From Rhodobacter xanthinilyticus (GTDB lineage: Bacteria; Pseudomonadota; Alphaproteobacteria; Rhodobacterales; Rhodobacteraceae), in NCBI RefSeq assembly GCF_001856665.1, contig NZ_CP017781.1:1459501-1523500 (forward strand): a stretch of 64,000 bases of DNA, in the 5' to 3' direction. Shown here one piece after another: positions 1-64,000 of the stretch. Positions within the stretch are counted from its first letter, which is position 1. Each line of letters starts with the position of its first letter. Under the pieces are notes generated by a model that saw only the letters and a list, made by a program, of their open reading frames with translations, did no database searches and had not been told where the DNA came from. The translations under genes were made by a program, and so were the position numbers.

Positions 1-141
1 ACCAGCTATCAACTCCGCGCGGGCGACAGCTTCGCCTTCCGCTCGACGCTGCTCCATGCCTTCCGCAACGACGGCGCGGAGCGCGCGGTGATCCTCTGGG
101 TGAATTCCACCAAACCCTCGGAGGTGCGCGATGCCGACTGA
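1..141 (+). CDS. C-terminal end of a cupin-domain protein, probably an HTH-cupin regulator (partial)
   Basis: The frame is open from the left edge and ends at a TGA at 139-141, giving 46 residues. The segment AGDSFAFRSTLLHAFRN followed by a hydrophobic strand (RAVILWVNS) looks like the last strands of a small cupin barrel, the usual C-terminus of PuuR-type HTH-cupin regulators. The stop overlaps the ATG of the ATPase gene by 11 bp, so the two are translationally linked. The next genes are a polyamine-type ATPase and an aldehyde dehydrogenase, which fits a local regulator of amine catabolism. The DNA-binding half lies outside the window, so the regulator call is inferred from this tail and the context. 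Confidence 0.55.
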   Translation, partial: TSYQLRAGDSFAFRSTLLHAFRNDGAERAVILWVNSTKPSEVRDAD

Positions 142-1195
142 CCCGCTCCTGAGCCTGCGCGGCGTGTCGAAGGATTTCGGCGGCGGCGTCTTCGGCCTGC
201 GCGACATCGATCTCGACATCGCGCGCGGCGAATTCGTCAGCCTCCTTGGCCCCTCGGGCTGCGGCAAGACCACCACGCTGCGGGTGATCGCGGGGTTCGA
301 GGCGCCGACCGCCGGCCAGGTGCTGCTCGAGGGCCGCGAGATCGGCCATCTGCCGCCGAACCGCCGCCCCGTGAACACCGTCTTTCAGGATTACGCGGTC
401 TTCCCGCATATGGATGTCGCCGAGAACGTGGCCTTCGGGCTCTCGGTGCGCGGCACCGCGCGCGGCGAGATCAGCCGCCGCGTCGCGCAGGCGCTCGAGC
501 TCGTGGGCCTGGCCGACAAGGCCAAGCGCCCCGTCGCCGCGCTCTCGGGCGGCCAGCGCCAGCGCGTCGCGCTCGCCCGCGCGATCATCTGCGAGCCGCA
601 GGTGCTGCTCCTCGATGAGCCGCTCTCGGCGCTCGATGCGAGCCTGCGCGAGCAGATGCAGGTCGAGCTCAAGGCGCTCCAGCACCGGCTCGGCACCACC
701 TTCGTGATGGTCACCCATGACCAGACCGAGGCGCTCTCGATCTCCGACCGGATCGCGGTGATGAGCGGCGGGCAGATCGAGCAGATCGCCACCCCCGCCG
801 AGCTCTACGACCGCCCCGCGACCCGCTTCGTCGCGGGCTTCATCGGCACGATGAACCTGCTGGGCGGGCGCGCGACGGGCGACGGGCGGGTCGCGGGCGG
901 CGGGCTGACGCTGCCGGTCGAGGGGGCAGGGGCCTTGCCCGCGGGCGCGCCCGTCACGCTCGGGCTGCGCCCCGAGGATCTCATCCTCGTGCCCCCGGGC
1001 CCCGAGACCGCGGCGCTGACCGTCACCACCACCGTCTTCCACGGCCGCAGCCTGCGGGTCGTCGGCCATCTGGCCGATGGCGCCGAGGTGGTGCTCGATA
1101 TCCCCCGCGCCGCGGCGCAAAGCCTGCCCGCCGATGGCGCGCAGGCCGCCCTTGCGCTGCGCCCCGGCGCCGGCGCGATCCTGCTTCCGGCCTAA
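131..1195 (+). CDS. ABC transporter ATP-binding protein, PotA/FbpC type (polyamine-like)
   Basis: A 354-residue cytoplasmic ATPase that would energise import of a small cationic or organic solute. Walker A is GPSGCGKTT at residues 40-48. The Q-loop is in VFQDYAVFPHM, the signature LSGGQRQRVALARA begins near residue 138, and Walker B LLLDEPLSALD begins near 159, followed by the switch His in VTHDQTEA. The C-terminal 110 residues have the TOBE-like fold expected of the PotA/MalK/FbpC group, with TMNLLGGRA and LGLRPEDL segments. The start overlaps the upstream regulator's stop. Its permeases and binding protein are not downstream, so they must lie left of the window. Substrate is inferred only from family and from the adjacent aldehyde dehydrogenase. 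Confidence 0.85.
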   Translation: MPTDPLLSLRGVSKDFGGGVFGLRDIDLDIARGEFVSLLGPSGCGKTTTLRVIAGFEAPTAGQVLLEGREIGHLPPNRRPVNTVFQDYAVFPHMDVAENVAFGLSVRGTARGEISRRVAQALELVGLADKAKRPVAALSGGQRQRVALARAIICEPQVLLLDEPLSALDASLREQMQVELKALQHRLGTTFVMVTHDQTEALSISDRIAVMSGGQIEQIATPAELYDRPATRFVAGFIGTMNLLGGRATGDGRVAGGGLTLPVEGAGALPAGAPVTLGLRPEDLILVPPGPETAALTVTTTVFHGRSLRVVGHLADGAEVVLDIPRAAAQSLPADGAQAALALRPGAGAILLPA

Positions 1196-1215
1196 AGCCG
1201 CCCGTTTTCGAGGAG

Positions 1216-2646
1216 ATGTCCATGTCCAATGCCCTGAAATTCTATATCGACGGCGCCTGGGTCGCGCCTGCCACCGACGCCACGCTCGAGGTGATCAACC
1301 CCGCCACCGAGGCGCCCTATGCCGCGATCGCGCTGGGCACCGAGGCCGATGTGAACCGCGCCGTGGCCGCCGCGCGCGCCGCTTTCCCGGACTGGGCCGC
1401 GCGCCCGGTGGCCGAGCGCATCGCCGCCGCCAAGCGCCTCCTGGCCGTCTACATGGCTCGCTATGAGGAGATGGCGCAGGCGATCAGCGCCGAGATGGGC
1501 GCGCCGATCACCTGGGCGCGCGAGGCGCAGGCCTATGCCGGCCAGGGCCATCTCGAGGCCACGATCGCCGCCGCCGAGCGCTTCGAATGGGAAACCATGC
1601 GCGGCCCGACCCGGATCCTGCGCGAGCCGGTCGGCGTTTGCGCGCTGATCACGCCCTGGAACTGGCCGATGAACCAGATCATGTGCAAGGTCGCGCCGGC
1701 GCTGATCGCGGGCTGCACGGTAGTGCTCAAACCCTCGGAAATCGCGCCGATGTCGGGGGTGCTGTTTGCCGAGATGATCGACGCCGCGGGCCTGCCGCCG
1801 GGCGTTTTCAACATGGTCAACGGCACCGGCCCCGATGTCGGGCAGGTGATGTCGGGCCATCCGGATGTCGACATGGTCTCCTTCACCGGCTCGACGCGGG
1901 CGGGCGTGATCGTGGCGCGCACCGCGGCCGAGACGGTCAAGCGCGTGGCGCAGGAGCTTGGCGGCAAATCGCCCAATATCGTCCTGCCCGACGCCGATTT
2001 CGCGAAAGCCGTGCGCGAGGGCACGATCGGGGTGATGAACAACACCGGCCAAAGCTGCGACGCGCCGACGCGGATGCTCGTGCCCGCCGCGCGGATGGCC
2101 GAGGCGATGGCGATTGCGGCCGAGGCGGCGGCGGGCGTGGTCGTGGGCGACCCGGCCGAGGAGGCGACCACCATGGGCCCGCTGGTCTCGGCGCTGCAGT
2201 TCGAGAAGGTGCAACGCCTGATCGCGGCGGGCCTCGCCGAGGGCGCGACGCTCGCCTGCGGGGGCCTTGGCAAACCCGAGGGGCGCGCCACCGGCTATTT
2301 CGTCAAGCCCACGGTTTTTGGCAATGTCACCAATGACATGACCATCGCGCGCGAGGAAATCTTCGGCCCCGTCCTGTCGATCATCGGCTATCAGACGGTG
2401 GAGGAGGCGATCGCCATCGCCAATGATACCCCCTACGGGCTCGCCGCCTATCTCCAGGGCGAAGACCTCGCGCAGATCCGCGCCGTGGCGCGGCGGCTGC
2501 GCGCGGGGTCGGTCTATGTCAACGGCCCCGATTGGGATCTCTTCGCGCCCTTCGGCGGCTACAAGCAATCGGGCAATGGCCGCGAATATGCCGATTGGGC
2601 GATCCATGATTTCACCGAGATCAAAGGCGTCGTCGGCTGGGGCTGA
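1216..2646 (+). CDS. NAD(P)-dependent aldehyde dehydrogenase
   Basis: A full-length 476-residue member of the aldehyde dehydrogenase superfamily, oxidising an aldehyde to the acid in the cytoplasm. Visible landmarks are the cofactor segment ITPWNWPMNQ, the general-base Glu247 in QELGGKSPN, the nucleophile Cys281 in NNTGQSCDAPTR, and the C-terminal EEIFGPVLSI and PFGGYKQSGNGRE motifs. It starts 20 bp after the ATPase stop, so it is probably in the same operon and acts on the aldehyde derived from the imported compound. An intrinsic terminator follows 40 bp after the stop. Exact substrate is unknown; an aminoaldehyde is a reasonable guess. Confidence 0.88.
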   Translation: MSMSNALKFYIDGAWVAPATDATLEVINPATEAPYAAIALGTEADVNRAVAAARAAFPDWAARPVAERIAAAKRLLAVYMARYEEMAQAISAEMGAPITWAREAQAYAGQGHLEATIAAAERFEWETMRGPTRILREPVGVCALITPWNWPMNQIMCKVAPALIAGCTVVLKPSEIAPMSGVLFAEMIDAAGLPPGVFNMVNGTGPDVGQVMSGHPDVDMVSFTGSTRAGVIVARTAAETVKRVAQELGGKSPNIVLPDADFAKAVREGTIGVMNNTGQSCDAPTRMLVPAARMAEAMAIAAEAAAGVVVGDPAEEATTMGPLVSALQFEKVQRLIAAGLAEGATLACGGLGKPEGRATGYFVKPTVFGNVTNDMTIAREEIFGPVLSIIGYQTVEEAIAIANDTPYGLAAYLQGEDLAQIRAVARRLRAGSVYVNGPDWDLFAPFGGYKQSGNGREYADWAIHDFTEIKGVVGWG

Positions 2647-2684
2647 GGCACCCCTGATCCCCGGCCCCGACCCCCGGCCCTGAA

Positions 2685-2708
2685 GGCGGCGCTTCGGCGC
2701 CGCTTTTT
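2685..2708 (+). terminator. Intrinsic terminator after the aldehyde dehydrogenase
   Basis: A perfect 7-bp GC stem (GCGGCGC/GCGCCGC, 2686-2703) closed by a TTCG tetraloop is followed directly by five T residues. It lies 40 bp after the dehydrogenase stop and separates that operon from the haem operon. Confidence 0.88.
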
Positions 2709-2733
2709 CTGTTTTCGGGGCGCACAGGCAATC

Positions 2734-2760
2734 TTGACATTTTAACTCGGATAAGCGAGT
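2734..2760 (+). promoter_or_regulatory. Putative promoter and operator of the haem operon
   Basis: TTGACA at 2734-2739 is a consensus -35 element 89 bp upstream of hmuR. It is followed by ACTCG-GATAAG-CGAGT (2745-2760), a perfect 5-bp inverted repeat with a 6-bp spacer lying between -35 and the expected -10. That position suits an iron- or haem-responsive repressor. A loose IRO-like TGA-N9-TCG also overlaps (2735-2749). No strong -10 hexamer is visible. Which regulator (RirA, Irr, Fur/Mur or another) binds is not determined. Confidence 0.45.
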
Positions 2761-2827
2761 CCTCCCCCCGAACCGCTGCCAGCTCTCCCGCCAGCCGCCC
2801 TTTTCGCGTCTTGACCGGGAGTCTCTC

Positions 2828-4822
2828 ATGCGCCTCACCGCGCGGCATCTGGCCGCCTTCCTGCTCACCTCCACCGCCCTGAGCGCGCCGCTCGGCGCCC
2901 AATCGCTCGACGGCCCGACCTATCTGGGCCAGATCGTGATCGGTTATGCCGAGGACGGCACGCCGATTTTCGCGGGCGAAAATGCCACCCATCTGGGCGA
3001 GGCCGATCTGCGCGGCGCGACCTCTACCACCGATCTCGACGGGCTGCTGCGCCAGCAGACCTCGGTCTTCACCCAGAAAGACCCGGGCAACCCCGGCCTT
3101 GCGGTCAATATCCGCGGCTTCGAGGGCTCGGGGCGGGTCGCGATGTCGGTCGATGGCGTGCCGCAGAGCTACCGGCTGACCGGCCATTCGGCGCAGGGCT
3201 TCACCTTCGTCGATGAAAACTTCGTCACCGGCGTCGATATCACCCGCGGGCCGGTCACCGCGACGGGCGGCTCGGGCTACGCGGGCGCGGTCGATTTCCG
3301 CACGATCGAGGCGGGCGATGTGCTCAAAGACGGCGCGAGCCGCGGCGCGCTCTTGCGCTTCGATTATGCCGATAACGGTGAGGCCGCCTCGGGCATGGCC
3401 GCGACCGCGATGAAAGCGGGGCGGCTCGACATGCTCCTCGCGCTCAGCCGCCACACCGGCGACGATTACGAGGACGGCGCCGATACGCCCGTCGCCAACA
3501 CTTATCAGGACATCTCCTCGCAGCTCTTCAAGCTCGGCTATGACCTGAGCGATGCCCAGCGGATCGGGCTCTCGGTGATGCATTACGAGACCGATTTCTT
3601 CGCCACGAGCTACCGCCAGGCGCTGAGCAACGATATCGCCAAGCTCTCCTATCGCTATGCGCCGGGCGACGGGCGGGTCGATCTGCGCCTCAACGCCTAT
3701 ACCGGCAAGACCGAGACCGACTGGATCGCGGGCACGGGCTCCGCGGTCGGGCGGGTGATGTCGACCCGCACCACCGGCTTTGACGCGACCAATACTTCGG
3801 AATTTGCGCTCGGCGCCTGGGCGCTGACCTCGGCGAACGGCTTCGAGGCCGCGCAGGACCGGCTCGGCGGCACGGCGGGCGGGGTGAACCCGACCTCGGG
3901 CACCGCGCGCCGCGCCGCCGTTTTCTCGGAAAACGTCTTCCGCAACGGCCCCTGGGAGATCACCGCCGGGCTGCGCGGCGCCTCCTACCGGCTCGAGGGC
4001 CAGGCCTCGCAGGGCGCGATCGATATCGACAACAGCTCGCTCGACCCGAAACTGACGCTCGCCTATCAGCTCACCCCCGCGCTGCAACCCTATCTGACGC
4101 TCTCGCGCGCGATGCGCGCGCCGACGCTGCAAGAGACCATGCTCGGCGGCACCCATCCGGGCGGCGGCATCGGCATGATCGCGAACCCCGCGCTCGAGGC
4201 CGAGACCGAGGAGGGCTTCGAGATCGGCTTCAACATCGACCGCGAGGGGCTTTTCGCGGCGGGCGACCGGCTCTCGGGGCGGGTGAATTACTACGACATG
4301 TCGGTCGAGAATTACATCGTCACCAGCATGGCCTTCACCAATGCCTTCGGCCAGACCGGCGCGGCTTTCGTCAACGTGCCCGGCACCTCGAAGACCAAGG
4401 GTCTCGAGCTCGAGCTCGCCTATGGCTGGCAAAGCTATGATCTTGGGCTGAGCTACACCCATAACGACAGCACCCTGCCGAGCCAGATGCCGGGGCTCGG
4501 CGCGGGGCAATATCTGCCCGATGACACGCTCTCCCTGCGGCTCTCGAAGCGCCTGATGGAGGACCGCCTCACGCTCGGCGCGCAGTATAACTACGTCTCG
4601 GGCGGGCTCTTCACCGATACCTATACGAGCACCCCCTATCAGAAGGACACGAGCTATGAGCTCGTCGATCTCTTCGCGAGCTATGCCGTGACCGAGGATG
4701 CGCTGGTCTATGCCAAGGTCACCAACCTCTTCGACGAGACCTATGTGCCCTGGCTCTCCGCCTCGGCCACCGAGAACGGCCAGGGCCGCACCTTCCATAT
4801 CGGCACCTCGCTGCGCTTCTGA
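2828..4822 (+). CDS. hmuR: TonB-dependent haem receptor
   Basis: A 664-residue outer-membrane receptor. Residues 1-24 form a signal peptide ending near LGAQS. A plug domain follows (about 45-160, LLRQQTSVFTQ...NIRGFEGSGRVAMSVDGVPQ), then a beta-barrel ending in the typical C-terminal Phe (HIGTSLRF). The haem-receptor signature is recognisable but degenerate: MRAP at 429-432 for FRAP, His443, then NPALEAE for NPNL. FRAP...His...NPNL is the known ligand region of haem/haemoglobin receptors. It is the first gene of a six-gene run continuing with haem handling and import, which supports the call strongly. TonB/ExbBD are not in the window. Confidence 0.9.
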   Translation: MRLTARHLAAFLLTSTALSAPLGAQSLDGPTYLGQIVIGYAEDGTPIFAGENATHLGEADLRGATSTTDLDGLLRQQTSVFTQKDPGNPGLAVNIRGFEGSGRVAMSVDGVPQSYRLTGHSAQGFTFVDENFVTGVDITRGPVTATGGSGYAGAVDFRTIEAGDVLKDGASRGALLRFDYADNGEAASGMAATAMKAGRLDMLLALSRHTGDDYEDGADTPVANTYQDISSQLFKLGYDLSDAQRIGLSVMHYETDFFATSYRQALSNDIAKLSYRYAPGDGRVDLRLNAYTGKTETDWIAGTGSAVGRVMSTRTTGFDATNTSEFALGAWALTSANGFEAAQDRLGGTAGGVNPTSGTARRAAVFSENVFRNGPWEITAGLRGASYRLEGQASQGAIDIDNSSLDPKLTLAYQLTPALQPYLTLSRAMRAPTLQETMLGGTHPGGGIGMIANPALEAETEEGFEIGFNIDREGLFAAGDRLSGRVNYYDMSVENYIVTSMAFTNAFGQTGAAFVNVPGTSKTKGLELELAYGWQSYDLGLSYTHNDSTLPSQMPGLGAGQYLPDDTLSLRLSKRLMEDRLTLGAQYNYVSGGLFTDTYTSTPYQKDTSYELVDLFASYAVTEDALVYAKVTNLFDETYVPWLSASATENGQGRTFHIGTSLRF

Positions 4823-4834
4823 CCCCGGAGATTT

Positions 4835-5893
4835 GTGATGAAACCCACCCCTGAGATGATCCGCGCGGCCCGCGCCGACGCCCCGAAAACCCGCGCCCGC
4901 GATCTGGCCGCAAGCCTCGGCATCACCGAGGCCGAGCTCTGCGCGGCCTTCGTGGGCGCGGGCGCGACGCGCATCGCCGCCCACCCCGACGCGCTCATCC
5001 CCCGGCTCGCGGCTTTCGGGCCCCTGATGGCGCTGACCCGCAACGAGAGCTGCGTGATCGAGAAAGTCGGCGTCTATGATGGCTACCGCCCCGGCCCCCA
5101 TGCCGCGCTCGTCGTCCATGAAGAGATCGACCTGCGGATCTTCCCGCGCCATTGGGTGCATGGCTTCGCGCTGGAGGAGGAGGGGCCCGCGGGCCCGAAA
5201 CGCTCGCTCCAGATCTTCGATGCGGCGGGCGAGGCGGTCCACAAGATCTACCTGCGGCCCGAGAGCGATGCGGGCGCCTGGGCGCCGCTTCTGGCCGATC
5301 TGCGCCTTGCCGATCAGGGCGCGGCCCTCGATCTTGCGCCCCGCGCGGCCCCCGAGGCGCCCCGCGCAGCGCCCGAGCGGCGCGCCGAGCTGATCGCGGG
5401 CTGGGAGGCGCTGACCGATACCCATCAGTTCCTGCGCCTGTGCGCGCGGCTCAAGATGAACCGGCTCGGCGCCTATCGGCTGGCGGGCGCGCCCTATGCC
5501 CGCCGCCTCGCGCCCGGCGCGGTCGAGCGGCTGCTCGCGCAGGCCGCCGAGATCGCCGTGCCGATCATGGTCTTCGTCGGCAATCAGGGCATGATCGAGA
5601 TCCACACCGGCCCGATCAAACGCGTGGTCGAGATGGGCCCCTGGATCAACGTGCTCGACCCGGGCTTCGATTTCCACCTGCGCACCGACCATATCGCCGA
5701 GGTCTACCGGGTGGTGAAGAACACCGCCCGCGGCCCGGCCCATTCGGTCGAGGTCTTTGACGCGGACGGCGGGCTGATCGCGCAGATCTTTGGCGTGCTG
5801 AAGGCGGGCGAGGGGGCGGTCTCGGCCTGGAACGCGCTGGTTGCGGGGCTGCCCGAGGCCGAAGGCGCCGCCGTGCTGGAGGGCGCGCAATGA
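4835..5893 (+). CDS. hmuS: Haem-degrading / haem-binding cytoplasmic protein, HemS/HmuS family
   Basis: A 352-residue cytoplasmic protein of the HemS/ChuS/HmuS family, which receives imported haem and in some members cleaves it. It shows the expected internal duplication: a first half with VGVYDGYRPGPHAALVV and RIFPRHWVHGF, and a second half with GNQGMIEIHTGPI, LDPGFDFHLRTDHIAEVYRVVK and a final IFGVLKAGE. Size fits the family (about 340-350 residues). It starts 12 bp after hmuR and its stop overlaps the ATG of hmuT (ATGA), showing tight operon coupling. Confidence 0.9.
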   Translation: MMKPTPEMIRAARADAPKTRARDLAASLGITEAELCAAFVGAGATRIAAHPDALIPRLAAFGPLMALTRNESCVIEKVGVYDGYRPGPHAALVVHEEIDLRIFPRHWVHGFALEEEGPAGPKRSLQIFDAAGEAVHKIYLRPESDAGAWAPLLADLRLADQGAALDLAPRAAPEAPRAAPERRAELIAGWEALTDTHQFLRLCARLKMNRLGAYRLAGAPYARRLAPGAVERLLAQAAEIAVPIMVFVGNQGMIEIHTGPIKRVVEMGPWINVLDPGFDFHLRTDHIAEVYRVVKNTARGPAHSVEVFDADGGLIAQIFGVLKAGEGAVSAWNALVAGLPEAEGAAVLEGAQ

Positions 5894-6741
5894 TCCGTGC
5901 GGGGCTGATCGCGCTGCTTCTGTGGCCCGCGCTCGCGCGCGCCGAGGGCCCCGGCCGGGTGCTCTCGGTCGGCGGCGGCGTCACCGAGATCGTCTATGCG
6001 CTGGGCGAGGAGGCCCGCCTCGTCGGGCGCGACACGACCTCGACCTTCCCGCCCGCGGCCGCGGCGCTGCCCGATGTGGGCTATATGCGCCAGCTCTCGC
6101 CCGAGGGGATGCTCTCGGTCGCGCCCGATCTGATCTTGCTCAGCGCGGGCGCGGGCCCGGCCGAGACGCTCGAGACGCTGGGCGCGGCGGGGGTGGCGAT
6201 GGTCACGATCCCCGAGGGGATCACCCCGCAGGCGGTGACCGAGAAGGTCGCCGCGGTGGCGGCGGCGCTGGGCGTGTCCGAGAAGGGCGCGGAGCTGAAC
6301 GCGCGCCTCGCGGCCGAGATGGCGGCGGCGCAGGCCGCCGTCGCGGCCGAGCCCGGCCCGGCCCCCAAGGTCTTGTTCATCCTTGGCAATTCCGGCGGGC
6401 GGCTGACCGGCGCGGGGGCCGGGACCGCGGCGCAGGCGATGATCGACCTCGCCGGCGGCGAAAACGCCATCACCGGGTTTTCGGGCTACAAGGCGCTCAC
6501 CGATGAGGCGATCGCGGCCGCCGCGCCCGATGTGCTTTTGGTGATGGATCGCGGCGATGGCGGCGCGAGCGAGGGCGCGACGGAGGCCGATTACCTCGCC
6601 CACCCGGCGCTCGCCGCAACGCCGGCGGGGCGCGCGGGGGCCATCGTGCGGATGCCGGGGATGTTCCTTCTGGGCTTTGGCCCGCGCACGCCCGAGGCGA
6701 TCACCGCGCTCCATCGCGCGCTCTTTGCGAAGGCGCGCTGA
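5890..6741 (+). CDS. hmuT: Periplasmic haem-binding protein of the haem ABC importer
   Basis: A 283-residue class III (BtuF/FhuD-type) binding protein. It has a short signal peptide (MIRAGLIALLLWPALARA), then VLSVGGGVTEIVYALG, the standard start of the haem HmuT family, and VGRDTTSTFPPAA. The middle helix region is Ala-rich, typical of the rigid backbone of this class. It overlaps hmuS by four bases and lies one base before hmuU, so it is part of the hmu operon. It would pass haem from HmuR to HmuUV. Confidence 0.92.
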   Translation: MIRAGLIALLLWPALARAEGPGRVLSVGGGVTEIVYALGEEARLVGRDTTSTFPPAAAALPDVGYMRQLSPEGMLSVAPDLILLSAGAGPAETLETLGAAGVAMVTIPEGITPQAVTEKVAAVAAALGVSEKGAELNARLAAEMAAAQAAVAAEPGPAPKVLFILGNSGGRLTGAGAGTAAQAMIDLAGGENAITGFSGYKALTDEAIAAAAPDVLLVMDRGDGGASEGATEADYLAHPALAATPAGRAGAIVRMPGMFLLGFGPRTPEAITALHRALFAKAR

Positions 6742-6742
6742 G

Positions 6743-7798
6743 ATGAGCGCCGCGCCGCTCGCCGCGCCCAAACCCGCCCCCGCCCATCGGCTCCCCGCCG
6801 GGGCGGTGGCGGTGGGGCTTCTCGCGCTCCTCCTCGCCGCCGCCGGGCTCAGCCTCAGCCTCGGCGCCTCGGGCCTTGCGCCCTGGGAGCCGCTCTTGCG
6901 CCCGCTCTCGCCGGTGGAGGCCGCGATCCTCTATGATATCCGCCTGCCAAGGCTGCTGCTTGGCGCGCTCGTCGGCGCGGGGCTCGCGGTCTCGGGGGCG
7001 CTGATGCAGGGGCTGTTTCGCAACCCGCTCGCCGATCCGGGGCTCGTGGGCGTCGGCGCGGGGGCGGGGCTCGGCGCGGTGATCGCGATCGTGCTCGGCG
7101 GCGCGCTGCCCGTCGCGATCCGCGCCGCGACCGGGATCTATCTCGTGCCGCTTTTCGCCTTCGCGGGGGGCTGGGCGGCGGTCGTCGTGCTCTACCGCGT
7201 GGCCAGCCTGCGCGGCCAGACCTCGATCGCGACGATGCTGCTCGCGGGGATCGTCCTTGGCGCGCTCGCCGGCGCGCTCACCGGCATCCTGATCTTCCTC
7301 GCCGATGATGCGCAGCTGCGCGACCTGACCTTCTGGGGGCTCGGCTCGCTCGCCGGAGCGAACTGGCTCAAACTCACCGCCGCGGGGCCGATCCTGCTCG
7401 CCGGGCTCGCGCTCTCGGTGCCGCTCGCGCGCGGGCTCGATGCGATGGCGCTGGGCGAGGCGGTGGCGCGCCACATGGGGGTGCCGGTCGAGCGCGTCAA
7501 ACGCGGCGCGATCCTGGCGGTCGCGGCGATGACCGGGGCGGCGGTGGCGGTCTCGGGCGGGATCGGCTTTCTGGGCATCGTCGTGCCCCATATCCTGCGC
7601 CTCGCGGTGGGGCCGGGGCACCGGCTGCTCTTGCCCCTCTCGGCGCTCTTCGGGGCGGCGCTGCTCATCGGCGCCGATACCGCCGCGCGGCTCGTCGTGG
7701 CGCCCGCCGAGTTGCCGATCGGCATCTTGATGGCGCTGATCGGCGCCCCGGTTTTTCTGTGGATCTTGCTGGCGCGCCGCGCCGTTCTGGAGCTTTGA
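6743..7798 (+). CDS. hmuU: Haem ABC transporter permease, FecCD family
   Basis: A 351-residue inner-membrane permease with about ten hydrophobic segments. Family hallmarks are RLPRLLLGALVGAGLAVSGA, LMQGLFRNPLADPGLVGVG and GGIGFLGIVVPHILRL, the coupling segment that contacts the ATPase. The ATG at 6743, one base after the hmuT stop, gives a protein of normal length. It forms the translocation channel as a dimer with HmuV and receives haem from HmuT. Confidence 0.93.
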   Translation: MSAAPLAAPKPAPAHRLPAGAVAVGLLALLLAAAGLSLSLGASGLAPWEPLLRPLSPVEAAILYDIRLPRLLLGALVGAGLAVSGALMQGLFRNPLADPGLVGVGAGAGLGAVIAIVLGGALPVAIRAATGIYLVPLFAFAGGWAAVVVLYRVASLRGQTSIATMLLAGIVLGALAGALTGILIFLADDAQLRDLTFWGLGSLAGANWLKLTAAGPILLAGLALSVPLARGLDAMALGEAVARHMGVPVERVKRGAILAVAAMTGAAVAVSGGIGFLGIVVPHILRLAVGPGHRLLLPLSALFGAALLIGADTAARLVVAPAELPIGILMALIGAPVFLWILLARRAVLEL

Positions 7799-7799
7799 G

Positions 7800-8582
7800 A
7801 TGCTGCTCGCAACCGGCCTGACCGCGCGGCTTGGTGGCCGCGAGATCCTCCACGGCGTCGATTTCGAGGCCCGCCCGGGCCAGATCACCGCGATCGTGGG
7901 CCCGAATGGCTCGGGGAAAACCACGCTCCTGCGCCGCCTCACCGGCGATCTGGCGGGCGGCGGCGCGATCAGCCTCGAGGGCGAGCGGCTGGCCGATCTC
8001 GCGCCGCGCGCGCTTGCCCGCCGCCGCGCGGTGCTGCCGCAGGCGAGCACGCTGGGCTTTCCCTTCACGCTGCGCGAGGTCGTCGCGATGGGCCATCAGG
8101 CGGGGGCGGCGGCGCATCTCCCCGGCGTCGTCGAGGCGGCGCTGGCCGAGGTCGGGCTGGGCGCGAAGGCCGAGCGCTTCTTTCAGGACATGTCGGGCGG
8201 CGAGCAGGCGCGCGGCCATCTCGCGCGGGTGCGCGCCCAGGTCTGGGAGCCGGTGAGCGAGGGCCGCCCGGCCTGGCTTTTCGTCGATGAACCCGTCGCC
8301 GCGCTCGATATCGGGCATCAGTTGCAGGTGATGGGCGTGCTGCGCCGCTTCGCGCGCGCGGGGGGCGGGGTGGTGGCGGTGATGCATGATCTCAACCTCA
8401 CCGCGATGCATGCGGGCGCGATGGTGCTCATGGAGGGCGGGCGCGTGGCCGCCGCGGGGCGCCCCGCCGAGGTGATGACGGCGCCGCTTCTGTCGCGGGC
8501 CTATCGGTGCGAGCTTTGCCTCAACACCGCGCCGCGCGAGGGGGTCTGGCTCTTGCCGCAGGTGGCGCGGGCGGGGGCTTGA
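7800..8582 (+). CDS. hmuV: Haem ABC transporter ATP-binding protein
   Basis: A 260-residue ATPase of the haemin importer. Walker A is GPNGSGKTT near residues 37-45, the signature is DMSGGEQARGHLARV, Walker B is WLFVDEPVAALD, and the switch His is in AVMHDLNLTAMHA. The signature and the QASTLGFPFTLREVVAMG segment are typical of HmuV. It begins one base after hmuU ends (TGAGATG), so it is co-translated with the permease. Confidence 0.93.
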   Translation: MLLATGLTARLGGREILHGVDFEARPGQITAIVGPNGSGKTTLLRRLTGDLAGGGAISLEGERLADLAPRALARRRAVLPQASTLGFPFTLREVVAMGHQAGAAAHLPGVVEAALAEVGLGAKAERFFQDMSGGEQARGHLARVRAQVWEPVSEGRPAWLFVDEPVAALDIGHQLQVMGVLRRFARAGGGVVAVMHDLNLTAMHAGAMVLMEGGRVAAAGRPAEVMTAPLLSRAYRCELCLNTAPREGVWLLPQVARAGA

Positions 8583-8654
8583 GGGGGAGGGGCGGGGGCT
8601 TGACGCCTCCGCGCCCGCAGCGCAGGTTGCGGCCCCGAACCCGGAGCCCGTCTG

Positions 8655-9122
8655 ATGCCCGAAAGCCCGCCCGAACGCCCGCAAGACCCGCATGAGACCG
8701 CCCGCGAGATCCGCCGCCGCCGGGCGCGCGCGCGCGCGGGGCGGCGCGCGCGCAAACGCGCGCTGATCCGCGCGTTTTGGCTCGTGGTGGGGCTTCTGTT
8801 CACCGGGCTCGGCTTTGTCGGGCTGTTCTTGCCGGTCGTGCCGACGGTGCCCTTCCTGATCGTCGCGGCGGCGGCTTTCGCGCGCTCCTCGCGCCGGCTC
8901 GAGACCTGGCTGCTCGAGCATCGCCAGTTCGGGCCCCTGATCCGCGCCTGGCGCGAGACCGGGGCGATCCCGCGGCGCGCCAAATGGATGGCGGGGGCGG
9001 GCTCGCTCACCGGGCTCGGGGTGTTTGTGGTGCTGCGCGAGCCGACGCTGTGGCAGGGGCTGGGCGTCGGCGGGCTGATCGCGGCGGGCCTCAGCTATGT
9101 CTTCACCCGCCCCGATGGCTGA
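8655..9122 (+). CDS. DUF454 (YbaN-like) inner-membrane protein
   Basis: A 155-residue protein with a highly basic N-terminus (residues 15-36, Arg-rich) followed by membrane segments and the DUF454 signature LFLPVVPTVPFLIVAAAAFARSS. The rest of the family pattern (LETWLLEHRQFGPLIRAWRE, IPRRAKWMA) is present. The function of the family is unknown, but it is often found beside haem or iron uptake genes. Here it sits 72 bp after hmuV on the same strand, preceded by a possible TTGACG element. Its stop lies only 5 bp from the stop of a convergent gene, leaving no room for a terminator. Confidence 0.82.
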   Translation: MPESPPERPQDPHETAREIRRRRARARAGRRARKRALIRAFWLVVGLLFTGLGFVGLFLPVVPTVPFLIVAAAAFARSSRRLETWLLEHRQFGPLIRAWRETGAIPRRAKWMAGAGSLTGLGVFVVLREPTLWQGLGVGGLIAAGLSYVFTRPDG

Positions 9123-9127
9123 GCCGC

Positions 9128-9637
9128 TTATTTGACCTGGGCCGCGACGCTCTCGGCAAAACTCTCGACCAGCGCCTTGTAATAGACCGGCTCGTCGCGG
9201 GTGCTCACCACCACCGATTTGCCCAGATCCTGCGCCGGGATCAGCGCGCGCGTCGAGACCGAGACCTGATAGCTGCCGCCCATCACGCCCGCCGGGTCGC
9301 CGGTCATCACCACCTTGCCGGCAAGCACCGCATCCTCGATCCCGGTGACGGTCTTGAACGAATCCGAAAGCGCCAGCTCGTCGATATCGATCACGATCCG
9401 CGAGCCGAGATCGGCGCTCAGGTGATCGACGAGACGCGCCTCGATCGCGGCCTCGAGATCGGGGGCGATGCGGGCGAAATAGCGCGCGGCTTCGGGGTTC
9501 GCGATCGCGCTGACATCGGCGCTGACATGGACATCCTTGACCATCGGCGCGGTGGGCATCGCGCCGGCGGGAAGCGCGGCGAGGAGGCTCGCCGCGCTCA
9601 GCGCGGCGGCGGTGACGATCTTCATCTTGGAAAACAT
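9128..9637 (-). CDS. Secreted protein of unknown function, under sigma-EcfG control
   Basis: The protein has 169 residues from the ATG at 9637, chosen because AAAGGACAG lies 4 bp upstream. A lipid-free signal peptide (MFSKMKIVTAAALSAASLLAALPAGA) precedes a mature domain of about 140 residues with no family I recognise. The mature part alternates helices and strands (DVHVSADVSAIAN..., RIVIDIDELALSDSF, GSYQVSVSTRALIPA) and has no cysteine, so a small periplasmic fold is likely. A canonical EcfG promoter lies 48 bp upstream. It is therefore probably a periplasmic general-stress protein. Its stop is 5 bp from the convergent DUF454 gene. Confidence 0.75.
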   Translation of the reverse strand: MFSKMKIVTAAALSAASLLAALPAGAMPTAPMVKDVHVSADVSAIANPEAARYFARIAPDLEAAIEARLVDHLSADLGSRIVIDIDELALSDSFKTVTGIEDAVLAGKVVMTGDPAGVMGGSYQVSVSTRALIPAQDLGKSVVVSTRDEPVYYKALVESFAESVAAQVK

Positions 9638-9684
9638 GATCTGTCCTTTCAACGGGGGGCCGGGGCTCCGGCCTTCGCAAGATC

Positions 9685-9709
9685 AACGCGCAGGGCGCCT
9701 CGCGGTTCC
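9685..9709 (-). promoter_or_regulatory. Sigma-EcfG promoter of the secreted stress protein
   Basis: On the minus strand GGAAC (9709-9705) and CGTT (9688-9685) are separated by exactly 16 bp, the canonical alphaproteobacterial EcfG spacing. It lies 48 bp upstream of the ATG at 9637. Confidence 0.85.
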
Positions 9710-9751
9710 GGCCCGGGCCCGAAATTTCTACGCAAATCATTGAAAAGACAT

Positions 9752-9790
9752 AAAAAGACCCCGGCGCCGAGGGTGAGCTCGGGGCCGGGG
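9752..9790 (-). terminator. Intrinsic terminator after phyR
   Basis: On the minus strand a long GC hairpin (CCCCGGC...GAG paired with CTCGG...GCCGGGG, 9759-9790) is followed by TCTTTTTA. It is 36 bp after the phyR stop, and insulates phyR from the EcfG promoter of the next gene. Confidence 0.85.
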
Positions 9791-9825
9791 CCAGTCGGAG
9801 GGAGCCTTGGGGGGAGGGAAACCCG

Positions 9826-10635
9826 TCAGGCGTCGATCCCTTCGGTCGAGGCAAAGAACATCGCCTGGCTCACCGCCGAGCGGACCTGTTCTTCGGAGAA
9901 GGGCTTGGTGATCAGGAAGGCGGGCTCGGGCTTCGCGCCGGTCAGGAGCCGCTCGGGGAAGGCGGTGATGAAGATCACCGGCATATCCTCGAACTGCGCG
10001 AGGATGTCGTCGACCGCATCGATCCCCGAGGAATTGTCGGCCAGCTGGATATCGCTGAGGATCAGGTCGGGCTTGATCTTCGCGGCAAGCGCCACGGCCT
10101 CCTTGCGGGTGCGCGCGATGCCGGTGACCTCATGGCCGATCGAGGTGACGATATCGGCGATATCCATCGCGATGATCGCCTCATCCTCGATGATCATCAC
10201 CCGCCCGGTCACCGCGGCCTCCATCTCGGCCTGAGCGGCGCGGATCAGAAGATCGACCTCGTCGCGCTCGCGCTGCATGATCGCGGCGATCTCGGGAACC
10301 GTGAAGCCCTCGATGACGTTGAGCAGCAGCGCCTCGCGGGAATTGGGGGTGAGGCGCGCCATATGGGCCTGGGCCTGGGCGCCGTAGCGGCTGTCGGGCT
10401 CGCCCAAGGGGGCGCCGGCGCTCGACCAGACCAGGTGGAAGGCGTGGAAGAGCCCGAGTTTCGGGGTCTCGGCGGCGGCCAGAACCGAAGGGTCGACCAA
10501 GAGGCTCTCCAGCGTCGCGGCGGCAAAACGGTCGCCGCTGTCCTGATTGCCGGTCAGCGCGCGCGCATAGCGGCGCAGATAGGGCAGGTCGCGCGCAATC
10601 GCGGAGCTGAGGTCGAGATCGGCAGTCGATGCCAT
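9826..10635 (-). CDS. phyR: PhyR, anti-anti-sigma response regulator of the general stress response
   Basis: The protein has 269 residues from the ATG at 10635, preceded by GGGAG. Residues 1-140 are an ECF-sigma-like output domain (DLPYLRRYARALTG..., NSREALLLNVIEGFTVPEIAAIM). Residues 145-265 are a receiver domain (VMIIEDEAIIAMD) with phospho-acceptor Asp195 in DLILSDIQL and the conserved Lys in LITKPFSEEQ. This inverted order, sigma-like domain first, defines PhyR. When phosphorylated it sequesters NepR and frees EcfG. The gene is divergent from nepR-ecfG and shares a superimposed EcfG promoter with it. Confidence 0.96.
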   Translation of the reverse strand: MASTADLDLSSAIARDLPYLRRYARALTGNQDSGDRFAAATLESLLVDPSVLAAAETPKLGLFHAFHLVWSSAGAPLGEPDSRYGAQAQAHMARLTPNSREALLLNVIEGFTVPEIAAIMQRERDEVDLLIRAAQAEMEAAVTGRVMIIEDEAIIAMDIADIVTSIGHEVTGIARTRKEAVALAAKIKPDLILSDIQLADNSSGIDAVDDILAQFEDMPVIFITAFPERLLTGAKPEPAFLITKPFSEEQVRSAVSQAMFFASTEGIDA

Positions 10636-10664
10636 GAAAAATACTCCCAATGCATTTTTTTCAG

Positions 10665-10689
10665 GGAACCAACGCGCTTCCCCCGCGTT
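10665..10689 (+). promoter_or_regulatory. Sigma-EcfG promoter of nepR-ecfG
   Basis: GGAAC (10665-10669) and CGTT (10686-10689) are separated by 16 bp. It lies 32 bp upstream of the nepR ATG, giving positive autoregulation by EcfG. It overlaps the phyR promoter on the other strand almost completely. Confidence 0.9.
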
Positions 10690-10696
10690 GGGTTCC
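10671..10696 (-). promoter_or_regulatory. Sigma-EcfG promoter of phyR
   Basis: On the minus strand GGAAC (10696-10692) and CGTT (10674-10671) are separated by 17 bp. It lies 35 bp upstream of the phyR ATG. Both elements are part of a near-perfect palindrome that also contains the nepR promoter, so the -35 of each promoter sits beside the -10 of the other. Confidence 0.87.
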
Positions 10697-10721
10697 ATGA
10701 ATAATCGCGGAAATTACGAAA

Positions 10722-10904
10722 ATGAGTGCAAGCGAAAACATGCCCGAGACCCCGCCCAAGCCCCGTCTGCGGCGCGATATCGACGAGAACCTCAAGCGCG
10801 TCTATGAAGATGCGCTGAGCCTCGAGGTGCCCGACCGGTTCAAGGATCTGCTCGCGCAGCTCAAATCCGCCGAGGCCGCGCGCAAGGCGGAGGGCGGCCA
10901 ATGA
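10722..10904 (+). CDS. nepR: NepR anti-sigma factor
   Basis: A 60-residue cytoplasmic anti-sigma factor that binds EcfG and is titrated by phosphorylated PhyR. The core LRRDIDENLKRVYEDALSLE followed by VPDRFKDLLAQL is the conserved NepR segment (two helices, about residues 16-48). The disordered acidic/basic tails are also typical. It lies directly opposite phyR, and its stop overlaps the ecfG ATG by 4 bp (ATGA), giving coupled anti-sigma/sigma synthesis. Confidence 0.95.
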   Translation: MSASENMPETPPKPRLRRDIDENLKRVYEDALSLEVPDRFKDLLAQLKSAEAARKAEGGQ

Positions 10905-11476
10905 CCGAGACGCCGCCGGTTTTCGCCGATCCGCGCGACGAGCTCGCCGATCATATCCCCGCGCTGCGCGCCTTCGCGATCTCGCTCACCCGTAACGTCT
11001 CCGAGGCCGATGACCTCGTGCAGGAGGCGATCCTGAAGGCCTGGTCGAATATCGAGAAATTCACCGTCGGCACCGACCTGCGCGCCTGGCTCTTCACGAT
11101 CTTGCGCAACACCTTCTATTCGGCGCGCCGCAAGACCCGCCGCGAGGTGGCCGACCCCGAGGGCGCCTATGCGGCCGCGCTTTTCGATCCGCCGCGCCAT
11201 GACGGGCGGCTTGCGCTCGACGAATTCGCCCGCGCCTTCGATCAGCTCACCCCCGAACACCGCGAGGTTCTGATCCTCGTCGGCGCGAACGGCTATTCCT
11301 ATGAGGAGGCGGGCGCGATGATGGGGGTGGCGACGGGCACGGCGAAAAGCCGCGCGCACCGGGCGCGGGCGCGGCTGGCCGAGCTTCTCGGGCTCGAGGA
11401 GGGCGAGGACCCGGTCGCGGGCCAATCGGCCGAGACGCTGGCGGTGATGGGCCGCTCGGGGATCGCGGCGGCATGA
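10901..11476 (+). CDS. ecfG: EcfG, general stress response ECF sigma factor
   Basis: A 191-residue ECF sigma factor. Region 2 covers about residues 15-75 (IPALRAFAISLTRNVSEADDLVQEAILKAW). Region 4 covers about residues 110-165 (LTPEHREVLILVGANGYSYEEAGAMMGV with the HTH ending TAKSRAHRARARL). It is preceded by nepR in a 4-bp overlap and followed by a kinase gene also in 4-bp overlap. At least six matching EcfG promoters lie within 10 kb, so this factor very likely drives the surrounding island. Confidence 0.95.
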   Translation: MTETPPVFADPRDELADHIPALRAFAISLTRNVSEADDLVQEAILKAWSNIEKFTVGTDLRAWLFTILRNTFYSARRKTRREVADPEGAYAAALFDPPRHDGRLALDEFARAFDQLTPEHREVLILVGANGYSYEEAGAMMGVATGTAKSRAHRARARLAELLGLEEGEDPVAGQSAETLAVMGRSGIAAA

Positions 11477-13284
11477 GACGGGCGCTGCCGCGCCGCCTTG
11501 GCGGCCTCGGCGCGCGCCTCGTCATCTTGATGGGGCTCGCGCTTCTGCCGCTGGCGGTGCTCACCTATGTGCAGACGCTCGAGGCCAATTCCGTCTCCCG
11601 CAAACGCGCCGAGACCGCGATCTTGGGCGAGACCCTGATGGCGGGGGCGAGCCTGAGCGAGCAGATCATGCGCGCCCAGGGCGCGGCGCAGGGGCTCGCG
11701 GCGGCGATGGGCGGCATCGACCCCGCGACACCCGAGGCCGAGGCCGAGTGCCGCGCGACGCTCGAGCGGTTCGTCAGCGCCAATCAGGCGCTCTTTTCCT
11801 TTGCGGGCTATGTCGAGGCCAATGGCCAGATGCGCTGCACCTCGAATGGCGAGTCGATGAATTTCGGCGAGACCGAGACGCTGCGGGCGATGATGGAGGA
11901 CCCGCGCCCGGTGCTGCGGCTCAACCGCCGCGGCGTGATGTCGAAGACGACGGTGCTCTTGCTGGTCAATCCGGTGATGGATGGCGCGGGGCGGGTGACG
12001 GGGTTTCTGTCGCTCTCGATCCCCCATTCGATCTTGCGCCGCGAGACCGATGGCGATCTCGGCGCCGAGGGCAAGCCCTTGGCGCTCTTCACCTTTTCCA
12101 ACGAAGATGAGCTTTTGACCTCCTCGATCGGGGTCGATCAGGCGCCCGGCCGGCTGCCGCGGGGCTTTTCGATCGAGCCCTGGCTTGGCAACCGCGGCGA
12201 CAGTTTTCTCGCGCGCACCGCCGAGGGCGAGATGCGCGCCTTTGCGGTGGTGCCGCTGGTCCCGCGGCAGATCTATCTCGTCGGCTCCTGGCCCGAGGAG
12301 CAGCTCGGGCTGAGCTTTCTCAACGCCGATCTGCCGGCCTCGCTGTTTCCGGCGCTGATGTGGGGGGCGAGCCTGCTGGTCGCCTGGCTTGCCGCCGAGG
12401 CGCAGGTTCTGCGCCATGTGCGCGCGCTGCGGGCCTCGATCACCGCCTTTGCCGGGGGCGATCGCAAGGTCAAGCCGCTCGCCTTTGGCGCGGCCGCGCG
12501 CGAGCTGCGCGAGGTGGGGGCGGCCTATGAGAAGATGACGCTCTCGATCTTGCATGACGAGGCCGAGCTCGAGGATATCATCCACCAAAAAGAGGTGCTC
12601 CTGCGCGAGGTCCACCACCGGGTGAAGAACAACCTCCAGCTGATCGCCTCGATCATCAACATGCAGCTGCGCTCGGTCAAAAGCCCCGAGGCGCGCGAGG
12701 CGATGCGCTCGGTGCAGGAGCGCGTGCTCTCGCTCGCCACCATCCACCGCGAGCTCTACCAGACGAGCGGGCTGACCGATGTGCGCGCCGATGAACTCCT
12801 GCCGCAGATCGTGCGCCATATCCTGAAGATCGCCGAGACCCCGCGGCGGCGCTTCGCGGTCGAGACCGCGATCGACGAGATCCGCCTGCCGCCCGATCAG
12901 GCGGTGCCGCTGGCGCTGTTTCTGACCGAGGGGCTCGCCAATGTCATCAAGCACAGCCATGCCGGCGCGGGTGCGCGCGCGCGGGTCGATCTGCGGCTTG
13001 GCCATTGCCCGACGGCGGGCGAGGCGCGGCTCGAGCTCGTCAATGACATCGGCTCCGGCGCGCCGGCGCCGAGCGCCATGACCTCGGACGGGTTTGGCAC
13101 GCAGCTCCTGACCGCCTTTGCCCGCCAGCTCGAGGGGCGGGTGGAGCGCGGGCTGACTGAGGCGGGGCGCTATCGGCTGGCGGTGGTCTTCCCGCTGCGC
13201 GCGCTCGATGAGGCCGAGGCGAGGCGCGCCCCCGCCGAGCCGCCCGAGGGCGCGCCCGAAGCCGGTGAAGAAGACCCCGCCTGA
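11473..13284 (+). CDS. Membrane HisKA_2/HWE-type sensor kinase, probable PhyR kinase
   Basis: A 603-residue sensor kinase. Residues 14-33 form a first membrane helix, about 35-280 an extracytoplasmic sensor, and about 285-310 a second membrane helix. A HAMP-like linker follows, then a HisKA_2 core LLREVHHRVKNNLQLIASI with His382 as the probable phosphoryl acceptor, and a C-terminal HATPase (LFLTEGLANVIKHSHA, GFGTQLL). It overlaps ecfG by four bases. Kinases of this class adjacent to phyR-nepR-ecfG usually phosphorylate PhyR. The sensor contains paired Cys (ECRATLERF and QMRCTSNGE) that might be redox-sensitive, which is inference. Confidence 0.9.
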   Translation: MRRALPRRLGGLGARLVILMGLALLPLAVLTYVQTLEANSVSRKRAETAILGETLMAGASLSEQIMRAQGAAQGLAAAMGGIDPATPEAEAECRATLERFVSANQALFSFAGYVEANGQMRCTSNGESMNFGETETLRAMMEDPRPVLRLNRRGVMSKTTVLLLVNPVMDGAGRVTGFLSLSIPHSILRRETDGDLGAEGKPLALFTFSNEDELLTSSIGVDQAPGRLPRGFSIEPWLGNRGDSFLARTAEGEMRAFAVVPLVPRQIYLVGSWPEEQLGLSFLNADLPASLFPALMWGASLLVAWLAAEAQVLRHVRALRASITAFAGGDRKVKPLAFGAAARELREVGAAYEKMTLSILHDEAELEDIIHQKEVLLREVHHRVKNNLQLIASIINMQLRSVKSPEAREAMRSVQERVLSLATIHRELYQTSGLTDVRADELLPQIVRHILKIAETPRRRFAVETAIDEIRLPPDQAVPLALFLTEGLANVIKHSHAGAGARARVDLRLGHCPTAGEARLELVNDIGSGAPAPSAMTSDGFGTQLLTAFARQLEGRVERGLTEAGRYRLAVVFPLRALDEAEARRAPAEPPEGAPEAGEEDPA

Positions 13285-13316
13285 GCGCAGGGCCGCGCCC
13301 ATGCGCCGGACAGAAA

Positions 13317-13348
13317 AACGCCCCGCAGCCAATGGCTTGCGGGGCGTT
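13317..13348. terminator. Bidirectional terminator between the stress kinase and the AI-2E gene
   Basis: An 11-bp perfect stem (AACGCCCCGCA/TGCGGGGCGTT) with an inner GCC/GGC is flanked by an A-run on the left and T residues on the right. It serves both the plus-strand ecfG operon and the minus-strand operon ending at 13351. Confidence 0.9.
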
Positions 13349-13350
13349 CT

Positions 13351-14370
13351 TCATCCGTCCTGCGCGGCGGGCTCCTGCCAGAGCGCCATCGCCCACAAGA
13401 TCAACGGGATCGCCACGATCCCCCCGATCGGCCCCCAGAGCCAGATCCCGAAGAGCAGCGCCAGAAATACGCCGAGCGGGTTGATCTCCATCCGCCGGCC
13501 GACAAAGGCGGGGGTGACGAACTGGCTCTCGAGGAAATTCAGCCCGATATAGCCAAGCGCCGGCAAGAGCGCCGCCGCCCCGTCAAAACCCGCCACCCCC
13601 GCAAAGAGCAGCGTCACGAACAGAAGCGCCGGCCCGAGGAAGATGATGTAATTGACCAGAAAGGCGAGCGCCCCCCAGGCCAGCGCCCCGGGCAGGCCGA
13701 GCGCGGTGAGCCACAGCCCCGTCGCCGCGCCGAGGGCCGCGTTGATCACCGTGATGATCCCGAAATAGCGCGAGACGAGGGATTCGGCGGCGAAGAGCCG
13801 CGCGGTGAGGCCGGCGCGCGCCTGCGGTCGGGCAAGGCGGGCGGGCAGGGCGGTGTAAAGTTCGCGTCGGGTCAGCAGGAAGAAGAACAGCGCGCCGATG
13901 AAAGTGAGCACCTGCGCGCCCACCGCCGGCGCGATCAGCAGCGCATCGGTGACCGTCGGCATCGCGATCGCGCCCTCGGGCGGGGCGGCGCTCGCGGGGC
14001 TGCCCGGGTTGACCGTCGTCGCGACCTCGCGCGAGACATCCTTGAGCCCCGAGGCAAGCCCCCGCAGCGCGCGCAGCACGTCTTGCAGATCGCTCCAGAC
14101 CTTCGGCGCCTGTTCGAAAAGCTGCGCGAGGATCGGCTGGAAGAGCAGCAAGATGCCGCCGATCGCGAGCAGCGCGACGGTCAGCGCCGCGAGCGCCGCC
14201 CCCCCGCGCGCCAGCCCGCGCCGCTCGAGCGCCTCGGCCAGCGGCGCGAGCACGAGCCCGACGGTGAGGCCAAGCGTGGTTGGCGCGGCGATATCGGCGG
14301 TGGCGTCGAGCGCGGCGGCGCTGGCCAGCGCGGCGAGCAGGCAAAGCGAGATCTGGGCGGCACGGTCCAT
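13351..14370 (-). CDS. AI-2E transporter family membrane protein
   Basis: A 339-residue inner-membrane protein with seven to eight hydrophobic segments and the family landmarks FGIITVINAALGAATGLWLTALGLPGALAWGAL, NFLESQFVTPAFVGRRMEINPL and GPIGGIVAIPL. The family (PerM/YdiK-like) includes exporters and Na+/H+ antiporters; the AI-2 role is proven for few members. It is the last gene of a minus-strand operon headed by csbD, so a stress-related envelope function is more likely here than quorum signalling. Confidence 0.85.
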   Translation of the reverse strand: MDRAAQISLCLLAALASAAALDATADIAAPTTLGLTVGLVLAPLAEALERRGLARGGAALAALTVALLAIGGILLLFQPILAQLFEQAPKVWSDLQDVLRALRGLASGLKDVSREVATTVNPGSPASAAPPEGAIAMPTVTDALLIAPAVGAQVLTFIGALFFFLLTRRELYTALPARLARPQARAGLTARLFAAESLVSRYFGIITVINAALGAATGLWLTALGLPGALAWGALAFLVNYIIFLGPALLFVTLLFAGVAGFDGAAALLPALGYIGLNFLESQFVTPAFVGRRMEINPLGVFLALLFGIWLWGPIGGIVAIPLILWAMALWQEPAAQDG

Positions 14371-14444
14371 CGGCGGTCCCTGTGTGAGACGGGCCGCCGC
14401 GGGGTGGCGGCGGCCCGGTGGGGGGAGGGGGAGAGAGGGCGCGG

Positions 14445-15398
14445 TCAGTGCGCGAGGCCGTTGCCGCGCAACCGCTCCTGCGCGGCGCGCGAGAGGGTCT
14501 CGATCTCATCGGCAAGGCGCGCGCGCAGATCGGCGCTCGTCTCGCGCAGGCCCTCGCCCGCGCTGTCGCGCGCCGCGCGCGCCTGCGCGCCCGCCTTGCG
14601 CATCATCGCCTCGGCCGGGCCCTGCGCGGCGGCGGTGCTGCGCGCGCTCAACAGGCTCTCGGCGAGCGCCGCATAGGGCGCCAGCCGCGCCAGATCGGGC
14701 GCGATCTGCGCCAGCTGCGCGCGCGCCTTGGGCGAGCGCGCCGCCCAGATCGCGGTGGCGCCCGCAACCCCGGCCGCCGCCGTGGCATAGGGGTGACGGC
14801 GGATCAGATCGAGGCCCGCCTCCATCCCCTCGGCCGCCTGCGCGCCGATCTCGCGCGCCCGGCGATAAGCCTCGGCGCGGGCCTGCGCCACCCGCTCGGC
14901 GGTATCCTCGGTCAAGCCCTCGAGGTCATGGCGGAAGGACACCGCAAGATCTTGCGCGAGCGCCTCAGCGATTTTCGCCTTCTCCCGCGCCAGATCGAGC
15001 GCCTCGGCGCCCTTTTGCGCGCTCACCTCGGCCAGCGTGGCGAGCTTCTCCTCGGCGCTCGCATAGGCCGCATCGGCGAGCGCGCGCCAGGCCTCGCGGG
15101 CCTCCGCCGCCGCCTCACCGAGCGGCTTTTTCGGCGCGAGCGCCGCCTCGGCCTCGTCCAAAAGCCCGCGTTTGGGCGCGCTCAGATAGGCAAGGCCGAG
15201 CCCCGCGAGCGCCCCGAGGAGCGGGTTGACCCGCATCCCTGCCCCCGCGAGCGCGCCAAGCCCCGCGCCGGCCGCAAGCCGCGCGCCCGACGGCGATTTC
15301 GCCCCGAGCCCCGCCCAGAGCGAGGTGATTTCCGCCTCGGCCGCCGCGGCCTGAGCTTCGAGATCTTTCATTTCTTTTTTCAGAGCTTTACCAGCCAT
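14445..15398 (-). CDS. Ala/Glu-rich membrane-associated protein of unknown function
   Basis: A 317-residue protein I cannot assign to a family. It starts with a coiled-coil-like segment (KALKKEMKDLEAQAAAAEAEI, 5-25), then a Gly/Ala-rich hydrophobic hairpin (about 38-75, ARLAAGAGLGALAGAG...LGALAGLGLAYLSAP). A long Ala-rich helical region (80-200) follows, then a second short hydrophobic segment (YATAAAGVAGATAIWAA) and a helical tail. The start is supported by AAAGGACAG, the same leader as the gene at 9637. It sits between the holin-like gene and the AI-2E gene. Architecture suggests a membrane-tethered helical stalk; function is unknown. Confidence 0.65.
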   Translation of the reverse strand: MAGKALKKEMKDLEAQAAAAEAEITSLWAGLGAKSPSGARLAAGAGLGALAGAGMRVNPLLGALAGLGLAYLSAPKRGLLDEAEAALAPKKPLGEAAAEAREAWRALADAAYASAEEKLATLAEVSAQKGAEALDLAREKAKIAEALAQDLAVSFRHDLEGLTEDTAERVAQARAEAYRRAREIGAQAAEGMEAGLDLIRRHPYATAAAGVAGATAIWAARSPKARAQLAQIAPDLARLAPYAALAESLLSARSTAAAQGPAEAMMRKAGAQARAARDSAGEGLRETSADLRARLADEIETLSRAAQERLRGNGLAH

Positions 15399-15440
15399 GG
15401 ATCTGTCCTTTCAGGGAAAGCCTTTGAAAAGGCTGAAGAA

Positions 15441-15770
15441 TTAGAGTTTCGGTGGGCGGTGCCGGAGCACCTGCGCCGCCCGCGCCCGCGCCAGAAGCCA
15501 GAAGACGAGCGCCAAGACCGCCGCCGCCCCCGCCATCAGCCCGAGCGCCGCCGCCGCGCTGAACCCCGCCGCGATCAGCGCCATCACCGCGCCCGCCAGC
15601 CCGAGCCCGAGCCCGAGCGCCACCATGAAGAGCGCCAGAACGCCAAACACGACCGCCTCGACCGCCCAGCCGCCCCGCTCGCGCGCGGTGAGCTCCCACA
15701 GCCGCAGCTTGATCCGCAACAGCCGTTTGAGCAGCCGCAACAGGGGGAGAAAGGCGGGCAGGTCGGTCAT
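15441..15770 (-). CDS. Phage-holin-3_6-like small membrane protein
   Basis: A 109-residue protein starting at the ATG at 15770 (GAGGA 4 bp upstream). An amphipathic basic N-terminus (LLRLLKRLLRIKLRLWELTARER) is followed by two strongly hydrophobic helices (about 45-75 and 77-100), the pattern of the putative holin superfamily III. No phage genes are nearby, so this is a bacterial envelope/stress relative rather than a lysis gene. It begins 7 bp after the stop of the PLDc_N gene, in the csbD operon. Confidence 0.7.
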   Translation of the reverse strand: MTDLPAFLPLLRLLKRLLRIKLRLWELTARERGGWAVEAVVFGVLALFMVALGLGLGLAGAVMALIAAGFSAAAALGLMAGAAAVLALVFWLLARARAAQVLRHRPPKL

Positions 15771-15777
15771 GGCATCC

Positions 15778-15984
15778 TCACACGAGACGTTTCTCCGCAC
15801 GCGGGCCGAAGAGCAGCCACAGCACGAAGCCCAGGAGCGGCAGGAGCACGATCACCAGCACCCAAAGCGCCTTGCGCCCGGCACTCGCCCCCGATCCGAG
15901 GATCGAGATCAGCGCATAGATGTCGAGCGCGAGGACGATCAGCCCGCCAAAACCCGAGACATTGAGAAGGGAAAATTCGGTCAT
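15778..15984 (-). CDS. PLDc_N-domain small membrane protein
   Basis: A 68-residue protein with two membrane helices (FGGLIVLALDIYALISILGS and ALWVLVIVLLPLLGFVLWLLFGP) matching the PLD nuclease N-terminal (PLDc_N) domain, including the ...PLLGFVLWLLFGPR end. In longer proteins this domain precedes cardiolipin synthase catalytic domains; here it stands alone. It is the second gene of the EcfG-driven operon. Confidence 0.82.
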   Translation of the reverse strand: MTEFSLLNVSGFGGLIVLALDIYALISILGSGASAGRKALWVLVIVLLPLLGFVLWLLFGPRAEKRLV

Positions 15985-16011
15985 TGCGGCCTCCTGTTCC
16001 GGGAAAGGGGC

Positions 16012-16031
16012 CCGGAGCCCGCAGGCTCCGG
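16012..16031 (-). repeat. Hairpin just after csbD
   Basis: A perfect 8-bp inverted repeat (CCGGAGCC-CGCA-GGCTCCGG) begins 10 bp past the csbD stop. The following minus-strand sequence has only a short CTTT, so it is a weak terminator or an mRNA-stabilising stem. It would let csbD be made in excess over the rest of the operon. Confidence 0.6.
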
Positions 16032-16041
16032 CGCCAGTCTA

Positions 16042-16239
16042 TCACATCTTGGCAAGCCAGTCATCGACCTCTTTCTCGGCCTCTTCGCGGGCCTTGCCGT
16101 AGCGCTCCTGCACCACGCCCACGAGCCGCTCGCGCTCGCCCTCGATCTGCTCCCATTCGTCATCGGTGATCTCGCCCCATTTCGTGCGGGCGGCCCCCTT
16201 GAGTTGTTTCCACTGGCCTTTGATCTGGTCGATATTCAT
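16042..16239 (-). CDS. csbD: CsbD-family stress protein
   Basis: A 65-residue soluble protein: MNIDQIKGQWKQLKGAARTK opens the CsbD domain (about 1-55), and GEITDDEWEQIEGERERLVGVVQERYGKA completes it. The ATG at 16239 is preferred over 16245 because AGGAG lies 6 bp before it. CsbD proteins are widespread general-stress proteins of unknown biochemical role. A canonical EcfG promoter lies 47 bp upstream, making it the first gene of a five-gene stress operon. Confidence 0.92.
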   Translation of the reverse strand: MNIDQIKGQWKQLKGAARTKWGEITDDEWEQIEGERERLVGVVQERYGKAREEAEKEVDDWLAKM

Positions 16240-16285
16240 CGTCATCTCCTGAGCTGGCGCGGGTTGCGCCGGGTTACGGGGAGAG

Positions 16286-16310
16286 AACGTCCGGGCGGCG
16301 CGCGGGTTCC
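16286..16310 (-). promoter_or_regulatory. Sigma-EcfG promoter of the csbD operon
   Basis: On the minus strand GGAAC (16310-16306) and CGTT (16289-16286) are separated by 16 bp, 47 bp upstream of the csbD ATG. It would drive csbD, PLDc_N, holin-like, the 317-residue protein and AI-2E. Confidence 0.87.
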
Positions 16311-16407
16311 GCGGGGCTTGCGCGATTTTGCGCGTATCTGTCTCGCCGTTGCGGCAGGTGTCGAAAAAACCGTTGCAAAACGGGAGACTAGTGCGCAGGG
16401 TGGCGCG

Positions 16408-17427
16408 ATGGCGGCCTTGGGGGTGGCGATGAAGAGGATGCGGCGCTGGGCCACGGCTCAGCATGGTCCGGTGCAGGAAGCGGGGATCACGCTTGGCGTC
16501 GTCGCGGTGGCTTTCGGGCTGCGCTACGAGCTCGAGGGGGCGCTGCCGCCGGGCTTTCCTTACCTGACCTTCTTCCCCGCGGTGATCCTGACGAGCTTCT
16601 TTGCCGGCACCCGCGCGGGGGTGGGGGCGGCGGTGCTTTGCGGGCTCGCGTCCTGGTATTTCTTCATCAATCCGGTGGGCAGCTGGGCGCTCAACGGCGC
16701 CAGCCTGCTTGCGCTCCTGTTTTACTGTTTCATCGTCGCGACCGATATCGTGCTGATCCATTTGATGCGCGAGGCGCTCAGGAAGCTCGACGCCGAGAAA
16801 CAGACCTCCGACGCGCTCGCGGTGCAAAACAAGCTGATGTTCCATGAGCTGCAACACCGGGTTTCGAACAACCTGCAGGTGGTGGCCTCGCTTTTGAAGA
16901 TGCAGCGCCGCCAGCTCGAGGATGAGGCCGCGCGCGCCGCCCTCGATACCGCCTCGGCGCGGCTGCAGGTGATGGCCGGCATCCAGCGCCAGCTGCACAA
17001 CCCCAAGCGCCAGGAGGCCGATATCGCCGCGCTTCTGGGCGGGCTTTTGCCCGAGGTGATCGGCGGGTTCGCGCTCGAGCCCGCGCCCGAGCTGCGGGTG
17101 AGCGGCGAGAGCCTGAAGGTGAGCGGCGATCAGGCGACGCCGATCGGGCTGATCGTGGTCGAGCTGGTCTCGAATGCGCTCGAACATGCAACGCAGGCGG
17201 GCGCGGCGTTGGCGATCACCGTAACCGTGCGCCGCGAGGGGGCCGAGGCGCGGATTGTCGTGCGCGACAATGGCCCGGGCCTGCCGCCCGATTTTCAGCC
17301 CGAACGCTCGCGCAGCCTCGGGCTGCGGGTGGCGCTGCAATTCACCGACCAGCTCGGCGGGCGGCTCGAGTTCGCCTCCGACCGCGGCACCGTGGCGACG
17401 CTGAGCTTCCCGCTCGCCGAGGGCTGA
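16408..17427 (+). CDS. DUF4118 / HisKA_2 sensor histidine kinase
   Basis: The protein has 339 residues from the ATG at 16408, which has AGGG 7 bp upstream. Residues 20-120 hold three to four membrane helices of the KdpD-like DUF4118 type (FPYLTFFPAVILTSFFAGTRAGVGAA...LASWYFFI). The HisKA_2 core is LMFHELQHRVSNNLQVVASLL with His150 as acceptor, followed by a HATPase (LIVVELVSNALEHA, VRDNGPGLP, SLGLRVALQFTDQLGG). It has no partner regulator beside it. Position inside the EcfG island makes it a second candidate input kinase for PhyR. Confidence 0.88.
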   Translation: MAALGVAMKRMRRWATAQHGPVQEAGITLGVVAVAFGLRYELEGALPPGFPYLTFFPAVILTSFFAGTRAGVGAAVLCGLASWYFFINPVGSWALNGASLLALLFYCFIVATDIVLIHLMREALRKLDAEKQTSDALAVQNKLMFHELQHRVSNNLQVVASLLKMQRRQLEDEAARAALDTASARLQVMAGIQRQLHNPKRQEADIAALLGGLLPEVIGGFALEPAPELRVSGESLKVSGDQATPIGLIVVELVSNALEHATQAGAALAITVTVRREGAEARIVVRDNGPGLPPDFQPERSRSLGLRVALQFTDQLGGRLEFASDRGTVATLSFPLAEG

Positions 17428-17474
17428 GCGCCCCCCGATCTGCGGCCCCCAGATGACAAACCCGTGAGCGGGTC

Positions 17475-17499
17475 GGAACGTTTCGCGCTGCCGCGGGTT
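17475..17499 (+). promoter_or_regulatory. Probable sigma-EcfG promoter of the PRC-barrel gene
   Basis: GGAAC (17475-17479) is followed after 16 bp by GGTT (17496-17499), one mismatch to CGTT. It lies 54 bp upstream of the GTG start of the PRC-barrel gene. Confidence 0.65.
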
Positions 17500-17553
17500 G
17501 ATGTGGCAAGCGCGATGACGCGCGGTAAAATGAAGCAAAAACGGAGATTTGCC

Positions 17554-18315
17554 GTGAAAAAGCTGATGCTTTCCACCGCCATCCTGGCCAGCCTTGCCAC
17601 CGCCGCCGGGGCCGAACCCTCGCCCTTCCGCTCGGCGGTCGACCCGACCGATCTGACCGCCTCGCAGGTGATCGGCATGCGCATCTATGCCGCCGACCCC
17701 GCGCAGATGGAGGCGCAGGGCGAGGCGCCCATGGCCGCCGGCCCCGAGGAGGGCTGGTCCGATATCGGCGAGGTGCATGATCTCGTCCTGACCCGCGAGG
17801 GCGGCGTCGAGGCGGTGCTCGTCGATCTCGGCGGCTTCCTCGGCATCGGCGAGCACCGCGTGGCCGTCGGCATGGAGGCGATCCGCTTCGTGCCCGATGC
17901 CTCGACCGAGGACGACCCGGACGATTTCTTCCTGGTGATGGCGGCCGACCGCGCCACGCTCGAGGCTTCGCCGATCTACCCGGAGGAGAAGACCGCGGCG
18001 GTGCTGCCGGCGGGCGAGACGGGTTATCACCCGATCGAGACGGCGGGGCTGAGCGTCGAGGCGCTGGAGGGCACGCCGGTTTATGACGCGCAAAACACCC
18101 GCGTGGGCGAGATCGCGCGCGTGGTGCTCGATGCCAAGGGCGCGCCAGCGCAGGCGGTGATCGATGTCGGCGGCTTCCTCGGCATTGGCGAAAAGCCGGT
18201 CGCGATCGAGCTTGCGCAGCTTTCGATCGCCCAGGGCGCGACGCCCGAGGATCTGCGCGCCGCGACCGCGCTGAGCAAGGCCGAACTCGAGGCGCTGCCC
18301 GCCTATCAGGGCTGA
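17554..18315 (+). CDS. Exported PRC-barrel domain protein
   Basis: The GTG at 17554 is chosen because GGAG lies 7 bp upstream and it gives a clean signal peptide (MKKLMLSTAILASLATAAGA); an ATG at 17530 is possible. The 253-residue product carries two PRC-barrel-like repeats, one around residues 60-105 and another around 185-225. Both contain the identical GGFLGIGE turn, which indicates internal duplication. PRC-barrel proteins with signal peptides are common sigma-EcfG targets. A probable EcfG promoter precedes it and a strong terminator follows, so it is monocistronic. Confidence 0.85.
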   Translation: MKKLMLSTAILASLATAAGAEPSPFRSAVDPTDLTASQVIGMRIYAADPAQMEAQGEAPMAAGPEEGWSDIGEVHDLVLTREGGVEAVLVDLGGFLGIGEHRVAVGMEAIRFVPDASTEDDPDDFFLVMAADRATLEASPIYPEEKTAAVLPAGETGYHPIETAGLSVEALEGTPVYDAQNTRVGEIARVVLDAKGAPAQAVIDVGGFLGIGEKPVAIELAQLSIAQGATPEDLRAATALSKAELEALPAYQG

Positions 18316-18356
18316 TCGCCGAGAGAGATACTCCGGGACAGATCCTCCGAGAGAGA

Positions 18357-18387
18357 CCCCCGCGGTGGCGCCACCGCGGGGGTTTTT
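18357..18387 (+). terminator. Intrinsic terminator after the PRC-barrel gene
   Basis: A perfect 13-bp inverted repeat with no loop bases (CCCCCGCGGTGGC/GCCACCGCGGGGG, 18357-18382) is followed by TTTTT. Confidence 0.92.
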
Positions 18388-18438
18388 GCATGTGCACGGC
18401 GATCGGAAGGCATGGGGGGGCGGCGGGCCGCAGGCATG

Positions 18439-18465
18439 AAAAAACCGCCCCGAAGGGCGGTTTTT
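18439..18465. terminator. Bidirectional terminator after the DUF1328 gene
   Basis: CCGCCC-CGAA-GGGCGG (18445-18460) is flanked by six A on the left and five T on the right, so it works in both directions. It is 18 bp after the DUF1328 stop. Confidence 0.88.
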
Positions 18466-18483
18466 GGGGCGCGATGGCGCGGG

Positions 18484-18657
18484 TCAGACCGGCGGTCGGC
18501 CACGCAGCGCGCGCGCGATCATGGCGATCACGAAGAGCACGATGAAGATGAAGAACAGCACCTGCGCGATCGACGCCGAGGCCCCGGCGATACCGCCGAA
18601 CCCGAGCGCTGCCGCGATCAGTGCGATGACAAGGAACGTCAGAGCCCAACCGAGCAT
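18484..18657 (-). CDS. DUF1328 small membrane protein
   Basis: A 57-residue protein starting [31 protein letters not shown] and ending with a second membrane helix and a short basic tail ([10 protein letters not shown]). The GFGGIAG turn between two helices is the DUF1328 (YtjA-like) signature. The family is stress-associated in many proteobacteria, with no known biochemical role. A canonical EcfG promoter lies upstream and GGAGA is well placed before the ATG. Confidence 0.9.
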
Positions 18658-18715
18658 GGTATTCTCCTTTTCCCTAAGGGGTTGATTTCGGCGCGCTTTG
18701 CGCCGTCGCAACATC

Positions 18716-18740
18716 AACGCGCCGGGCGGCGGCGGGTTCC
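18716..18740 (-). promoter_or_regulatory. Sigma-EcfG promoter of the DUF1328 gene
   Basis: On the minus strand GGAAC (18740-18736) and CGTT (18719-18716) are 16 bp apart, 59 bp upstream of the ATG at 18657. Confidence 0.87.
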
Positions 18741-18832
18741 CTCGGGCGGCGGATTTTTGCCGCAGGGCGCGCGAAATCGTGCCGGGGCCGGGGAAGGGGC
18801 CCCGCGCGGCGCCCCGCGCGAGGCCGTGCGGC

Positions 18833-19798
18833 TCAGGCCGCCGCGGCGCCAAAAAGCCGCCCCACGCCGCGCGCCTCGGCGAGATTGCCATCCGCCCCGC
18901 GCAGCAAGAAGAGTGCCTCGAGCCCCGCGCGGCGCGCCAGATCGAGCCCCGCCTCCGGCCCCGCCACCATCAGGGCCGTCGCCCAGGCATCCGCCGCCGC
19001 GCAGCTTTGCGCGACCACCGTCACCGAGGCGGGCGCGGCCAGCAGCGGCATGCCGCGGCGCGGGTCCATCGTATGGGCAAGCGCGCGGCCCTGCACCTCG
19101 ACGAAATGGCGATAATCGCCCGAGGTCGCGACCGCCGCCTCCTCGAGCACGAGCATCGAATGGGGCGTGCGCCGCCCGACCTCGGGCGCCTCGACCGCGA
19201 TCGTCCAGCCCGCGCCATCGGGCCGCCGGCCGAGCGCGCGCATCTCGCCATCGATCCCGACGAGCCCCGCCGTGACCCCCGCAGCCTTCAGCGCGCGGGC
19301 CAGACAATCGGCGCCATAGCCCTTCGCGATGCCGTTGAGATCGAGCGAGACCGGCGCGAGGCGGCGCGCGCGCGCGCCCGCGCGGTCAAGCTCCACCGTC
19401 TCCCAGGCCGGGCGGCGCGCGGCCGTGCGCGCCGCGCCGATCGCGGCCTCGCTCGCCCCCTCCGGGCCAAAGCCCCAGGCCCGCACCGCATCGCCCAGCG
19501 TGAGATCAAACGCCCCGCCCGAGGCGCGCCCGATCGTCAGCCCGAGATGCAGCACCTCCCCGATCTCGGCCCCGAGCGCCACCCATTCGCCGACCGGCGC
19601 GGCGTTGAGCCGGTTCAGATCGCTCCCCGCGCGCCAGAGCGACATCTGCGCATCGACCCGCTCGACGGCGGCCTGGAGCGCGGCGCTGAGCGGCGCCGTC
19701 CCGGTGCCCTCGGGCAGATAAAGGAGCGCCGACCAGCGCGTGCCCATCGTCGGCCCGTTGAGCGCGACGCGCACCAGATCAGTAGACATCTTCGACAT
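18833..19798 (-). CDS. apbE: FAD:protein FMN transferase
   Basis: A 321-residue ApbE-family enzyme, which attaches FMN covalently to Thr/Ser of extracytoplasmic acceptor proteins using FAD. Landmarks are [11 protein letters not shown] near the start, [55 protein letters not shown] and the C-terminal [15 protein letters not shown] with metal/FAD-binding residues. No signal peptide is evident, which is unusual because most ApbE are exported. It overlaps the end of the flavoprotein gene upstream by 20 bp (an ATG at 19789 is an alternative), so the two are co-translated. Its likely clients are the DUF2271 and PepSY proteins of the same operon. Confidence 0.92.
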
Positions 19799-21983
19799 AA
19801 CGCCCCTCCGCGCGGAGTTGGGCCGGGGAAAGCCCCAGCGGTTCGAGAATTTCGGCCATCGCCTCGGCCACGCCCTCGGCCATCGCGCGCCCGCCGCAGA
19901 TCATCACCCGCGCGCCCGCGCCGACCAGCCGCGCCACCTCCTGCGCCTCGGCGCGCAGCGCGTCTTGCACATAACGCGGCCGCGCGCCGCGCGAGGACGC
20001 CGTGGTGAGCGCGCCGAGCCGCCCCTCGGCCTGCCAGGCGGCAAATTCCGGCCCGTAGAGGTAATCCGAGCGCAGATCGCGCTGGCCATAGAAGAGATGC
20101 ACCGGGCGGCGGCGGGCATTGGCGCGGATGAACCCGGCCAAGGGCCCGACGCCCGAGCCCGCGCCGATCAGGATCAGCGGGCTGCGGCCCTCGGGCGCCT
20201 GAAAGCCCGGGTTCGGCCGCAAGAAGGCGGTGATCTCGTCGCCCGGCTGGAGCGCGAGAAGCTGCCCCGAGCACAGCCCGCCCGGGTGGCGCGAGACGAC
20301 AATCTCGACAAAGCCGTCGCGCGCGCCCGAGGCCAGCGAGTAGAACCGCGGCACCTCGGAGCCCCGGGGCAGAACCCCCAGCAGATCGCCCGGCGCAAAG
20401 CGCGGCGCGCGCCCGGTCAGCCGCGCCAAGAGCCCCGCGCGGGGCGTGGCAAAGCGCAGGATCGAGATCGGCGCCTGCACGGCCTCGCCGTAATCGCGCC
20501 GCGAGAGGAGGGCGAGACGGTGGGTCCGGGGCGCGGCCTGCGCGGCGGCGGTGATCGCAAGATCATGGCCGAGCGCGGCGCCAAGCGTGGCGAGCCAGGC
20601 GTTGATCTCCTCGGCCGCGCCGGCATTGACCGCGCCCATCGGCACGAGCGCCGCCCAGCCCTTGGCCTCGGCCGCGGCCGCGACCTTGCGGGCATAGCCG
20701 CAGAACGCGGGGAAGGCGCGGTCGCCAAAGCCGAGGAGCGCATAGGGCGCGGCAGGCGCGGCGGGGAGGGCGGCGAGGCGGTCGAGGAAGCCTGCGGCCG
20801 AGGCGGGGGCCGCGCCCGAGCCATAGGTCGCGCTCAGGATCAGATGGGCGCGCGCCTGCGCCGCCGCGGCGGGCGCAAAGCCCGACATCGGCGCGATATG
20901 CACCCGCTCGCCTGCCGCGCTGAGCGCGCGCCCCAGCGCCTCGGCCGTGGCGCGCGTGGTGCCGCCCTCGCTGCCGACCCAAAGCACGAGGCTCGCCTGC
21001 GAAAGCGCCACCTGCGGCGCGCGCGCCCCGCGCCGACGGCCCCGCGCCCAGAGCAGGAGCCCGCTCACGCCGAGCACCGGCACCCCCGCCGCCGCGAGGC
21101 CCAGAAGCCCCGCCCAAAGCGCGGTGCCCTCGCCGCTGTGCAGCCGCTCGAGAAGTGCGCTCATTCGCGTCATCGGCGAGGTCGTGGCCTCGGAAATCAC
21201 CGCGCCGGTGCCCTGGTCGATCGTGGCCGAGCCGGTCGCGGTCTCGAGCGTGTAGAAATCCTGCGCGTCGCCGGGCGTCGGAAAGCTGAGGCTTTCCATG
21301 GCGCTGGCGGGCGTCTCGGCGAAAAGGGGGATGGTTTCGGGCGCCGCGCCCATGCTGCCCGAAACAGACATCGGATAGGCTGGCAGCGCCGCCGTGTCAG
21401 GCAAGAGATCGAAGCTCGAGGCGGTCAGCCAAAGCCCGGTCAGCGCCGAAAACGCGAGGAGCACGAAGCTCGCGCGGCCGATCTCGGCATGGACCCGCGC
21501 CGCGCCCCGGCCCGGCAGCGCGCGCAAAAGCCCGCCCCAGCCGCCCGCGCGGCGTTTGAGCAGCATCAGCCCCGTGAGCGCCAGCGCCAGCATCGCCGCC
21601 GCCCCGCCCGCCACGATCAGCCGCCCGGTATCCTCGAGAAAAAGCGCCCGGTGCAGGTTCGTCAGCCACACCAGAAGCGCATCGGGCCCGGCCTCGACGA
21701 GCGGCGCGCCGCTCAGCGGGTCGATCACCGCCGAATGCGCCGCGCCATCGGCAAACCACCAGGCGGTGAGCGCCCCCGAAGGCGCCCGCCGCAGCTCTTC
21801 GATCATCGGGATCTGGGCGGTGACCGCGCGCATCAGATCGGCGAGGCTGAGCCCCGCGGGCAGCGCGGGCGCGGCGAGCGCATCGCGCGCCGCCAGAACC
21901 GCAAGCCCCAGCCCGCTCAGGCTGATCACCGAAGCGAGCGCCGTCGTGACGAGCCCCGCCCATCTATGAATCGCGCGGATCAT
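19779..21983 (-). CDS. PepSY-TM / flavodoxin / ferredoxin-NADP-reductase fusion protein
   Basis: A 734-residue inner-membrane electron-transfer protein. Residues 1-340 are a PepSY-associated TM unit with four helices (about 10-32, 120-142, 168-190, 292-315) and membrane-embedded His (IHRWAG, LHRAL, HAEIGRAS) that could ligate haem. Residues about 332-470 are flavodoxin-like (VLWVGSEGGTTRATAEALG). The C-terminal 230 residues are an FAD/NADPH reductase (RFYSLASG, LILIGAGSGVGPLAGFI, VMICGG, ending EDVY) of the cytochrome-P450-reductase type. It should move electrons from cytoplasmic NAD(P)H across the membrane. It is followed by apbE in overlap and preceded by DUF2271. Confidence 0.88.
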   Translation of the reverse strand: MIRAIHRWAGLVTTALASVISLSGLGLAVLAARDALAAPALPAGLSLADLMRAVTAQIPMIEELRRAPSGALTAWWFADGAAHSAVIDPLSGAPLVEAGPDALLVWLTNLHRALFLEDTGRLIVAGGAAAMLALALTGLMLLKRRAGGWGGLLRALPGRGAARVHAEIGRASFVLLAFSALTGLWLTASSFDLLPDTAALPAYPMSVSGSMGAAPETIPLFAETPASAMESLSFPTPGDAQDFYTLETATGSATIDQGTGAVISEATTSPMTRMSALLERLHSGEGTALWAGLLGLAAAGVPVLGVSGLLLWARGRRRGARAPQVALSQASLVLWVGSEGGTTRATAEALGRALSAAGERVHIAPMSGFAPAAAAQARAHLILSATYGSGAAPASAAGFLDRLAALPAAPAAPYALLGFGDRAFPAFCGYARKVAAAAEAKGWAALVPMGAVNAGAAEEINAWLATLGAALGHDLAITAAAQAAPRTHRLALLSRRDYGEAVQAPISILRFATPRAGLLARLTGRAPRFAPGDLLGVLPRGSEVPRFYSLASGARDGFVEIVVSRHPGGLCSGQLLALQPGDEITAFLRPNPGFQAPEGRSPLILIGAGSGVGPLAGFIRANARRRPVHLFYGQRDLRSDYLYGPEFAAWQAEGRLGALTTASSRGARPRYVQDALRAEAQEVARLVGAGARVMICGGRAMAEGVAEAMAEILEPLGLSPAQLRAEGRYVEDVY

Positions 21984-21998
21984 GCCCTTTCCCCCCGC

Positions 21999-22469
21999 TC
22001 AAAGCCCGTAGCTGAACGAGGCGATATAGCGGCTGCCCGCCACCGCCTGACCCGCCCCCGCCCGCGTCAGCGGCACGGTGATTTCGCTGGGCACGTCGCT
22101 CATCTTCTCGACCGAGCTGTCGATATGCAGCGTATAGCCCGCATCGAAGAGCGCATCGGCGAGATCGAGCGTGATCTCCAGCGTGCGGCCCGCGCCGACC
22201 GAGGCGCCGGTGATCCCGTTGACCTCGGCGACATTGCCGCCCGTGGCCCGATACCAACCCACAAGGTGCTGATAATACTTGGATTTGCCGCCCGCCATCC
22301 AGAGCGAGCCGACATATTGGCCCTGCGCATCGGTGACGTAATAGGCCAGATAGGCGCCGTCGCCGCCATAGTTCGAGAGCGTGGTGGTGAAGGTCACCGG
22401 CGTGGCCATCGCGAGCGCAGGCAGCGTCATCGCGGTGGTGGCGCCGAGCGCAACAAGAAGCGGTTTCAT
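21999..22469 (-). CDS. DUF2271 exported protein, candidate flavinylated carrier
   Basis: The protein has 156 residues from the ATG at 22469. A signal peptide (residues 1-22, ending PALAMA) precedes a DUF2271 beta-rich domain (VTFTTTLSNYGGDGAYLAYYVTDAQGQYV, GSLWMAGGKSKYYQHL). Residues 84-90 read NGITGAS, which resembles the ApbE flavinylation motif DxxTGAT with two conservative changes (Asp to Asn, Thr to Ser). DUF2271 genes commonly accompany apbE and PepSY-TM genes. It lies 15 bp upstream of the PepSY fusion gene. Flavinylation is inferred, not shown. Confidence 0.85.
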   Translation of the reverse strand: MKPLLVALGATTAMTLPALAMATPVTFTTTLSNYGGDGAYLAYYVTDAQGQYVGSLWMAGGKSKYYQHLVGWYRATGGNVAEVNGITGASVGAGRTLEITLDLADALFDAGYTLHIDSSVEKMSDVPSEITVPLTRAGAGQAVAGSRYIASFSYGL

Positions 22470-22491
22470 GGGTGTCTCTCTTTCTCTGAGC

Positions 22492-22914
22492 TTACTTGGT
22501 GACCACGGCCGGCGCGCCGCCCGGCACGAAGAGCCCGTTTTTCGGCGGCGCAACCGAGCCCGCGGGCGCCGCCTGCGGGCCGCCGCGACCGTCGTCGTCA
22601 TCATCATCGTCGTCGTCGTGGTGATCGCCCTTGCGGCCACGGCGCGCGTCATCATCATCGTCGTCATCATGCCAGACCCGCTGCCAGATCGCGCCGATCC
22701 CGTCGGCATCGGCATGGCGCTCGCCCCGGCGGGCGGCGGGCGCGGGCGTCACGGGGGTGGCGTTCGCATCAAGGAACTGCACCGAGACCGAGCCCGTGGC
22801 GGGCGCGGGCAACAGGGCCTGCGGCGCGGTCGCGGGGGCCTGGGCGAGCACCGGCAGGGCCAGCCCCGCAGCCAGCGCGGCCAGCGGGGCGAGGATCAGG
22901 ACTTTCGAGTTCAT
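22492..22914 (-). CDS. Exported protein with poly-Asp and His-Asp tracts, possible metal binder
   Basis: A 140-residue protein with a signal peptide (1-24, LPVLAQA) and a Pro/Ala-rich, probably unstructured body. It contains WH followed by seven Asp (83-89), and GDHH followed by nine Asp (100-108), separated by a basic RRGRKG. The C-terminus ends NGLFVPGGAPAVVTK. I recognise no family. Acidic and His clusters of this kind bind di- or trivalent cations, so a metal-sequestering or metal-presenting role beside a redox system is plausible. First gene of the operon with DUF2271, the PepSY fusion and apbE; a 49-bp operator lies 45 bp upstream. Confidence 0.72.
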   Translation of the reverse strand: MNSKVLILAPLAALAAGLALPVLAQAPATAPQALLPAPATGSVSVQFLDANATPVTPAPAARRGERHADADGIGAIWQRVWHDDDDDDDARRGRKGDHHDDDDDDDDDGRGGPQAAPAGSVAPPKNGLFVPGGAPAVVTK

Positions 22915-22958
22915 GGGTCACTCCTAAACTGTCTATGACGCCTATCTGGCCCCCGGGG

Positions 22959-23007
22959 CTGAGGGTTTCCTGACAGGGGCGCAAAAACTTCGTCAGCTTC
23001 CCGTCAG
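22959..23007. promoter_or_regulatory. 49-bp composite operator upstream of the Asp-rich/DUF2271/PepSY/apbE operon
   Basis: On the plus strand the element reads CTGAG-N6-CTGAC, then a 17-bp gap, then GTCAG-N6-GTCAG. Half-sites start at 22959, 22970, 22992 and 23003, so each pair has an 11-bp period, the spacing of OmpR/PhoB-family direct repeats. Read toward the minus-strand gene, the proximal pair is GTCAG-N6-CTCAG and is followed about 10 bp later by a GATAG -10-like sequence. The same architecture and gap recur at 23533-23581. Confidence 0.75.
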
Positions 23008-23043
23008 CTTTCGCGTGGCCCCGCAACCCCTTGCGCCAAAACG

Positions 23044-23068
23044 AAAAACCCCGCCCGGGAGGGCGGGG
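23044..23068 (-). terminator. Intrinsic terminator after the small PepSY gene
   Basis: On the minus strand a perfect 8-bp stem (CCCCGCCC/GGGCGGGG) with a 4-base loop is followed by TTTTTCG. It is 31 bp past the PepSY stop and makes that gene monocistronic. Confidence 0.88.
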
Positions 23069-23099
23069 CGCCGGAGGGGGTTCTCCGGGTCAGTCGCGC

Positions 23100-23483
23100 T
23101 CAATGATGGTCGTCATGCTCCTCGGCGCCGGGCAGATGGCCGAGCAGCTTCTTCCAGCGCGCGCGCAGCTCCTCATGCTCGTGATCGTCATGGCGCGCCC
23201 GCGCCTCGGGGGTATCGGTATAGTCGAGCTCAAGCACCTCGAGCGTCGCCGGGTTCAGCTCCACCACCATCGGCCGCCCCGTCGCATCGGTGCCGCGGAT
23301 CTTGTAACAGCCGTCGTCGATGCGCAGCTTGCCGATGCTCCAGCCCTTTTCCGCGGCCATCGCCACCACCGCCTCGCGCGGCTGCCACTCGGCCATCGGC
23401 ACGAAGCAGTCCTCGTCATCGGCCCGCGCCATCCCGGCCGGGATCAGCGCGCAAAAGAGCAGAATTGTCAGCGGTTTCTTCAT
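23100..23483 (-). CDS. Small periplasmic PepSY-domain protein with His/Asp-rich tail
   Basis: The protein has 127 residues from the ATG at 23483. A signal peptide (1-21, ending GMARA) precedes one PepSY-type domain (about 28-95: FVPMAEWQPREAVVAMAAEKGWSIGKLRIDDGCYKIRGTD...GRPMVVELNPATLEVLEL). It contains two cysteines (ADDEDCF and DDGCYK) that could form a disulfide. The C-terminus is His/Asp-rich (RHDDHEHEE, EEHDDHH), suggesting metal binding. It is divergent from the adjacent two-component genes with a shared 49-bp operator, so it may be the periplasmic modulator of the kinase. Confidence 0.82.
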   Translation of the reverse strand: MKKPLTILLFCALIPAGMARADDEDCFVPMAEWQPREAVVAMAAEKGWSIGKLRIDDGCYKIRGTDATGRPMVVELNPATLEVLELDYTDTPEARARHDDHEHEELRARWKKLLGHLPGAEEHDDHH

Positions 23484-23532
23484 CGGGCAAACTCCGGCCA
23501 ACCGGGCCATGCGACGGATATGCGCGGCGAAA

Positions 23533-23581
23533 CTGACAGGATCCTGACGCGCTGAAAAGCCCCGCGTCAGCTTTCCGTCAG
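23533..23581. promoter_or_regulatory. 49-bp composite operator between the small PepSY gene and the two-component system
   Basis: CTGAC-N6-CTGAC (23533-23548), a 17-bp gap, then GTCAG-N6-GTCAG (23566-23581). All four half-sites are perfect and each pair has an 11-bp period. Each pair reads GTCAG-N6-GTCAG toward the gene it faces and is followed 8-10 bp later by a -10-like sequence (GATAGA on plus, CATATC on minus). This suits simultaneous activation of the divergent PepSY and regulator genes by the local OmpR-type regulator. Confidence 0.8.
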
Positions 23582-23622
23582 ATCCGCGCGATAGAGCCGG
23601 GGCAGGCCGGAAAGGACGAGCG

Positions 23623-24282
23623 ATGCGGATCTTGCTGATCGAGGATGATACGGTTCTGGGCGCGGCGGTGCGCGACCAGATCGCGGCGGATGGCCAGACG
23701 GTCGATTGGGTGACGCGGCTTGATCTCGCGCGCGAGGCGATGGCGGGCACGGGCTATGACCTCGTGCTGCTCGATCTGATGCTGCCCGACGGGCGCGGGA
23801 TCGCGTTCCTGCGCGCGGTGCGCGCGCGCGGCGAGACGGTGCCGGTGATCATCCTGACCGCGCTCGACCAGATCTCGGACCGCATCGAGGGCTTGAACGC
23901 GGGCGCCGATGACTACCTCGTCAAACCCTTCGATCTGGCCGAGCTCTCGGCGCGGATCGGGGCCGTCGCGCGCCGCTATAGCGGCAACCCCAACCCCTTG
24001 ATCCATATCGAAGATCTCGAGATCGACCTGGCGCAGAAACGGGTTTCGCGGGGGGGCAAGGCGGTGAGCCTGACGGCGCGGGAATGGGCGCTTTTCGAGG
24101 CCTTCCTCTCCCGCCCGGGGCAGGTCTTCTCGCGCGCGCAGCTCGAGGACAAGCTCTACGCCTTCGACGCCGAGGTCGAGAGCAATGCGATCGAGGTCCA
24201 TATCAGCCGGTTGCGCAAGAAGCTCGGCGCGCGCGTGATCGCGACCGAACGCGGCCTTGGCTACCGGCTGGTGGCGCGGTGA
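23623..24282 (+). CDS. OmpR/QseB-type response regulator
   Basis: A 219-residue regulator. The receiver (1-118) has acidic pocket E7-D8-D9, acceptor Asp51 in DLVLLDLMLPDGRG and Lys in DDYLVKPFDLAEL. The winged-helix output (about 125-219) has LTAREWALFEAFLSRPGQVFSR, NAIEVHISRLRKKLG and TERGLGYRLVAR. It is followed by its kinase in a GTGA overlap. Direct repeats of GTCAG with 11-bp period upstream are the type of site bound by this family (PmrA/QseB boxes have the same spacing), so positive autoregulation is likely. Confidence 0.93.
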   Translation: MRILLIEDDTVLGAAVRDQIAADGQTVDWVTRLDLAREAMAGTGYDLVLLDLMLPDGRGIAFLRAVRARGETVPVIILTALDQISDRIEGLNAGADDYLVKPFDLAELSARIGAVARRYSGNPNPLIHIEDLEIDLAQKRVSRGGKAVSLTAREWALFEAFLSRPGQVFSRAQLEDKLYAFDAEVESNAIEVHISRLRKKLGARVIATERGLGYRLVAR

Positions 24283-25619
24283 GGCGGCTCACGAGCCTGC
24301 AGGCGCGGCTCGGGCTGACGCTCGGGGTTGCGCTGACCGCGCTTTGGCTCGCCGCCGGTTCGCTCACCGCGCTGATCTTGCGCGGCGAGATGAATCAGGT
24401 CTTCGACGCGGCGCTGAAGGAGACCTCGGACCGGATCTTGCCGCTCGCGGTGATCGACATCATCTCCCGCGCCGAGGCCGAGGAGCCCGGCGTGCAGCGC
24501 CTTGCCACCGCGCGCGAGGGGGATGAGTTCTTCACCTATATCCTGCGCGACGAGACCGGCGCGCTCTTGATGCAATCCCATAACGCCGAGCCCTCCGCCT
24601 TCCCCGCCTGGCAGGGTCCGGGCTTTTCCGAAGACGCAACCTACCGGTTTTACAGCGATTTTGCCCTGAAGGGCACGGTGCGGATCACCGTGGCGGAGCC
24701 GCTGGCGCATCGCGCCGAGGTCGCGCGCGAGATCCAGATGGGGCTCTTGGCGCCGCTTCTGCTCGTGCTGCCGCTCGCGCTCGCGGCGGTGGCGGTGGGC
24801 GTGCGGCTCTCGCTCGGCGCGGTGCGCCGCTTCCGCGCGGCGCTCAGCGCGCGGGGCCCGCGCGATTTCTCGCCCTTGCCCGAGGCCGGGCTGCCCGCCG
24901 AGATCGCGCCGCTCGCCTCCGCGCTCAACGGCGTGCTCGCCCGCCTCGAGGCCGCCTTCGCGGCCGAGCGCAGCTTTGCCGCGAACGCCGCGCATGAGCT
25001 GCGCACGCCGCTCGCCGGCGCGATCGCCCAGGCCCAGCGGCTGCGCGCCGAGACCGCCGACCCCGCCGCCGCGGCCCGCGCGGGCGAGATCGAGGCCGTG
25101 CTCAAGCGCCTGACCCGGTTCGCCGAGCGCCTGATGCAGCTTGCCCGCGCCGAGGGCGGCCGGATCCGCCGCGCCGAGGCCGCCGATCTGCGCCCGGTGC
25201 TGCGGCTCGTGGCCGAGGATGTGGCGCGCGCGGGCGGGGAAGGGCGGGTCTCGCTCGATCTGCCCAGCGCGCCGGTGCGCGGCGATATCGACCCCGATGC
25301 GCTGGCGATCCTGACCCGAAATCTCCTGGAAAACGCGCTGCGCCATGGCGCCGAGGGGCGCCCGGTGGGCCTCACGCTCACCCCCGCGGGCGCGCTCAGC
25401 GTCACGAACGACGGCGCCCCCGTGCCGCCCGAGGTGCTCGCGCGCCTCACCACGCGGTTCGAGCGCGGCGCGGCCGAGGCCGAGGGCTCGGGCCTCGGCC
25501 TCGCCATCGTCGCCGCGATCGCCGAGGGCGCGGGCGGCGCGCTCACGCTCCGCTCGCCGATCCCGGGCGCCGCGGGCGGCTTTTGCGCCGAAGTGCGGCT
25601 GCCGGTTCAGCCCGGCTGA
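24279..25619 (+). CDS. Membrane sensor histidine kinase (QseC/PmrB-like)
   Basis: A 446-residue kinase from the GTG at 24279, which overlaps the regulator stop (GTGA). Membrane helices are at about 8-30 and 150-172, with a periplasmic domain of about 120 residues between (FDAALKETSDRILPLAV...FFTYILRDETGALL), the 2CSK-N-type sensor of QseC/TctE kinases. The H-box AANAAHELRTPLAG has His239 as acceptor, followed by an N-box LLENALRHGAEG and GSGLGLAIVAAIAEG. Periplasmic ligand is unknown. The divergent small PepSY protein is a candidate partner. Its stop overlaps by 13 bp the stop of the convergent M20 gene. Confidence 0.92.
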   Translation: MRRLTSLQARLGLTLGVALTALWLAAGSLTALILRGEMNQVFDAALKETSDRILPLAVIDIISRAEAEEPGVQRLATAREGDEFFTYILRDETGALLMQSHNAEPSAFPAWQGPGFSEDATYRFYSDFALKGTVRITVAEPLAHRAEVAREIQMGLLAPLLLVLPLALAAVAVGVRLSLGAVRRFRAALSARGPRDFSPLPEAGLPAEIAPLASALNGVLARLEAAFAAERSFAANAAHELRTPLAGAIAQAQRLRAETADPAAAARAGEIEAVLKRLTRFAERLMQLARAEGGRIRRAEAADLRPVLRLVAEDVARAGGEGRVSLDLPSAPVRGDIDPDALAILTRNLLENALRHGAEGRPVGLTLTPAGALSVTNDGAPVPPEVLARLTTRFERGAAEAEGSGLGLAIVAAIAEGAGGALTLRSPIPGAAGGFCAEVRLPVQPG

Positions 25620-26743
25620 GCGCCGACGAGCCGCGCCAGAACCGCCCCGCAAAGGGCAAGCTCCGCAACCTCGATCGATTCGTCGGGCTGGTGGCCGTCG
25701 TCCATCGTGCCCGGCCCGCAAACCACCGTCGGCAGCCCGAGCGCGGCAAAGGCCCCCGCCTCGGTGCCAAAGGCGATCGCGGTCGGGCGCGGGTCGGGGA
25801 GCGCGGCGAGGAGCGGCGCGAAGGCCGGGTGGGCGAGATCGGCGGCGAGCCCGGGGTAGCGCCCGGTCTCTTCCACCTCGAGCGCCGCGCGCGCCTCGGG
25901 CGCAAGGCGCGCGAGCATGCGCTCCAGGATCTCCTCCGGGGCCTCCTCAGCCAAGTGACGGATTTCAAAGAGAACGTCCGCGCTGTCGGGGACGATGTTG
26001 AGCGCCGAGCCGCCGCGCATCACGCCTGCGTGGATCGTCGAGGAGGGCGGCACCTGGCTCGGATCCTGCGCGCCCGCGGCGCTCAGATGGGCCTGTTCGG
26101 CGCGGATCGCGAGGATCAGCTCGGCCGCCGGATGCAGCGCGTTGCGAAACGCCGGCGCCGAGGCCGAATGCCCCGCCTCGCCGCGCGCGGTGGCGCGGTA
26201 GCTCACCTTGCCCTTGTGGGCGCGCGCGGGCCGCATCCGGCTCGGCTCGCCGACGATGACGAGATCGGGCCGCCCGAGCACCCGCGTCACATGCGGCGCG
26301 AGCTCGGCGATGCCGCGGCAGCCGACCTCCTCATCCCAGCTGAGCGCAAGCGCCACCCCCCGCGCGGGCGGCGCGGCGGCAAACCCCTCCGCGAGCGCCA
26401 GAACCACCGCCAGAAACCCCTTCATATCGGTCGTGCCACGGCCATGGACGCGCCCGCCGCGCCGGGTGAGCGCAAAGGGCGCGAGGCTCCAGCTCTGGCC
26501 CGCGACCGGCACCACATCGCTATGGGCCGAGAGGAGCACACCCCCCTGCGGGCCGATCCGCGCGAGCAGCCCCGCCTTCGGCGCGCCCGCAGCGGCGATC
26601 TCGGTGACCGCAAAGCCGCAGGCCGCGAGATGGGCGCGGACATGGGCGATGAGCTCGAGATTGCTTTCGCTCGAGACCGTGGGGAAGGCCACGAGCGCCT
26701 CGAGATGGGCGAGGATCCGCGCGAGCGGCGGGGCAGGGGGCAT
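25607..26743 (-). CDS. M20-family deacylase, acetylornithine deacetylase (ArgE)-like
   Basis: The protein has 378 residues from the ATG at 26743 (GGAGAG upstream). It shows the M20 metal-site motifs: SAHSDVVP (first His/Asp), GRGTTDMKGFLAVVLA (bridging Asp) and LSWDEEVGCRGIAEL (catalytic Glu pair), then GEPSRMRPARAHKG and a C-terminal metal His region (FGTEAGAFAALGLPTVVCGPGTMDDGHQPDESI). This is the ArgE/DapE subfamily, cutting an N-acyl amino acid. It is the last gene of the minus-strand catabolic cluster and overlaps the flavoenzyme gene's end region closely (10-bp gap), so here it is probably catabolic rather than arginine biosynthetic. Confidence 0.86.
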   Translation of the reverse strand: MPPAPPLARILAHLEALVAFPTVSSESNLELIAHVRAHLAACGFAVTEIAAAGAPKAGLLARIGPQGGVLLSAHSDVVPVAGQSWSLAPFALTRRGGRVHGRGTTDMKGFLAVVLALAEGFAAAPPARGVALALSWDEEVGCRGIAELAPHVTRVLGRPDLVIVGEPSRMRPARAHKGKVSYRATARGEAGHSASAPAFRNALHPAAELILAIRAEQAHLSAAGAQDPSQVPPSSTIHAGVMRGGSALNIVPDSADVLFEIRHLAEEAPEEILERMLARLAPEARAALEVEETGRYPGLAADLAHPAFAPLLAALPDPRPTAIAFGTEAGAFAALGLPTVVCGPGTMDDGHQPDESIEVAELALCGAVLARLVGAQPG

Positions 26744-26753
26744 CACTCTCTCC

Positions 26754-28817
26754 TCAGGCAAGCGCGGTCACCTCGCGCCGGAAGGGCAGCGCGTCGCCAA
26801 TATCGGGCGTATCGAGCTCGCGCGCATAGCGGTGGCCCGCATAGGTCGCCCAGGCGATCGGCCCCGGCGCGGCGGCGTCGCCGATCCGCTTGACCGAGGC
26901 GATCCCGGCCTCGGCCCACTCCGCCGCGCGCGCCTTAAGCTCTTGATAAAGCATATCGTCCGAGACGCGCGAGGTGACGAGCACCACCGCCTCGGCGCCC
27001 CGCTCCGCCCGCGCGCCGGTATAGACGCATTCGGTCACCACCCCGCCCGCGGTGATCTCGGCAACCGAGGTGTTGAGCACGATCGTCACCCCCGCTGCGA
27101 CGAGCCGGCGATGGATCGCGCCCTGTTCGAGCGTGTTGAGCGTCCAATCCGAGACATGGGCCGAGGGGGTGATCAGCGTCACCCGGGCGCCTGCCTGCGC
27201 CAGCGCCTCGGCGATCACCCCGCCCATGTAATAATGGTCGTCGTCGAAAAGCACGACCTCGCCCGCGGGCAGGCGCCCGGCCATGATGTCATCGGGGGTG
27301 AAGACCGCCATCCCGGCCGCGATCGGCATCGCCAGGACATGCGCCCGCGCCACGCCATCGGCCCGCCAATGCGACCCGGTCGCGAGGCAGACATGCTCGA
27401 AGCCGAATTCGAGGATCTCCGCCGCGCTCAGCCGGCTCTCGAAATAGGTCTCGACATTGGCGCTCTGGCCGAGCTGATACGCGCGGTAATCGGCGACCCG
27501 CCCCCAGGCCGAGAGCCCGGGCAGGAGCCGCTCGCGCGCGACGCGCCCCCCAAGGGTTGTGGCTGCCTCCGCCAGAGCCACATCATAGCCGCGAAGCGAA
27601 AGCCCCCGCGCCGCCTCGAGCCCCGCCGGCCCCGCGCCCACGATCAGCACCTTCTCGCTCGGCCCCTTCGCGTTCATCCGTTCCGGGTGCCAGCCCTTGC
27701 GCCATTCCTCCATGAAGGTCGGGTTCTGCGTGCAGCGCGAAATCGACATCGTCATGTCGCCGGTGATGCAGATATTGCAGCCGATACACTCGCGGATGTC
27801 CTCGATCCGGCCCTCCGCGATCTTTCTGGGCAGGAACGGATCGGCGATCGAGGGCCGCGCGCAGCCGATGAAATCGAGCACGCCTTGCCGCACGAGCCGC
27901 GCCATCACATCGGGCGAGGTGAAGCGCCCGACGCCCACGACGGGGCGCGAGGTCAGATCGCGGATGCCGCGCACCAGGCTCTCCTGCGCGGCCTCGTCCT
28001 TGAACCGCGAGGGGCCCGAGCACTCCTCCCAGCTGCCCTGCGCGAGATCCCACAGATCGGGCAGATCGGCGTTCATCTCGACGAACTCGCGCAGCTCGGC
28101 GTTGGAAAACCCAAGCGCGCCAATGGTTTCGTCGAGGCTGACCCGCAGCGAGAGCGCCATCCGGTCGCCCACCGCCTCGCGGATATCGGCCACCACCTCG
28201 TTGACGAACCGCGCCCGGTTCTCGAGGCTGCCGCCATATTCGTCGCTCCGCTGGTTGGTCGCGCGGCTGAGAAAATGTTGAAAGATCCCAAAGCCATGCG
28301 CGCCATATAGGCAGATCAGGTCGAAGCCCGCGCGCTCCGAGCGGCGCGCGGCGTTCACGAACCAGCGCCGCAGGTTGCGGATATCGGTCTTGTCCATCGC
28401 GCGCGCCTGCACCGGGTCGTTGGTGAAGGTGCGAATGGGCAGCGCGGTGGGCGCGAGCGGCACCTCCTTGGTATAGAGGTTCGGCCCGTTGATGCCGGAA
28501 TAGGCGAGCTGGATACCGGCCAGCGCGCCGTGGCTCTTCATCGCCTCCGACATCCGGTTGAGCGCGGGAATATCCGCGTCATCCCAAAGCCGCAGTTCGA
28601 TGAACGGGGTGATCTCCGAGCTGTGGTGCATCTCGGTCTGTTCGGTGAAGATCACCCCCCAGCCGCCCTCGGCCTTCACCCCGCGCATCGCCGCCACCGC
28701 CGAAGGGTCGCGATAGCCGCCGCCGTTGCAATGGGGCACCTGATAGAAGCGGTTCTTGGCGGTCAGCGGCCCGATGCGGACCGGCTCGAACAGGATTTGA
28801 TAGGGATCGGGCGGCAT
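26754..28817 (-). CDS. TMADH/DgcA-like iron-sulfur flavoprotein dehydrogenase
   Basis: A 687-residue enzyme of the trimethylamine-dehydrogenase / 2,4-dienoyl-CoA-reductase group. Residues 1-330 form an FMN TIM barrel (LTAKNRFYQVPHCNGGGYRDP, GIQLAYSGINGP, RSDEYGGSLENRARF). A [4Fe-4S] motif C-x2-C-x2-C-x11-C follows (Cys344, 347, 350, 362), then a C-terminal dinucleotide-binding half starting VLIVGAGPAGLEAARGL. Relatives oxidatively demethylate N-methylated amines or betaines such as dimethylglycine, or reduce enoyl substrates. The substrate is not determined here. A LysR box (28925-28939) lies 108 bp upstream. Confidence 0.87.
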   Translation of the reverse strand: MPPDPYQILFEPVRIGPLTAKNRFYQVPHCNGGGYRDPSAVAAMRGVKAEGGWGVIFTEQTEMHHSSEITPFIELRLWDDADIPALNRMSEAMKSHGALAGIQLAYSGINGPNLYTKEVPLAPTALPIRTFTNDPVQARAMDKTDIRNLRRWFVNAARRSERAGFDLICLYGAHGFGIFQHFLSRATNQRSDEYGGSLENRARFVNEVVADIREAVGDRMALSLRVSLDETIGALGFSNAELREFVEMNADLPDLWDLAQGSWEECSGPSRFKDEAAQESLVRGIRDLTSRPVVGVGRFTSPDVMARLVRQGVLDFIGCARPSIADPFLPRKIAEGRIEDIRECIGCNICITGDMTMSISRCTQNPTFMEEWRKGWHPERMNAKGPSEKVLIVGAGPAGLEAARGLSLRGYDVALAEAATTLGGRVARERLLPGLSAWGRVADYRAYQLGQSANVETYFESRLSAAEILEFGFEHVCLATGSHWRADGVARAHVLAMPIAAGMAVFTPDDIMAGRLPAGEVVLFDDDHYYMGGVIAEALAQAGARVTLITPSAHVSDWTLNTLEQGAIHRRLVAAGVTIVLNTSVAEITAGGVVTECVYTGARAERGAEAVVLVTSRVSDDMLYQELKARAAEWAEAGIASVKRIGDAAAPGPIAWATYAGHRYARELDTPDIGDALPFRREVTALA

Positions 28818-28924
28818 GTGACACTCCTTGGGCGCCCGTTCGGGCCCGGGCGGGGCGGGGGCGGGCTGGCCCGATCCTCCGGGGTTCGGGGCGGGCGGTA
28901 AAGAACCCGATGCGAAAGCCTGAC

Positions 28925-28939
28925 TTAGGTTTTTCCTAA
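28925..28939. promoter_or_regulatory. LysR-type box upstream of the TMADH-like gene
   Basis: TTAG-GTTTTTC-CTAA, an inverted repeat containing the LysR T-N11-A core. It lies directly after the lysR stop and 108 bp before the start of the flavoenzyme gene. Identical half-sites and spacing occur at 29914 and 35432. Confidence 0.72.
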
Positions 28940-29890
28940 TCAGACATCGCGCTGCACGCCCTGGTGCAGCTGCAACCCCGGGGCGCGGGCGGGGGTGATC
29001 TCGCGCCGCGCGTGCTCGACAAAGGCCCGGATCGTCGAGGAGGCGCGCGCCCCTTCGGTCATCATCAGCCCGAGTTTCAACGGCCGCACCGGCCCGGTCA
29101 GCGGCACGAATTTCAGCCGCCGCCCATCGGGCGCAAGATCGGTGACGGGGCGGATATTGGCCAGCGAATAACCAAAGCCATTGGCCACCAGAGCCCGCAT
29201 CACCGCCATGTCGCGGGTGCGCTCGGCGATCCTGGGCGCCGCGCCCGCTTTGTTGAAAAAGGACAAGAAATACTCCGCAGACATCGGCAAATCGAGCAAG
29301 ATCATCGGATAATCGACAAGTTCGCTCGCCGAGAGCGCGGCGCGATGGGCGAGATCATGGGTCTCGCCAAGCAGCACGAAGGGCGGCAGATCAAGGAGCG
29401 GCACGAAGCTCAGATCGGGCGGCAGGTTGAGATCATAGCTCAGCGCGATATCGAACCGCGCCGCCCGCAGCCCCTCGAAAAGCTCGGCCTGATCGCGCTC
29501 GAATTGCCGAAACCCCACCTCCGGGTGCAGATCGACAAAACTGCGCCGCAGCTGCGGCAAGACGATATGGGCAAAGCTCGAGAGGCACCCGACATTGAGC
29601 GGCCCGCGCACCTTGCCGGTGATGTCATTGGCCAGATCATGGAGCGCGCGCGCCTCGGCCAGCACCCGCCGCGCCTGCTCGATGAAGCGCGCGCCGCCCT
29701 GCGTCAGCGCGAGCCCATGGGCATGGCGGCGGATGAACAGCGGCAGCCCGAATTCCGCCTCGAGCTGGGCGATGGCGGCCGAGATCGAGGGCGAGGAGAC
29801 ATTGACCTTCTCCGCCGCCAGCGCGATCGAGCCACATTCCCCCACCGCCACGAAATATTCGAGCTGTCGCAGCGTGATGCGTAAGGCCAT
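28940..29890 (-). CDS. LysR-family regulator of the catabolic cluster
   Basis: A 316-residue LTTR. The N-terminal HTH occupies about residues 5-65 (ITLRQLEYFVAVGECGSIALAAEKVNVSSPSISAAIAQLE), followed by a periplasmic-binding-like effector domain (about 92-300). It is transcribed in the same direction as its neighbours rather than divergently. Three TTAG-N7-CTAA boxes, upstream of lysR itself, of the TMADH-like gene and of the HpaB-like gene, suggest that it controls itself and the cluster. The inducer is unknown, presumably a pathway intermediate. Confidence 0.9.
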   Translation of the reverse strand: MALRITLRQLEYFVAVGECGSIALAAEKVNVSSPSISAAIAQLEAEFGLPLFIRRHAHGLALTQGGARFIEQARRVLAEARALHDLANDITGKVRGPLNVGCLSSFAHIVLPQLRRSFVDLHPEVGFRQFERDQAELFEGLRAARFDIALSYDLNLPPDLSFVPLLDLPPFVLLGETHDLAHRAALSASELVDYPMILLDLPMSAEYFLSFFNKAGAAPRIAERTRDMAVMRALVANGFGYSLANIRPVTDLAPDGRRLKFVPLTGPVRPLKLGLMMTEGARASSTIRAFVEHARREITPARAPGLQLHQGVQRDV

Positions 29891-29913
29891 GACTCAGCCG
29901 ATCCTGTCTCGCG

Positions 29914-29928
29914 TTAGCCTCTCCCTAA
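29914..29928. promoter_or_regulatory. LysR-type box upstream of lysR (autoregulation)
   Basis: TTAG-CCTCTCC-CTAA, 23 bp upstream of the lysR ATG. Same half-sites and 7-bp spacing as the boxes at 28925 and 35432. Placement close to the start is typical of LTTR self-repression. Confidence 0.68.
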
Positions 29929-29956
29929 GCCACCCTGCGCCCGCCCCGGACCGCCG

Positions 29957-31440
29957 TCAATAGGCGATCCAGGTGGTCTTCAGCGCGGTATATTTGTCGA
30001 AGGAATGCAGCGACAGGTCGCGCCCGAAGCCCGATTGCTTCATCCCCCCGAAGGGCGTCATCGCCGAAAGCGCATCGACCGTGTTGACCGAGACCGTGCC
30101 CGCGACGAGCGCCTCCGAAACCGCCATCGCGCGGCTGAGATCCTTCGTCCAGACCGAAGCGGCGAGCCCGTAAACCGTGTCATTGGCGAGAGAAATCGCC
30201 TCCGCCTCGTCGCGGAAGGTCTGGATCGCGAGCACCGGGCCAAAGATCTCCTCGCGCGCGATCCGCGCCGCGCGCGGCACATCGGCGAAGATCGTGGGCT
30301 CGATGAAGGCGTCCGAGCCGCCGATCGTGAGCCGCTCGCCCCCCGCCACGAGCCGGCTCGACTGCCGCCCCGAGGCGATGAACCCCGCCACCCGCTCGGC
30401 GTGCCGCGCATCGACCATCGCACCCATTTTCGTGGCCGGGTCGAGCGGGTTGCCGGGCCGGATCGCCGCGGCGCGCAGGCGCATCCGCTCGATCATCTCC
30501 TCGGCGATGCTCTCGTGCACCAGCATCCGCGAATTGGCCGAACAGACCTCGCCCTGGTTGAAGAAGATCCCGAAGGCGGCCTTGTCGGCGGCGGCCTCGA
30601 GATCGGCATCGGCAAAGATCAGGTTCGGGCTCTTGCCGCCGGTCTCGAGCCAGACCTGCTTCATGTTGCTCTCGCCCGCATAGCGCTGGAACATCTTGCC
30701 GACCTCGGTCGAGCCGGTGAAGACGAGGCAATCGACATCCCCATGCCGCCCGAGCGCCTGACCTGCCTCCTCGCCATAGCCCGGCACGACATTCAACACG
30801 CCATCAGGCAGCCCGGCCTCGGCGGCAAGCTCCGCGAGCCGCAGCGCCGACAGCGGCGATTGCTCGGCCGGTTTCAAGACCACCGAATTCCCCGCCGCAA
30901 GCGCCGGCGCGAGCTTCCAGGTCGCCATGTCGAGCGGGAAATTCCACGGCACAACCGCCCCCACGACCCCCAGCGGCACGCGCCGCACAAGCGCCAGATC
31001 GCGCCCCCCGTCGGTGCCACCTCGTCATAAAGCTTGTCGATCGCCTCGGCATGCCATTGGAAGAAATGCGCCGAGCCGGGCACATCGACCGTCACCGTCT
31101 CCGAGATCGGCTTGCCCATGTCGAGCGTATCAAGCAGCGCAAATTCCTCGAGATTTTCGCGCAAAAGCGCGGCGAGGCGCAACAGAACCTCCTTGCGCGC
31201 GCCCGGCGTCCGGCGCGACCAGCGCCCGTCCTCGAAGGCCGCCCGCGCCGCCCGGACCGCGCGGTCGATATCCTCCGCCCCCCCGCGCGCAAGATCGCTC
31301 AGAACCGCCCCCGTCGCCGGGTTCACGCTCTCGAACCGCCCCCCCGCGGCCGCGGGCACGAACCGCCCGTCGATCCAGCAGTCCGTGCGGAAGCTCAGCG
31401 CCGCGGCGCGCGCGGCATAATGCGACAGGCTTTGCATCAT
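29957..31440 (-). pseudogene. PuuC-like aldehyde dehydrogenase, frameshifted
   Basis: Two overlapping frames together encode one ALDH of about 494 residues. The N-terminal part (31440 to about 31010) has TDCWIDGRFVP, NPATGAVLSDLARG and EAIDKLYDEVAPTG. The C-terminal part resumes at RDLALVRRVPLGVVGAVVPWNFPLD and includes WLETGGKSPN (Glu), FFNQGEVCSANSRM (catalytic Cys) and PFGGMKQSGFGRD. The break is in a run of six C on the plus strand (31004-31009); one more base restores the frame. Similarity throughout is to gamma-glutamyl-gamma-aminobutyraldehyde dehydrogenase (PuuC). It may be a recent mutation or a homopolymer sequencing error. It overlaps the DUF1028 gene by 4 bp. Confidence 0.85.
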
Positions 31441-32114
31441 TCGTCCCCCGGAACGCCATAAGAGGGCGCCGCCGCCGGGGCGAGCGCACGCGTCACATAA
31501 TCCCCGGCCTGCGGCGCATAGACCTCCCAGGCCCGGCCCAGCGCCGCAATCGGGCAGCCCTCGTCGAGCCAGTCGATGCGCAACTCGGCCCAGGGCCAGG
31601 CCTGCTCGGCGACGATCAACATCCCCGCCGAGCGCACCGGCCCCGCCTCACCGCCAAGCGCCAGCCCCGCCCGCATCGCCGCCATCAAACGGTCGCCGAG
31701 CGCCCCGCCCGTGGCCTCGAACGCCGCCACCATCGCCGCCGGAACCCCGGGGTCGGCCAGCAAATTCCCCGCCGCCACACAATCGCGCCCCATCGCCTCG
31801 CCCACGACGCCGAGCGCAAAGCCCCCCGAATGGATCGCCACGCCCCCCGCGCCATCAATCGCCAGCAATTGCCGGTAATCGGCAAAGCGATCGGCCGCCA
31901 CCGCCGCCGCCACCGCCGCCGCGGCCGCCGCCCCCCCGGCCATTTCGCCCAGCATCACCGGCCCGAGCCCCGGGTTCGTCACATTCTGGCTCGCCGCCGC
32001 CCCCACGCCCGCCCGCGCAAAGGCACAGCGCGCCGCCACCGCCGGCGAGGACGACGAAATCGCCACCCCGAACTGCCCCGTTTGCGCACATCGCGCCACG
32101 ATCGAAAACGTCAT
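31437..32114 (-). CDS. DUF1028 (Ntn-hydrolase-like) protein
   Basis: A 225-residue protein beginning MTFSIVARCAQTGQFGVAISSSSPAVAARCAFARAGVGAAASQN, the hallmark of DUF1028, whose fold is related to Ntn hydrolases and which includes FHD-like putative peptidases/amidases. It retains DCVAAGNLL and the Ala-rich middle. The family often sits with amino-acid or RidA genes in catabolic operons. Here it lies between ridA and the ALDH, with the ALDH ATG overlapping its stop. The substrate is unknown; an amide-bond hydrolase is the likely activity. Confidence 0.85.
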   Translation of the reverse strand: MTFSIVARCAQTGQFGVAISSSSPAVAARCAFARAGVGAAASQNVTNPGLGPVMLGEMAGGAAAAAAVAAAVAADRFADYRQLLAIDGAGGVAIHSGGFALGVVGEAMGRDCVAAGNLLADPGVPAAMVAAFEATGGALGDRLMAAMRAGLALGGEAGPVRSAGMLIVAEQAWPWAELRIDWLDEGCPIAALGRAWEVYAPQAGDYVTRALAPAAAPSYGVPGDE

Positions 32115-32131
32115 CCCGCTCGCCCCTTGCC

Positions 32132-32214
32132 CTTCATCTTGCCAAAAATATCCCGGGGGGCCCGGGGGGCTGGCCCCCCGGACCTCGCCCCCCGACCTCG
32201 CCCCCCGGACCTCG
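32132..32214 (-). terminator. Terminator and small tandem repeat between ridA and the DUF1028 gene
   Basis: A perfect 8-bp hairpin (CCGGGGGG-CTGG-CCCCCCGG, 32162-32181) is followed on the minus strand by a second G/C run and GATATTTTTGGCAAGATG (32150-32133). Upstream of it are three tandem copies of a 13-14 bp unit, CCCCCCG(G)ACCTCG (32174-32214). This should end most ridA transcripts, leaving DUF1028-ALDH at lower expression. Confidence 0.65.
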
Positions 32215-32220
32215 CCACAC

Positions 32221-32634
32221 TCAATCCGGGATCACCGCCGTCGCATCGATCTCCACCAGCCACGAGGGCCGCGCCAGACAGCTCACCACCACCCCCGTCG
32301 AAACCGGATGCACGCCCTTGATATATTCCCCCATCACCCGATAGACCGCCTCGCGGTGGCGCACATCGGTCAGATAGACGACGACCTTCACCAGATGCTC
32401 CATCGTGCCACCCGCCTCCTCGATCAGCTGGCGGATGTTCTGCATCACCTTGTGGGTCTGCTCGGTCGGGTCGAAACTGCCAATATCGGCCGCGGTATCA
32501 AGGTCTTGCGGGCACTGGCCGCGCAGAAAGACCATCGTGCCGCGCGCGACGACCGCCTGGCACAGATCATTGTCGAGCTTCTGCTCGGGGTAGGTGTCGC
32601 GGGTGTTGAACGGGCGGATACGTTTGTGCGCCAT
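32221..32634 (-). CDS. ridA: RidA-family protein (enamine/imine deaminase)
   Basis: A 137-residue cytoplasmic protein of the RidA/YjgF/Rid family. Landmarks are VVARGTMVFLRGQCPQDLDT, DPTEQTHKVMQNIRQLIEEAGGTMEHLVKVVVYLTDVRHREAVYRVMGEYI and the end ISCLARPSWLVEIDATAVI. The usual Arg of the archetype RidA (CPR near position 105) is replaced by VSCLARP, so it may be one of the Rid2-7 subgroups. In catabolic clusters these proteins hydrolyse imines or enamines, or aminoacrylate-like intermediates. It lies between the FAD monooxygenase and DUF1028 genes. Confidence 0.88.
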   Translation of the reverse strand: MAHKRIRPFNTRDTYPEQKLDNDLCQAVVARGTMVFLRGQCPQDLDTAADIGSFDPTEQTHKVMQNIRQLIEEAGGTMEHLVKVVVYLTDVRHREAVYRVMGEYIKGVHPVSTGVVVSCLARPSWLVEIDATAVIPD

Positions 32635-32646
32635 GATGTCCTCAGG

Positions 32647-33906
32647 TTACTTGGTGTCGGAAACGGCCGGCCGATAGGCCAGATAGCCGCGCTGTTTGCA
32701 GATATGATCGGCGATATATTTCGCGTCGTGCCAGACCCCCCAGATGAAGGACGAGCCGCGCCGCGTCTGCCAGGGCAGACCGAGGAAATAGACCCCGGGC
32801 TCGGTCGACACGCCGCGCTGATGGGCGGGGCGGCCGGCGGCATCAAAGGCGCCCACCTGCAACCAGCCGTCCTCGCGGCCAAAGCCGGTGGCCCAGATCA
32901 CCGTGGTGATCCCCGCCGCGGCGAGATCGAGCGAGAGCACCGGGTCGGTCATGCAGGCCGGCGCCGGGCCGATCAGATGCGCCTGCGGCTCCTCGGGCAG
33001 GTCGAGCCCATGGCGCGCGACATAAGCATCGGCCTCGGCGAGAAGCCCGAGATAATTCGCGTCGCCCGCGGTGATATTGGCCGCCAGATCGGGCGCGAAG
33101 GTGAGCTTGCCGCCCGCAAACCCCTCGGTCCGGCCCAAAAGCACCATCCCCCCCGCCGCCAGCGCCCGGAAATCGACCGTCGCGCCGCCATGCGCGCCCG
33201 ACACCGCGATGGTGGTGTGCTCGACCCCGGGCGTCGCCTCGGCATCCCATTTGTTCAACACCCCCAGCCACCAGACGAAATCGCGCCCCCGGTAGCGGCG
33301 CGGCGGGCGGCCATGGGGGCCGACCGAGAGATAGACCTTGCGCCCCGCCTCCTGCAGCTCGGCCGCGATCTGCACCCCCGACGAGCCCGAGCCCACGACC
33401 AGCACCGCGCCCGGCGCGAGCTGATCCGGCGCGCGATAGGCCACCGAATGGATCTGCGCGACGCCCGCGCTCTCGGGCAGGATCGGCGGGATCAGCGGGC
33501 GCTGAAACGGCCCGGTCGCGGCCACGACATACTCAGCCTCGACCACGCCCGCCGAGGTCTCGGCGATGAACCCCGCGGCCCCGGGCTTGCGGGTGAGTCG
33601 CGTCACCGCCACGCCCTCGCGGTAAGGCGCGTCGATTTTCTTCGCGTAATCAACGAGATAATCCGCAACCGCCTCTTTGGCGACAAAGGCCTCCGGGTCG
33701 CCCGCGAACGCCATCCCGGGAAAGCGGTCATGCCAGGCCGGCCCGTTCGCCACGAGCGAATCCCACCGCTCCGAGCGCCACCGCTCCGCCAGCCGCGCGC
33801 GCTCGAGCACCAGATGGCCGACCCCCGCCCGCCCCAGATGCTCGCTCATCGCGATCCCCGCCTGACCGCCACCGACGACCAGAACCTCAACCTTCTCGAC
33901 ACCCAT
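32647..33906 (-). CDS. Flavin-containing monooxygenase-like FAD/NAD(P) oxidoreductase
   Basis: The protein has 419 residues from the ATG at 33906. The Rossmann start VEVLVVGGGQAGIAMSEHLGRAG binds FAD. WRSERWDSLVANGPAWHDRFPGM, VVAATGPFQRPLIPP and VLVVGSGSSGVQIAAEL (second GxGxxG, NAD(P)H) follow, then TTVIWATGFGREDGWL. This is the Trk/FMO (CzcO-like) group, which hydroxylates or N/S-oxygenates, or acts as a flavoprotein reductase. The start overlaps the end of the HpaB-like gene by 20 bp, implying translational coupling. Confidence 0.85.
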   Translation of the reverse strand: MGVEKVEVLVVGGGQAGIAMSEHLGRAGVGHLVLERARLAERWRSERWDSLVANGPAWHDRFPGMAFAGDPEAFVAKEAVADYLVDYAKKIDAPYREGVAVTRLTRKPGAAGFIAETSAGVVEAEYVVAATGPFQRPLIPPILPESAGVAQIHSVAYRAPDQLAPGAVLVVGSGSSGVQIAAELQEAGRKVYLSVGPHGRPPRRYRGRDFVWWLGVLNKWDAEATPGVEHTTIAVSGAHGGATVDFRALAAGGMVLLGRTEGFAGGKLTFAPDLAANITAGDANYLGLLAEADAYVARHGLDLPEEPQAHLIGPAPACMTDPVLSLDLAAAGITTVIWATGFGREDGWLQVGAFDAAGRPAHQRGVSTEPGVYFLGLPWQTRRGSSFIWGVWHDAKYIADHICKQRGYLAYRPAVSDTK

Positions 33907-35347
33907 CCTGCGTCCTTTCGCTCTTGTCCGTCGGGGGCCCGCAGCCCGCGCCGCAGCCCAATTCCATCGAAAACCACCGCGTTGCCCGCGGCGCGAGGGC
34001 GCCGGCCGGCGGCGCGGCCCCCGCAGGCGCCGCAATCGCGCCCAGACCGGCCGCGCGCCGCACCAGATCGAGCGGCCCCTCGAAATCGAAATTGCCGTAA
34101 AGCGCGGCGCGCTGGGCCTGCGGCGCGCCCTGCGCCAGCCCGAAATAGCTCAGCCGATGCCCCGCCTGCGCCGAGTTGATCAGCTCGCGCGCAAAACCCA
34201 TCAGCCGCGCGCGATCCTCGTCCTCAGCACCCGCCTCGGGCAGCGCCAGCGCCCCCCCGCACAAGAGCCGCGCCCGGCTCATCGCCGGCCCGAGCCCCTC
34301 GAGCGCCGCCATCCGCCCGGCGTAAAGCATCGCCTGCGCAGGCATCATCAGCCCCCCGGGCGAGCGCTCCGCCAGCGCCACCGCTGCGCTCAGATGCGCC
34401 TCGATCCCGGTGCGATAGGCCGCGAGCGCGACAAGGCTGTCCTGCACGCCCTGATCGGCCTCCCGACCGGCCTGACGCAGCGCCCGGAGCACCGCGCCGA
34501 GGAGCAGATCGGCCTGACGCAAGAGCCTGACCAGAAAGGGAAAGGCGCTGTAACGGTGGCGCGTGGCGCCAAGCAGCCGCGCGGCCTCGGGCTGACGGTA
34601 GAAGAGCAGGTTCTCCCAAGGGATCAGCACGTCGTCGAAGTGCAAGATGCAGTCGATCTCATCGAGCGCAAGGCCGGTGCCGCCCGCCGCCGCCGGCGCA
34701 CAGTGGATCGTCAGCCCGGGCGCCGCGAGATCGCACAGAAACCCGAGCGCCGCCTCGGGCGCGAGCGCGCCCGCCTCGCCCGGCGCCGGGCGCACCAGCA
34801 CCCGGTTCGCCACCGCCGCCGCCGTCGCCACCTTGGCGCCGCGCACCACCACCCCCGCATCGCTCTCGCGCACCGCGTGTAGCGGCGCGCCGCCCGCCGG
34901 CTCGGCCGCCGCCGTCACCTCGAACAGATCCTCGCGCGCCGCGGCCTCGACCTTGGCCGCCACCCCCGCGCCAAACCGCGGGTCGAGCGCATCGAGCGCG
35001 GGCGCGGCATCGAGCAGCGCCCAGAACTCGCCCGAGGTCTCATCGCCCAGCCGCAGCGGCAGCCCGCCAAGCGCATCGAGCACCACCTCCGCCGCGCGCC
35101 GCTTGGCCCACCAATCGGCCTGCGCATAGGGCAGGGCGGCGGCCACCGTGCAGGGCTCGCCCGCGCGGATCTGGGTCAGAAGCGGAGCGGTGGCGGCCTC
35201 CTGCGCGAGGTCATGGACCCGCGCCCGCGCCGCGATCATCGGCGCAAACCCCGGCGCGCGCGTCACATCCGACACCCGCGCGCCGCCGCACAGAACGTGG
35301 CGGGCATCGCGGATCGAGGCCAGATAGGCGGCGCCGGTGCGGATCAT
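33887..35347 (-). CDS. HpaB-family FADH2-dependent aromatic monooxygenase
   Basis: A 486-residue relative of 4-hydroxyphenylacetate 3-monooxygenase (HpaB). Family features are RTGAAYLASIRDARHVLCGGARVSDVT at the N-terminus, GAPLHAVRESDAGVVVRGAKVATAAAVANRVLV and DFDDVLIPWENLLFYRQ in the centre, and the acyl-CoA-dehydrogenase-like helical C-terminus. The protein ends with a Cys-rich tail (ELGCGAGCGPPTDK) that is unusual for the family. Such enzymes need reduced flavin from a partner. No HpaC-type reductase is in the window, and the adjacent FAD oxidoreductase might serve. A LysR box lies 84 bp upstream. Confidence 0.82.
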   Translation of the reverse strand: MIRTGAAYLASIRDARHVLCGGARVSDVTRAPGFAPMIAARARVHDLAQEAATAPLLTQIRAGEPCTVAAALPYAQADWWAKRRAAEVVLDALGGLPLRLGDETSGEFWALLDAAPALDALDPRFGAGVAAKVEAAAREDLFEVTAAAEPAGGAPLHAVRESDAGVVVRGAKVATAAAVANRVLVRPAPGEAGALAPEAALGFLCDLAAPGLTIHCAPAAAGGTGLALDEIDCILHFDDVLIPWENLLFYRQPEAARLLGATRHRYSAFPFLVRLLRQADLLLGAVLRALRQAGREADQGVQDSLVALAAYRTGIEAHLSAAVALAERSPGGLMMPAQAMLYAGRMAALEGLGPAMSRARLLCGGALALPEAGAEDEDRARLMGFARELINSAQAGHRLSYFGLAQGAPQAQRAALYGNFDFEGPLDLVRRAAGLGAIAAPAGAAPPAGALAPRATRWFSMELGCGAGCGPPTDKSERTQDGCREG

Positions 35348-35431
35348 CGGGGTGGGCTCCTGAGCAGATATCTCCCGCCCAGGCTCGCAAAGGCGCGGCT
35401 TCGGAAAAAGTATAAGATTTATCCGCCGGGC

Positions 35432-35446
35432 TTAGGAGAAACCTAA
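35432..35446. promoter_or_regulatory. LysR-type box upstream of the HpaB-like gene
   Basis: TTAG-GAGAAAC-CTAA, extended to a perfect CTTAGG/CCTAAG palindrome. On the minus strand it is followed 20 bp downstream by TTATACT, a good -10, so the box covers the -35 region. It matches the boxes at 28925 and 29914 exactly in half-sites and spacing. Confidence 0.75.
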
Positions 35447-35469
35447 GTCAAGCGCCCCGGCGGCAGATT

Positions 35470-35522
35470 GCGTATTTTTGCCAAGAAGAAACGGATGGGG
35501 TTTCTTCTTGGTGCAAATACGC
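35470..35522. terminator. Long AT-containing inverted repeat, terminator of the acyl-CoA synthetase gene
   Basis: The left arm GCGTATTTTTGCCAAGAAG... (35470-35491) pairs with 35501-35522 at 19 of 22 positions. It lies 54 bp past the synthetase stop and upstream of the HpaB promoter. A second copy with the same outer arms is at 56633-56718, so this is a dispersed repeat used as a terminator. Confidence 0.75.
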
Positions 35523-35575
35523 AAAATCCGCCGCCGGGGCCCGCGGCTCGTCCGGGAAGAGGGGCCGCGGCCGCC

Positions 35576-37216
35576 TCAGCCTTGCAGCTCCATCTCGCGT
35601 GCCCGGTCGCGCAGGAGGAATTTCTGCACCTTGCCGGTCGAGGTTTTCGGCAGATCGCCGAAGACCACGGTTTTCGGCGCCTTGAAATGGGCCATGTTCT
35701 GGCGGCAATGCGCGATCAGCTCGGCCTCGCCGATCGTCGAGCCCTTGCGCAGCGTGACGAAGGCGCAGGGCGTCTCGCCCCAGCGCTCATGCGGGCGCGC
35801 GACCACCGCGGCCTCCATCACCTCGGGGTGTTTGTAGAGCACATCCTCGACCTCGATCGAGGAGATGTTCTCGCCGCCCGAGATGATGATATCCTTCGAG
35901 CGGTCCTTGAGCTCGATATAGCCATCGGGATGCATGACGCCGAGATCGCCCGAGGCGAACCAGCCGCCGCGGAAGGCCTCGTCGGTGGCCGAGGGGTTCT
36001 TCAGATAGCCCTTCATCACATTGTTGCCGCGCATGAAGATCTCGCCCATCGTCTGGCCATCGGCGGGCACCGGCTCCATCGTATCGGGGTGGGCGACCAT
36101 CAGATCTTCCATCGCATGGTTGCGCACGCCCTGGCGGGCCTTGAGCCGCGCGCGTTCGGGCAGCGGCAGCGCGTCCCATTCCTCATGCCAGGCGCAGGTG
36201 ACAGCCGGGCCATAGGTCTCGGTCAGCCCATAGCCATGGGTCACGTCAAAGCCGAGCGCCTCCATCTTCTCGATGATCACCGCGGGCGGCGGCGCGCCGC
36301 CGGTGAGCACCTTGATGCCGGGGGCAAGGCCCTCCTTCATCTCGGCGGGCGCATGGACGAGCATCGCAAGCACCACCGAGGCGCCGCAGAAATGCGTCAC
36401 GCCCTCGGCCTTCATCGCCCGGAAGATCGCCTCGTCGCGCACCGCGCGCAGGCAGACCGCCACCCCGGCCGCCGCCGCGATCGTCCAGGGGAAGCACCAG
36501 CCGTTGCAATGGAACATCGGCAGCGTCCAGAGGTAGACCGGCCGGTCGCCCATGTTCCAGGCGACGATATTGGTCATCGCGTTGAGATGCGCGCCGCGGT
36601 GGTGATAGATCACGCCCTTCGGGTTGCCGGTGGTGCCGGACGTATAGTTGAGCGTGATCGCATCCCATTCGCTCTCCGGCCGGCGCCAGGCGAAATTGGG
36701 CGTGCCCTCGGCCAGCAGCGCCTCATAATCGAGCGCGCCGATCTTGCGCGCCGGGCCAAAGCTCGGGTCGGTGATATTGACGACGAGAAGGTTGCGCCGC
36801 CCCGCGATATGGACCGCCCGGTCGACGATCTCGGCAAATTCCGGGTCGACGAAGATCACCTTGGTCTCGGCGTGGCTGAGGATGAAGGCCACCGCCTCGG
36901 CATCGAGGCGCGTGTTGATCGCGTTCAGCACCGCCCCGGTCATCGGCACGGCGAAATGCGCCTCGAACATCTCGGGAATATTGGTCGCCATGATCGAGAT
37001 CGTATCGCCCGGCCCATAGCCGCGCGCCGCGAGCGCCCCGGCCATCTGCCGGCAGCGCGCATAGGTCTCACCCCAGCTGCGCCGGGTCTCGTTATAGACC
37101 ACCGCGAGCCGGTTCGGAAACACCCGCGCCGAGCGCTCCAGGAAGCTCACCGGCGTCAGCGCGAGATAATTCGCCGGGGTCTGCTCCACCCCGATGTTGT
37201 AGATATTGTGCTCCAT
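35576..37216 (-). CDS. AMP-forming acyl-CoA synthetase
   Basis: A 546-residue ANL-superfamily enzyme converting a carboxylic acid, ATP and CoA into acyl-CoA. Motifs: A3 LNYTSGTTGNPKGVIYHHRGAH, A5 VTHGYGLTETYGPAV, A7 GWFASGDLGVMHPDGYIELKDRSKDIIISGGENIS, and A10 LPKTSTGKVQKFLLR with the catalytic Lys. The overall pattern is of medium-chain or aryl acyl-CoA ligases (FadK/AlkK-like). It is separated from the HpaB-like gene by a terminator, so it may be a separate unit of the same pathway. Confidence 0.92.
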   Translation of the reverse strand: MEHNIYNIGVEQTPANYLALTPVSFLERSARVFPNRLAVVYNETRRSWGETYARCRQMAGALAARGYGPGDTISIMATNIPEMFEAHFAVPMTGAVLNAINTRLDAEAVAFILSHAETKVIFVDPEFAEIVDRAVHIAGRRNLLVVNITDPSFGPARKIGALDYEALLAEGTPNFAWRRPESEWDAITLNYTSGTTGNPKGVIYHHRGAHLNAMTNIVAWNMGDRPVYLWTLPMFHCNGWCFPWTIAAAAGVAVCLRAVRDEAIFRAMKAEGVTHFCGASVVLAMLVHAPAEMKEGLAPGIKVLTGGAPPPAVIIEKMEALGFDVTHGYGLTETYGPAVTCAWHEEWDALPLPERARLKARQGVRNHAMEDLMVAHPDTMEPVPADGQTMGEIFMRGNNVMKGYLKNPSATDEAFRGGWFASGDLGVMHPDGYIELKDRSKDIIISGGENISSIEVEDVLYKHPEVMEAAVVARPHERWGETPCAFVTLRKGSTIGEAELIAHCRQNMAHFKAPKTVVFGDLPKTSTGKVQKFLLRDRAREMELQG

Positions 37217-37595
37217 CGTTCCTCCCGAATGGCTGGGGCTCAGGGCCCGGTCGCAAACCCGGCGGGGGAGGAGGGGGGCGGCAAGCGCGGCGCGGGGGCG
37301 CCCGAAGCGCCGCCCGCGACGTCGGAGGAGGTGACGCGCGGGCGGCTGGATGCGCCGGCACGCATCCGACGGCCCGGCGGGGTGCAGATCAACCCCCGCG
37401 CAAACCGTATCTCGTCAATTTCGGCGGTCTCCTCCCGCTTGTCGCGCCAGATCCTCCAAACCCGGCGAGCCAGAAACTATGGCCAGACCCGTGTTGCGCA
37501 AGTTTTCTTCAATTGTAGCGAATTGTGACGGGGCGCATTCTGGCCTTGGGGCGCGGGGGCGGATCGTGCAATCTGGCCCCGAGGAGAGAGCCCCG
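37217..37595. other. Gene-free stretch between divergent synthetase and sensor-kinase genes
   Basis: No coding sequence is supported. The stretch should contain two divergent promoters. The left half is GC-rich and featureless. Near 37511-37530 is a direct repeat of AATTGT (AATTGTAGCG then AATTGTGACG), in the most AT-rich part of the stretch and 65 bp before the kinase start. That is a possible regulator or polymerase site. Confidence 0.4.
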
Positions 37596-39580
37596 ATGCC
37601 GCCAGAAACCGCCGACCCGCGCCGCGCCGCGCTCCTGAGCGAGGCGCTCCATGAGCTCGAACAGGGCTATGCGGTCTTTGATGAGCACTTCCGCCTCGTC
37701 GCCTGGAACGAGCGGTTCTTCGCGCTGCATGATTTCCCGCTCGAACTGGCCGCGCCGGGGGTGGAATACCGCGCCTTTGTCACGCTCTTCGCCGAGCGGG
37801 GCGATTATGGCCCGGGCGAGCCTGAGCGGCTTGTCGCCTGGCGGCTGGCGGGGGCGGCGCGCCATGAGCGGATCCAGATCGATCTGGCGAAACCCGGCGG
37901 GCGGGTGATCGAGGCGGTGGGGCGGCATCTGCCCTCGGGGGGTATCTGTCGACCTGCGCCGATGTCACCGACCGGCGCCGCCATGAGGCGCGGCTCGAGG
38001 CGGCGGTCGAGGAGCGCTCGCGCGCGCTGAGCGCGTCCGAGGCGCGGCTGGCGCTGATCGCCGACGAGGTGCCCGCCGGCATCGCCCATATCGACCGCGA
38101 GATGCGCTTTCTCTACGCCAACCGCCGCTTTGCCGCCGCCTATGGCAAGCGCCCGGGCGAGGTGATCGGGGTCTCGGCGGGCGCGCTTTTGCACCCGCGC
38201 ACGATGGCGCAATCGAGCCGCTATTTCGAACAGGCCCGGCGCGGCGCGCAGGTCGATTTCGAGATGCGCATCGAGCTGCCCGGGGGCCGCGTCAAGGAGA
38301 TCCGCACGCTCCTGCGCCCCGAGACGCTGACCGCGCCCGAGGCGGGCGCCCCCGGCGAGGTGATCGGCTTTTATCTCCTCTCGATCGACGTGACGCGGCG
38401 CAAGGCCACCACCGGCGCCTTGATGCGGGCGCAAAAGATGGATGCGCTGGGCCGGATGGCGAGCGGGATCTCGCATGATTTCAACAACTTGCTGACCGTT
38501 CTTCTGGGCAATCTGCTGCCCCTCTCCGATGAGCTCGCCACCCGCGAGGGCCTCGCGCCGCTCAACGCGGAATATCTCGCCCCCGCGATCTCGGCCGCGC
38601 GGCGGGGGGCGGCGCTGACCAGCCGGCTCTTGACGCTCGCCCGGCGCGAGCAATATGCCCCCGAGCCCACCGATATCGCCGAGGCGGTGGCGGAGATCTG
38701 TGCGCTCTTGCGCAGCTCGCTGCCGCGCGGGCTTGACCTTCTGGAGGAAAGCGCCGCGGGCCTGCCGCAAGCGCTCGTCGATCGGGCGGGGCTCGAGATG
38801 GCGCTGCTCAATCTCGTGCTCAACGCCCGCGATGCGACCGGCGGCACCGGCGCGATCCGCGTCACGCTCGATTGCCACAGCCTGCCGCCGGGCGAGGCGG
38901 AGCTCCTCTATCTGCCCGCGGGCCGCTATCTGCGGCTGCGGGTCGCCGATGACGGCTGCGGCATGTCGGCCGAACAGGTCGAGCGGATCTTCGAGCCGTT
39001 CTTCACCTCGAAGGCGGCGGGCGGCGGCTCGGGGCTCGGGCTCTCGATGGTCTATGGCTTCGTCAAGCAATCGAACGGCGCGATCCATGTCGAGAGCGCG
39101 CCGGGGCAGGGGGCGGTCTTCTCGATCCTGCTGCCCGAGGTCGAGGGCGCGGGCGCCGCGCCCACGCCCGCCGCCCCGCCCGCCGCCGTCCCCGCCGCGC
39201 GCCCGCTCGTGCTGCTTGTCGAGGATGACCGCGAGCTGCGGCGCAGCCTGCGGCGGCGGATCGCGGCGCTGGGCTATCCGATCCTCGAGGCCGAGACCGG
39301 CGCCGAGGCGCAGGCGCTCGCGGTGCGGGTGGGCTCGGTGGGGATCGTGCTCTCCGATATCGACCTCGGCGCCGCTCCCGACGGGCTCGCGCTCGCGCGC
39401 CATCTGCGCGCCACCCGCCCCGGGATCGGGCTTGCGCTGATGAGCGGGCGGGGCGATCTTCTGGCGCGCGCGGCGCTCGATCTGCCCGGTGTGGCGCTGC
39501 TGGCCAAACCCTTTGACGAGGCCGAACTTGTCCAGACCCTGCGCGCCGCGCAGGCCCAAGCCCCGAAAGGCGCGCGATGA
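37596..39580 (+). pseudogene. PAS hybrid histidine kinase with receiver, frameshifted
   Basis: Two frames together encode one kinase of about 661 residues. The first (from the ATG at 37596, GAGGAGAG upstream) has a PAS domain (LEQGYAVFDEHFRLVAWNERFFALHDFPLE). The frame breaks in six G at 37937-37942; one extra base restores YLSTCADVTDRRRHEARLEAAVEERSRALSASEARL and a second PAS (DEVPAGIAHIDREMRFLYANRRF). A HisKA core (GRMASGISHDFNNLLTVLLGN), HATPase (FFTSKAAGGGSGLGLSMVYGFVKQSNG) and C-terminal receiver (LLVEDDRELRRSLRR..., VLSDIDLGAAPDGL) follow. The C-terminus overlaps the next regulator gene by 4 bp. Either a recent lesion or a homopolymer error. Confidence 0.82.
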
Positions 39581-40308
39581 GCCAGCTGATCTACCTCCTC
39601 GAGGATGACCCCGATATCACCCGGCTGATCGAGCGCACGCTGACCCAGCAGGGCTTCACCCCCCGCAGCTTCCGCCGCCTCGCCGAGATCGAGCGCGCGC
39701 TGCGCCGCGAGCTGCCCGATCTGTGCCTGATTGACCTGTCGCTGCCCGATGGCGACGGGCTCGGGCTGATCGGCTCGGGGGCGCTGCCGCCCTCGGTGCC
39801 GCGCGTGATCGTGACCGGGCGCGGCTCGGTCACCGACCGGGTGGTGGGGCTCGAGATCGGCGCGGATGATTACATCGTCAAACCTTTCGAGCCGCGCGAG
39901 CTCGCCGCGCGGCTGCGCGCGGTCTTGCGGCGCGCGCGCGGGGGCGCGGGGCCCGGCGCCGCCGCCGCGGGCGCCGAGCCCGCGCCCGAGACCGCCCGCT
40001 TTGGCGGCTGGCGCGCCAATCTCTCCGCCTGCCGGCTCGCGCATGAGGATGGCCGCCAGATCGCGCTCTCCTCCTCCGAGACCCGCCTCCTCGAGGCGCT
40101 CCTGCGCGCGCCGGGCCGGGTGATGAGCCGCTCGCAGCTCCTCGACGCGACGCAGGGGCGCTCGGACGAGCCCTTCGACCGCTCGATCGACGCGCGGGTG
40201 TGCCGGTTGCGGCGCAAGATCGAGCCGCGCCCGCAAGACCCGGAGATCATCCGCACCGTCTATGGCGCGGGCTATATCCTGACGGTGGATGTCACCTGGG
40301 AGGGCTGA
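39577..40308 (+). CDS. OmpR-type response regulator
   Basis: A 243-residue regulator with receiver (2-115, acidic pocket E9-D10-D11, acceptor Asp53 in DLCLIDLSLPDGDG, Lys in DDYIVKPFEPREL). A Gly/Ala-rich linker (about 126-145) leads to a winged helix (LSSSETRLLEALLRAPGRVMSRSQLLDATQGR, SIDARVCRLRRKIEP, TVYGAGYILTVDV). The linker is longer than usual. Overlap with the hybrid kinase gene implies a cognate pair. Target genes are not indicated by the sequence. Confidence 0.92.
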   Translation: MSQLIYLLEDDPDITRLIERTLTQQGFTPRSFRRLAEIERALRRELPDLCLIDLSLPDGDGLGLIGSGALPPSVPRVIVTGRGSVTDRVVGLEIGADDYIVKPFEPRELAARLRAVLRRARGGAGPGAAAAGAEPAPETARFGGWRANLSACRLAHEDGRQIALSSSETRLLEALLRAPGRVMSRSQLLDATQGRSDEPFDRSIDARVCRLRRKIEPRPQDPEIIRTVYGAGYILTVDVTWEG

Positions 40309-40419
40309 AAGTGCCCAAAATTTCAGCAAGGCCCGCGCCGGGGGCGATTGTTTTGCCGCCCGGCCTCCCCATATCTGACCCAAACGCGCCGCATCGGCGC
40401 AGGATATGGACGACAGATC

Positions 40420-41394
40420 ATGGCACAAACCACCCTGAAGAGCCCCTATGAGGTGCTGGGCGTGGCCAAGACGGCCAGCGCGGCGCAGATCAAGAAAGCC
40501 TATCGCAAGCTCGCCAAGGAGCTGCACCCCGACCAGACCGGCAACGACCCCGCCAAAGCCGAGCGTTTCAAGGAGGTCGCCGCCGCCTATGACCTTCTCG
40601 GCGACACCGAGAAACGCGCGAAATTCGACGCGGGGATACTTGATGCGCAGGGCAATGAGCGCGCGCCCGAGCCGCCCTTTGGCGCGCGCGGCGGCCCCTG
40701 GGGGGCGCGGCCCGGCGCCCACCCGGGCGCCCATCCCGGCACGCAGGGCTTTGACTTCTCGGGGAATTTCGACGATCTGGGCGATATCTTCGCGCAGGCC
40801 TTCCGCGCGGGCCAGGGCCAGGGGTTTGGCGGCTTTGGCGGGGCGCGCGGCGGCGCCGGCCCGCGCCCGATGCGCGGCGAGGATCTGCAATTTCATATCG
40901 AGGTGAGCTTCCTCGAGGCGCTTTTGGGCGCGAAGAAGACCCTCGGCCTGCCCGAGATCGGCCGCCTCGAGGTCACCATCCCGGCCGGGATCGCGGAGGG
41001 GCAGGTGCTGCGGCTCGCGGGCAAGGGCGCGCCCGGGGCGAATGGCGGGGCCGCGGGCGACGCCTATCTGCGGGTGAGCGTGGCGCCCGACGCGCGGTTC
41101 GCGCGCGAGGGCGACGATGTGGTGATGGATCTGCCGATCTCGATCGACGAGGCGGTCTTGGGCGCCACCATCGAGGCCGAGATCCCGGGCGGGCGGGTGC
41201 GGCTCAAGGTGCCGCCGATGAGCTCCTCGGGGCGGATGCTGCGGCTGCGCGGCAAGGGCGTGCCGCGCAAGGGGGGCGCGGGCGATCTGCGCGTGCGGCT
41301 CAAGATCGTGCTGCCCGAGACGGGCGATGCGGGGCTGACCGAGGCGATCAAGACCTGGCGCGCGGCCCAGTCCTACGACCCCCGCGCCCAATAA
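40420..41394 (+). CDS. CbpA-like DnaJ co-chaperone
   Basis: A 324-residue class II J-domain protein. The J-domain occupies about residues 7-72, with the HPD tripeptide in ELHPDQTGND that stimulates DnaK. A Gly/Phe-rich segment (about 88-150) follows, then two beta-barrel substrate-binding domains (DLQFHIEVSFLEALLGAKKTLGLPE..., LRVSVAPDARFAREGDDVVMDLPISIDEAVLGATIEAEIPGGRVRLKVP). There is no Cys-rich zinc finger, which separates it from DnaJ proper. The ATG at 40420 was chosen because upstream codons are not J-domain-like. It stands alone, with a convergent terminator after it. Confidence 0.9.
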   Translation: MAQTTLKSPYEVLGVAKTASAAQIKKAYRKLAKELHPDQTGNDPAKAERFKEVAAAYDLLGDTEKRAKFDAGILDAQGNERAPEPPFGARGGPWGARPGAHPGAHPGTQGFDFSGNFDDLGDIFAQAFRAGQGQGFGGFGGARGGAGPRPMRGEDLQFHIEVSFLEALLGAKKTLGLPEIGRLEVTIPAGIAEGQVLRLAGKGAPGANGGAAGDAYLRVSVAPDARFAREGDDVVMDLPISIDEAVLGATIEAEIPGGRVRLKVPPMSSSGRMLRLRGKGVPRKGGAGDLRVRLKIVLPETGDAGLTEAIKTWRAAQSYDPRAQ

Positions 41395-41396
41395 CG

Positions 41397-41439
41397 AAAA
41401 AACCCGCGCGGCCCCGGGGCGGACCCGGGGCGGCGCGGG
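41397..41439 (-). terminator. Terminator of the ydc-like operon
   Basis: A long, nearly perfect GC inverted repeat (41403-41418 with 41424-41439) is followed on the minus strand by TTTTTTCG. It ends the operon whose last gene stops at 41517, and lies just beyond the convergent dnaJ-like gene. Confidence 0.8.
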
Positions 41440-41516
41440 AGGTGCGCGGGCAGGGGACCGGCCCGCGCGGGGAAGCGCCAGGCGGGTCTTGCCCCGCCCG
41501 ACGGCATCTCAACGCC

Positions 41517-42941
41517 TCAATGCGCGACCATCACATGCCGCACGAGCGAGTAATCCTCGAGCGCATAGGAGGACATGTCCTTGCCATAGCCCGATTGTTT
41601 CATCCCGCCATGCGGCATCTCGTTGGTCAGCATGAAATGCGTGTTCACCCAGGTGCAACCGTATTGCAGCCGCGTGGCGACCTCCATGCCCTTCGAGATA
41701 TCCTTGGTCCAGACCGAGGAGGCGAGGCCGTAATCGCTGTCATTGGCCCAAGTCACCGCCTCGTCGGCCTCGGTGAAGCGGGTCACCGAGACGACCGGGC
41801 CGAAGACCTCGCGCCGCACGATCTCGTCGCTTTGCAGCGCGCCCGCGATCACGGTGGGCTTGTAGAAGAAGCCGGGGCTCTCGGGGATCTCGCCGCCGGT
41901 GGCGACCTCGATATGGTTGGCCTCGCGGGCGCGGGCGACAAAGCTCGCCACCCGGTCGCGCTGGCGCATCGAGATCAGGGGCCCGATTTCGTTCAGGCTG
42001 TCATCGGCGTTGCCAAAGCCGATCGTCGAGACCGCATCGGCCAGCGCGGCGACGAATTTCTCGTAGATCGGCGCCTGGGCATAGATCCGGCAGGCGGCGG
42101 TGCAATCCTGGCCCGCGTTGTAATAGCCAAAGGCCCGCAGCCCCGCGACGGTGGCCTCGATATCGGCATCGTCGAAGATGATCACCGGGGCCTTGCCGCC
42201 GAGCTCGAGATGGGTGCGCTTGATCGTCTTGTTCGCCGCCTCGAGGATCTTGCGCCCGGTCGCGATATCGCCGGTGAGCGAGATCATCGCGACCTTCGGG
42301 TGGTTGATCAGCGCCGAGCCGACGCTCTCGCCGCGCCCGAGGATGATGTTCACGACCCCCTCGGGCAGCACCTCGGCGAAGATCTCGGCCATCGCGAGCG
42401 CGGTCAGCGGCGTCTGTTCGGAGGGTTTGAAGACGACCGTATTGCCCGCCGCGATCGCCGGGGCGATCTTCCAGGCCATCATCATCAGCGGATAGTTCCA
42501 CGGCGCGATCGAGGCCACGACGCCGAGCGGGTCGCGCCGGATCATCGAGGTATGGCCCGCCAGATATTCGCCCGCGACCGGGCCGGTCATGCAGCGCACC
42601 GCGCCCGCAAAGAAGCGGAAGCAATCGACGATCGCGGGGAGCTCGTCGCCGAGCGCGAGCTGGCCCGGCTTGCCGCAGTTGAGCGCCTCGAGGGCGGCCA
42701 GCCGCTCGGCCGAGGCCTCGATCTTCTCGGCGATCTTGAGCAGATAGCCCGAGCGCGCGGCCGGCGTGGTGCGCGACCAGCCCGCGAAGGCGGCCTCGGC
42801 CGCGGCCACCGCCGCCTCGACCTGCGCCAGCGACGCCTCGGGCAGCGAGACGATCATCTCGCCGGTGCGCGGGTTCAGGATCTGCTCTTCGGTTTCCGTG
42901 CCGCCGACCAGGTCCGCGCCAATCAACATCTTGGTTTGCAT
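41517..42941 (-). CDS. patD: Gamma-aminobutyraldehyde dehydrogenase-like ALDH
   Basis: The protein has 474 residues from the ATG at 42941 (GGGAGAGGG upstream). It closely follows the PatD/YdcW pattern: [80 protein letters not shown] (Glu), [15 protein letters not shown] (catalytic Cys) and a [30 protein letters not shown] end. It oxidises 4-aminobutanal to 4-aminobutanoate, the second step of putrescine breakdown by transamination. It is the last gene of a ydcSTUV-like transporter operon, the same gene order as in E. coli, which supports the assignment. Confidence 0.85.
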
Positions 42942-42964
42942 GGGGTTTTCCCTCTCCCTTCGGG

Positions 42965-43774
42965 TCATTTCTCGGCGCCGGCGGTCGATTCGCCGTCGCG
43001 GGTCAGGTAATAGGCGGCCACGATCGGGATCACCGTGACCAGCACCACCGCCATCGCGACCACATTGGTCACCGGGCGTTGACGCGGGCGCACGAGCTCT
43101 TCGAGCATCCAGATCGGCAGCGTGGTTTGCTGCCCCGCGGTGAAGGTGGTCACGATCACCTCATCGAAGCTGAGCGCGAAGGCGAGCATGCCCCCGGCGA
43201 GCAGAGCGGTCGCGATATTGGGCAAGATCACCAGACGGAAGGTCTGCAGCCCATCCGCGCCCAGATCCATCGCCGCATCGATCAGCGCCGCATTCTGGCG
43301 GCGGAACCGCGCGACCGCGTTGTTGTAGACGATCACGATGCAGAAGGTCGCGTGACCGAGCACGATCGTCCAGGTGCTGAACGGGATCTCGAGGAGCGCG
43401 AAGGCCGAGCGCAGCGAGATGCCGGTGATGATGCCGGGCAGCGCGATCGGCAAGATCACGAGGAGCGAGATCGTCTCGCGGCCGAAGAAGCGCGAGCGCG
43501 CCACGGCGGCGGCGGTGAGCGTGCCCATGATGAGCGCGATCGCCGTCGAGATCGCCGCGACCTTGACCGAGAGGCCGAGCGCCTCCCAGACATCGCCGCG
43601 CCCGAGCGTGACACCGAGCCATTTCAGCGTGAAGCCCGGCGGCGGCCATTGGAAGCTCTTTTCCTCGGTCGAGAAGGCATAGAGGAAGATCAGCGCGATC
43701 GGCGCGAGCAGGAAGACGAGCCCGGCGGCGGCGGAGAGTTTGAGCGCAAGCGGCGCACGGGTCTCAGAGTGCAT
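42965..43774 (-). CDS. ABC transporter permease, PotC/YdcV-like
   Basis: A 269-residue inner-membrane permease with six helices. It has the EAA-type coupling loop near residues 165-185 ([27 protein letters not shown]) and [39 protein letters not shown], typical of polyamine PotC/YdcV subunits. Its ATG overlaps the end of the PotB/YdcU-like gene by 11 bp. It lies 23 bp before patD. Confidence 0.9.
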
Positions 43775-44698
43775 CGAAAGCCCCCAGTTTGCGGGCGATC
43801 GTCAGATAGACGCCCATGATCACGATCGGCACCACGGTGAAGGCGGCGGCGAGCGGGATATTGCCGGCCGTGCCTTGCTGCATGTAGACCGCCTGGCCGA
43901 GGAAGAGCCGCCCCGAGCCCACGATCTGCGGGATGATGTAATCGCCCAAGGTGAGCGAGAAGGTGAAGATCGACCCCGCCACGACGCCCGGCAGCGCGAG
44001 CGGCGCGAGCACCATCCAGAAGCTCTGGCGCGGGGTGGCGCCGAGATCGGCCGCCGCCTCGAGGAGCGGCGCGGGCACGCGCTCGAGCGCGGCCTGCATC
44101 GGGATGATCATGTAGGGCAGCCAGATATAGGTGAAGACGAGGAAGGTGCCGAGATAGCTCACCGAGAGCGAGTTGCCCCCCACCACCGGCAGGCCGAGCA
44201 CCGCGTCGAGGAGCCAGCCCAGATGCAGCTTGGCAAAGATCCAGGTCAGGATGCCTTCCTTCGCGAGCACCAGTTTCCAAGCATAGACCTTGACCAGATA
44301 GCTCGACCACAGGGGCAGCATCACCCCGATATAGAAGAGCGCCTTGAGCCGGCCCTTGGCATAGCGCGCGGCGAAATAGGCGATCGGGAAGGCGAGCGCC
44401 ACCGAGGCGAGCGTCACCGAAGCCGCCATCACCACGGTGCGCGCGATGATGTCGAAATTCGCCGGGCGCAGCAGTTCCGCATAGGTCTTCAGCGTCGGCT
44501 CGCGCACCACCACGCCGGAAAATTCGTCGATCGAGAAGAAGCTCTGCATCAGGAGCGCGATCAGCGCGCCGATATAGACGATGCCGAGCCAAAGCACGAT
44601 CGGCAGCACCATGAGAAGCGTGAAGAGCCCCGGATGGCGCAAGATCCATTCCACCGCGCGCGGCGCAAGGCCTTGACGCGGCGGGAAAATCGCCTCGC

Positions 44699-44702
<4 letters not shown>
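43764..44702 (-). CDS. ABC transporter permease, PotB/YdcU-like
   Basis: A 312-residue permease with six to seven helices and a long N-terminal periplasmic loop (FFSIDEFSGVVVREPTLKTYAELLRPANFDII) as in PotB. The EAA loop is PAPLLEAAADLGATPRQSFWMVLAPLALPGV, followed by FTFSLTLGDYIIPQIVGSGRLFLGQAVYMQQ. It overlaps the ATPase gene by 4 bp and the second permease by 11 bp. The two permeases would form the channel heterodimer for polyamine or a related substrate. Confidence 0.9.
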
Positions 44703-45682
<980 letters not shown>

Positions 45683-45744
45683 CGTCAGTCTTTCCGGGGG
45701 GGGAGGGGGGCCCGAGGCGCAGGCCTCGGGCCGGGGGAGGGGCG

Positions 45745-46911
45745 TCAGCCGCCCATCACGGCGATATAATCGGACACCCAGCGGTGATAGGGCACGCAGC
45801 CGCCCGCCTCGCAAGACGAGGTCGGCGTGCGCCAGAACCAGATCTTGTCGAAATCACCCAAGCCATTGGCGGCGCAGCCCTCGGCGGTCTGCATCCCCGA
45901 GCCGTCGGTGCAGGCCTCGGGCACCGAGGGCACGGCGCCGAACCAGACCGAGAGATCCGATTGCAGGTTCGAGTTGAGCGCATGTTCCATGAAGAGATAG
46001 GCGCAGGTCGGATGCGCGGCCTCGGAATGGAGCATCAGGCTGTCGGCCCAGCCGCTCGCGCCCTCGACCGGCACGGTCGAGCCGACGGGCTGGCCCTCGG
46101 CCTTCAGGAGGTTGACCTGGAACGGCCAGCTCGAGGAGGCGACCATGCCCTCGTTCTTGAAATCGTCGATCTGCACCATCGCGTCGTGCCAGTAGCGCGA
46201 GACGAGCTTGCGCTGGCCCTTTAGGAGCTCGAGCGCCGCGGCATATTGATCCTCGTTGAGCTCATAGGGGTTCTCGATGCCGAGCTCGGGGCGCGTGGCC
46301 TTGAGGTAAAGCGCCGCGTCGGCGATGTAGATCGGGCCGTCATAGGCCTGCACGCGGCCCTCGTTGGGCTTGCCATCGGGCAGATCCTGCGGCTCGAACA
46401 CCACCGACCAGCTCGTCGGCGCCTCCTTGAAGGTCTCGGTGTTATACATCAGCACATTCGGCCCCCACATGAAGGGCACGCCGTAATGCACGCCCTCCGA
46501 GGTGTGCCAGGGCGCGTCCTTCAGCCGGTCATCGACCCGGTTCCAATGCGGGATCAGTGCGGTGTTGATCGGCGCGACCTTCTTGCCCGCGATCAGCCGC
46601 AGCGAGGCGTCGCCCGAAGCGGTCACGAGGTCAAAGCCGCCCTGGTTCATCAGCGAGACCATCTCGTCGGAGGTGCCGGCGGTCTTGACCTCGACCTTGC
46701 AGCTCGTCGCCTCCTCGAATTTGCTCACCCAGTCATAGGCCGGGTCGGTCTCGCCGCGTTCGATATAGCCCGGCCAGGCCACGATCGAGAGCGCGCCCTC
46801 GGGCGTGCCGAGCGCGTCGAGCATCTCGGCCGCAGCCGGGCCCGCAAGCCCCGTGCCGATCGCCGCCGCAAGCGCAAAGGCCGAGGCGCCGGCCTTGAGA
46901 AATTGGGTCAT
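45745..46911 (-). CDS. Periplasmic polyamine-type binding protein, YdcS/PotD-like
   Basis: The protein has 388 residues from the ATG at 46911; an ATG at 46917 lies too close to the AGGGA ribosome-binding sequence. A signal peptide (to about residue 29, AGPAAAEM) precedes a class II binding protein (LSIVAWPGYIERGETDPAYDWVSKFEEATSCKVEVKTAGTSDEMVSLMNQGGFDLVTASGDASLRL, VPFMWGPNVLMYNTE). The gene order and the adjacent patD point to putrescine or an amino-butyrate-like ligand. The C-terminus has four Cys, likely disulfides. First gene of the operon; the intergenic region upstream has a palindrome. Confidence 0.9.
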   Translation of the reverse strand: MTQFLKAGASAFALAAAIGTGLAGPAAAEMLDALGTPEGALSIVAWPGYIERGETDPAYDWVSKFEEATSCKVEVKTAGTSDEMVSLMNQGGFDLVTASGDASLRLIAGKKVAPINTALIPHWNRVDDRLKDAPWHTSEGVHYGVPFMWGPNVLMYNTETFKEAPTSWSVVFEPQDLPDGKPNEGRVQAYDGPIYIADAALYLKATRPELGIENPYELNEDQYAAALELLKGQRKLVSRYWHDAMVQIDDFKNEGMVASSSWPFQVNLLKAEGQPVGSTVPVEGASGWADSLMLHSEAAHPTCAYLFMEHALNSNLQSDLSVWFGAVPSVPEACTDGSGMQTAEGCAANGLGDFDKIWFWRTPTSSCEAGGCVPYHRWVSDYIAVMGG

Positions 46912-47023
46912 CTGCATCTTCCCTGTTGATGGTTGTTGTCGATGGGGCGTGCCGCCCCTTGCGCCCGAGCCTGCGCCGCGCGGCGGGTTTTCGCAAATTC
47001 AATTATCCGAAGAGTGGTTTCGG

Positions 47024-47043
47024 AATTTCCGATACCGGAAATT
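47024..47043. promoter_or_regulatory. LysR-type palindrome upstream of the ydc-like operon
   Basis: A 20-bp near-palindrome (AATTTCCG-ATAC-CGGAAATT, 18 of 20 positions symmetric) overlaps the stop codon of the neighbouring lysR gene and lies 113 bp upstream of the binding-protein ATG. A shorter dyad CCGAA-N6-TTCGG is just beside it (47008-47023). Likely operator for that LysR protein. Confidence 0.55.
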
Positions 47044-47944
47044 ATCGTGCCACGCGTTGGGTTTGCGCGGCCATGATGAACTCGCGCGCGGGCGCCGCGA
47101 GCGGCGCGCCCTTGCGCCAGACCACCCCCACCTGCACCACCGGCAAGCTGCCCGAGACATCGCGCGAGACGATCCGGTCGCCTTCGAGCGACCAGCGCCG
47201 ATAGACGAGCTCGGGCAGGAGCGCGACCCCCGCGCCGGTGGCGACGAGCGAGCGCACCGCCTCCACCGAGCGGGTGCGAAACGCCACCCGTGGGCGCGCG
47301 CCAAAGGCGCCCAGGAGCTTGCGCGTCGCCTCCTCGATCTCGTCGAGGCGCAACATGATCATCGGCTCGCCCGCCAGATCCTCGATCGCGACCGAGGTGC
47401 GGGTGGCGAGCTCATGGCCGTTGGGCAGCCACAGCTGATAGGGCGAGACCTCGAGGATCTCGGCCTGCAACGCCATCCGGTCGCGCAGGTTCGAGGTCAC
47501 CATCACCGCCACATCGAGCTCGCCCCCGACCAGCAGATGCTCGAGATAATCGCCCGAATCCTCGAGCGCGGTAACCTCGACATTGGGGTTGGCGCGGCGA
47601 AACCGCGCGAGGATGTCGGAGAGCACATAGCCCGCGACGAGCGAGGTCACGCCGACATTGAGCCGCCCCGACAAGGGCTCGCGGTCGAGCGCGACGGCTT
47701 TGCGCGCATCCGCCACATCGGCCAGAATCGCCGCCGCATGGCGCAGGAACTGGTGCCCCTTCTGGGTGATCTCGAGCCCGCGCGGGTGGCGCTCGAAGAG
47801 CTGCACGCCGAGATCGGCCTCGAGCTCGCGCACCGCCTCGGTGACCGAACTTTGCGAGATCGCGAGCGATTGCGCCGCGCCCGAGACCGTGCCGCTTTCG
47901 GCCGCGGCCACGAAATAGCGCAGCTGGCGCAGGGTGAAGGCCAT
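47042..47944 (-). CDS. LysR-family regulator next to the polyamine operon
   Basis: The protein has 300 residues from the ATG at 47944 (GGAGA upstream); codons further upstream are not LTTR-like. The HTH covers about residues 1-60 (FTLRQLRYFVAAAESGTVSGAAQSLAISQSSVTEAVRELEADLGVQLFERHPRGLEITQKG). The effector domain starts near 90 (LNVGVTSLVAGYVLSDILARFRRANPNVEVTALED). It is transcribed toward the ydc-like operon on the same strand and is divergent from the arginase gene, so it could control either or both. Confidence 0.9.
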   Translation of the reverse strand: MAFTLRQLRYFVAAAESGTVSGAAQSLAISQSSVTEAVRELEADLGVQLFERHPRGLEITQKGHQFLRHAAAILADVADARKAVALDREPLSGRLNVGVTSLVAGYVLSDILARFRRANPNVEVTALEDSGDYLEHLLVGGELDVAVMVTSNLRDRMALQAEILEVSPYQLWLPNGHELATRTSVAIEDLAGEPMIMLRLDEIEEATRKLLGAFGARPRVAFRTRSVEAVRSLVATGAGVALLPELVYRRWSLEGDRIVSRDVSGSLPVVQVGVVWRKGAPLAAPAREFIMAAQTQRVAR

Positions 47945-48098
47945 CAGGAACGTGTCTCCGGGGCGGGGGCAGGGGGTGGGGCGGCGGGCAGGGCTTACGC
48001 GCCCGATTACACCGCGCCCGGCGGCCGATGACAAGGCGCATTGCGGCGCGGGGCGCGGCGCTTTAGCCTGACGGCGACAGGTCCGACAGGAGAGCAAG

Positions 48099-49025
48099 AT
48101 GCCCAAGACCATTCTGATCGGCGCGCCGATCCAATCCGGCGCGGCGCAACCGGGCTGCCTGATGGGGCCGGCGAGTCTGCGCACGGCGGGGCTGCCGGCG
48201 GTTCTGGCCGAGCTCGGCTGGCAGGTCGAGGACCGCGGCGATCTGGCGATCGGGGCGCAGGCGGCGCGCGCGCATGCCAACCCCGCGATCCATGATCTGG
48301 CCGAGACCGCGGCCTGGATCGGGGCGCTGACCGAGGCCGCCTACGCCGCCGCGCGCGAGAGCGACCGGCCGGTGTTTTTGGGCGGCGATCATGCGCTCGC
48401 GGCCGGCACGATCGCGGGCGTGGCGCGCGCCGCGGCCGAGGCGGGGGCGCCGCTCTTCGTGCTCTGGCTCGATGCCCATACCGATCTGCACACGCTCGCA
48501 ACCACCGAAAGCGGCAACCTGCATGGCACGCCGGTGGCCTATCTGATTGGCGAGGAAGGGTTTTCCGACTATCCGCCGCTCAGCCACCCGGTCGCGCCGG
48601 AAAACATCTGCATGATGGGCATTCGCTCGGTCGACCCGGCCGAGCGCGCCCGGCTGCGCGCCTGCCCGATCGAGGTCCATGACATGCGCGCGCTCGATGA
48701 AACCGGGGTGCTGGCGCCTTTGCGGGCGTTTTTGGCGCGCGTGCGGGCGGCGGGCGGGCGGCTCCATGTCAGCCTCGATGTCGATTTCCTCGACCCCGCG
48801 ATCGCGCCTGCGGTCGGCACCACCGTGCCCGGCGGCGCCACCTTCCGCGAGGCGCATCTGATCATGGAGGAGCTCTGCGACGCGGGCCTCGTGACCTCGC
48901 TCGACCTCGTCGAGCTCAACCCTTTCCTCGATGAGCGCGGCCGCACCGCGAAACTCTTGACCGACCTCACCGCGAGCCTCTTCGGGCGGCGCGTGCTCGA
49001 CCGGATGACCCGCAGCTTCGGCTGA
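48099..49025 (+). CDS. rocF: Arginase
   Basis: A 308-residue ureohydrolase with the three Mn-binding motifs: GGDHALAAG (His), LWLDAHTDLHT (Asp-x-His-x-Asp) and LHVSLDVDFLDP (Asp-x-Asp). IQSGAAQPGCLMGPASLRTAGL at the N-terminus and SGNLHGTPVAYLIG are typical of arginases rather than agmatinases. It would hydrolyse arginine to ornithine and urea, feeding the polyamine/proline pathways. AGGAG lies 7 bp upstream. It is divergent from the lysR gene, and followed by an unrelated convergent gene. Confidence 0.92.
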   Translation: MPKTILIGAPIQSGAAQPGCLMGPASLRTAGLPAVLAELGWQVEDRGDLAIGAQAARAHANPAIHDLAETAAWIGALTEAAYAAARESDRPVFLGGDHALAAGTIAGVARAAAEAGAPLFVLWLDAHTDLHTLATTESGNLHGTPVAYLIGEEGFSDYPPLSHPVAPENICMMGIRSVDPAERARLRACPIEVHDMRALDETGVLAPLRAFLARVRAAGGRLHVSLDVDFLDPAIAPAVGTTVPGGATFREAHLIMEELCDAGLVTSLDLVELNPFLDERGRTAKLLTDLTASLFGRRVLDRMTRSFG

Positions 49026-49049
49026 ACGGGTGGGGCCGGGGGAGGGCGC

Positions 49050-50003
49050 TCAGCCCTCCTCGGCCTCGCGCAGCTCCTCGGGCAGGAGCGCGGGCGGCGC
49101 CGCGCCCCCGATCGGGTCGAGGAGCAAAGCCTCGGCGCGCGCCGCGCGGCCCTCGGGCTCGCCCACCAGATCCCACAGCGCCCGCATATCCGCCTCGAAC
49201 CGCGCCTCGGCGATCTCGCCGCCGTCGCGCAGCCGCTCGATCTCCTGCATGACGCCGACCGCATAATCCTTCAGCCCGAGCGCCAGCGCGCTGGCCTCGG
49301 CGGTCTGGTCATGGCGAATCGCATGGGCGAAGGCGAAGAGCACCACCTGCGAGGCGGCCTCGCCGGGCCGGTCGCCCGCGCCGAGGCGGGAGGTCAGCAG
49401 CTCCTCGCCCGCCCAGGTCAGCTCCATCCCGAGGCTGCCGAGCAGCTCGCGAATCGCCTCGATCTGGCCCGGATCGACGGCGAAAACGGCGGGCGCGGCC
49501 TCAGGCAGACCGCCGAGCGTATCGGTATAGGCGTCGAGCGGCATCGGCTTTTCCGCCGCCGCGCGGCGGGGTTTTTTCGGCTTTGCGGGGGCGGGGGCCA
49601 CCGGCGCTGCAGGCTCTTCGACGATCTCGGGCGCCGCCTCCGGCTCGGGCACGGGTTCGGGCGCGGGTTCAGGGGTGGGCTCGGGCTCCGGCACGAACTC
49701 TTCCGCCGCCGCAAGGGCCGCCTCCGCCGCCGCCGGGCGCACGAGCGCGAGCCCGGAGGCCGTCAGCCCGACCAAAAGCGTCGCCCGCGCCCCGATCAGG
49801 CGCCGGAAAAACCCCGGCTGAAAGTCGATTTCCTCAATGAAACCAAGGCCCTTGAGCCGGTTCACCGGGCGCGCGACCTCGATCCCCTGGCCCCGCGCCG
49901 CGACCTGCAAGGCGCCGCGCTCCACCGGTTTGCGATCCGCGCCGAGCTCGGCGAGGACCTCGAGAAGGGCGATCTCACTGCGGTCGAGGGAAGGGTTTTG
50001 CAT
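49050..50003 (-). CDS. Unknown protein with winged-helix-like N-terminus and Pro/Glu linker
   Basis: A 317-residue protein not assigned to a family. Residues 5-75 look like a winged helix of MarR/Rrf2 type (LDRSEIALLEVLAELGADRKPVERGALQVAARGQGIEVARPVNRLKGLGFIEEID), with the hydrophobic spacing of helix-turn-helix plus wing. A Pro/Glu-rich disordered segment follows (about 105-135), then a Lys/Pro-rich stretch (140-152, PAKPKKPRRAAAEKP). The C-terminal 165-residue domain is mainly helical (DPGQIEAIRELLGSLGMELTWAGEELLTSR..., ASALALGLKDYAVGVMQEIERLRDGG). Possibly a DNA-bound scaffold or regulator. No neighbours clarify its role. Confidence 0.6.
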   Translation of the reverse strand: MQNPSLDRSEIALLEVLAELGADRKPVERGALQVAARGQGIEVARPVNRLKGLGFIEEIDFQPGFFRRLIGARATLLVGLTASGLALVRPAAAEAALAAAEEFVPEPEPTPEPAPEPVPEPEAAPEIVEEPAAPVAPAPAKPKKPRRAAAEKPMPLDAYTDTLGGLPEAAPAVFAVDPGQIEAIRELLGSLGMELTWAGEELLTSRLGAGDRPGEAASQVVLFAFAHAIRHDQTAEASALALGLKDYAVGVMQEIERLRDGGEIAEARFEADMRALWDLVGEPEGRAARAEALLLDPIGGAAPPALLPEELREAEEG

Positions 50004-50093
50004 CGGGCACTCCTGTCAGAGGGCGCGAGATCGCAGATTGCCGCGGCCGGGTCAACGCACCCCGGCGCGCACGCGCGAAATTGTGCGCAAGCC

Positions 50094-50933
50094 TCAGCCG
50101 AGCTCCATCGTCGCGATCGCTTGCAACATCGGGCCGGGCGTGGGCGCGGGGCCGCGATACATCCGCGCGGTGGCGAAGGTCTCGACAAAGCCGAGCGCGA
50201 GGAGCCGCGCCGCGAGCGCCCGGTTCGCCTCGGGCAGATCGAGCGCCACCGGGCCCGCGCCGCCCAAGGCGGCCACCGCGCCCTGCGCCAGCGTGAGCGC
50301 GCGCCCCGCATCGGGGGCGAGGAGCGGGCCGATCTTGGCGCCCCGCGCGCAGGTGCGAATCGTCACGAGCCCCTCCGGCCCCGCCGCGCCCTCGGCCAGA
50401 AGGCTCACCCGCCCCGGCGCGGGCGCGAGCCAGGCGCGCAGGAAGGCGGGCCGGGCAAAGCCGTTCGCGGCGACATCAAGCGCGATCAGCGCGGGCAGAT
50501 CGGAGGGCGCGACCGCGCGCAGGCCCCCGCCCGACGCGCCGGCGAGCCCCCCCTCGAAGCGCCGCGTGGCGCCTGCGCGCACGAACCCCGCGCGCGCGTA
50601 ATTCGCCTCCTGCGCCGCCACGCCATCGAGCCCGACCGTGCGCACCCCGGCATGGGCGAGCCCGTGGCGCCACAGCGCCGAGCCGATGCCGCGGCCGCGA
50701 TACTCCGGCCGGCACAGATAAAGCCCCAGAAAGGCGAGATCGGCGGAATGGTTGACCACCGAGATCGCCGCGACCGGCCCCGCGCCGGGCGCTTCGGCGA
50801 GGAAAAACCCGTCGCCGTCCGCCGCATGGAAGGCCGACGCATCGGCGCGCCCGGGGTTCCAGCCCTCGACGGCGGCCCAATCGAGCATCAGCGCCACCTC
50901 CTCGGCGCGGGCGGTGCGCAGCGTCACGCTCAT
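50094..50933 (-). CDS. GNAT-family N-acetyltransferase
   Basis: The protein has 279 residues from the ATG at 50933, which overlaps the gntR stop (ATGA). The GNAT core is at about residues 5-130: TLRTARAEEVALMLDWAAVEGWNPG, then LYLCRPEYRGRGIGSALWRHGLAHAG with the acetyl-CoA-binding R-G-x-G-I-G-S. A second, poorly conserved acetyltransferase-like half follows (to residue 279), as in YitH-type double-GNAT proteins. The acceptor is unknown. It is co-transcribed with the GntR regulator. Confidence 0.85.
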   Translation of the reverse strand: MSVTLRTARAEEVALMLDWAAVEGWNPGRADASAFHAADGDGFFLAEAPGAGPVAAISVVNHSADLAFLGLYLCRPEYRGRGIGSALWRHGLAHAGVRTVGLDGVAAQEANYARAGFVRAGATRRFEGGLAGASGGGLRAVAPSDLPALIALDVAANGFARPAFLRAWLAPAPGRVSLLAEGAAGPEGLVTIRTCARGAKIGPLLAPDAGRALTLAQGAVAALGGAGPVALDLPEANRALAARLLALGFVETFATARMYRGPAPTPGPMLQAIATMELG

Positions 50934-51613
50934 CCCCCCAGCGCCTCCTTGAGCGAGCGCGGCGCCGAGGGCGTGTTGCGCAGATCGAGCGAGGAGAGCA
51001 GGTCGAGCAGGTGGCTCTTCATCAGCTCCTCCGCCCGCGCCCCGTCCCGCGCCGCCATCGCATCGAGCAGCGCGTGATGGGCGTGGCTCTCGCACAGCGC
51101 CGCGCGGCGTTGCCAGTAAAGCGCGATGATCAGCGAGGAGCGCGCGACAAGCTGGCTGATGAACTCCGCGATCGTCGCCTGTTGGGCGATCCGGGCGATC
51201 TCGATGTGGAAGAGCCCCGAGAGATAGAGCGCGCGGCCCATCTGCCCGGCATGGAGCGCGGCATGTTCCTCGTCGATATGGTGGCGCAGCGCGGCCAGAT
51301 CCTCGGGCGTGACGCGCTCGGCGGCCGAGCGCGCAGTGCGCGGCTCCAAAAGCGCGCGCGCCTCGAAGACCTCGCGCGCCTCGCGCACGCTGGGCTGGGC
51401 GACAAAGGCGCCGCGGTTGCGCTTGAGCTCGACCAGCCGGTCATGGGCGAGGCGTTGGAGTGCGGCGCGCACCACCGTGCGCGAGACGCCGAAGATCTCG
51501 CCCACCTCATCCTCGGCGAGTTTCGCGCCCGGCGCGATGCGGTGTTCATGGATCGCGAGCGCAAGATCCGCGGCGATGCCATCGGCGGTGGTTTCGGAAA
51601 CGGGTGCGTCCAT
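50930..51613 (-). CDS. GntR/FCD-family transcriptional regulator
   Basis: A 227-residue regulator. The winged HTH covers about residues 8-75 (ADLALAIHEHRIAPGAKLAEDEVGEIFGVSRTVVRAALQRLAHDRLVELKRNRGAFVAQPS). The FCD all-helical effector domain covers about 82-220 (REVFEARALLEPRTARSAA, HIDEEHAALHAG, LSGLFHIEIARIA, SHAHHALLDAMAARDGARAEELMKSHL) with metal-ligand His. The ATG at 51613 follows AGGAT. It is divergent from an ABC transporter/racemase operon and very likely controls it through the TTGTATACAA site. Confidence 0.9.
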   Translation of the reverse strand: MDAPVSETTADGIAADLALAIHEHRIAPGAKLAEDEVGEIFGVSRTVVRAALQRLAHDRLVELKRNRGAFVAQPSVREAREVFEARALLEPRTARSAAERVTPEDLAALRHHIDEEHAALHAGQMGRALYLSGLFHIEIARIAQQATIAEFISQLVARSSLIIALYWQRRAALCESHAHHALLDAMAARDGARAEELMKSHLLDLLSSLDLRNTPSAPRSLKEALGG

Positions 51614-51697
51614 CGGAGGATCCTTTCGCCGCCGAGAGTGTGCCGCGCGGGGGGGGCGGCGCAAGGGGCGGGGGTGATTCCCTCTCGGGATGCGAAA

Positions 51698-51707
51698 TTG
51701 TATACAA
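51698..51707. promoter_or_regulatory. Probable GntR operator
   Basis: TTGTATACAA is a perfect 10-bp palindrome in the 241-bp divergent region between gntR and the ABC operon. It resembles known FCD-GntR sites (TTGTATACAA or TNGTNNNACNA type). The surroundings are AT-rich compared with the rest of the window, consistent with a promoter region. Confidence 0.6.
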
Positions 51708-51854
51708 AACCTGGCAAAGATTGTGCGCAGAATTTCGCAAAGCGCATAAACTTTCGGGCTCAGGGTTTTCACCCCGCCGCGGCGCAGAAAAACCTGGTTC
51801 GGGCGGCGCGGCCGAGCGCAGGCTTGGGGCAGATAAAGCGAAAGGACGTCCGCG

Positions 51855-52830
51855 ATGCGCACCGCCCATGACCTCGAACTCGTCCACCTGACCAAGCGCT
51901 ATGGCGCCACGGTGGCGGTGCGCGATGTCAGCCATATCTTCCCGCCGGCGAGCTATGTGTGCCTGCTCGGGCCCTCGGGCTGCGGCAAGAGCTCGACGCT
52001 GCGGATGATCGCGGGGCATGAAAGCGTCTCGGAGGGCGCGATCTTGCTCGATGGCGCGGATATCTCGCGCCTGCCGCCGGCGCGGCACGGCGATGATGTT
52101 CCAGAATTACGCGCTCTTTCCGCATATGAGCGTGCTCGACAATGTGGCCTTCAGCCTGAAGATGAAGGGGGTCGACCGCGCGACGCGCCATGCCAAGGCG
52201 ATGGCGCTCCTCGAATTCGTGGCGATGGAGAGCCTCGCCAACCGCCTGCCCGCGCAGCTCTCGGGCGGCCAGCAACAGCGCGTGGCGCTCGCGCGCGCGC
52301 TGATCACCGAGCCGCGGGTGCTGCTGCTCGATCAGCCGCTCTCGGCGCTCGACCCGTTCTTGCGCATCCGCATGCGCGCCGAGCTGAAGAAGCTCCAGCG
52401 CGCGCTCGGCATCACCTTCCTCCAAGTCACCCACGGCCAGGACGAGGCCCTCGCGCTCGCCGATGAATGTGTGGTGATGAACAATGCGGTGATCGAACAG
52501 GCGGGCCCGCCGCGCGAGGTCTGGGGGCCGCCGCGCACCGAATTCGTGGCGCGCTTCATGGGCGGGCATAATTTGCTGCGTCTCGAGGGGGCGGCCTATG
52601 CGGTGCGCTCGGATGCGGTGCGGCTTGCGGGCCCCGGCGAGGGGCTCGCGGCGGTGGCGACCGCGGTCGAATATCAGGGCGACCGGGTGGCGCTGAGCGC
52701 GCGCACCGGCGCCGATGAGGAGATCGTCGCGCTGATCCCCGAAGAGGCGTTCTTCGCGCGCCCGATTTCGCCCGGCGAGGCGGTGAGCCTTGGCTGGGAC
52801 GCGGGGCGGGCCCACCGCCTCGAAGCCTGA
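51855..52830 (+). pseudogene. ABC transporter ATP-binding protein, PotA-like, frameshifted
   Basis: Starts at the ATG at 51855 (AAGGACG upstream) with LELVHLTKRYGATVAVRDVSHIF and Walker A LLGPSGCGKSSTLRMIAGHES. The frame breaks at about 52081-52090: the code reads LPPARHGDDVPE, where TAMMFQNYALFPHMSVLDNVAFSLK is found in another frame. The change fits loss of 2 or 5 bases of a GCGG repeat, or gain of one. The rest is intact: LSGGQQQRVALARALI, LLLDQPLSALD (Gln for the catalytic Glu) and a TOBE region. The Walker B Glu to Gln change, if real, would also weaken ATP hydrolysis. First gene of a polyamine-like importer operon. Confidence 0.82.
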
Positions 52831-52871
52831 GTAAACAAAAACAACCACTTACCCAACAGAGAGGGACTGAA

Positions 52872-54136
52872 ATGTCGAAGAGCGTTATTCCCGCCGGTCG
52901 ATCCTGAAATCGGGGGCGGCGGGGCTTGCCGCTGCGGCGCTGCCCGCGCCGATGGTCTGGGCGCAGGGGATCAAGAATATCACCCTGCGCCAGTTCGGCA
53001 CCGGCGTGTCGAACCTCAACGAGGTCGGCCAGAAGGTGAAGGAAGATCTCGGCTTCACCCTCGAGATGACCGCGCTCGACAGCGACAGCGTGACCCAGCG
53101 CGCCGCCACCCAGCCCGACAGTTTCGACATCGCCGATATCGAATACTGGATCTGCAAGAAGGTCTGGCCGACCGGCAACCTGCAGGCGATGGATGTCTCG
53201 AAGATCAAGAATTACGACAAGATCGTCGGCATCTTCCGCTCGGGCAAGCTGACGCCCGAGAGCGTGATCGCGCAGGGCACCGCGCCGCATACCGTGGGCT
53301 TTGTCGACGGCCCCGGCGCGACCAGCTTCGCCGCTGAGGAGACCGGCTGGATGACGTTGATCCCGACGATCTACAACGCCGATACGCTGGGCATCCGCCC
53401 CGATCTGATCGTCCGCCCGATCGAGACCTGGGCGGAGCTGCTGAACCCCGAGTTCAAGGGCAAGGCCTCGATCCTCGACATTTCCTCGATCGGGATCATG
53501 GATATGGCGATGGTCTGCGAGGCGATGGGCGAGATCAAATATGCCGACAAGGGCAATATGACCCGCGAAGAGATCGACAAGACGATCGGGATCTTCATGG
53601 AGGCGAAGAAAGCCGGCCAGTTCCGCGCCTTCTGGAAGTCGTTTGACGAGTCGGTGAACCTGATGGCCTCGGGCGAGGTGGTGATCCAGTCGATGTGGTC
53701 GCCCGCGATCACCGCGGTGAAGACGCGCGGGATCCCTTGCGTCTATCAGCCGCACAAAGAGGGCTATCGGAGCTGGGGTGGCGGGCTTGGCCTGTCGAAA
53801 TCGCTCTCGGGGATCGAGCTCGATGCGGCTTACGAATATATCAACTGGTATCTCTCGGGCTGGGTCGGCGGCTTCCTGATGCGGCAGGGCTATTACTCGG
53901 CGGTGCCGGAGACCTCGAAGGAATACATGTCGGCCAATGAATGGGGCTACTGGTTCGAGGGCAAGCCCGGGGCCGAGGATATCACCAACCCGTTCGGCGA
54001 TGTGATGGCGAAGGCGGGCGAGCTGCGCGACGGGGGCTCGTTCTATGAGCGGATGGGCCATGTCGCGTGCTGGAACTCGGTGATGGATGAGAACCAGTAC
54101 ATGGTGCGCAAGTGGAACGAGTTCATCGCGGCGTGA
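52872..54136 (+). pseudogene. PotD-like substrate-binding protein with Tat signal, N-terminal frameshift
   Basis: The ATG at 52872 begins MSKS but then shifts out of frame and meets a TGA after 11 codons. One inserted base near 52884 restores a signal YSRRSILKSGAAGLAAAALPAPMVWAQ with the twin-Arg pair. The remaining 394 residues in the open frame are an intact class II binding protein (NITLRQFGTGVSNLNEVGQKVKEDLGFTLEMTALDSDSV, FDIADIEYWICKKVWPTGNLQAMD, SIGIMDMAMVCEAM). Tat export would suggest a folded or cofactor-bound protein. Without the correction no signal peptide can be made. Ligand is unknown; a terminator-like hairpin follows. Confidence 0.8.
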
Positions 54137-54188
54137 GCCGGTGAGGGGCGGTTTGCCCCGGCCGCCGGCGAGGGGGGCGTGAGTTGGA

Positions 54189-54239
54189 GCGGGGGGCTGT
54201 CTGCCCCCCGCACCCCCCGAGGATATTTTTGGCAAGATG
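54189..54239 (+). terminator. Terminator-like hairpin between binding-protein and permease genes
   Basis: A 9-bp perfect stem (GCGGGGGGC/GCCCCCCGC, 54189-54211) is followed by another C-run and GATATTTTTGGCAAGATG (54222-54239). The last 18 bases match the sequence after ridA (32150-32133). It probably lowers expression of the downstream permeases relative to the binding protein. Confidence 0.6.
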
Positions 54240-54254
54240 AAAGGCGGGAGCTTC

Positions 54255-55123
54255 ATGCGAGAGCGGATGCGTCTGACGCGCAAGGATCTGATCGGCTGGG
54301 CGCTGGCCTCGCCCTTGGCGCTGGTGCTGGCGGGGTTCTTGCTCGTGCCGATCGGCACGATCTTTGTCGTGAGCTTCTGGCGGGCGACCGAATTCTCGAT
54401 CATCCCCGATTTCAGCCTCGAGAATTATCAGTTCCTGTTCGGCTCCTCGGTGACCCGGAGCGTGTTTCTGGCGACCTTCCGCTATGCCGCGATCACCTGG
54501 GCGCTGACGCTCGCGATCGGCTTCACGGTGGCCTATTATCTGGCCTTCCATATCCGCTCGAACACGACGCGGATGGTGCTGTTTCTGCTCTGCACGATCC
54601 CGTTCCTGACCTCGACATCATCCGGATGATCTCCTGGATCCCGTTTCTGGGGCGCAACGGGCTCGCCAATCAGGCGCTGTAGAGCATGGGGGTGGTCGAT
54701 CAGCCGGTGGAATGGCTGCTCTATTCCGATTTCTCGGTGGTGCTCGCCTTCGTGCATCTCAACACGCTGTTCATGATCACGCCCATCTTCAACACGATGA
54801 TGCGCATCGACCGCGCGCTTATCGAGGCGGCGCGCGATGGCGGCGCCTCGGGGGCGCAGATCCTGACAAATGTGATCATCCCGCTCTCGAAGCCCGGGAT
54901 CATGATCGGCACGATTTTCGTGCTGACCCTGGTGATGGGCGATTTCATCACCGTGCGCTTCATGTCGGGCAGCCAGTCCGCGAATGTCGGGCGGCTGATC
55001 TCGAACGATATCGGCCTGTTGCAATACCCCTCCGCCTCGGCCACCTCGATGGTGCTTCTGGTCACCGTGCTGATGGTGATCGGTGCGCTGATGCGCTTTG
55101 ACAACATTCGCAAGGAGCTTTGA
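54255..55123 (+). pseudogene. ABC permease, PotB-like, with frameshift and nonsense codon
   Basis: Starts at the ATG at 54255 (GGGAG upstream). The first 125 codons (RLTRKDLIGWALASPLALVLAGFLLVPIGTIFVVSFWRATEFSIIPDFSLENYQFL...) are normal for a polyamine permease. At about 54613 one base is missing in TCG(G)ACATC. The other frame reads IIRMISWIPFLGRNGLANQAL and then meets TAG at 54680-54682, where a CAG (Gln) or TTG codon is expected. The rest is intact: SMGVVDQPVEWLLYS, the EAA loop ALIEAARDGGASGAQILTNVIIPLSKPG, and GDFITVRFMSGS. Two independent lesions make real decay more likely than a single read error. Confidence 0.85.
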
Positions 55124-55124
55124 G

Positions 55125-55945
55125 ATGGACCCGCGGCCGCGCAGCTTCTGGGTGCTGAGCGCCTTCTTCGCGCTCTTCGTGATCTTCCTCTACGGGCCGA
55201 CGGTGACGATCGGCATCCTGAGTTTTCAGGGCCCCCAGGGCGGGCTCACCTTCCCGATGAACGGCGTCTCGACCTATTGGTTCCACAACCTCTTCGAGCA
55301 GCAGGCGGTGGGCGATATCTGGGGGGCGTTCCGGCGCTCCTTCGCGCTCGGGCTGATGGTGATGGCGGCGACGGTGGTGATCGCGGTGATGGGGGGCTGG
55401 CGTTTCGCACCCGCTTCAACGCCTCGGGGGCGCCCTTCTACCTGACCATCGCCTCGCTGGTGATCCCCTCGATCCTGGTGTCGCTCGGCGTCGGGCTCGT
55501 CTTCGACCGGCTCGGGCTCAAGGTCCGTTGGGCGAGCTCGGGGTTCGGTGCGCAGCTCACCTGGACGCTGCCCTTCGGGCTTCTGGTGATGTTCGCCGTC
55601 TTCAACCGCTTCGATCGCAGCTATGAGGAGGCCGCGCGCGATCAGGGCGCCTCCGCCTGGCAGACCTTCGCCCATGTCGTCTTGCCGATCATTGCGCCTT
55701 CGGTCATCGGCGTGGCGCTCTTCGGCTTCTCGCTCAGCTATGACGAATTCGCCCGCACGCTGCTGACCGCGGGCAGCTACAACACCCTGCCGCTCGAGAT
55801 CTTCGGGATGACGACCAATGTCACGAAACCGGTGATCTATGCGCTGGGCACGCTGACGACGGTGTTCTTCTTCGCGATGATCGCGGTCTTTCTCGGGGCC
55901 TTCTGGCTGGCCGAGCGGCGGCGCGCGAAACGGGCCGCGGCATGA
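55125..55945 (+). pseudogene. ABC permease, PotC-like, frameshifted
   Basis: Starts at the ATG at 55125, one base after the preceding stop, with AAGGAG upstream. The first part (FWVLSAFFALFVIFLYGPTVTIGILSFQGPQGGLTFPMNGVSTYWFHNLF) is intact up to a run of six G at 55391-55396. One extra G restores VMGGLAFRTRFNASGAPFYLTIASLVIPSILVSLGVG. The EAA loop (YEEAARDQGASAWQTFAHVVLPIIAPSVIG) and C-terminal helices are intact. The last codons overlap the racemase ATG by 4 bp. Confidence 0.84.
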
Positions 55946-56599
55946 AACTCGCGCTTTTGAACCCCAATTCGACCGTGGCGATGACCGAAAGCGCGGTGGC
56001 GGCGGCGCGCGCGGTTCTGCCCGAGGGTCAGATCGTGGGCTATACGAACACGGCTGGCCCCGCCGCGATCGAGGGGCCAGAGGATGGCGCGGCCGCGCCG
56101 CCGGGGCTGCGCGCGCTGGACGCGCGCGCCGAGGCCGAGGGGGCGGCGGCGCTCGTCATCGCCTGCTTTGACGATACCGGCCTTGCGGGCTTGCGCGCGG
56201 CGGCGCGGGTGCCGGTGCTTGGCATCGGCCAGGCGGCCTATCACATGGCGGCGCTGATCGCGGGGCGGTTCGGGGTGGTCACGACGCTGCCGGTCTCGCT
56301 TCCGGTGCTGGCCGAAAACCTCGCCGAGGCGGGGCTCGAGGGGGCCTGCGTGGCGCTGCGCGCCTCGGGGCTCGGGGTGCTCGAGGTCGAGGCGGGGGGG
56401 GGGGGGGGCGGCGGTGCTCGCGCGCCTCGAGGGCGAGGTGCGGGCGGCCGAAGCCGCGGGGGCGGGCGCGGTGGCACTTGGCTGCGCGGGCATGGCGCAT
56501 CTGCGCGACGATCTGGCCGCGCGGGTCTCGGTGCCGCTGATCGACGGGGTGCGCGCGGCCGCACTTCTGGCCGCAGCGGCGGTGCGCGTCACGCGCTGA
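55942..56599 (+). pseudogene. Asp/Glu/hydantoin racemase-family protein, disrupted by a poly-G tract
   Basis: The protein begins MKLALLNPNSTVAMTESAVAAARAVLPEG with the catalytic-Cys region ALVIACFDDTGLAGLRAAARVPVLGIGQAAYH. The frame runs into 15 consecutive G (56394-56408) after GVLEVEA. The expected C-terminal part, with the second Cys (GAGAVALGCAGMAHL) and SVPLIDGVRAAALLAA, is in another frame; 14 or 17 G would join them. Members interconvert enantiomers of amino acids or hydantoins. The gene belongs to the GntR-controlled ABC operon, suggesting a hydantoin- or amino-acid-like transport substrate. Confidence 0.82.
56394..56408 (+). repeat. 15-base homopolymeric G tract within the racemase gene
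   Basis: Fifteen uninterrupted G residues, by far the longest homopolymer noticed in the window. It lies in coding sequence and puts the two halves of the gene out of frame. It could be a slippage-prone tract, or a sequencing/assembly artefact. Confidence 0.9.
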
Positions 56600-56632
56600 G
56601 CGATCCGCGCGCCGCCTGCGGGCGTTGCTTTT

Positions 56633-56718
56633 GCGTATTTTTGCCAAGAAGAAGGGGGGAGGGCGCGGCGCCTCTCCCCCCCTCTGGACGGCTTCGTTTC
56701 TTCTTGGCCCAAATACGC
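56633..56718. terminator. 86-bp inverted repeat, bidirectional terminator
   Basis: Outer arms GCGTATTTTTGCCAAGAAG... (56633-56653) and 56697-56718 are complementary except for two or three positions. Inside is a second GC stem (GGGGGGAGG/CCTCTCCCCCC). It lies between the ends of convergent genes (56599 and 56750). The outer arms match the repeat at 35470-35522. Confidence 0.78.
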
Positions 56719-56749
56719 AAAATCCGACCGGGGCCAAGGGCGCGGCGGC

Positions 56750-57589
56750 TCAGGCGCCTGCGAGCAACGCCTTGCGGCGCGCCACCCGGGCCCGGATCGC
56801 CTCGACATCGGTGATCGGCGTCGCGGCGAAGAGCTGGCGGGTATAGGCGTGTTGCGGATCGGCAAAGACCGCCTCGCGCGAGCCCTGTTCGACCACCTCG
56901 CCCTTGTTCATCACCATCACCTCATCGGCGATATAGCGCACGACCGAGAGGTCATGGCTGATGAACACATAGGTCAGGCCGAATTCCTGTTGCAGATCGG
57001 CGAGCAGGTTGAGCACCTGCGCCTGCACGGAAAGATCGAGCGCCGAGACCGGCTCGTCGAGGACCAGAAGCGCGGGGTTGAGCATCAAGGCCCGCGCGAT
57101 CGCGATCCGCTGGCGCTGGCCGCCCGAGAACATATGCGGGTAGCGGTTGAAATGCTCGGGCGCGAGGCCGACCTTGGCGAGCATCGCCTCGGCGCGGGCG
57201 CGCCGCTCGGGGGCGGGCAGGTCGGTGTTGAGCAGCAAGGGCTCCATCAGCACATCGCCCACCTTCTGGCGCGGGTTGAGGCTGCCATAGGGGTTTTGGA
57301 ACACCATCTGCACCTTCGAGCGCAGCGAGGGTTTCGGCCGGTGCCGCCCGATATCGACCGTCTCGCCGGTGATCTTCAGCGTGCCGCCCGATTGCCGGTC
57401 GATCAGCGCGATGATCCGCGCGAGCGTCGATTTGCCCGAGCCCGACTCGCCCACGATGGCGAGCGTGCGGCCCTTTTCGAGGCGGAAACTCGCCCCCTTC
57501 ACCGCGCGCAGCACCCGCGCCTTGCCAAAGAGCCCGCCGGGGATGTGGTAATCCTGGGTCAGGCCCTCGCCTTCGAGAACATAGCTCAT
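56750..57589 (-). CDS. dppF: Peptide ABC transporter ATPase, DppF/OppF-like
   Basis: A 279-residue ATPase. Walker A is [43 protein letters not shown] is typical of DppF/OppF, the signature is MFSGGQRQRIAIARALMLNP, Walker B LLVLDEPVSALDLSVQAQVLNLL and the switch FISHDLSVVRYIAD. The C-terminal oligopeptide-specific extension with cysteines (usual C-x(n)-C Fe-S site) is absent or very short, so this version probably lacks the cluster. The ATG overlaps the dppD stop by four bases. Confidence 0.92.
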   Translation of the reverse strand: MSYVLEGEGLTQDYHIPGGLFGKARVLRAVKGASFRLEKGRTLAIVGESGSGKSTLARIIALIDRQSGGTLKITGETVDIGRHRPKPSLRSKVQMVFQNPYGSLNPRQKVGDVLMEPLLLNTDLPAPERRARAEAMLAKVGLAPEHFNRYPHMFSGGQRQRIAIARALMLNPALLVLDEPVSALDLSVQAQVLNLLADLQQEFGLTYVFISHDLSVVRYIADEVMVMNKGEVVEQGSREAVFADPQHAYTRQLFAATPITDVEAIRARVARRKALLAGA

Positions 57590-58431
57590 CGCACCCCCTC
57601 CGCGCCGAAGAAATCAGACACCGTCGGCAGCCGGTCGCCGGTGGCGTTCTCCGGCAGCGCCGAAAGCAGCGCCCGCGTATAGGGATGTTGCGGCGCCTCG
57701 AAGAGGCTCAGCACATCGGCTTCTTCCATCTTGTGGCCCTTGTATTGCACCACGACCCGGTCGGCGGTCTCGGCCACCACGCCCATGTCATGGGTGATCA
57801 GGATCAGCGCCATCCCGTGGCTTTCCTGCAGCGCGGTCAGCAGATCGAGGATCTGCTTCTGGATCGTCACATCGAGCGCGGTTGTCGGCTCGTCGGCGAT
57901 CAAGAGCCGCGGGTTGGTGGCGATCGCGATCGCGATCATCACCCGCTGGCACTGGCCGCCCGACATCTGATGCGGATAGGCATGGATCTTCGCCGCCGGG
58001 TCGGGGATGCCCACCGCCTCGAAAAGCTCGATCGCGCGGGCGCGCGCGGCGGCGCGGCCGAGCCCCATGTGCAGCCGCAGCACCTCCTCGATCTGGAAGC
58101 CCACCGTGAAGGAGGGGTTGAGCGAGGCGATCGGTTCCTGAAAGATCATCGTGATCTCGCGGCCGATCAACTGGCGCCGCTCGGCGGGCGTCAGGCGCAG
58201 CAGGTCATGGCCGTCGAAGACCATCTCATCGGCGGTCACCGTGGCGGTCTCGGGCAAGAGCCCCATCACCGCCAGCATCGAGACCGATTTGCCCGAGCCC
58301 GACTCGCCCACGATAGCCAGCACCTCGCGCGGGCTGACCCGCACGTCGATGCCGTCCACGGCGGTGAAACTGCCCGTCGCGGTCGCGAATGTCACGGTGA
58401 GATTGCGGATCGTCAAAATGGCGTCTTGCAT
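57586..58431 (-). CDS. dppD: Peptide ABC transporter ATPase, DppD/OppD-like
   Basis: A 281-residue ATPase. Walker A is [22 protein letters not shown], the Q-loop is in [33 protein letters not shown], the signature [19 protein letters not shown] and Walker [24 protein letters not shown]. The [30 protein letters not shown] end is the standard oligopeptide-transporter tail. It starts 9 bp after the dppC stop and forms the ATPase heterodimer with DppF. Confidence 0.92.
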
Positions 58432-58440
58432 GGCCCCACC

Positions 58441-59343
58441 TCAGCTTTTCTTGAGCTTCGGGTCGAGCGCATCGCGCAGACCGTCGCCCATCAGGTTGAT
58501 CGCGAGCACCGAGATCAGGATCGCGAGCCCGGGGAAGGTCACCACCCACCAGGCGCGCAGGATGAATTCGCGCGCCTCGGCGAGCATCGTGCCCCATTCT
58601 GAGGCGGGCGGCTGCGCGCCCATGCCCAGAAAGCCAAGCGCCGCGGAATCGAGCACCGCCGAGGAGAACGACAGCGTCGCCTGCACGATCAGCGGCGCGA
58701 GGCAGTTGGGCAGGATCGTCTTGAACATCAGCCGCAGATTGCCCGCCCCCGCGACCCGCGCCGCGGTGACATATTCGCGCTCTTTCTCGCCCATCACGGC
58801 GGCCCGCGCCAGACGCGCGAAATGCGGCTGATAGACGATCGCGATCGCGATCATGGCGTTCGTCAGCCCCGGCCCGAGGATCGCGACCAGCACGAGCGCG
58901 AGCAGGAGCGAGGGGAAGGCGAGGATCACATCCATCACCCGCATGATCAGATTGTCGATCCAGCCGCCGAAATAGCCCGCGATCATGCCGACGAAAATCC
59001 CGCCCGAAAGCGCGATCGAGACCACCACGACGCCGATGAAGAGCGAATATTGCGCGCCATAGATCAGCCGCGAGAGCATGTCGCGCCCGACCGCATCGGT
59101 GCCGAGCCAGAAGCCCGCGCGCCCGTTCTCGGCCCAGACCGGCGGCACCAGAAGCGCGTCGCGGAACTGCTCCGTCGGGTCATGGGGCGCAAGAACGGGC
59201 GCCAGCACCGCCGCGATCACCAGCAAGATGAACACGACAAGCCCCGCGACCGCGCCCTTGTTCTGTTTGAAATGATACCAGAAATCCTTGAGTATCCGCG
59301 CCCGGATCTCGGCATCGGAGAGTTTGACGGTGGTGTCGGTCAT
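58441..59343 (-). CDS. dppC: Peptide ABC transporter permease, DppC-like
   Basis: The protein has 300 residues from the ATG at 59343, which overlaps the dppB stop (ATGA). An N-terminal cytoplasmic segment precedes the first helix (VAGLVVFILLVIAAVLAPVLAPHDPTEQF). The inner-membrane permease signature is TAARVAGAGNLRLMFKTILPNCLAPLIVQATL, with LGFLGMGAQPPASEWGTMLAEAREFI, all characteristic of DppC/OppC. Confidence 0.93.
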   Translation of the reverse strand: MTDTTVKLSDAEIRARILKDFWYHFKQNKGAVAGLVVFILLVIAAVLAPVLAPHDPTEQFRDALLVPPVWAENGRAGFWLGTDAVGRDMLSRLIYGAQYSLFIGVVVVSIALSGGIFVGMIAGYFGGWIDNLIMRVMDVILAFPSLLLALVLVAILGPGLTNAMIAIAIVYQPHFARLARAAVMGEKEREYVTAARVAGAGNLRLMFKTILPNCLAPLIVQATLSFSSAVLDSAALGFLGMGAQPPASEWGTMLAEAREFILRAWWVVTFPGLAILISVLAINLMGDGLRDALDPKLKKS

Positions 59344-60347
59344 TTGTGGCGGATCCTCGGGTTGATCAGGCCATAGGTCAGGTCGACGAGCAGGTTGACG
59401 AGCATCACCAGCCCCGCAATCAACAAAAGACCCGATTGCACGACGGGGTAATCCCGCCGCGAGATGCTGTCGATCATCCATTTGCCGATCCCCGGCCAGG
59501 AGAAGATCGTCTCGGTCAGGATCGCGCCGGCCATCAACACGCCGACCTGCAGCCCGATCGTGGTGATCACCGGGATCATCGCGTTCCTGAGCGCATGGAC
59601 CATCACCACGCGCGCGCGCGGCAGGCCCTTGGCGCGGGCGGTGCGGACATAATCCTCGCCCATCACCTCAAGCATCGCCGAGCGCGTCTGCCGCGCGATC
59701 ACCGCGAGCGGGATCGTCGCGAGCACGATCGAGGGCAGGATCAGATGGCTCAGCGCCGAGCCGAACGCGCCCTTTTGCCCCGAGAGCAGGCTGTCGATCA
59801 GCATGAAGCCGGTCTGCGCGGGGAAGAAATAGAGCAGCGAGATCCGCCCCGAGACCGGCGTCCATTGCAAGATCCCCGAGAACAGGATGATCAGCAACAG
59901 CCCCCACCAGAAGATCGGCATCGAGAAGCCGACGAGCGCGGCCGTCATCGAGACCTGATCGAACCAGGAGCCGCGCTTGACCGCGGCGAGCACGCCCACC
60001 GGCACGCCGATCACCGTCGCGATCACGATCGCCACGAAGGCAAGCTCCAGCGTCGCGGGGAAGAGCGCGAAGAATTCGGCCAGAACCGGCTTCTTGGTGA
60101 CGAGCGAATTGCCCAGATCGCCATGCAGCAGCCGGGTGAGAAATTCGAGATATTGCGCCCACATCGGGCGGTCGAAGCCAAGCTGCGCGGCAAGTTCGGC
60201 GTGGCGCTCAGCCGTGAGGCCCCGCTCGCCCGCCATCAGCAGCACCGGGTCGCCGGGCAGAACCCGCACGAAGCCGAAGGCGATCAGCGTGATGCCGAGG
60301 AAGGTCGGCACGAGGTAGAGGAGCTTGGTCAGCAGGAAGCGGATCAT
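59340..60347 (-). CDS. dppB: Peptide ABC transporter permease, DppB-like
   Basis: A 335-residue permease: MIRFLLTKLLYLVPTFLGITLIAFGFVRVLPGDPVLLMAGERG is the canonical DppB start, with a large periplasmic loop. The coupling sequence is EDYVRTARAKGLPRARVVMVHALRNAMIPVITTIGLQVG and the end is SRRDYPVVQSGLLLIAGLVMLVNLLVDLTYGLINPRIR. It pairs with DppC. Confidence 0.94.
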   Translation of the reverse strand: MIRFLLTKLLYLVPTFLGITLIAFGFVRVLPGDPVLLMAGERGLTAERHAELAAQLGFDRPMWAQYLEFLTRLLHGDLGNSLVTKKPVLAEFFALFPATLELAFVAIVIATVIGVPVGVLAAVKRGSWFDQVSMTAALVGFSMPIFWWGLLLIILFSGILQWTPVSGRISLLYFFPAQTGFMLIDSLLSGQKGAFGSALSHLILPSIVLATIPLAVIARQTRSAMLEVMGEDYVRTARAKGLPRARVVMVHALRNAMIPVITTIGLQVGVLMAGAILTETIFSWPGIGKWMIDSISRRDYPVVQSGLLLIAGLVMLVNLLVDLTYGLINPRIRHK

Positions 60348-60395
60348 GGGTAGTCCTTGGGCCAGGGGCCGGTCAGGGGGGCCCGGAGGAGTCGA

Positions 60396-60423
60396 ACGCG
60401 CGGGAGGGTGGCCTCCCGCGCGT
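60396..60423. repeat. Stable hairpin between dppA and dppB
   Basis: A perfect 12-bp inverted repeat (ACGCGCGGGAGG/CCTCCCGCGCGT) with a 4-base loop lies 20 bp after the dppA stop. There is no U-tract. It probably protects the dppA mRNA 3' end so that binding protein is made in excess. Confidence 0.75.
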
Positions 60424-60443
60424 CCGATTTCAAGCGCGCCCGA

Positions 60444-62048
60444 TCACTCGGCGATATCGACGGTCTCGAAGGTGAAATCGCCCAGCGGGCTCATCACGAA
60501 GCCGGTGACATCCTTGCGCATCGGCACGAATTGCGTCGAATGCGCGATGGTGTCCCAGGGCGCCTGATCCTTGAAGATCACCTGCGCCTCTTCATAGAGC
60601 TTGGTGCGCTCGGCCAGATCGGTGGTGGTCTTCGCCGCCGTGATCTTGTCGGAGAACTCCTGGTTGCACCATTGCGCGCGGTTCGAGCCGCCCTCGCCGG
60701 TGGCCGCGCAGCTCAAGAGCACGCCCATGAAGTTGTCCGGGTCGCCGTTGTCGCCCGTCCAGCCCAGGATCACCGCGCCATCGCGGCTCACCTCGGTCGA
60801 TTTCTTCAGATATTCGCCCCATTCATAGGAGACGATCTCGACCTTGACGCCGACCTTGGCCAGATCGGCCTGCATCAGCTCGGCCGTGCGGCGCGCGTTG
60901 GGCATGTAGGGCCGCTGCACCGGCATCGCCCAGATCTTCATCTCGAGATCCTTGACGCCGGCCTCGTCGAGCATTTTCTTCGCCGCTTCCGGGTCATAGG
61001 CGTCGTCGGTGACCGCATCGTTATAGGACCACATGGTCGGCGGGATCGGGTTCTTGGCAACCTGGCCTGCGCCCTGGAAGACCGCGTCGATGATCGCGCT
61101 CTTGTTGATCGCCATGTTCAGCGCCTTGCGCACCTCGGGCTTGTCGAAGGGCGCGACGGTGGTGTTATAGGCGAGATAGGCGACGTTCAGCCCGGGCTGT
61201 TCATCGACCTTGAGATCCGGATCGGCCTTGATCGCGGCCAGATCGGCCGGCGCCGGGAACGGCATCAGATGGCATTCGCCCGCTTTGAGCTTTTGCAGAC
61301 GCACCGAGGCATCGGGCGTGATCGCGAAGACGAGGTCGTCGATCTTCGGCGCCTCACCCCAGTAATCGGGGTTCTTCTGATAGCGGATCACCGCGTCTTT
61401 CTGATAGGCCACGAATTTGAACGGGCCGGTGCCGATCGGCAGGTTGTTGAAATCTTCCTTGGTGCCCGCCGCGGCCAGCGCATCGGCATATTCGGCCGAG
61501 ACGATCGAGGCGAAGGGCATCGCGATATTGGCCAGGAACGGCGCTTCGGGGCGGTTGAGCACGAACTTGACCGTGGCATCGTCGACCTTGACGATTTCCT
61601 TGATCAGCGCGGGCATTTCCATCGCGTTGTAATATTCGTAGGTGATGCCGGGGATATACTGGTTCCACGGATCATCGGCCTTGGCCTGACGGTTGAAGGA
61701 GAACACCACGTCATCGGCGTTGAATTCGCGCGTGGGGGTGAATTTCTCGTTCGATTGCCACTTCACGCCCTTGCGCAGGTGGAAGGTATATTCCAGCCCG
61801 TCTTCCGACACCTCCCAGCTTTCCGCGAGGCCCGGTTCGACCTCGGTGGTGCCCTTCTTGAACTCGACCAGACGGTTGAAGACCGGGTGCGCCGAGGCGT
61901 CGAAGGTGGTGCCGGCGGTATAGGGCGCCGGGTCGAAGCCCTCGGGGGAGGCCTCCGAGCAATAGACGAAGGTTTTCGCCGAAGCGGGCAGCGCGGCGGC
62001 AAGCGCCAGCGCGGAGGCCGCGATCAGGCTGCGGGTAAACGGTTTCAT
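60444..62048 (-). CDS. dppA: Peptide-binding protein of the Dpp importer
   Basis: The protein has 534 residues from the ATG at 62048 (GGACTT/GAAAGGA upstream). A signal peptide (1-24, LPASAKT) precedes a class V solute-binding protein ([113 protein letters not shown]). It is closest to the dipeptide-binding DppA type. It heads the dppABCDF operon with a short gap to the M24 peptidase gene upstream, so imported ligands are likely dipeptides, possibly Pro or Hyp containing. Confidence 0.93.
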
Positions 62049-62208
62049 GGAAGTCCTTTCTCGCTGTTGGGCGGTTGGGGCCGGCTTGTCGGCCGGTCTC
62101 GTTCCGGGGGGCGGGCAGGGTGGCCCGGCCCCGGTCTCGATTGGCGCGATTTTTTGACCGCGCGTTCGAAATCGCAAGGGGTAATTTTCAGCAACCCCCG
62201 ACGCGACG

Positions 62209-63414
62209 TCATCGCGCCGCCTGCGGGGCGGGCGCAAAGGGGGCGGCGGGGTCGGTCGCGGGCGGGCAGAACCAGCGCGCGCCGGCCTCGGTCATATAGG
62301 CGATATCCTCCAGCCGCACGCCGCATTCGCCATAAACACAAAGCATTGGCTCGATCGAGAACACCATCCCGGGCGCCAAGGGCGTCATGTTGCCGCGGAC
62401 CATGAACGGCGCCTCGTGGATATCGAGACCGAGCCCGTGGCCGGTGCGATGGGGCAGGCCGGGCACCGCATAGCCCGGGCCGAATCCCTCCGATTCGAGG
62501 CTGGCGCGGGCGGCCAGATCGACCGACTCACAGGGCGCGCCGAGTCGCGCGGCGGCGAAAGCGGCGCCCTGCGCGCGCGCCTCCGCCCCCCAGAGCGCCA
62601 CCTGCCGCGGGCTCGGCGTGCCGAAGGGGTAGGTGCGGGTGATGTCGGAGCGATAGCCCTCGAGGATGCCGCCCAGATCGACGAGCACCATATCGCCCTC
62701 GGTCAGGGTCTGCGGATAGGGCACGCCATGCGGATAGGCGGTCGCCTCGCCAAACTGCACCGCCACGAAGAGCGGCGCGAGCCCCTGCGCGCGATGCGCG
62801 GCATCGACGAATTGCGCGACCTCGGTGGTGCTGACGCCTGCGCGCAGCCCCGCATGAACCGCCTTTTGCACCGCAAAGGAGGCATCCATCGCGGTCTGGA
62901 TGATCGCGATCTCGGCGGGCGATTTGATCTGGCGCTGCGCCGCGATCAGCGCCTCGGCCGAGCACACGCGCCCCTCCATCGCCGCGGTGAGGCGGCTGGC
63001 GAAGGCAAAGGGCGTCGCCGGATCGAGCGCGAGCGCGCCCCCCGCCGCGCCCCCCCGCGCGCCCGCGACCAGCGCCCCGATCATCGCGCAGGGGTCTTCA
63101 TGTTCCTCCCAGGCCAGCACCGCGCCGGGGATGCGCAGCATGGTTTCGAGCTTGGGCACCTCGAAGGCCGGCGAGACATAGGTGATCGGCCCCGTGGCCG
63201 GCACGATCGCGCCATGCACCCGCTCCGAGAGCCCGATCGAGAGCCCGGTGTAATAGCGCAGCGAGGAGGAGGCGTCGAGCCAGGCCGCAGCCAGCCCATG
63301 CGCGGCGAGCGCGCTTTGCAAGCCCTTGATGCGGCTGAGAAGTTCGGCGTCGGTGATCGGCGTGGCGGAGGTTTTCGCAAACCCGTTGAGGAGGGTGTCG
63401 AAATTGGCGGTCAT
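62209..63414 (-). CDS. M24-family aminopeptidase/prolidase
   Basis: A 401-residue Xaa-Pro-peptidase-type enzyme. An N-terminal creatinase-like domain (about 30-170, [41 protein letters not shown]) precedes the pita-bread catalytic domain. Visible metal-site residues are the two Asp in [23 protein letters not shown], the His in [14 protein letters not shown], and the Glu pair in [29 protein letters not shown]. Relatives include prolidases and creatinase/ectoine hydrolase. It is upstream of dppA and downstream of a proline-racemase-family gene on the same strand, which fits degradation of proline- or hydroxyproline-containing peptides. Confidence 0.88.
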
Positions 63415-63465
63415 GGCGAGGTCTTTCCTGAAACGGCCCGGGAAGGGCGGCGGCGGGGGGCGGGG

Positions 63466-63523
63466 CCGGGGGCGGGGGCCGCCCCCGGCGCGAAGGGGGG
63501 GCCGGGGGCGTGCCGCCCCCGGC
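63466..63523 (-). repeat. Two GC hairpins between the racemase-like and M24 genes
   Basis: Two adjacent stems, CCGGGGGC/GCCCCCGG (63466-63488) and a perfect 10-bp GCCGGGGGCG/CGCCCCCGGC (63501-63523, 3-base loop), begin just past the racemase-like stop. Neither is followed by a U-tract, so they are more likely mRNA-stability or processing elements than terminators. Confidence 0.6.
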
Positions 63524-63529
63524 GGGCGG

Positions 63530-64000
63530 TCACTTCACGACAAAGCCATGCGCGAAAGGGTCGCGCTCGTCGATGAAGATCGTGTTGTAGCCTGTGGTGC
63601 GCGCCCAACCCGCGATCGAGGGGATGATCGCGGGCCGCCCCGCGACCTCGGCCGCGGCCTCGACCCGGCCATGGAAGAGTGAGCCGATGATCGATTCATG
63701 GACGAAGGCGTCGCCTGGGGCGAGCTTGCCCTTGGCGGCGAGCTGGGCCATGCGCGCGGAGGTGCCGGTGCCGCAGGGCGAGCGGTCGATCGCCTTGTCG
63801 CCGTAGAAGACCGCGTTGCGGGCCTGCGCTGCGGGGTCGCGCGGCGCGCCCGTCCATTGGATATGGCTCAGCCCGGCGATCTGCGGATGTTCGGGGTGGA
63901 TGAACTCGTATTTCGCGTTGAGCGCCGCGCGCAGCCGCGGCGAGAAGCCGATCAGCTCGCCGGCCGAGAAATCCGCCATGTCGCGGAAATTCTTCTGCGG
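63530..64000 (-). CDS. Proline racemase / hydroxyproline epimerase-family protein (C-terminal part)
   Basis: The frame is open to the right window edge, so only the last 156 residues are seen. DRSPCGTGTSARMAQLAAKGKLAPGDAFVHESIIGSLFHGRVEAAAEVAGRPAIIPSIAGWARTTGYNTIFIDERDPFAHGF is the C-terminal half of the family. The second catalytic Cys (SPCGTGTSAR) is present, so it is an epimerase/racemase and not a trans-3-hydroxyproline dehydratase, which has Thr there. 4-hydroxyproline 2-epimerase is the likely activity; the N-terminal Cys half lies outside the window. It lies upstream of the M24 and dpp genes on the same strand. Confidence 0.88.
   Translation of the reverse strand, partial: PQKNFRDMADFSAGELIGFSPRLRAALNAKYEFIHPEHPQIAGLSHIQWTGAPRDPAAQARNAVFYGDKAIDRSPCGTGTSARMAQLAAKGKLAPGDAFVHESIIGSLFHGRVEAAAEVAGRPAIIPSIAGWARTTGYNTIFIDERDPFAHGFVVK

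Follow-up and report, generated by a model that had tools for sequence, protein, structure and literature searches.

The described operators closest to the elements of this study are read by the response regulators BqsR (CarR), PmrA (BasR) and ArcA. In Pseudomonas aeruginosa, BqsR/CarR operators take the form TTAAG-N6-TTAAG with up to four pentamers per promoter, where exactly 6 bp are needed between the pentamers and the downstream pentamer overlaps the -35 element (PMC4682146). PmrA is described as a dimer bound head to tail to two tandem half-sites, with the -35 element lying in half-1 (PMC4660055), and recruitment of RNA polymerase from such boxes is thought to occur for PmrA, PhoB and BqsR. 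ArcA sites hold from three to five repeats in steps of 11 or 22 bp, and the binding of a further repeat is sensitive to its spacing (PMC3798270), while OmpR is said to bind either head to tail or head to head (PMC8345958).

Small PepSY proteins have been described next to two-component systems. In DbfQRS-type modules, a small periplasmic PepSY protein is encoded by the two-component pair, sometimes divergently, autoregulation has been suggested, and DbfQ acts on its own kinase from the periplasm (PMC12714742). Metal binding is known for PepSY proteins, with LanP binding lanthanides (PMC11845868). Clusters of DUF2271, PepSY-like and ApbE genes carry the motif [S/T]GA[S/T] and have been given a proposed role in iron reduction (PMC8238504). 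Here we analyze a locus of Rhodobacter xanthinilyticus, whose genome has Defluviimonas, Yoonia and other Rhodobacteraceae among its named relatives, in which a flavinylation operon, a small PepSY gene and a two-component pair lie around two copies of one four-half-site element. Throughout, the window means the whole 64,000-nucleotide stretch that was analyzed, and L and G numbers are our labels for loci and genomes.

Results

Two 49-bp elements flank a small PepSY gene

The original prediction placed two copies of a 49-bp pattern, CTGAC-N6-CTGAC-N17-GTCAG-N6-GTCAG, in the window, and both were recovered at exactly the coordinates and spacing it gave (Table 1). Allowing up to three mismatches, the pattern matches twice in the window and never in 100 dinucleotide shuffles. 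It had been expected that few other sites would exist in the genome, and at the same tolerance, with the gap fixed at 17 bp, a scan of all 3.78 Mb returned only the same two elements. The half-sites are direct repeats with an 11-bp period, as in operators of the OmpR/PhoB family, and one architecture is common to two units, both as proposed; the gene map and Pfam domains likewise confirm the predicted placement of one element ahead of the Asp-rich/DUF2271/PepSY_TM/apbE operon and the other between the PepSY_2 gene and the two-component genes. Since the operon and the PepSY_2 gene lie on the minus strand, the plus-strand transcriptome that had been suggested as a check would miss both.

Table 1. 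Positions in the window of the two elements, their promoter-like sequences and the surrounding genes
Feature	Position	Strand	Remarks
Element 1, candidate operator of the Asp-rich/DUF2271/PepSY_TM/apbE operon	22959..23007		One mismatch (CTGAG)
Half-sites of element 1	22959-22963 CTGAG; 22970-22974 CTGAC; 22992-22996 and 23003-23007 GTCAG		17-bp gap, 22975-22991
Upstream-facing box of element 1, proposed anchor box	22992..23007	+	A at +12 in 0/15; box conserved
-10-like hexamer CAGATA, operon promoter	22943..22948	-	10 bp after element 1; A at +12 in 15/15
Element 2, candidate divergent operator between PepSY_2 and regulator genes	23533..23581		Perfect match
Half-sites of element 2	23533-23537 and 23544-23548 CTGAC; 23566-23570 and 23577-23581 GTCAG		17-bp gap, 23549-23565
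-10-like hexamer CATATC, PepSY_2 promoter	23517..23522	-	10 bp after element 2; A at +12 in 25/25
-10-like hexamer TAGAGC, regulator-kinase promoter	23592..23597	+	10 bp after element 2; A at +12 in 25/25
ApbE, FAD:protein FMN transferase	18833..19798	-	PF02424
PepSY_TM-flavodoxin-NAD-binding reductase	19779..21983	-	Pfam
DUF2271 protein	21999..22469	-	PF10029; TGAS at residues 87-90, a form of the ApbE flavinylation motif
Exported Asp-rich protein encoded by the operon's first gene	22492..22914	-	Without Pfam match
GC-rich inverted repeat followed by T run on the minus strand	23050..23068	-	Terminator-like end of the PepSY_2 unit, read in the sequence
Small exported PepSY_2 protein with acidic His-rich tail	23100..23483	-	PF13670, translation
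OmpR-family response regulator, PmrA/QseB-like	23623..24282	+	PF00072, PF00486; proposed binder of both elements
Histidine kinase, QseC-like	24279..25619	+	Profile matches

A wider regulon was also sought with single boxes and rejected. The genome holds seven canonical boxes, three of them within the two elements, and the reversed control gives two. Three of the other four are inside mechanically predicted reading frames, and the fourth is between minus-strand frames and faces away. Given this background (four outside the elements, two in the reversed control), we claim no further target.

The genes of the operon have the composition of a flavinylation cluster, with a DUF2271 protein that carries the [S/T]GA[S/T] motif together with ApbE and PepSY_TM genes, and this fits periplasmic flavin electron transfer. 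The Asp-rich protein has a GSVAPPKNGLFVPG-like peptide at its C-terminal end, and a peptide like it stands at the end of the PepSY_2 protein of another locus (L091).

The length of the gap is kept

To follow the elements among orthologues, we scored 25 loci (the window, L013-L019, L022 and L053-L068), which are kin and in some cases nearly identical (L014/L016, L054/L055), so that the counts are not independent; L020, which has no regulator match, and L069, a 57% paralogue, were left out. The original prediction that orthologues keep the 17-bp gap was upheld. The divergent element is present in all 25 loci, with a gap of 17 bp in 20, 18 bp in four and 35 bp in one, and the operon element has 17 bp in 15 of 15. 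Twenty-two of the loci extend as far as the DUF2271 gene, and the operon element was found in 15 of them; its gap is 17 bp even when that of the divergent copy is 18 or 35 bp, the 35-bp case being the divergent element of L062 (5896-5962), whose operon element keeps 17. In the remaining seven loci (L060, L061 and L063-L067), the operon element was not detected, with best scores of 13-14 of 20 against a shuffled range of 12-16.

Some loci depart from the common arrangement. In the seven loci just named, the flavin operon may be read from the PepSY_2 promoter. L020, on a contig labelled as a Gammaproteobacteria MAG, has relatives of PepSY_2, DUF2271, PepSY_TM and ApbE in a row and no regulator or kinase match above 60 bits within the stretch examined. 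The kinase gene of L017 (6075-7184) lies in separate segments, as if broken or misassembled, and the regulator and element there are intact.

We then left the gap free between 4 and 33 bp and scanned 295 genomes of the family for CTGAC-N6-CTGA(A/C)-gap-(G/T)TCAG-N6-GTCAG. This returned 56 places in 51 genomes, and all 56 have a gap of 7 bp (9 places), 17 bp (34) or 18 bp (13), while a reversed control pattern matched in none of the 295. A stricter scan of the same genomes matched in 11, at gaps of 7 (9) and 17 bp (2). Across the 34 elements with a 17-bp gap, the 13 inner gap positions are 31% identical (median); such low identity in a gap of restricted length indicates that the length is kept and not the sequence. 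The neighbors of elements with a 17- or 18-bp gap were examined for part of the 47 family places: among 22 newly fetched loci (L099-L120), 21 adjoin relatives of PepSY_2, the regulator, the kinase or DUF2271, the exception being L109 of genome G131. In G131 (L109, L167), which has a gap-17 element, no regulator, PepSY or flavin gene was seen by eye in a wider stretch.

Beyond the family, the samples, which have a few genomes in common, yielded other gap lengths as well (5, 9, 14, 26 and 28 bp in other families). The class sample matched in 13 of 385 genomes, and 10 of the 12 places other than our own have a PepSY_2 gene on one side and a regulator-kinase pair on the other, at gaps of 17 (5), 18 (1), 14 (1) and 5 bp (3, one genus); the other two, L070 (gap 8) and L078 (gap 30), are without PepSY_2 or regulator-kinase neighbors. 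The phylum sample matched in 11 of 299, and all 10 newly fetched loci have an OmpR-type regulator within 1.5 kb, at gaps of 17 (3), 26 (2), 28 (2), 19, 9 and 7 bp. In two genomes, paired elements with gaps of 26 and 28 bp lie ∼1.75 kb apart, each with its own regulator copy (L089, L090, L097, L098). Another class of the phylum, centered on G840, was tried and gave one match in 229 genomes, G840 itself.

The nine family places with a 7-bp gap (L021, L023-L030) are near a different OmpR-type regulator, 35-41% identical to that of the window. As judged by eye, seven of these nine loci have a gene for a small PepSY-like protein on one or both sides, and L024 and L030 have a cytochrome-b561-like gene. 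In the gap-7 class, the same design appears to recur in a sister system.

Measured from box to box, distances of 21, 23, 33, 34, 42 and 44 bp are near whole helical turns, and 25, 30, 35, 49 and 51 bp fit less well. Since the clustering of helical phase is weak (nine gap classes, R 0.535 and p 0.028; after adding the 19- and 33-bp cases, R 0.367 and p 0.11), strict phasing was rejected, while some helical phasing of the two boxes is likely.

The operon element keeps a box that faces away from its promoter

According to the original prediction, each outward-facing pair of half-sites stands 8-10 bp before a -10-like sequence. This held for three of the four pairs, where the hexamer follows 10 bp after the box and the promoter-proximal box is at the -35 position, at a fixed distance from the -10; it failed for the pair at 22992-23007. 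The mean number of TATAAT matches at +11 to +16 is 2.80 on the regulator side, 2.88 on the PepSY side and 2.47 on the downstream side of the operon element (control positions, 1.2-1.6). On the upstream side of the operon element, by contrast, A at +12 is found in 0 of 15 orthologous sites, with 0.13 TATAAT matches against 0.83 in the control. A GC hairpin, terminator-like for the PepSY_2 gene, is seen by eye on this side in several loci. The upstream-facing box itself is kept, with a consensus of about GCTTCAGCTTGCCGTCAG, at gap 17. This asymmetry, with three boxes that have A at +12 and a fourth that does not, is new in the present analysis.

The downstream box of the operon element has a particularity of its own. 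Read toward the operon, its outermost half-site is CTCAG in 11, ATCAG in three and GTCAG in one of the 15 orthologous operon sites; the CTGAG half-site of element 1 is a conserved operon-specific variant, not decay. Since this promoter-proximal half-site is CTCAG or ATCAG in 14 of 15 sites, the strong upstream pair probably helps to fill the weak downstream pair.

These observations bear on whether the two boxes need each other at all. They could be independent, each serving one promoter with no cooperation, and the constant gap could come from the packing of divergent promoters or from common descent. Element 2 does sit between two divergent promoters, a single tandem box suffices in the published descriptions of known relatives, and the orthologous loci do share descent. 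What such boxes would not predict is a back-to-back pair retained with only one promoter, yet element 1 has a single promoter, and all 15 detected operon sites preserve the second box together with its orientation and the 17-bp gap; the gap is also restricted in length while near random in sequence. For that reason, we consider independent boxes unlikely, while still giving them some weight. Because the anchor box is kept without a -10, the four half-sites probably form one unit of two dimers back to back, and because the layout recurs in many alphaproteobacteria even when only one half faces a promoter, it probably works as one unit. The cooperative binding of four regulator protomers that had been predicted is strengthened by the single-promoter operon site, and from the sequences we infer it with good reason.

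The elements co-occur with the neighboring regulator

The element co-occurs with the regulator gene in genus and family, which supports the original prediction. Within the genus, a regulator match (E up to 1e-60) was found in 16 genomes, all of which have the element, and the two genomes without a match lack it; one of these two is only 84% complete, and one of the 16, G299, is counted on account of its operon site, as its divergent element has a 35-bp gap. In the family, with orthologues accepted at E up to 1e-70 and up to 10 candidates per genome scored, 44 genomes have both a gap-17/18 element and a regulator orthologue, one (G131) has the element only, 18 have the orthologue only and 232 have neither (Fisher p 1.3e-36, ignoring kinship).

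Most of the regulator-only genomes turned out to have a diverged element. Sixteen of the 18 carry a degenerate gap-17/18 element before the regulator, with 16-19 of the 20 half-site bases correct and an end 43-54 bp before the gene, where best scores in shuffled sequences are 12-16 and 16 was reached in 1 of 51. As for the other two, G111 (L158) has a degenerate element with a 33-bp gap, and G091 has no element upstream of the regulator; second regulator copies in G051 and G225 (L153, L164) have no good element upstream. In five of the 16 degenerate elements (L151, L154, L155, L157, L159), all four half-sites are TTCAG, a coherent shift that is expected if one protein reads all four.

It is very probable that both elements serve as operators for the neighboring PmrA/BqsR-like response regulator. 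Its best NCBIfam match is PmrA, with 209 bits under a cut-off of 330, and its nearest full-length PDB chains are BasR/PmrA. The half-site core is (G/T)TCAG and not the TTAA core that would mark a PmrA or BqsR orthologue. Among the PmrA contact residues, Asn188, Val192 and Arg210 are kept, Thr187 and His195 are each replaced by Ser, and Asn196 is replaced by Arg; at position 196, the PDB chain CarR has His and two gap-7 regulators have Arg (L024, L029, by eye). An Arg at this position may suit the (G/T)TCAG core, which we offer as a lead. Iron(II) sensing through RExxE was considered and rejected: although the window's kinase contains REGDE, an alignment of 42 kinases shows RExxE in only 9, so the iron motif of BqsS is not a feature of the family.

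A regulator other than the neighboring one might read the elements, as could be supposed from the gap-7 elements, which adjoin a different regulator subfamily. The co-occurrence with the orthologue of the neighboring regulator in genus and family, and the coherent change of all four half-sites beside that regulator in five loci, make this improbable.

Discussion

The best explanation of the whole, which we hold to be probable, is that the regulator binds boxes arranged back to back and that an anchor box at element 1 helps to turn on the flavin operon. Each box, made of two direct half-sites with a consensus of about C(T/G)TCAG-N5-CGTCAG, would hold one phosphorylated head-to-tail dimer. Where a box faces a promoter, it overlaps the -35 and its end is 10 bp from the -10, a position from which its dimer could recruit RNA polymerase; this box position and the relatives PmrA, PhoB and BqsR point to activation by the regulator. 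The two outward-facing boxes, back to back across a set gap (17 bp; 18 or 7 in relatives), would put the dimers on roughly the same side of the helix, where they could help each other. At 23533-23581, the unit would serve both the PepSY_2 gene and the regulator-kinase genes, the latter by autoregulation. At 22959-23007, a promoter lies only at the downstream box, and the strong anchor box upstream would help to fill the weak promoter-proximal box, which, once filled, would turn on the Asp-rich/DUF2271/PepSY_TM/ApbE operon. The signal may be sensed through the PepSY protein.

With less assurance, we lean toward a broader view of these elements as a putative, undescribed class of OmpR-family operator, in which inverted back-to-back dimer boxes with a set, roughly helix-phased gap are read as a single tetramer site. 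The gap would be 17/18 bp in one regulator subfamily and 7 bp in another, and the class would be conserved across alphaproteobacterial PepSY two-component modules.

The retention of the upstream-facing box of element 1 could also be explained if it drove an antisense or small RNA toward the PepSY_2 gene, since it faces outward and is kept in all 15 detected operon sites. However, the sequence behind it has no -10, by either the base at +12 or the mean TATAAT matches, and the terminator-like hairpin follows in several loci, which makes such an RNA very improbable. An RNA hairpin or a mobile repeat instead of an operator is a negligible prospect: CTGAC and GTCAG are complementary, but the element is upstream of the inferred starts, the spacers are complementary at 2.74 of 6 positions in 35 elements against 2.92 in mixed pairs, and the genome has only two copies.

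With this candidate operator, genomes can be searched for the targets of a PepSY two-component module whose apparent role is to control the flavinylation of periplasmic proteins. The elements are also a natural test case for OmpR-family dimers set back to back, in which the operon site removes the confounding effect of divergent promoters and relatives supply ready-made gap variants of 5, 7, 9, 14, 17, 18, 26 and 28 bp.

Compared with the known systems, the gene neighborhood is the more familiar part. Like DbfQRS, the locus has a small periplasmic PepSY protein adjoining a two-component pair; it differs in its operator architecture and flavinylation operon, neither of which is described for DbfQRS in the parts of that source we drew on (PMC12714742). 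The operon has the same gene set and motif as the flavinylation clusters of PMC8238504. A difference is that the transcriptional control described there is by Fur; the term 'response regulator' is absent from the main text of that paper.

The boxes themselves resemble those of BqsR/CarR in their direct pentamers, 6-bp spacer and promoter-proximal pentamer over the -35. The BqsR/CarR system also has PepSY genes beside the two-component genes (PMC12714742), and the closest PDB DNA-binding domain to that of the window's regulator is a chain named CarR (9yfa). In contrast to BqsR/CarR, the core is (G/T)TCAG and not TTAAG, and the two pairs are inverted back to back across a 17-bp gap, where the BqsR/CarR pentamers are described in series. 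The kinases also differ from BqsS, for which an ExxE motif is reported, in the minority occurrence of RExxE given above. The PmrA (BasR) box matches in half-site length, spacer and position, and its regulator in the three kept contact residues. The sub-threshold NCBIfam score and the Arg in place of the contact Asn196 set the window's regulator apart from PmrA, as does the inverted second box, none being described for PmrA in the account consulted here. ArcA sites, too, are OmpR-family sites of many repeats, and the inner half-sites here are 22 bp apart; unlike the direct repeats of ArcA, whose number varies, the pairs here are inverted, with a set number of four repeats. None of the titles, abstract openings and matching passages searched describes inverted pairs placed back to back at a set gap. 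Sites of many repeats are already known from BqsR and ArcA, and set beside these descriptions the inverted back-to-back pair with a set gap is a new variation.
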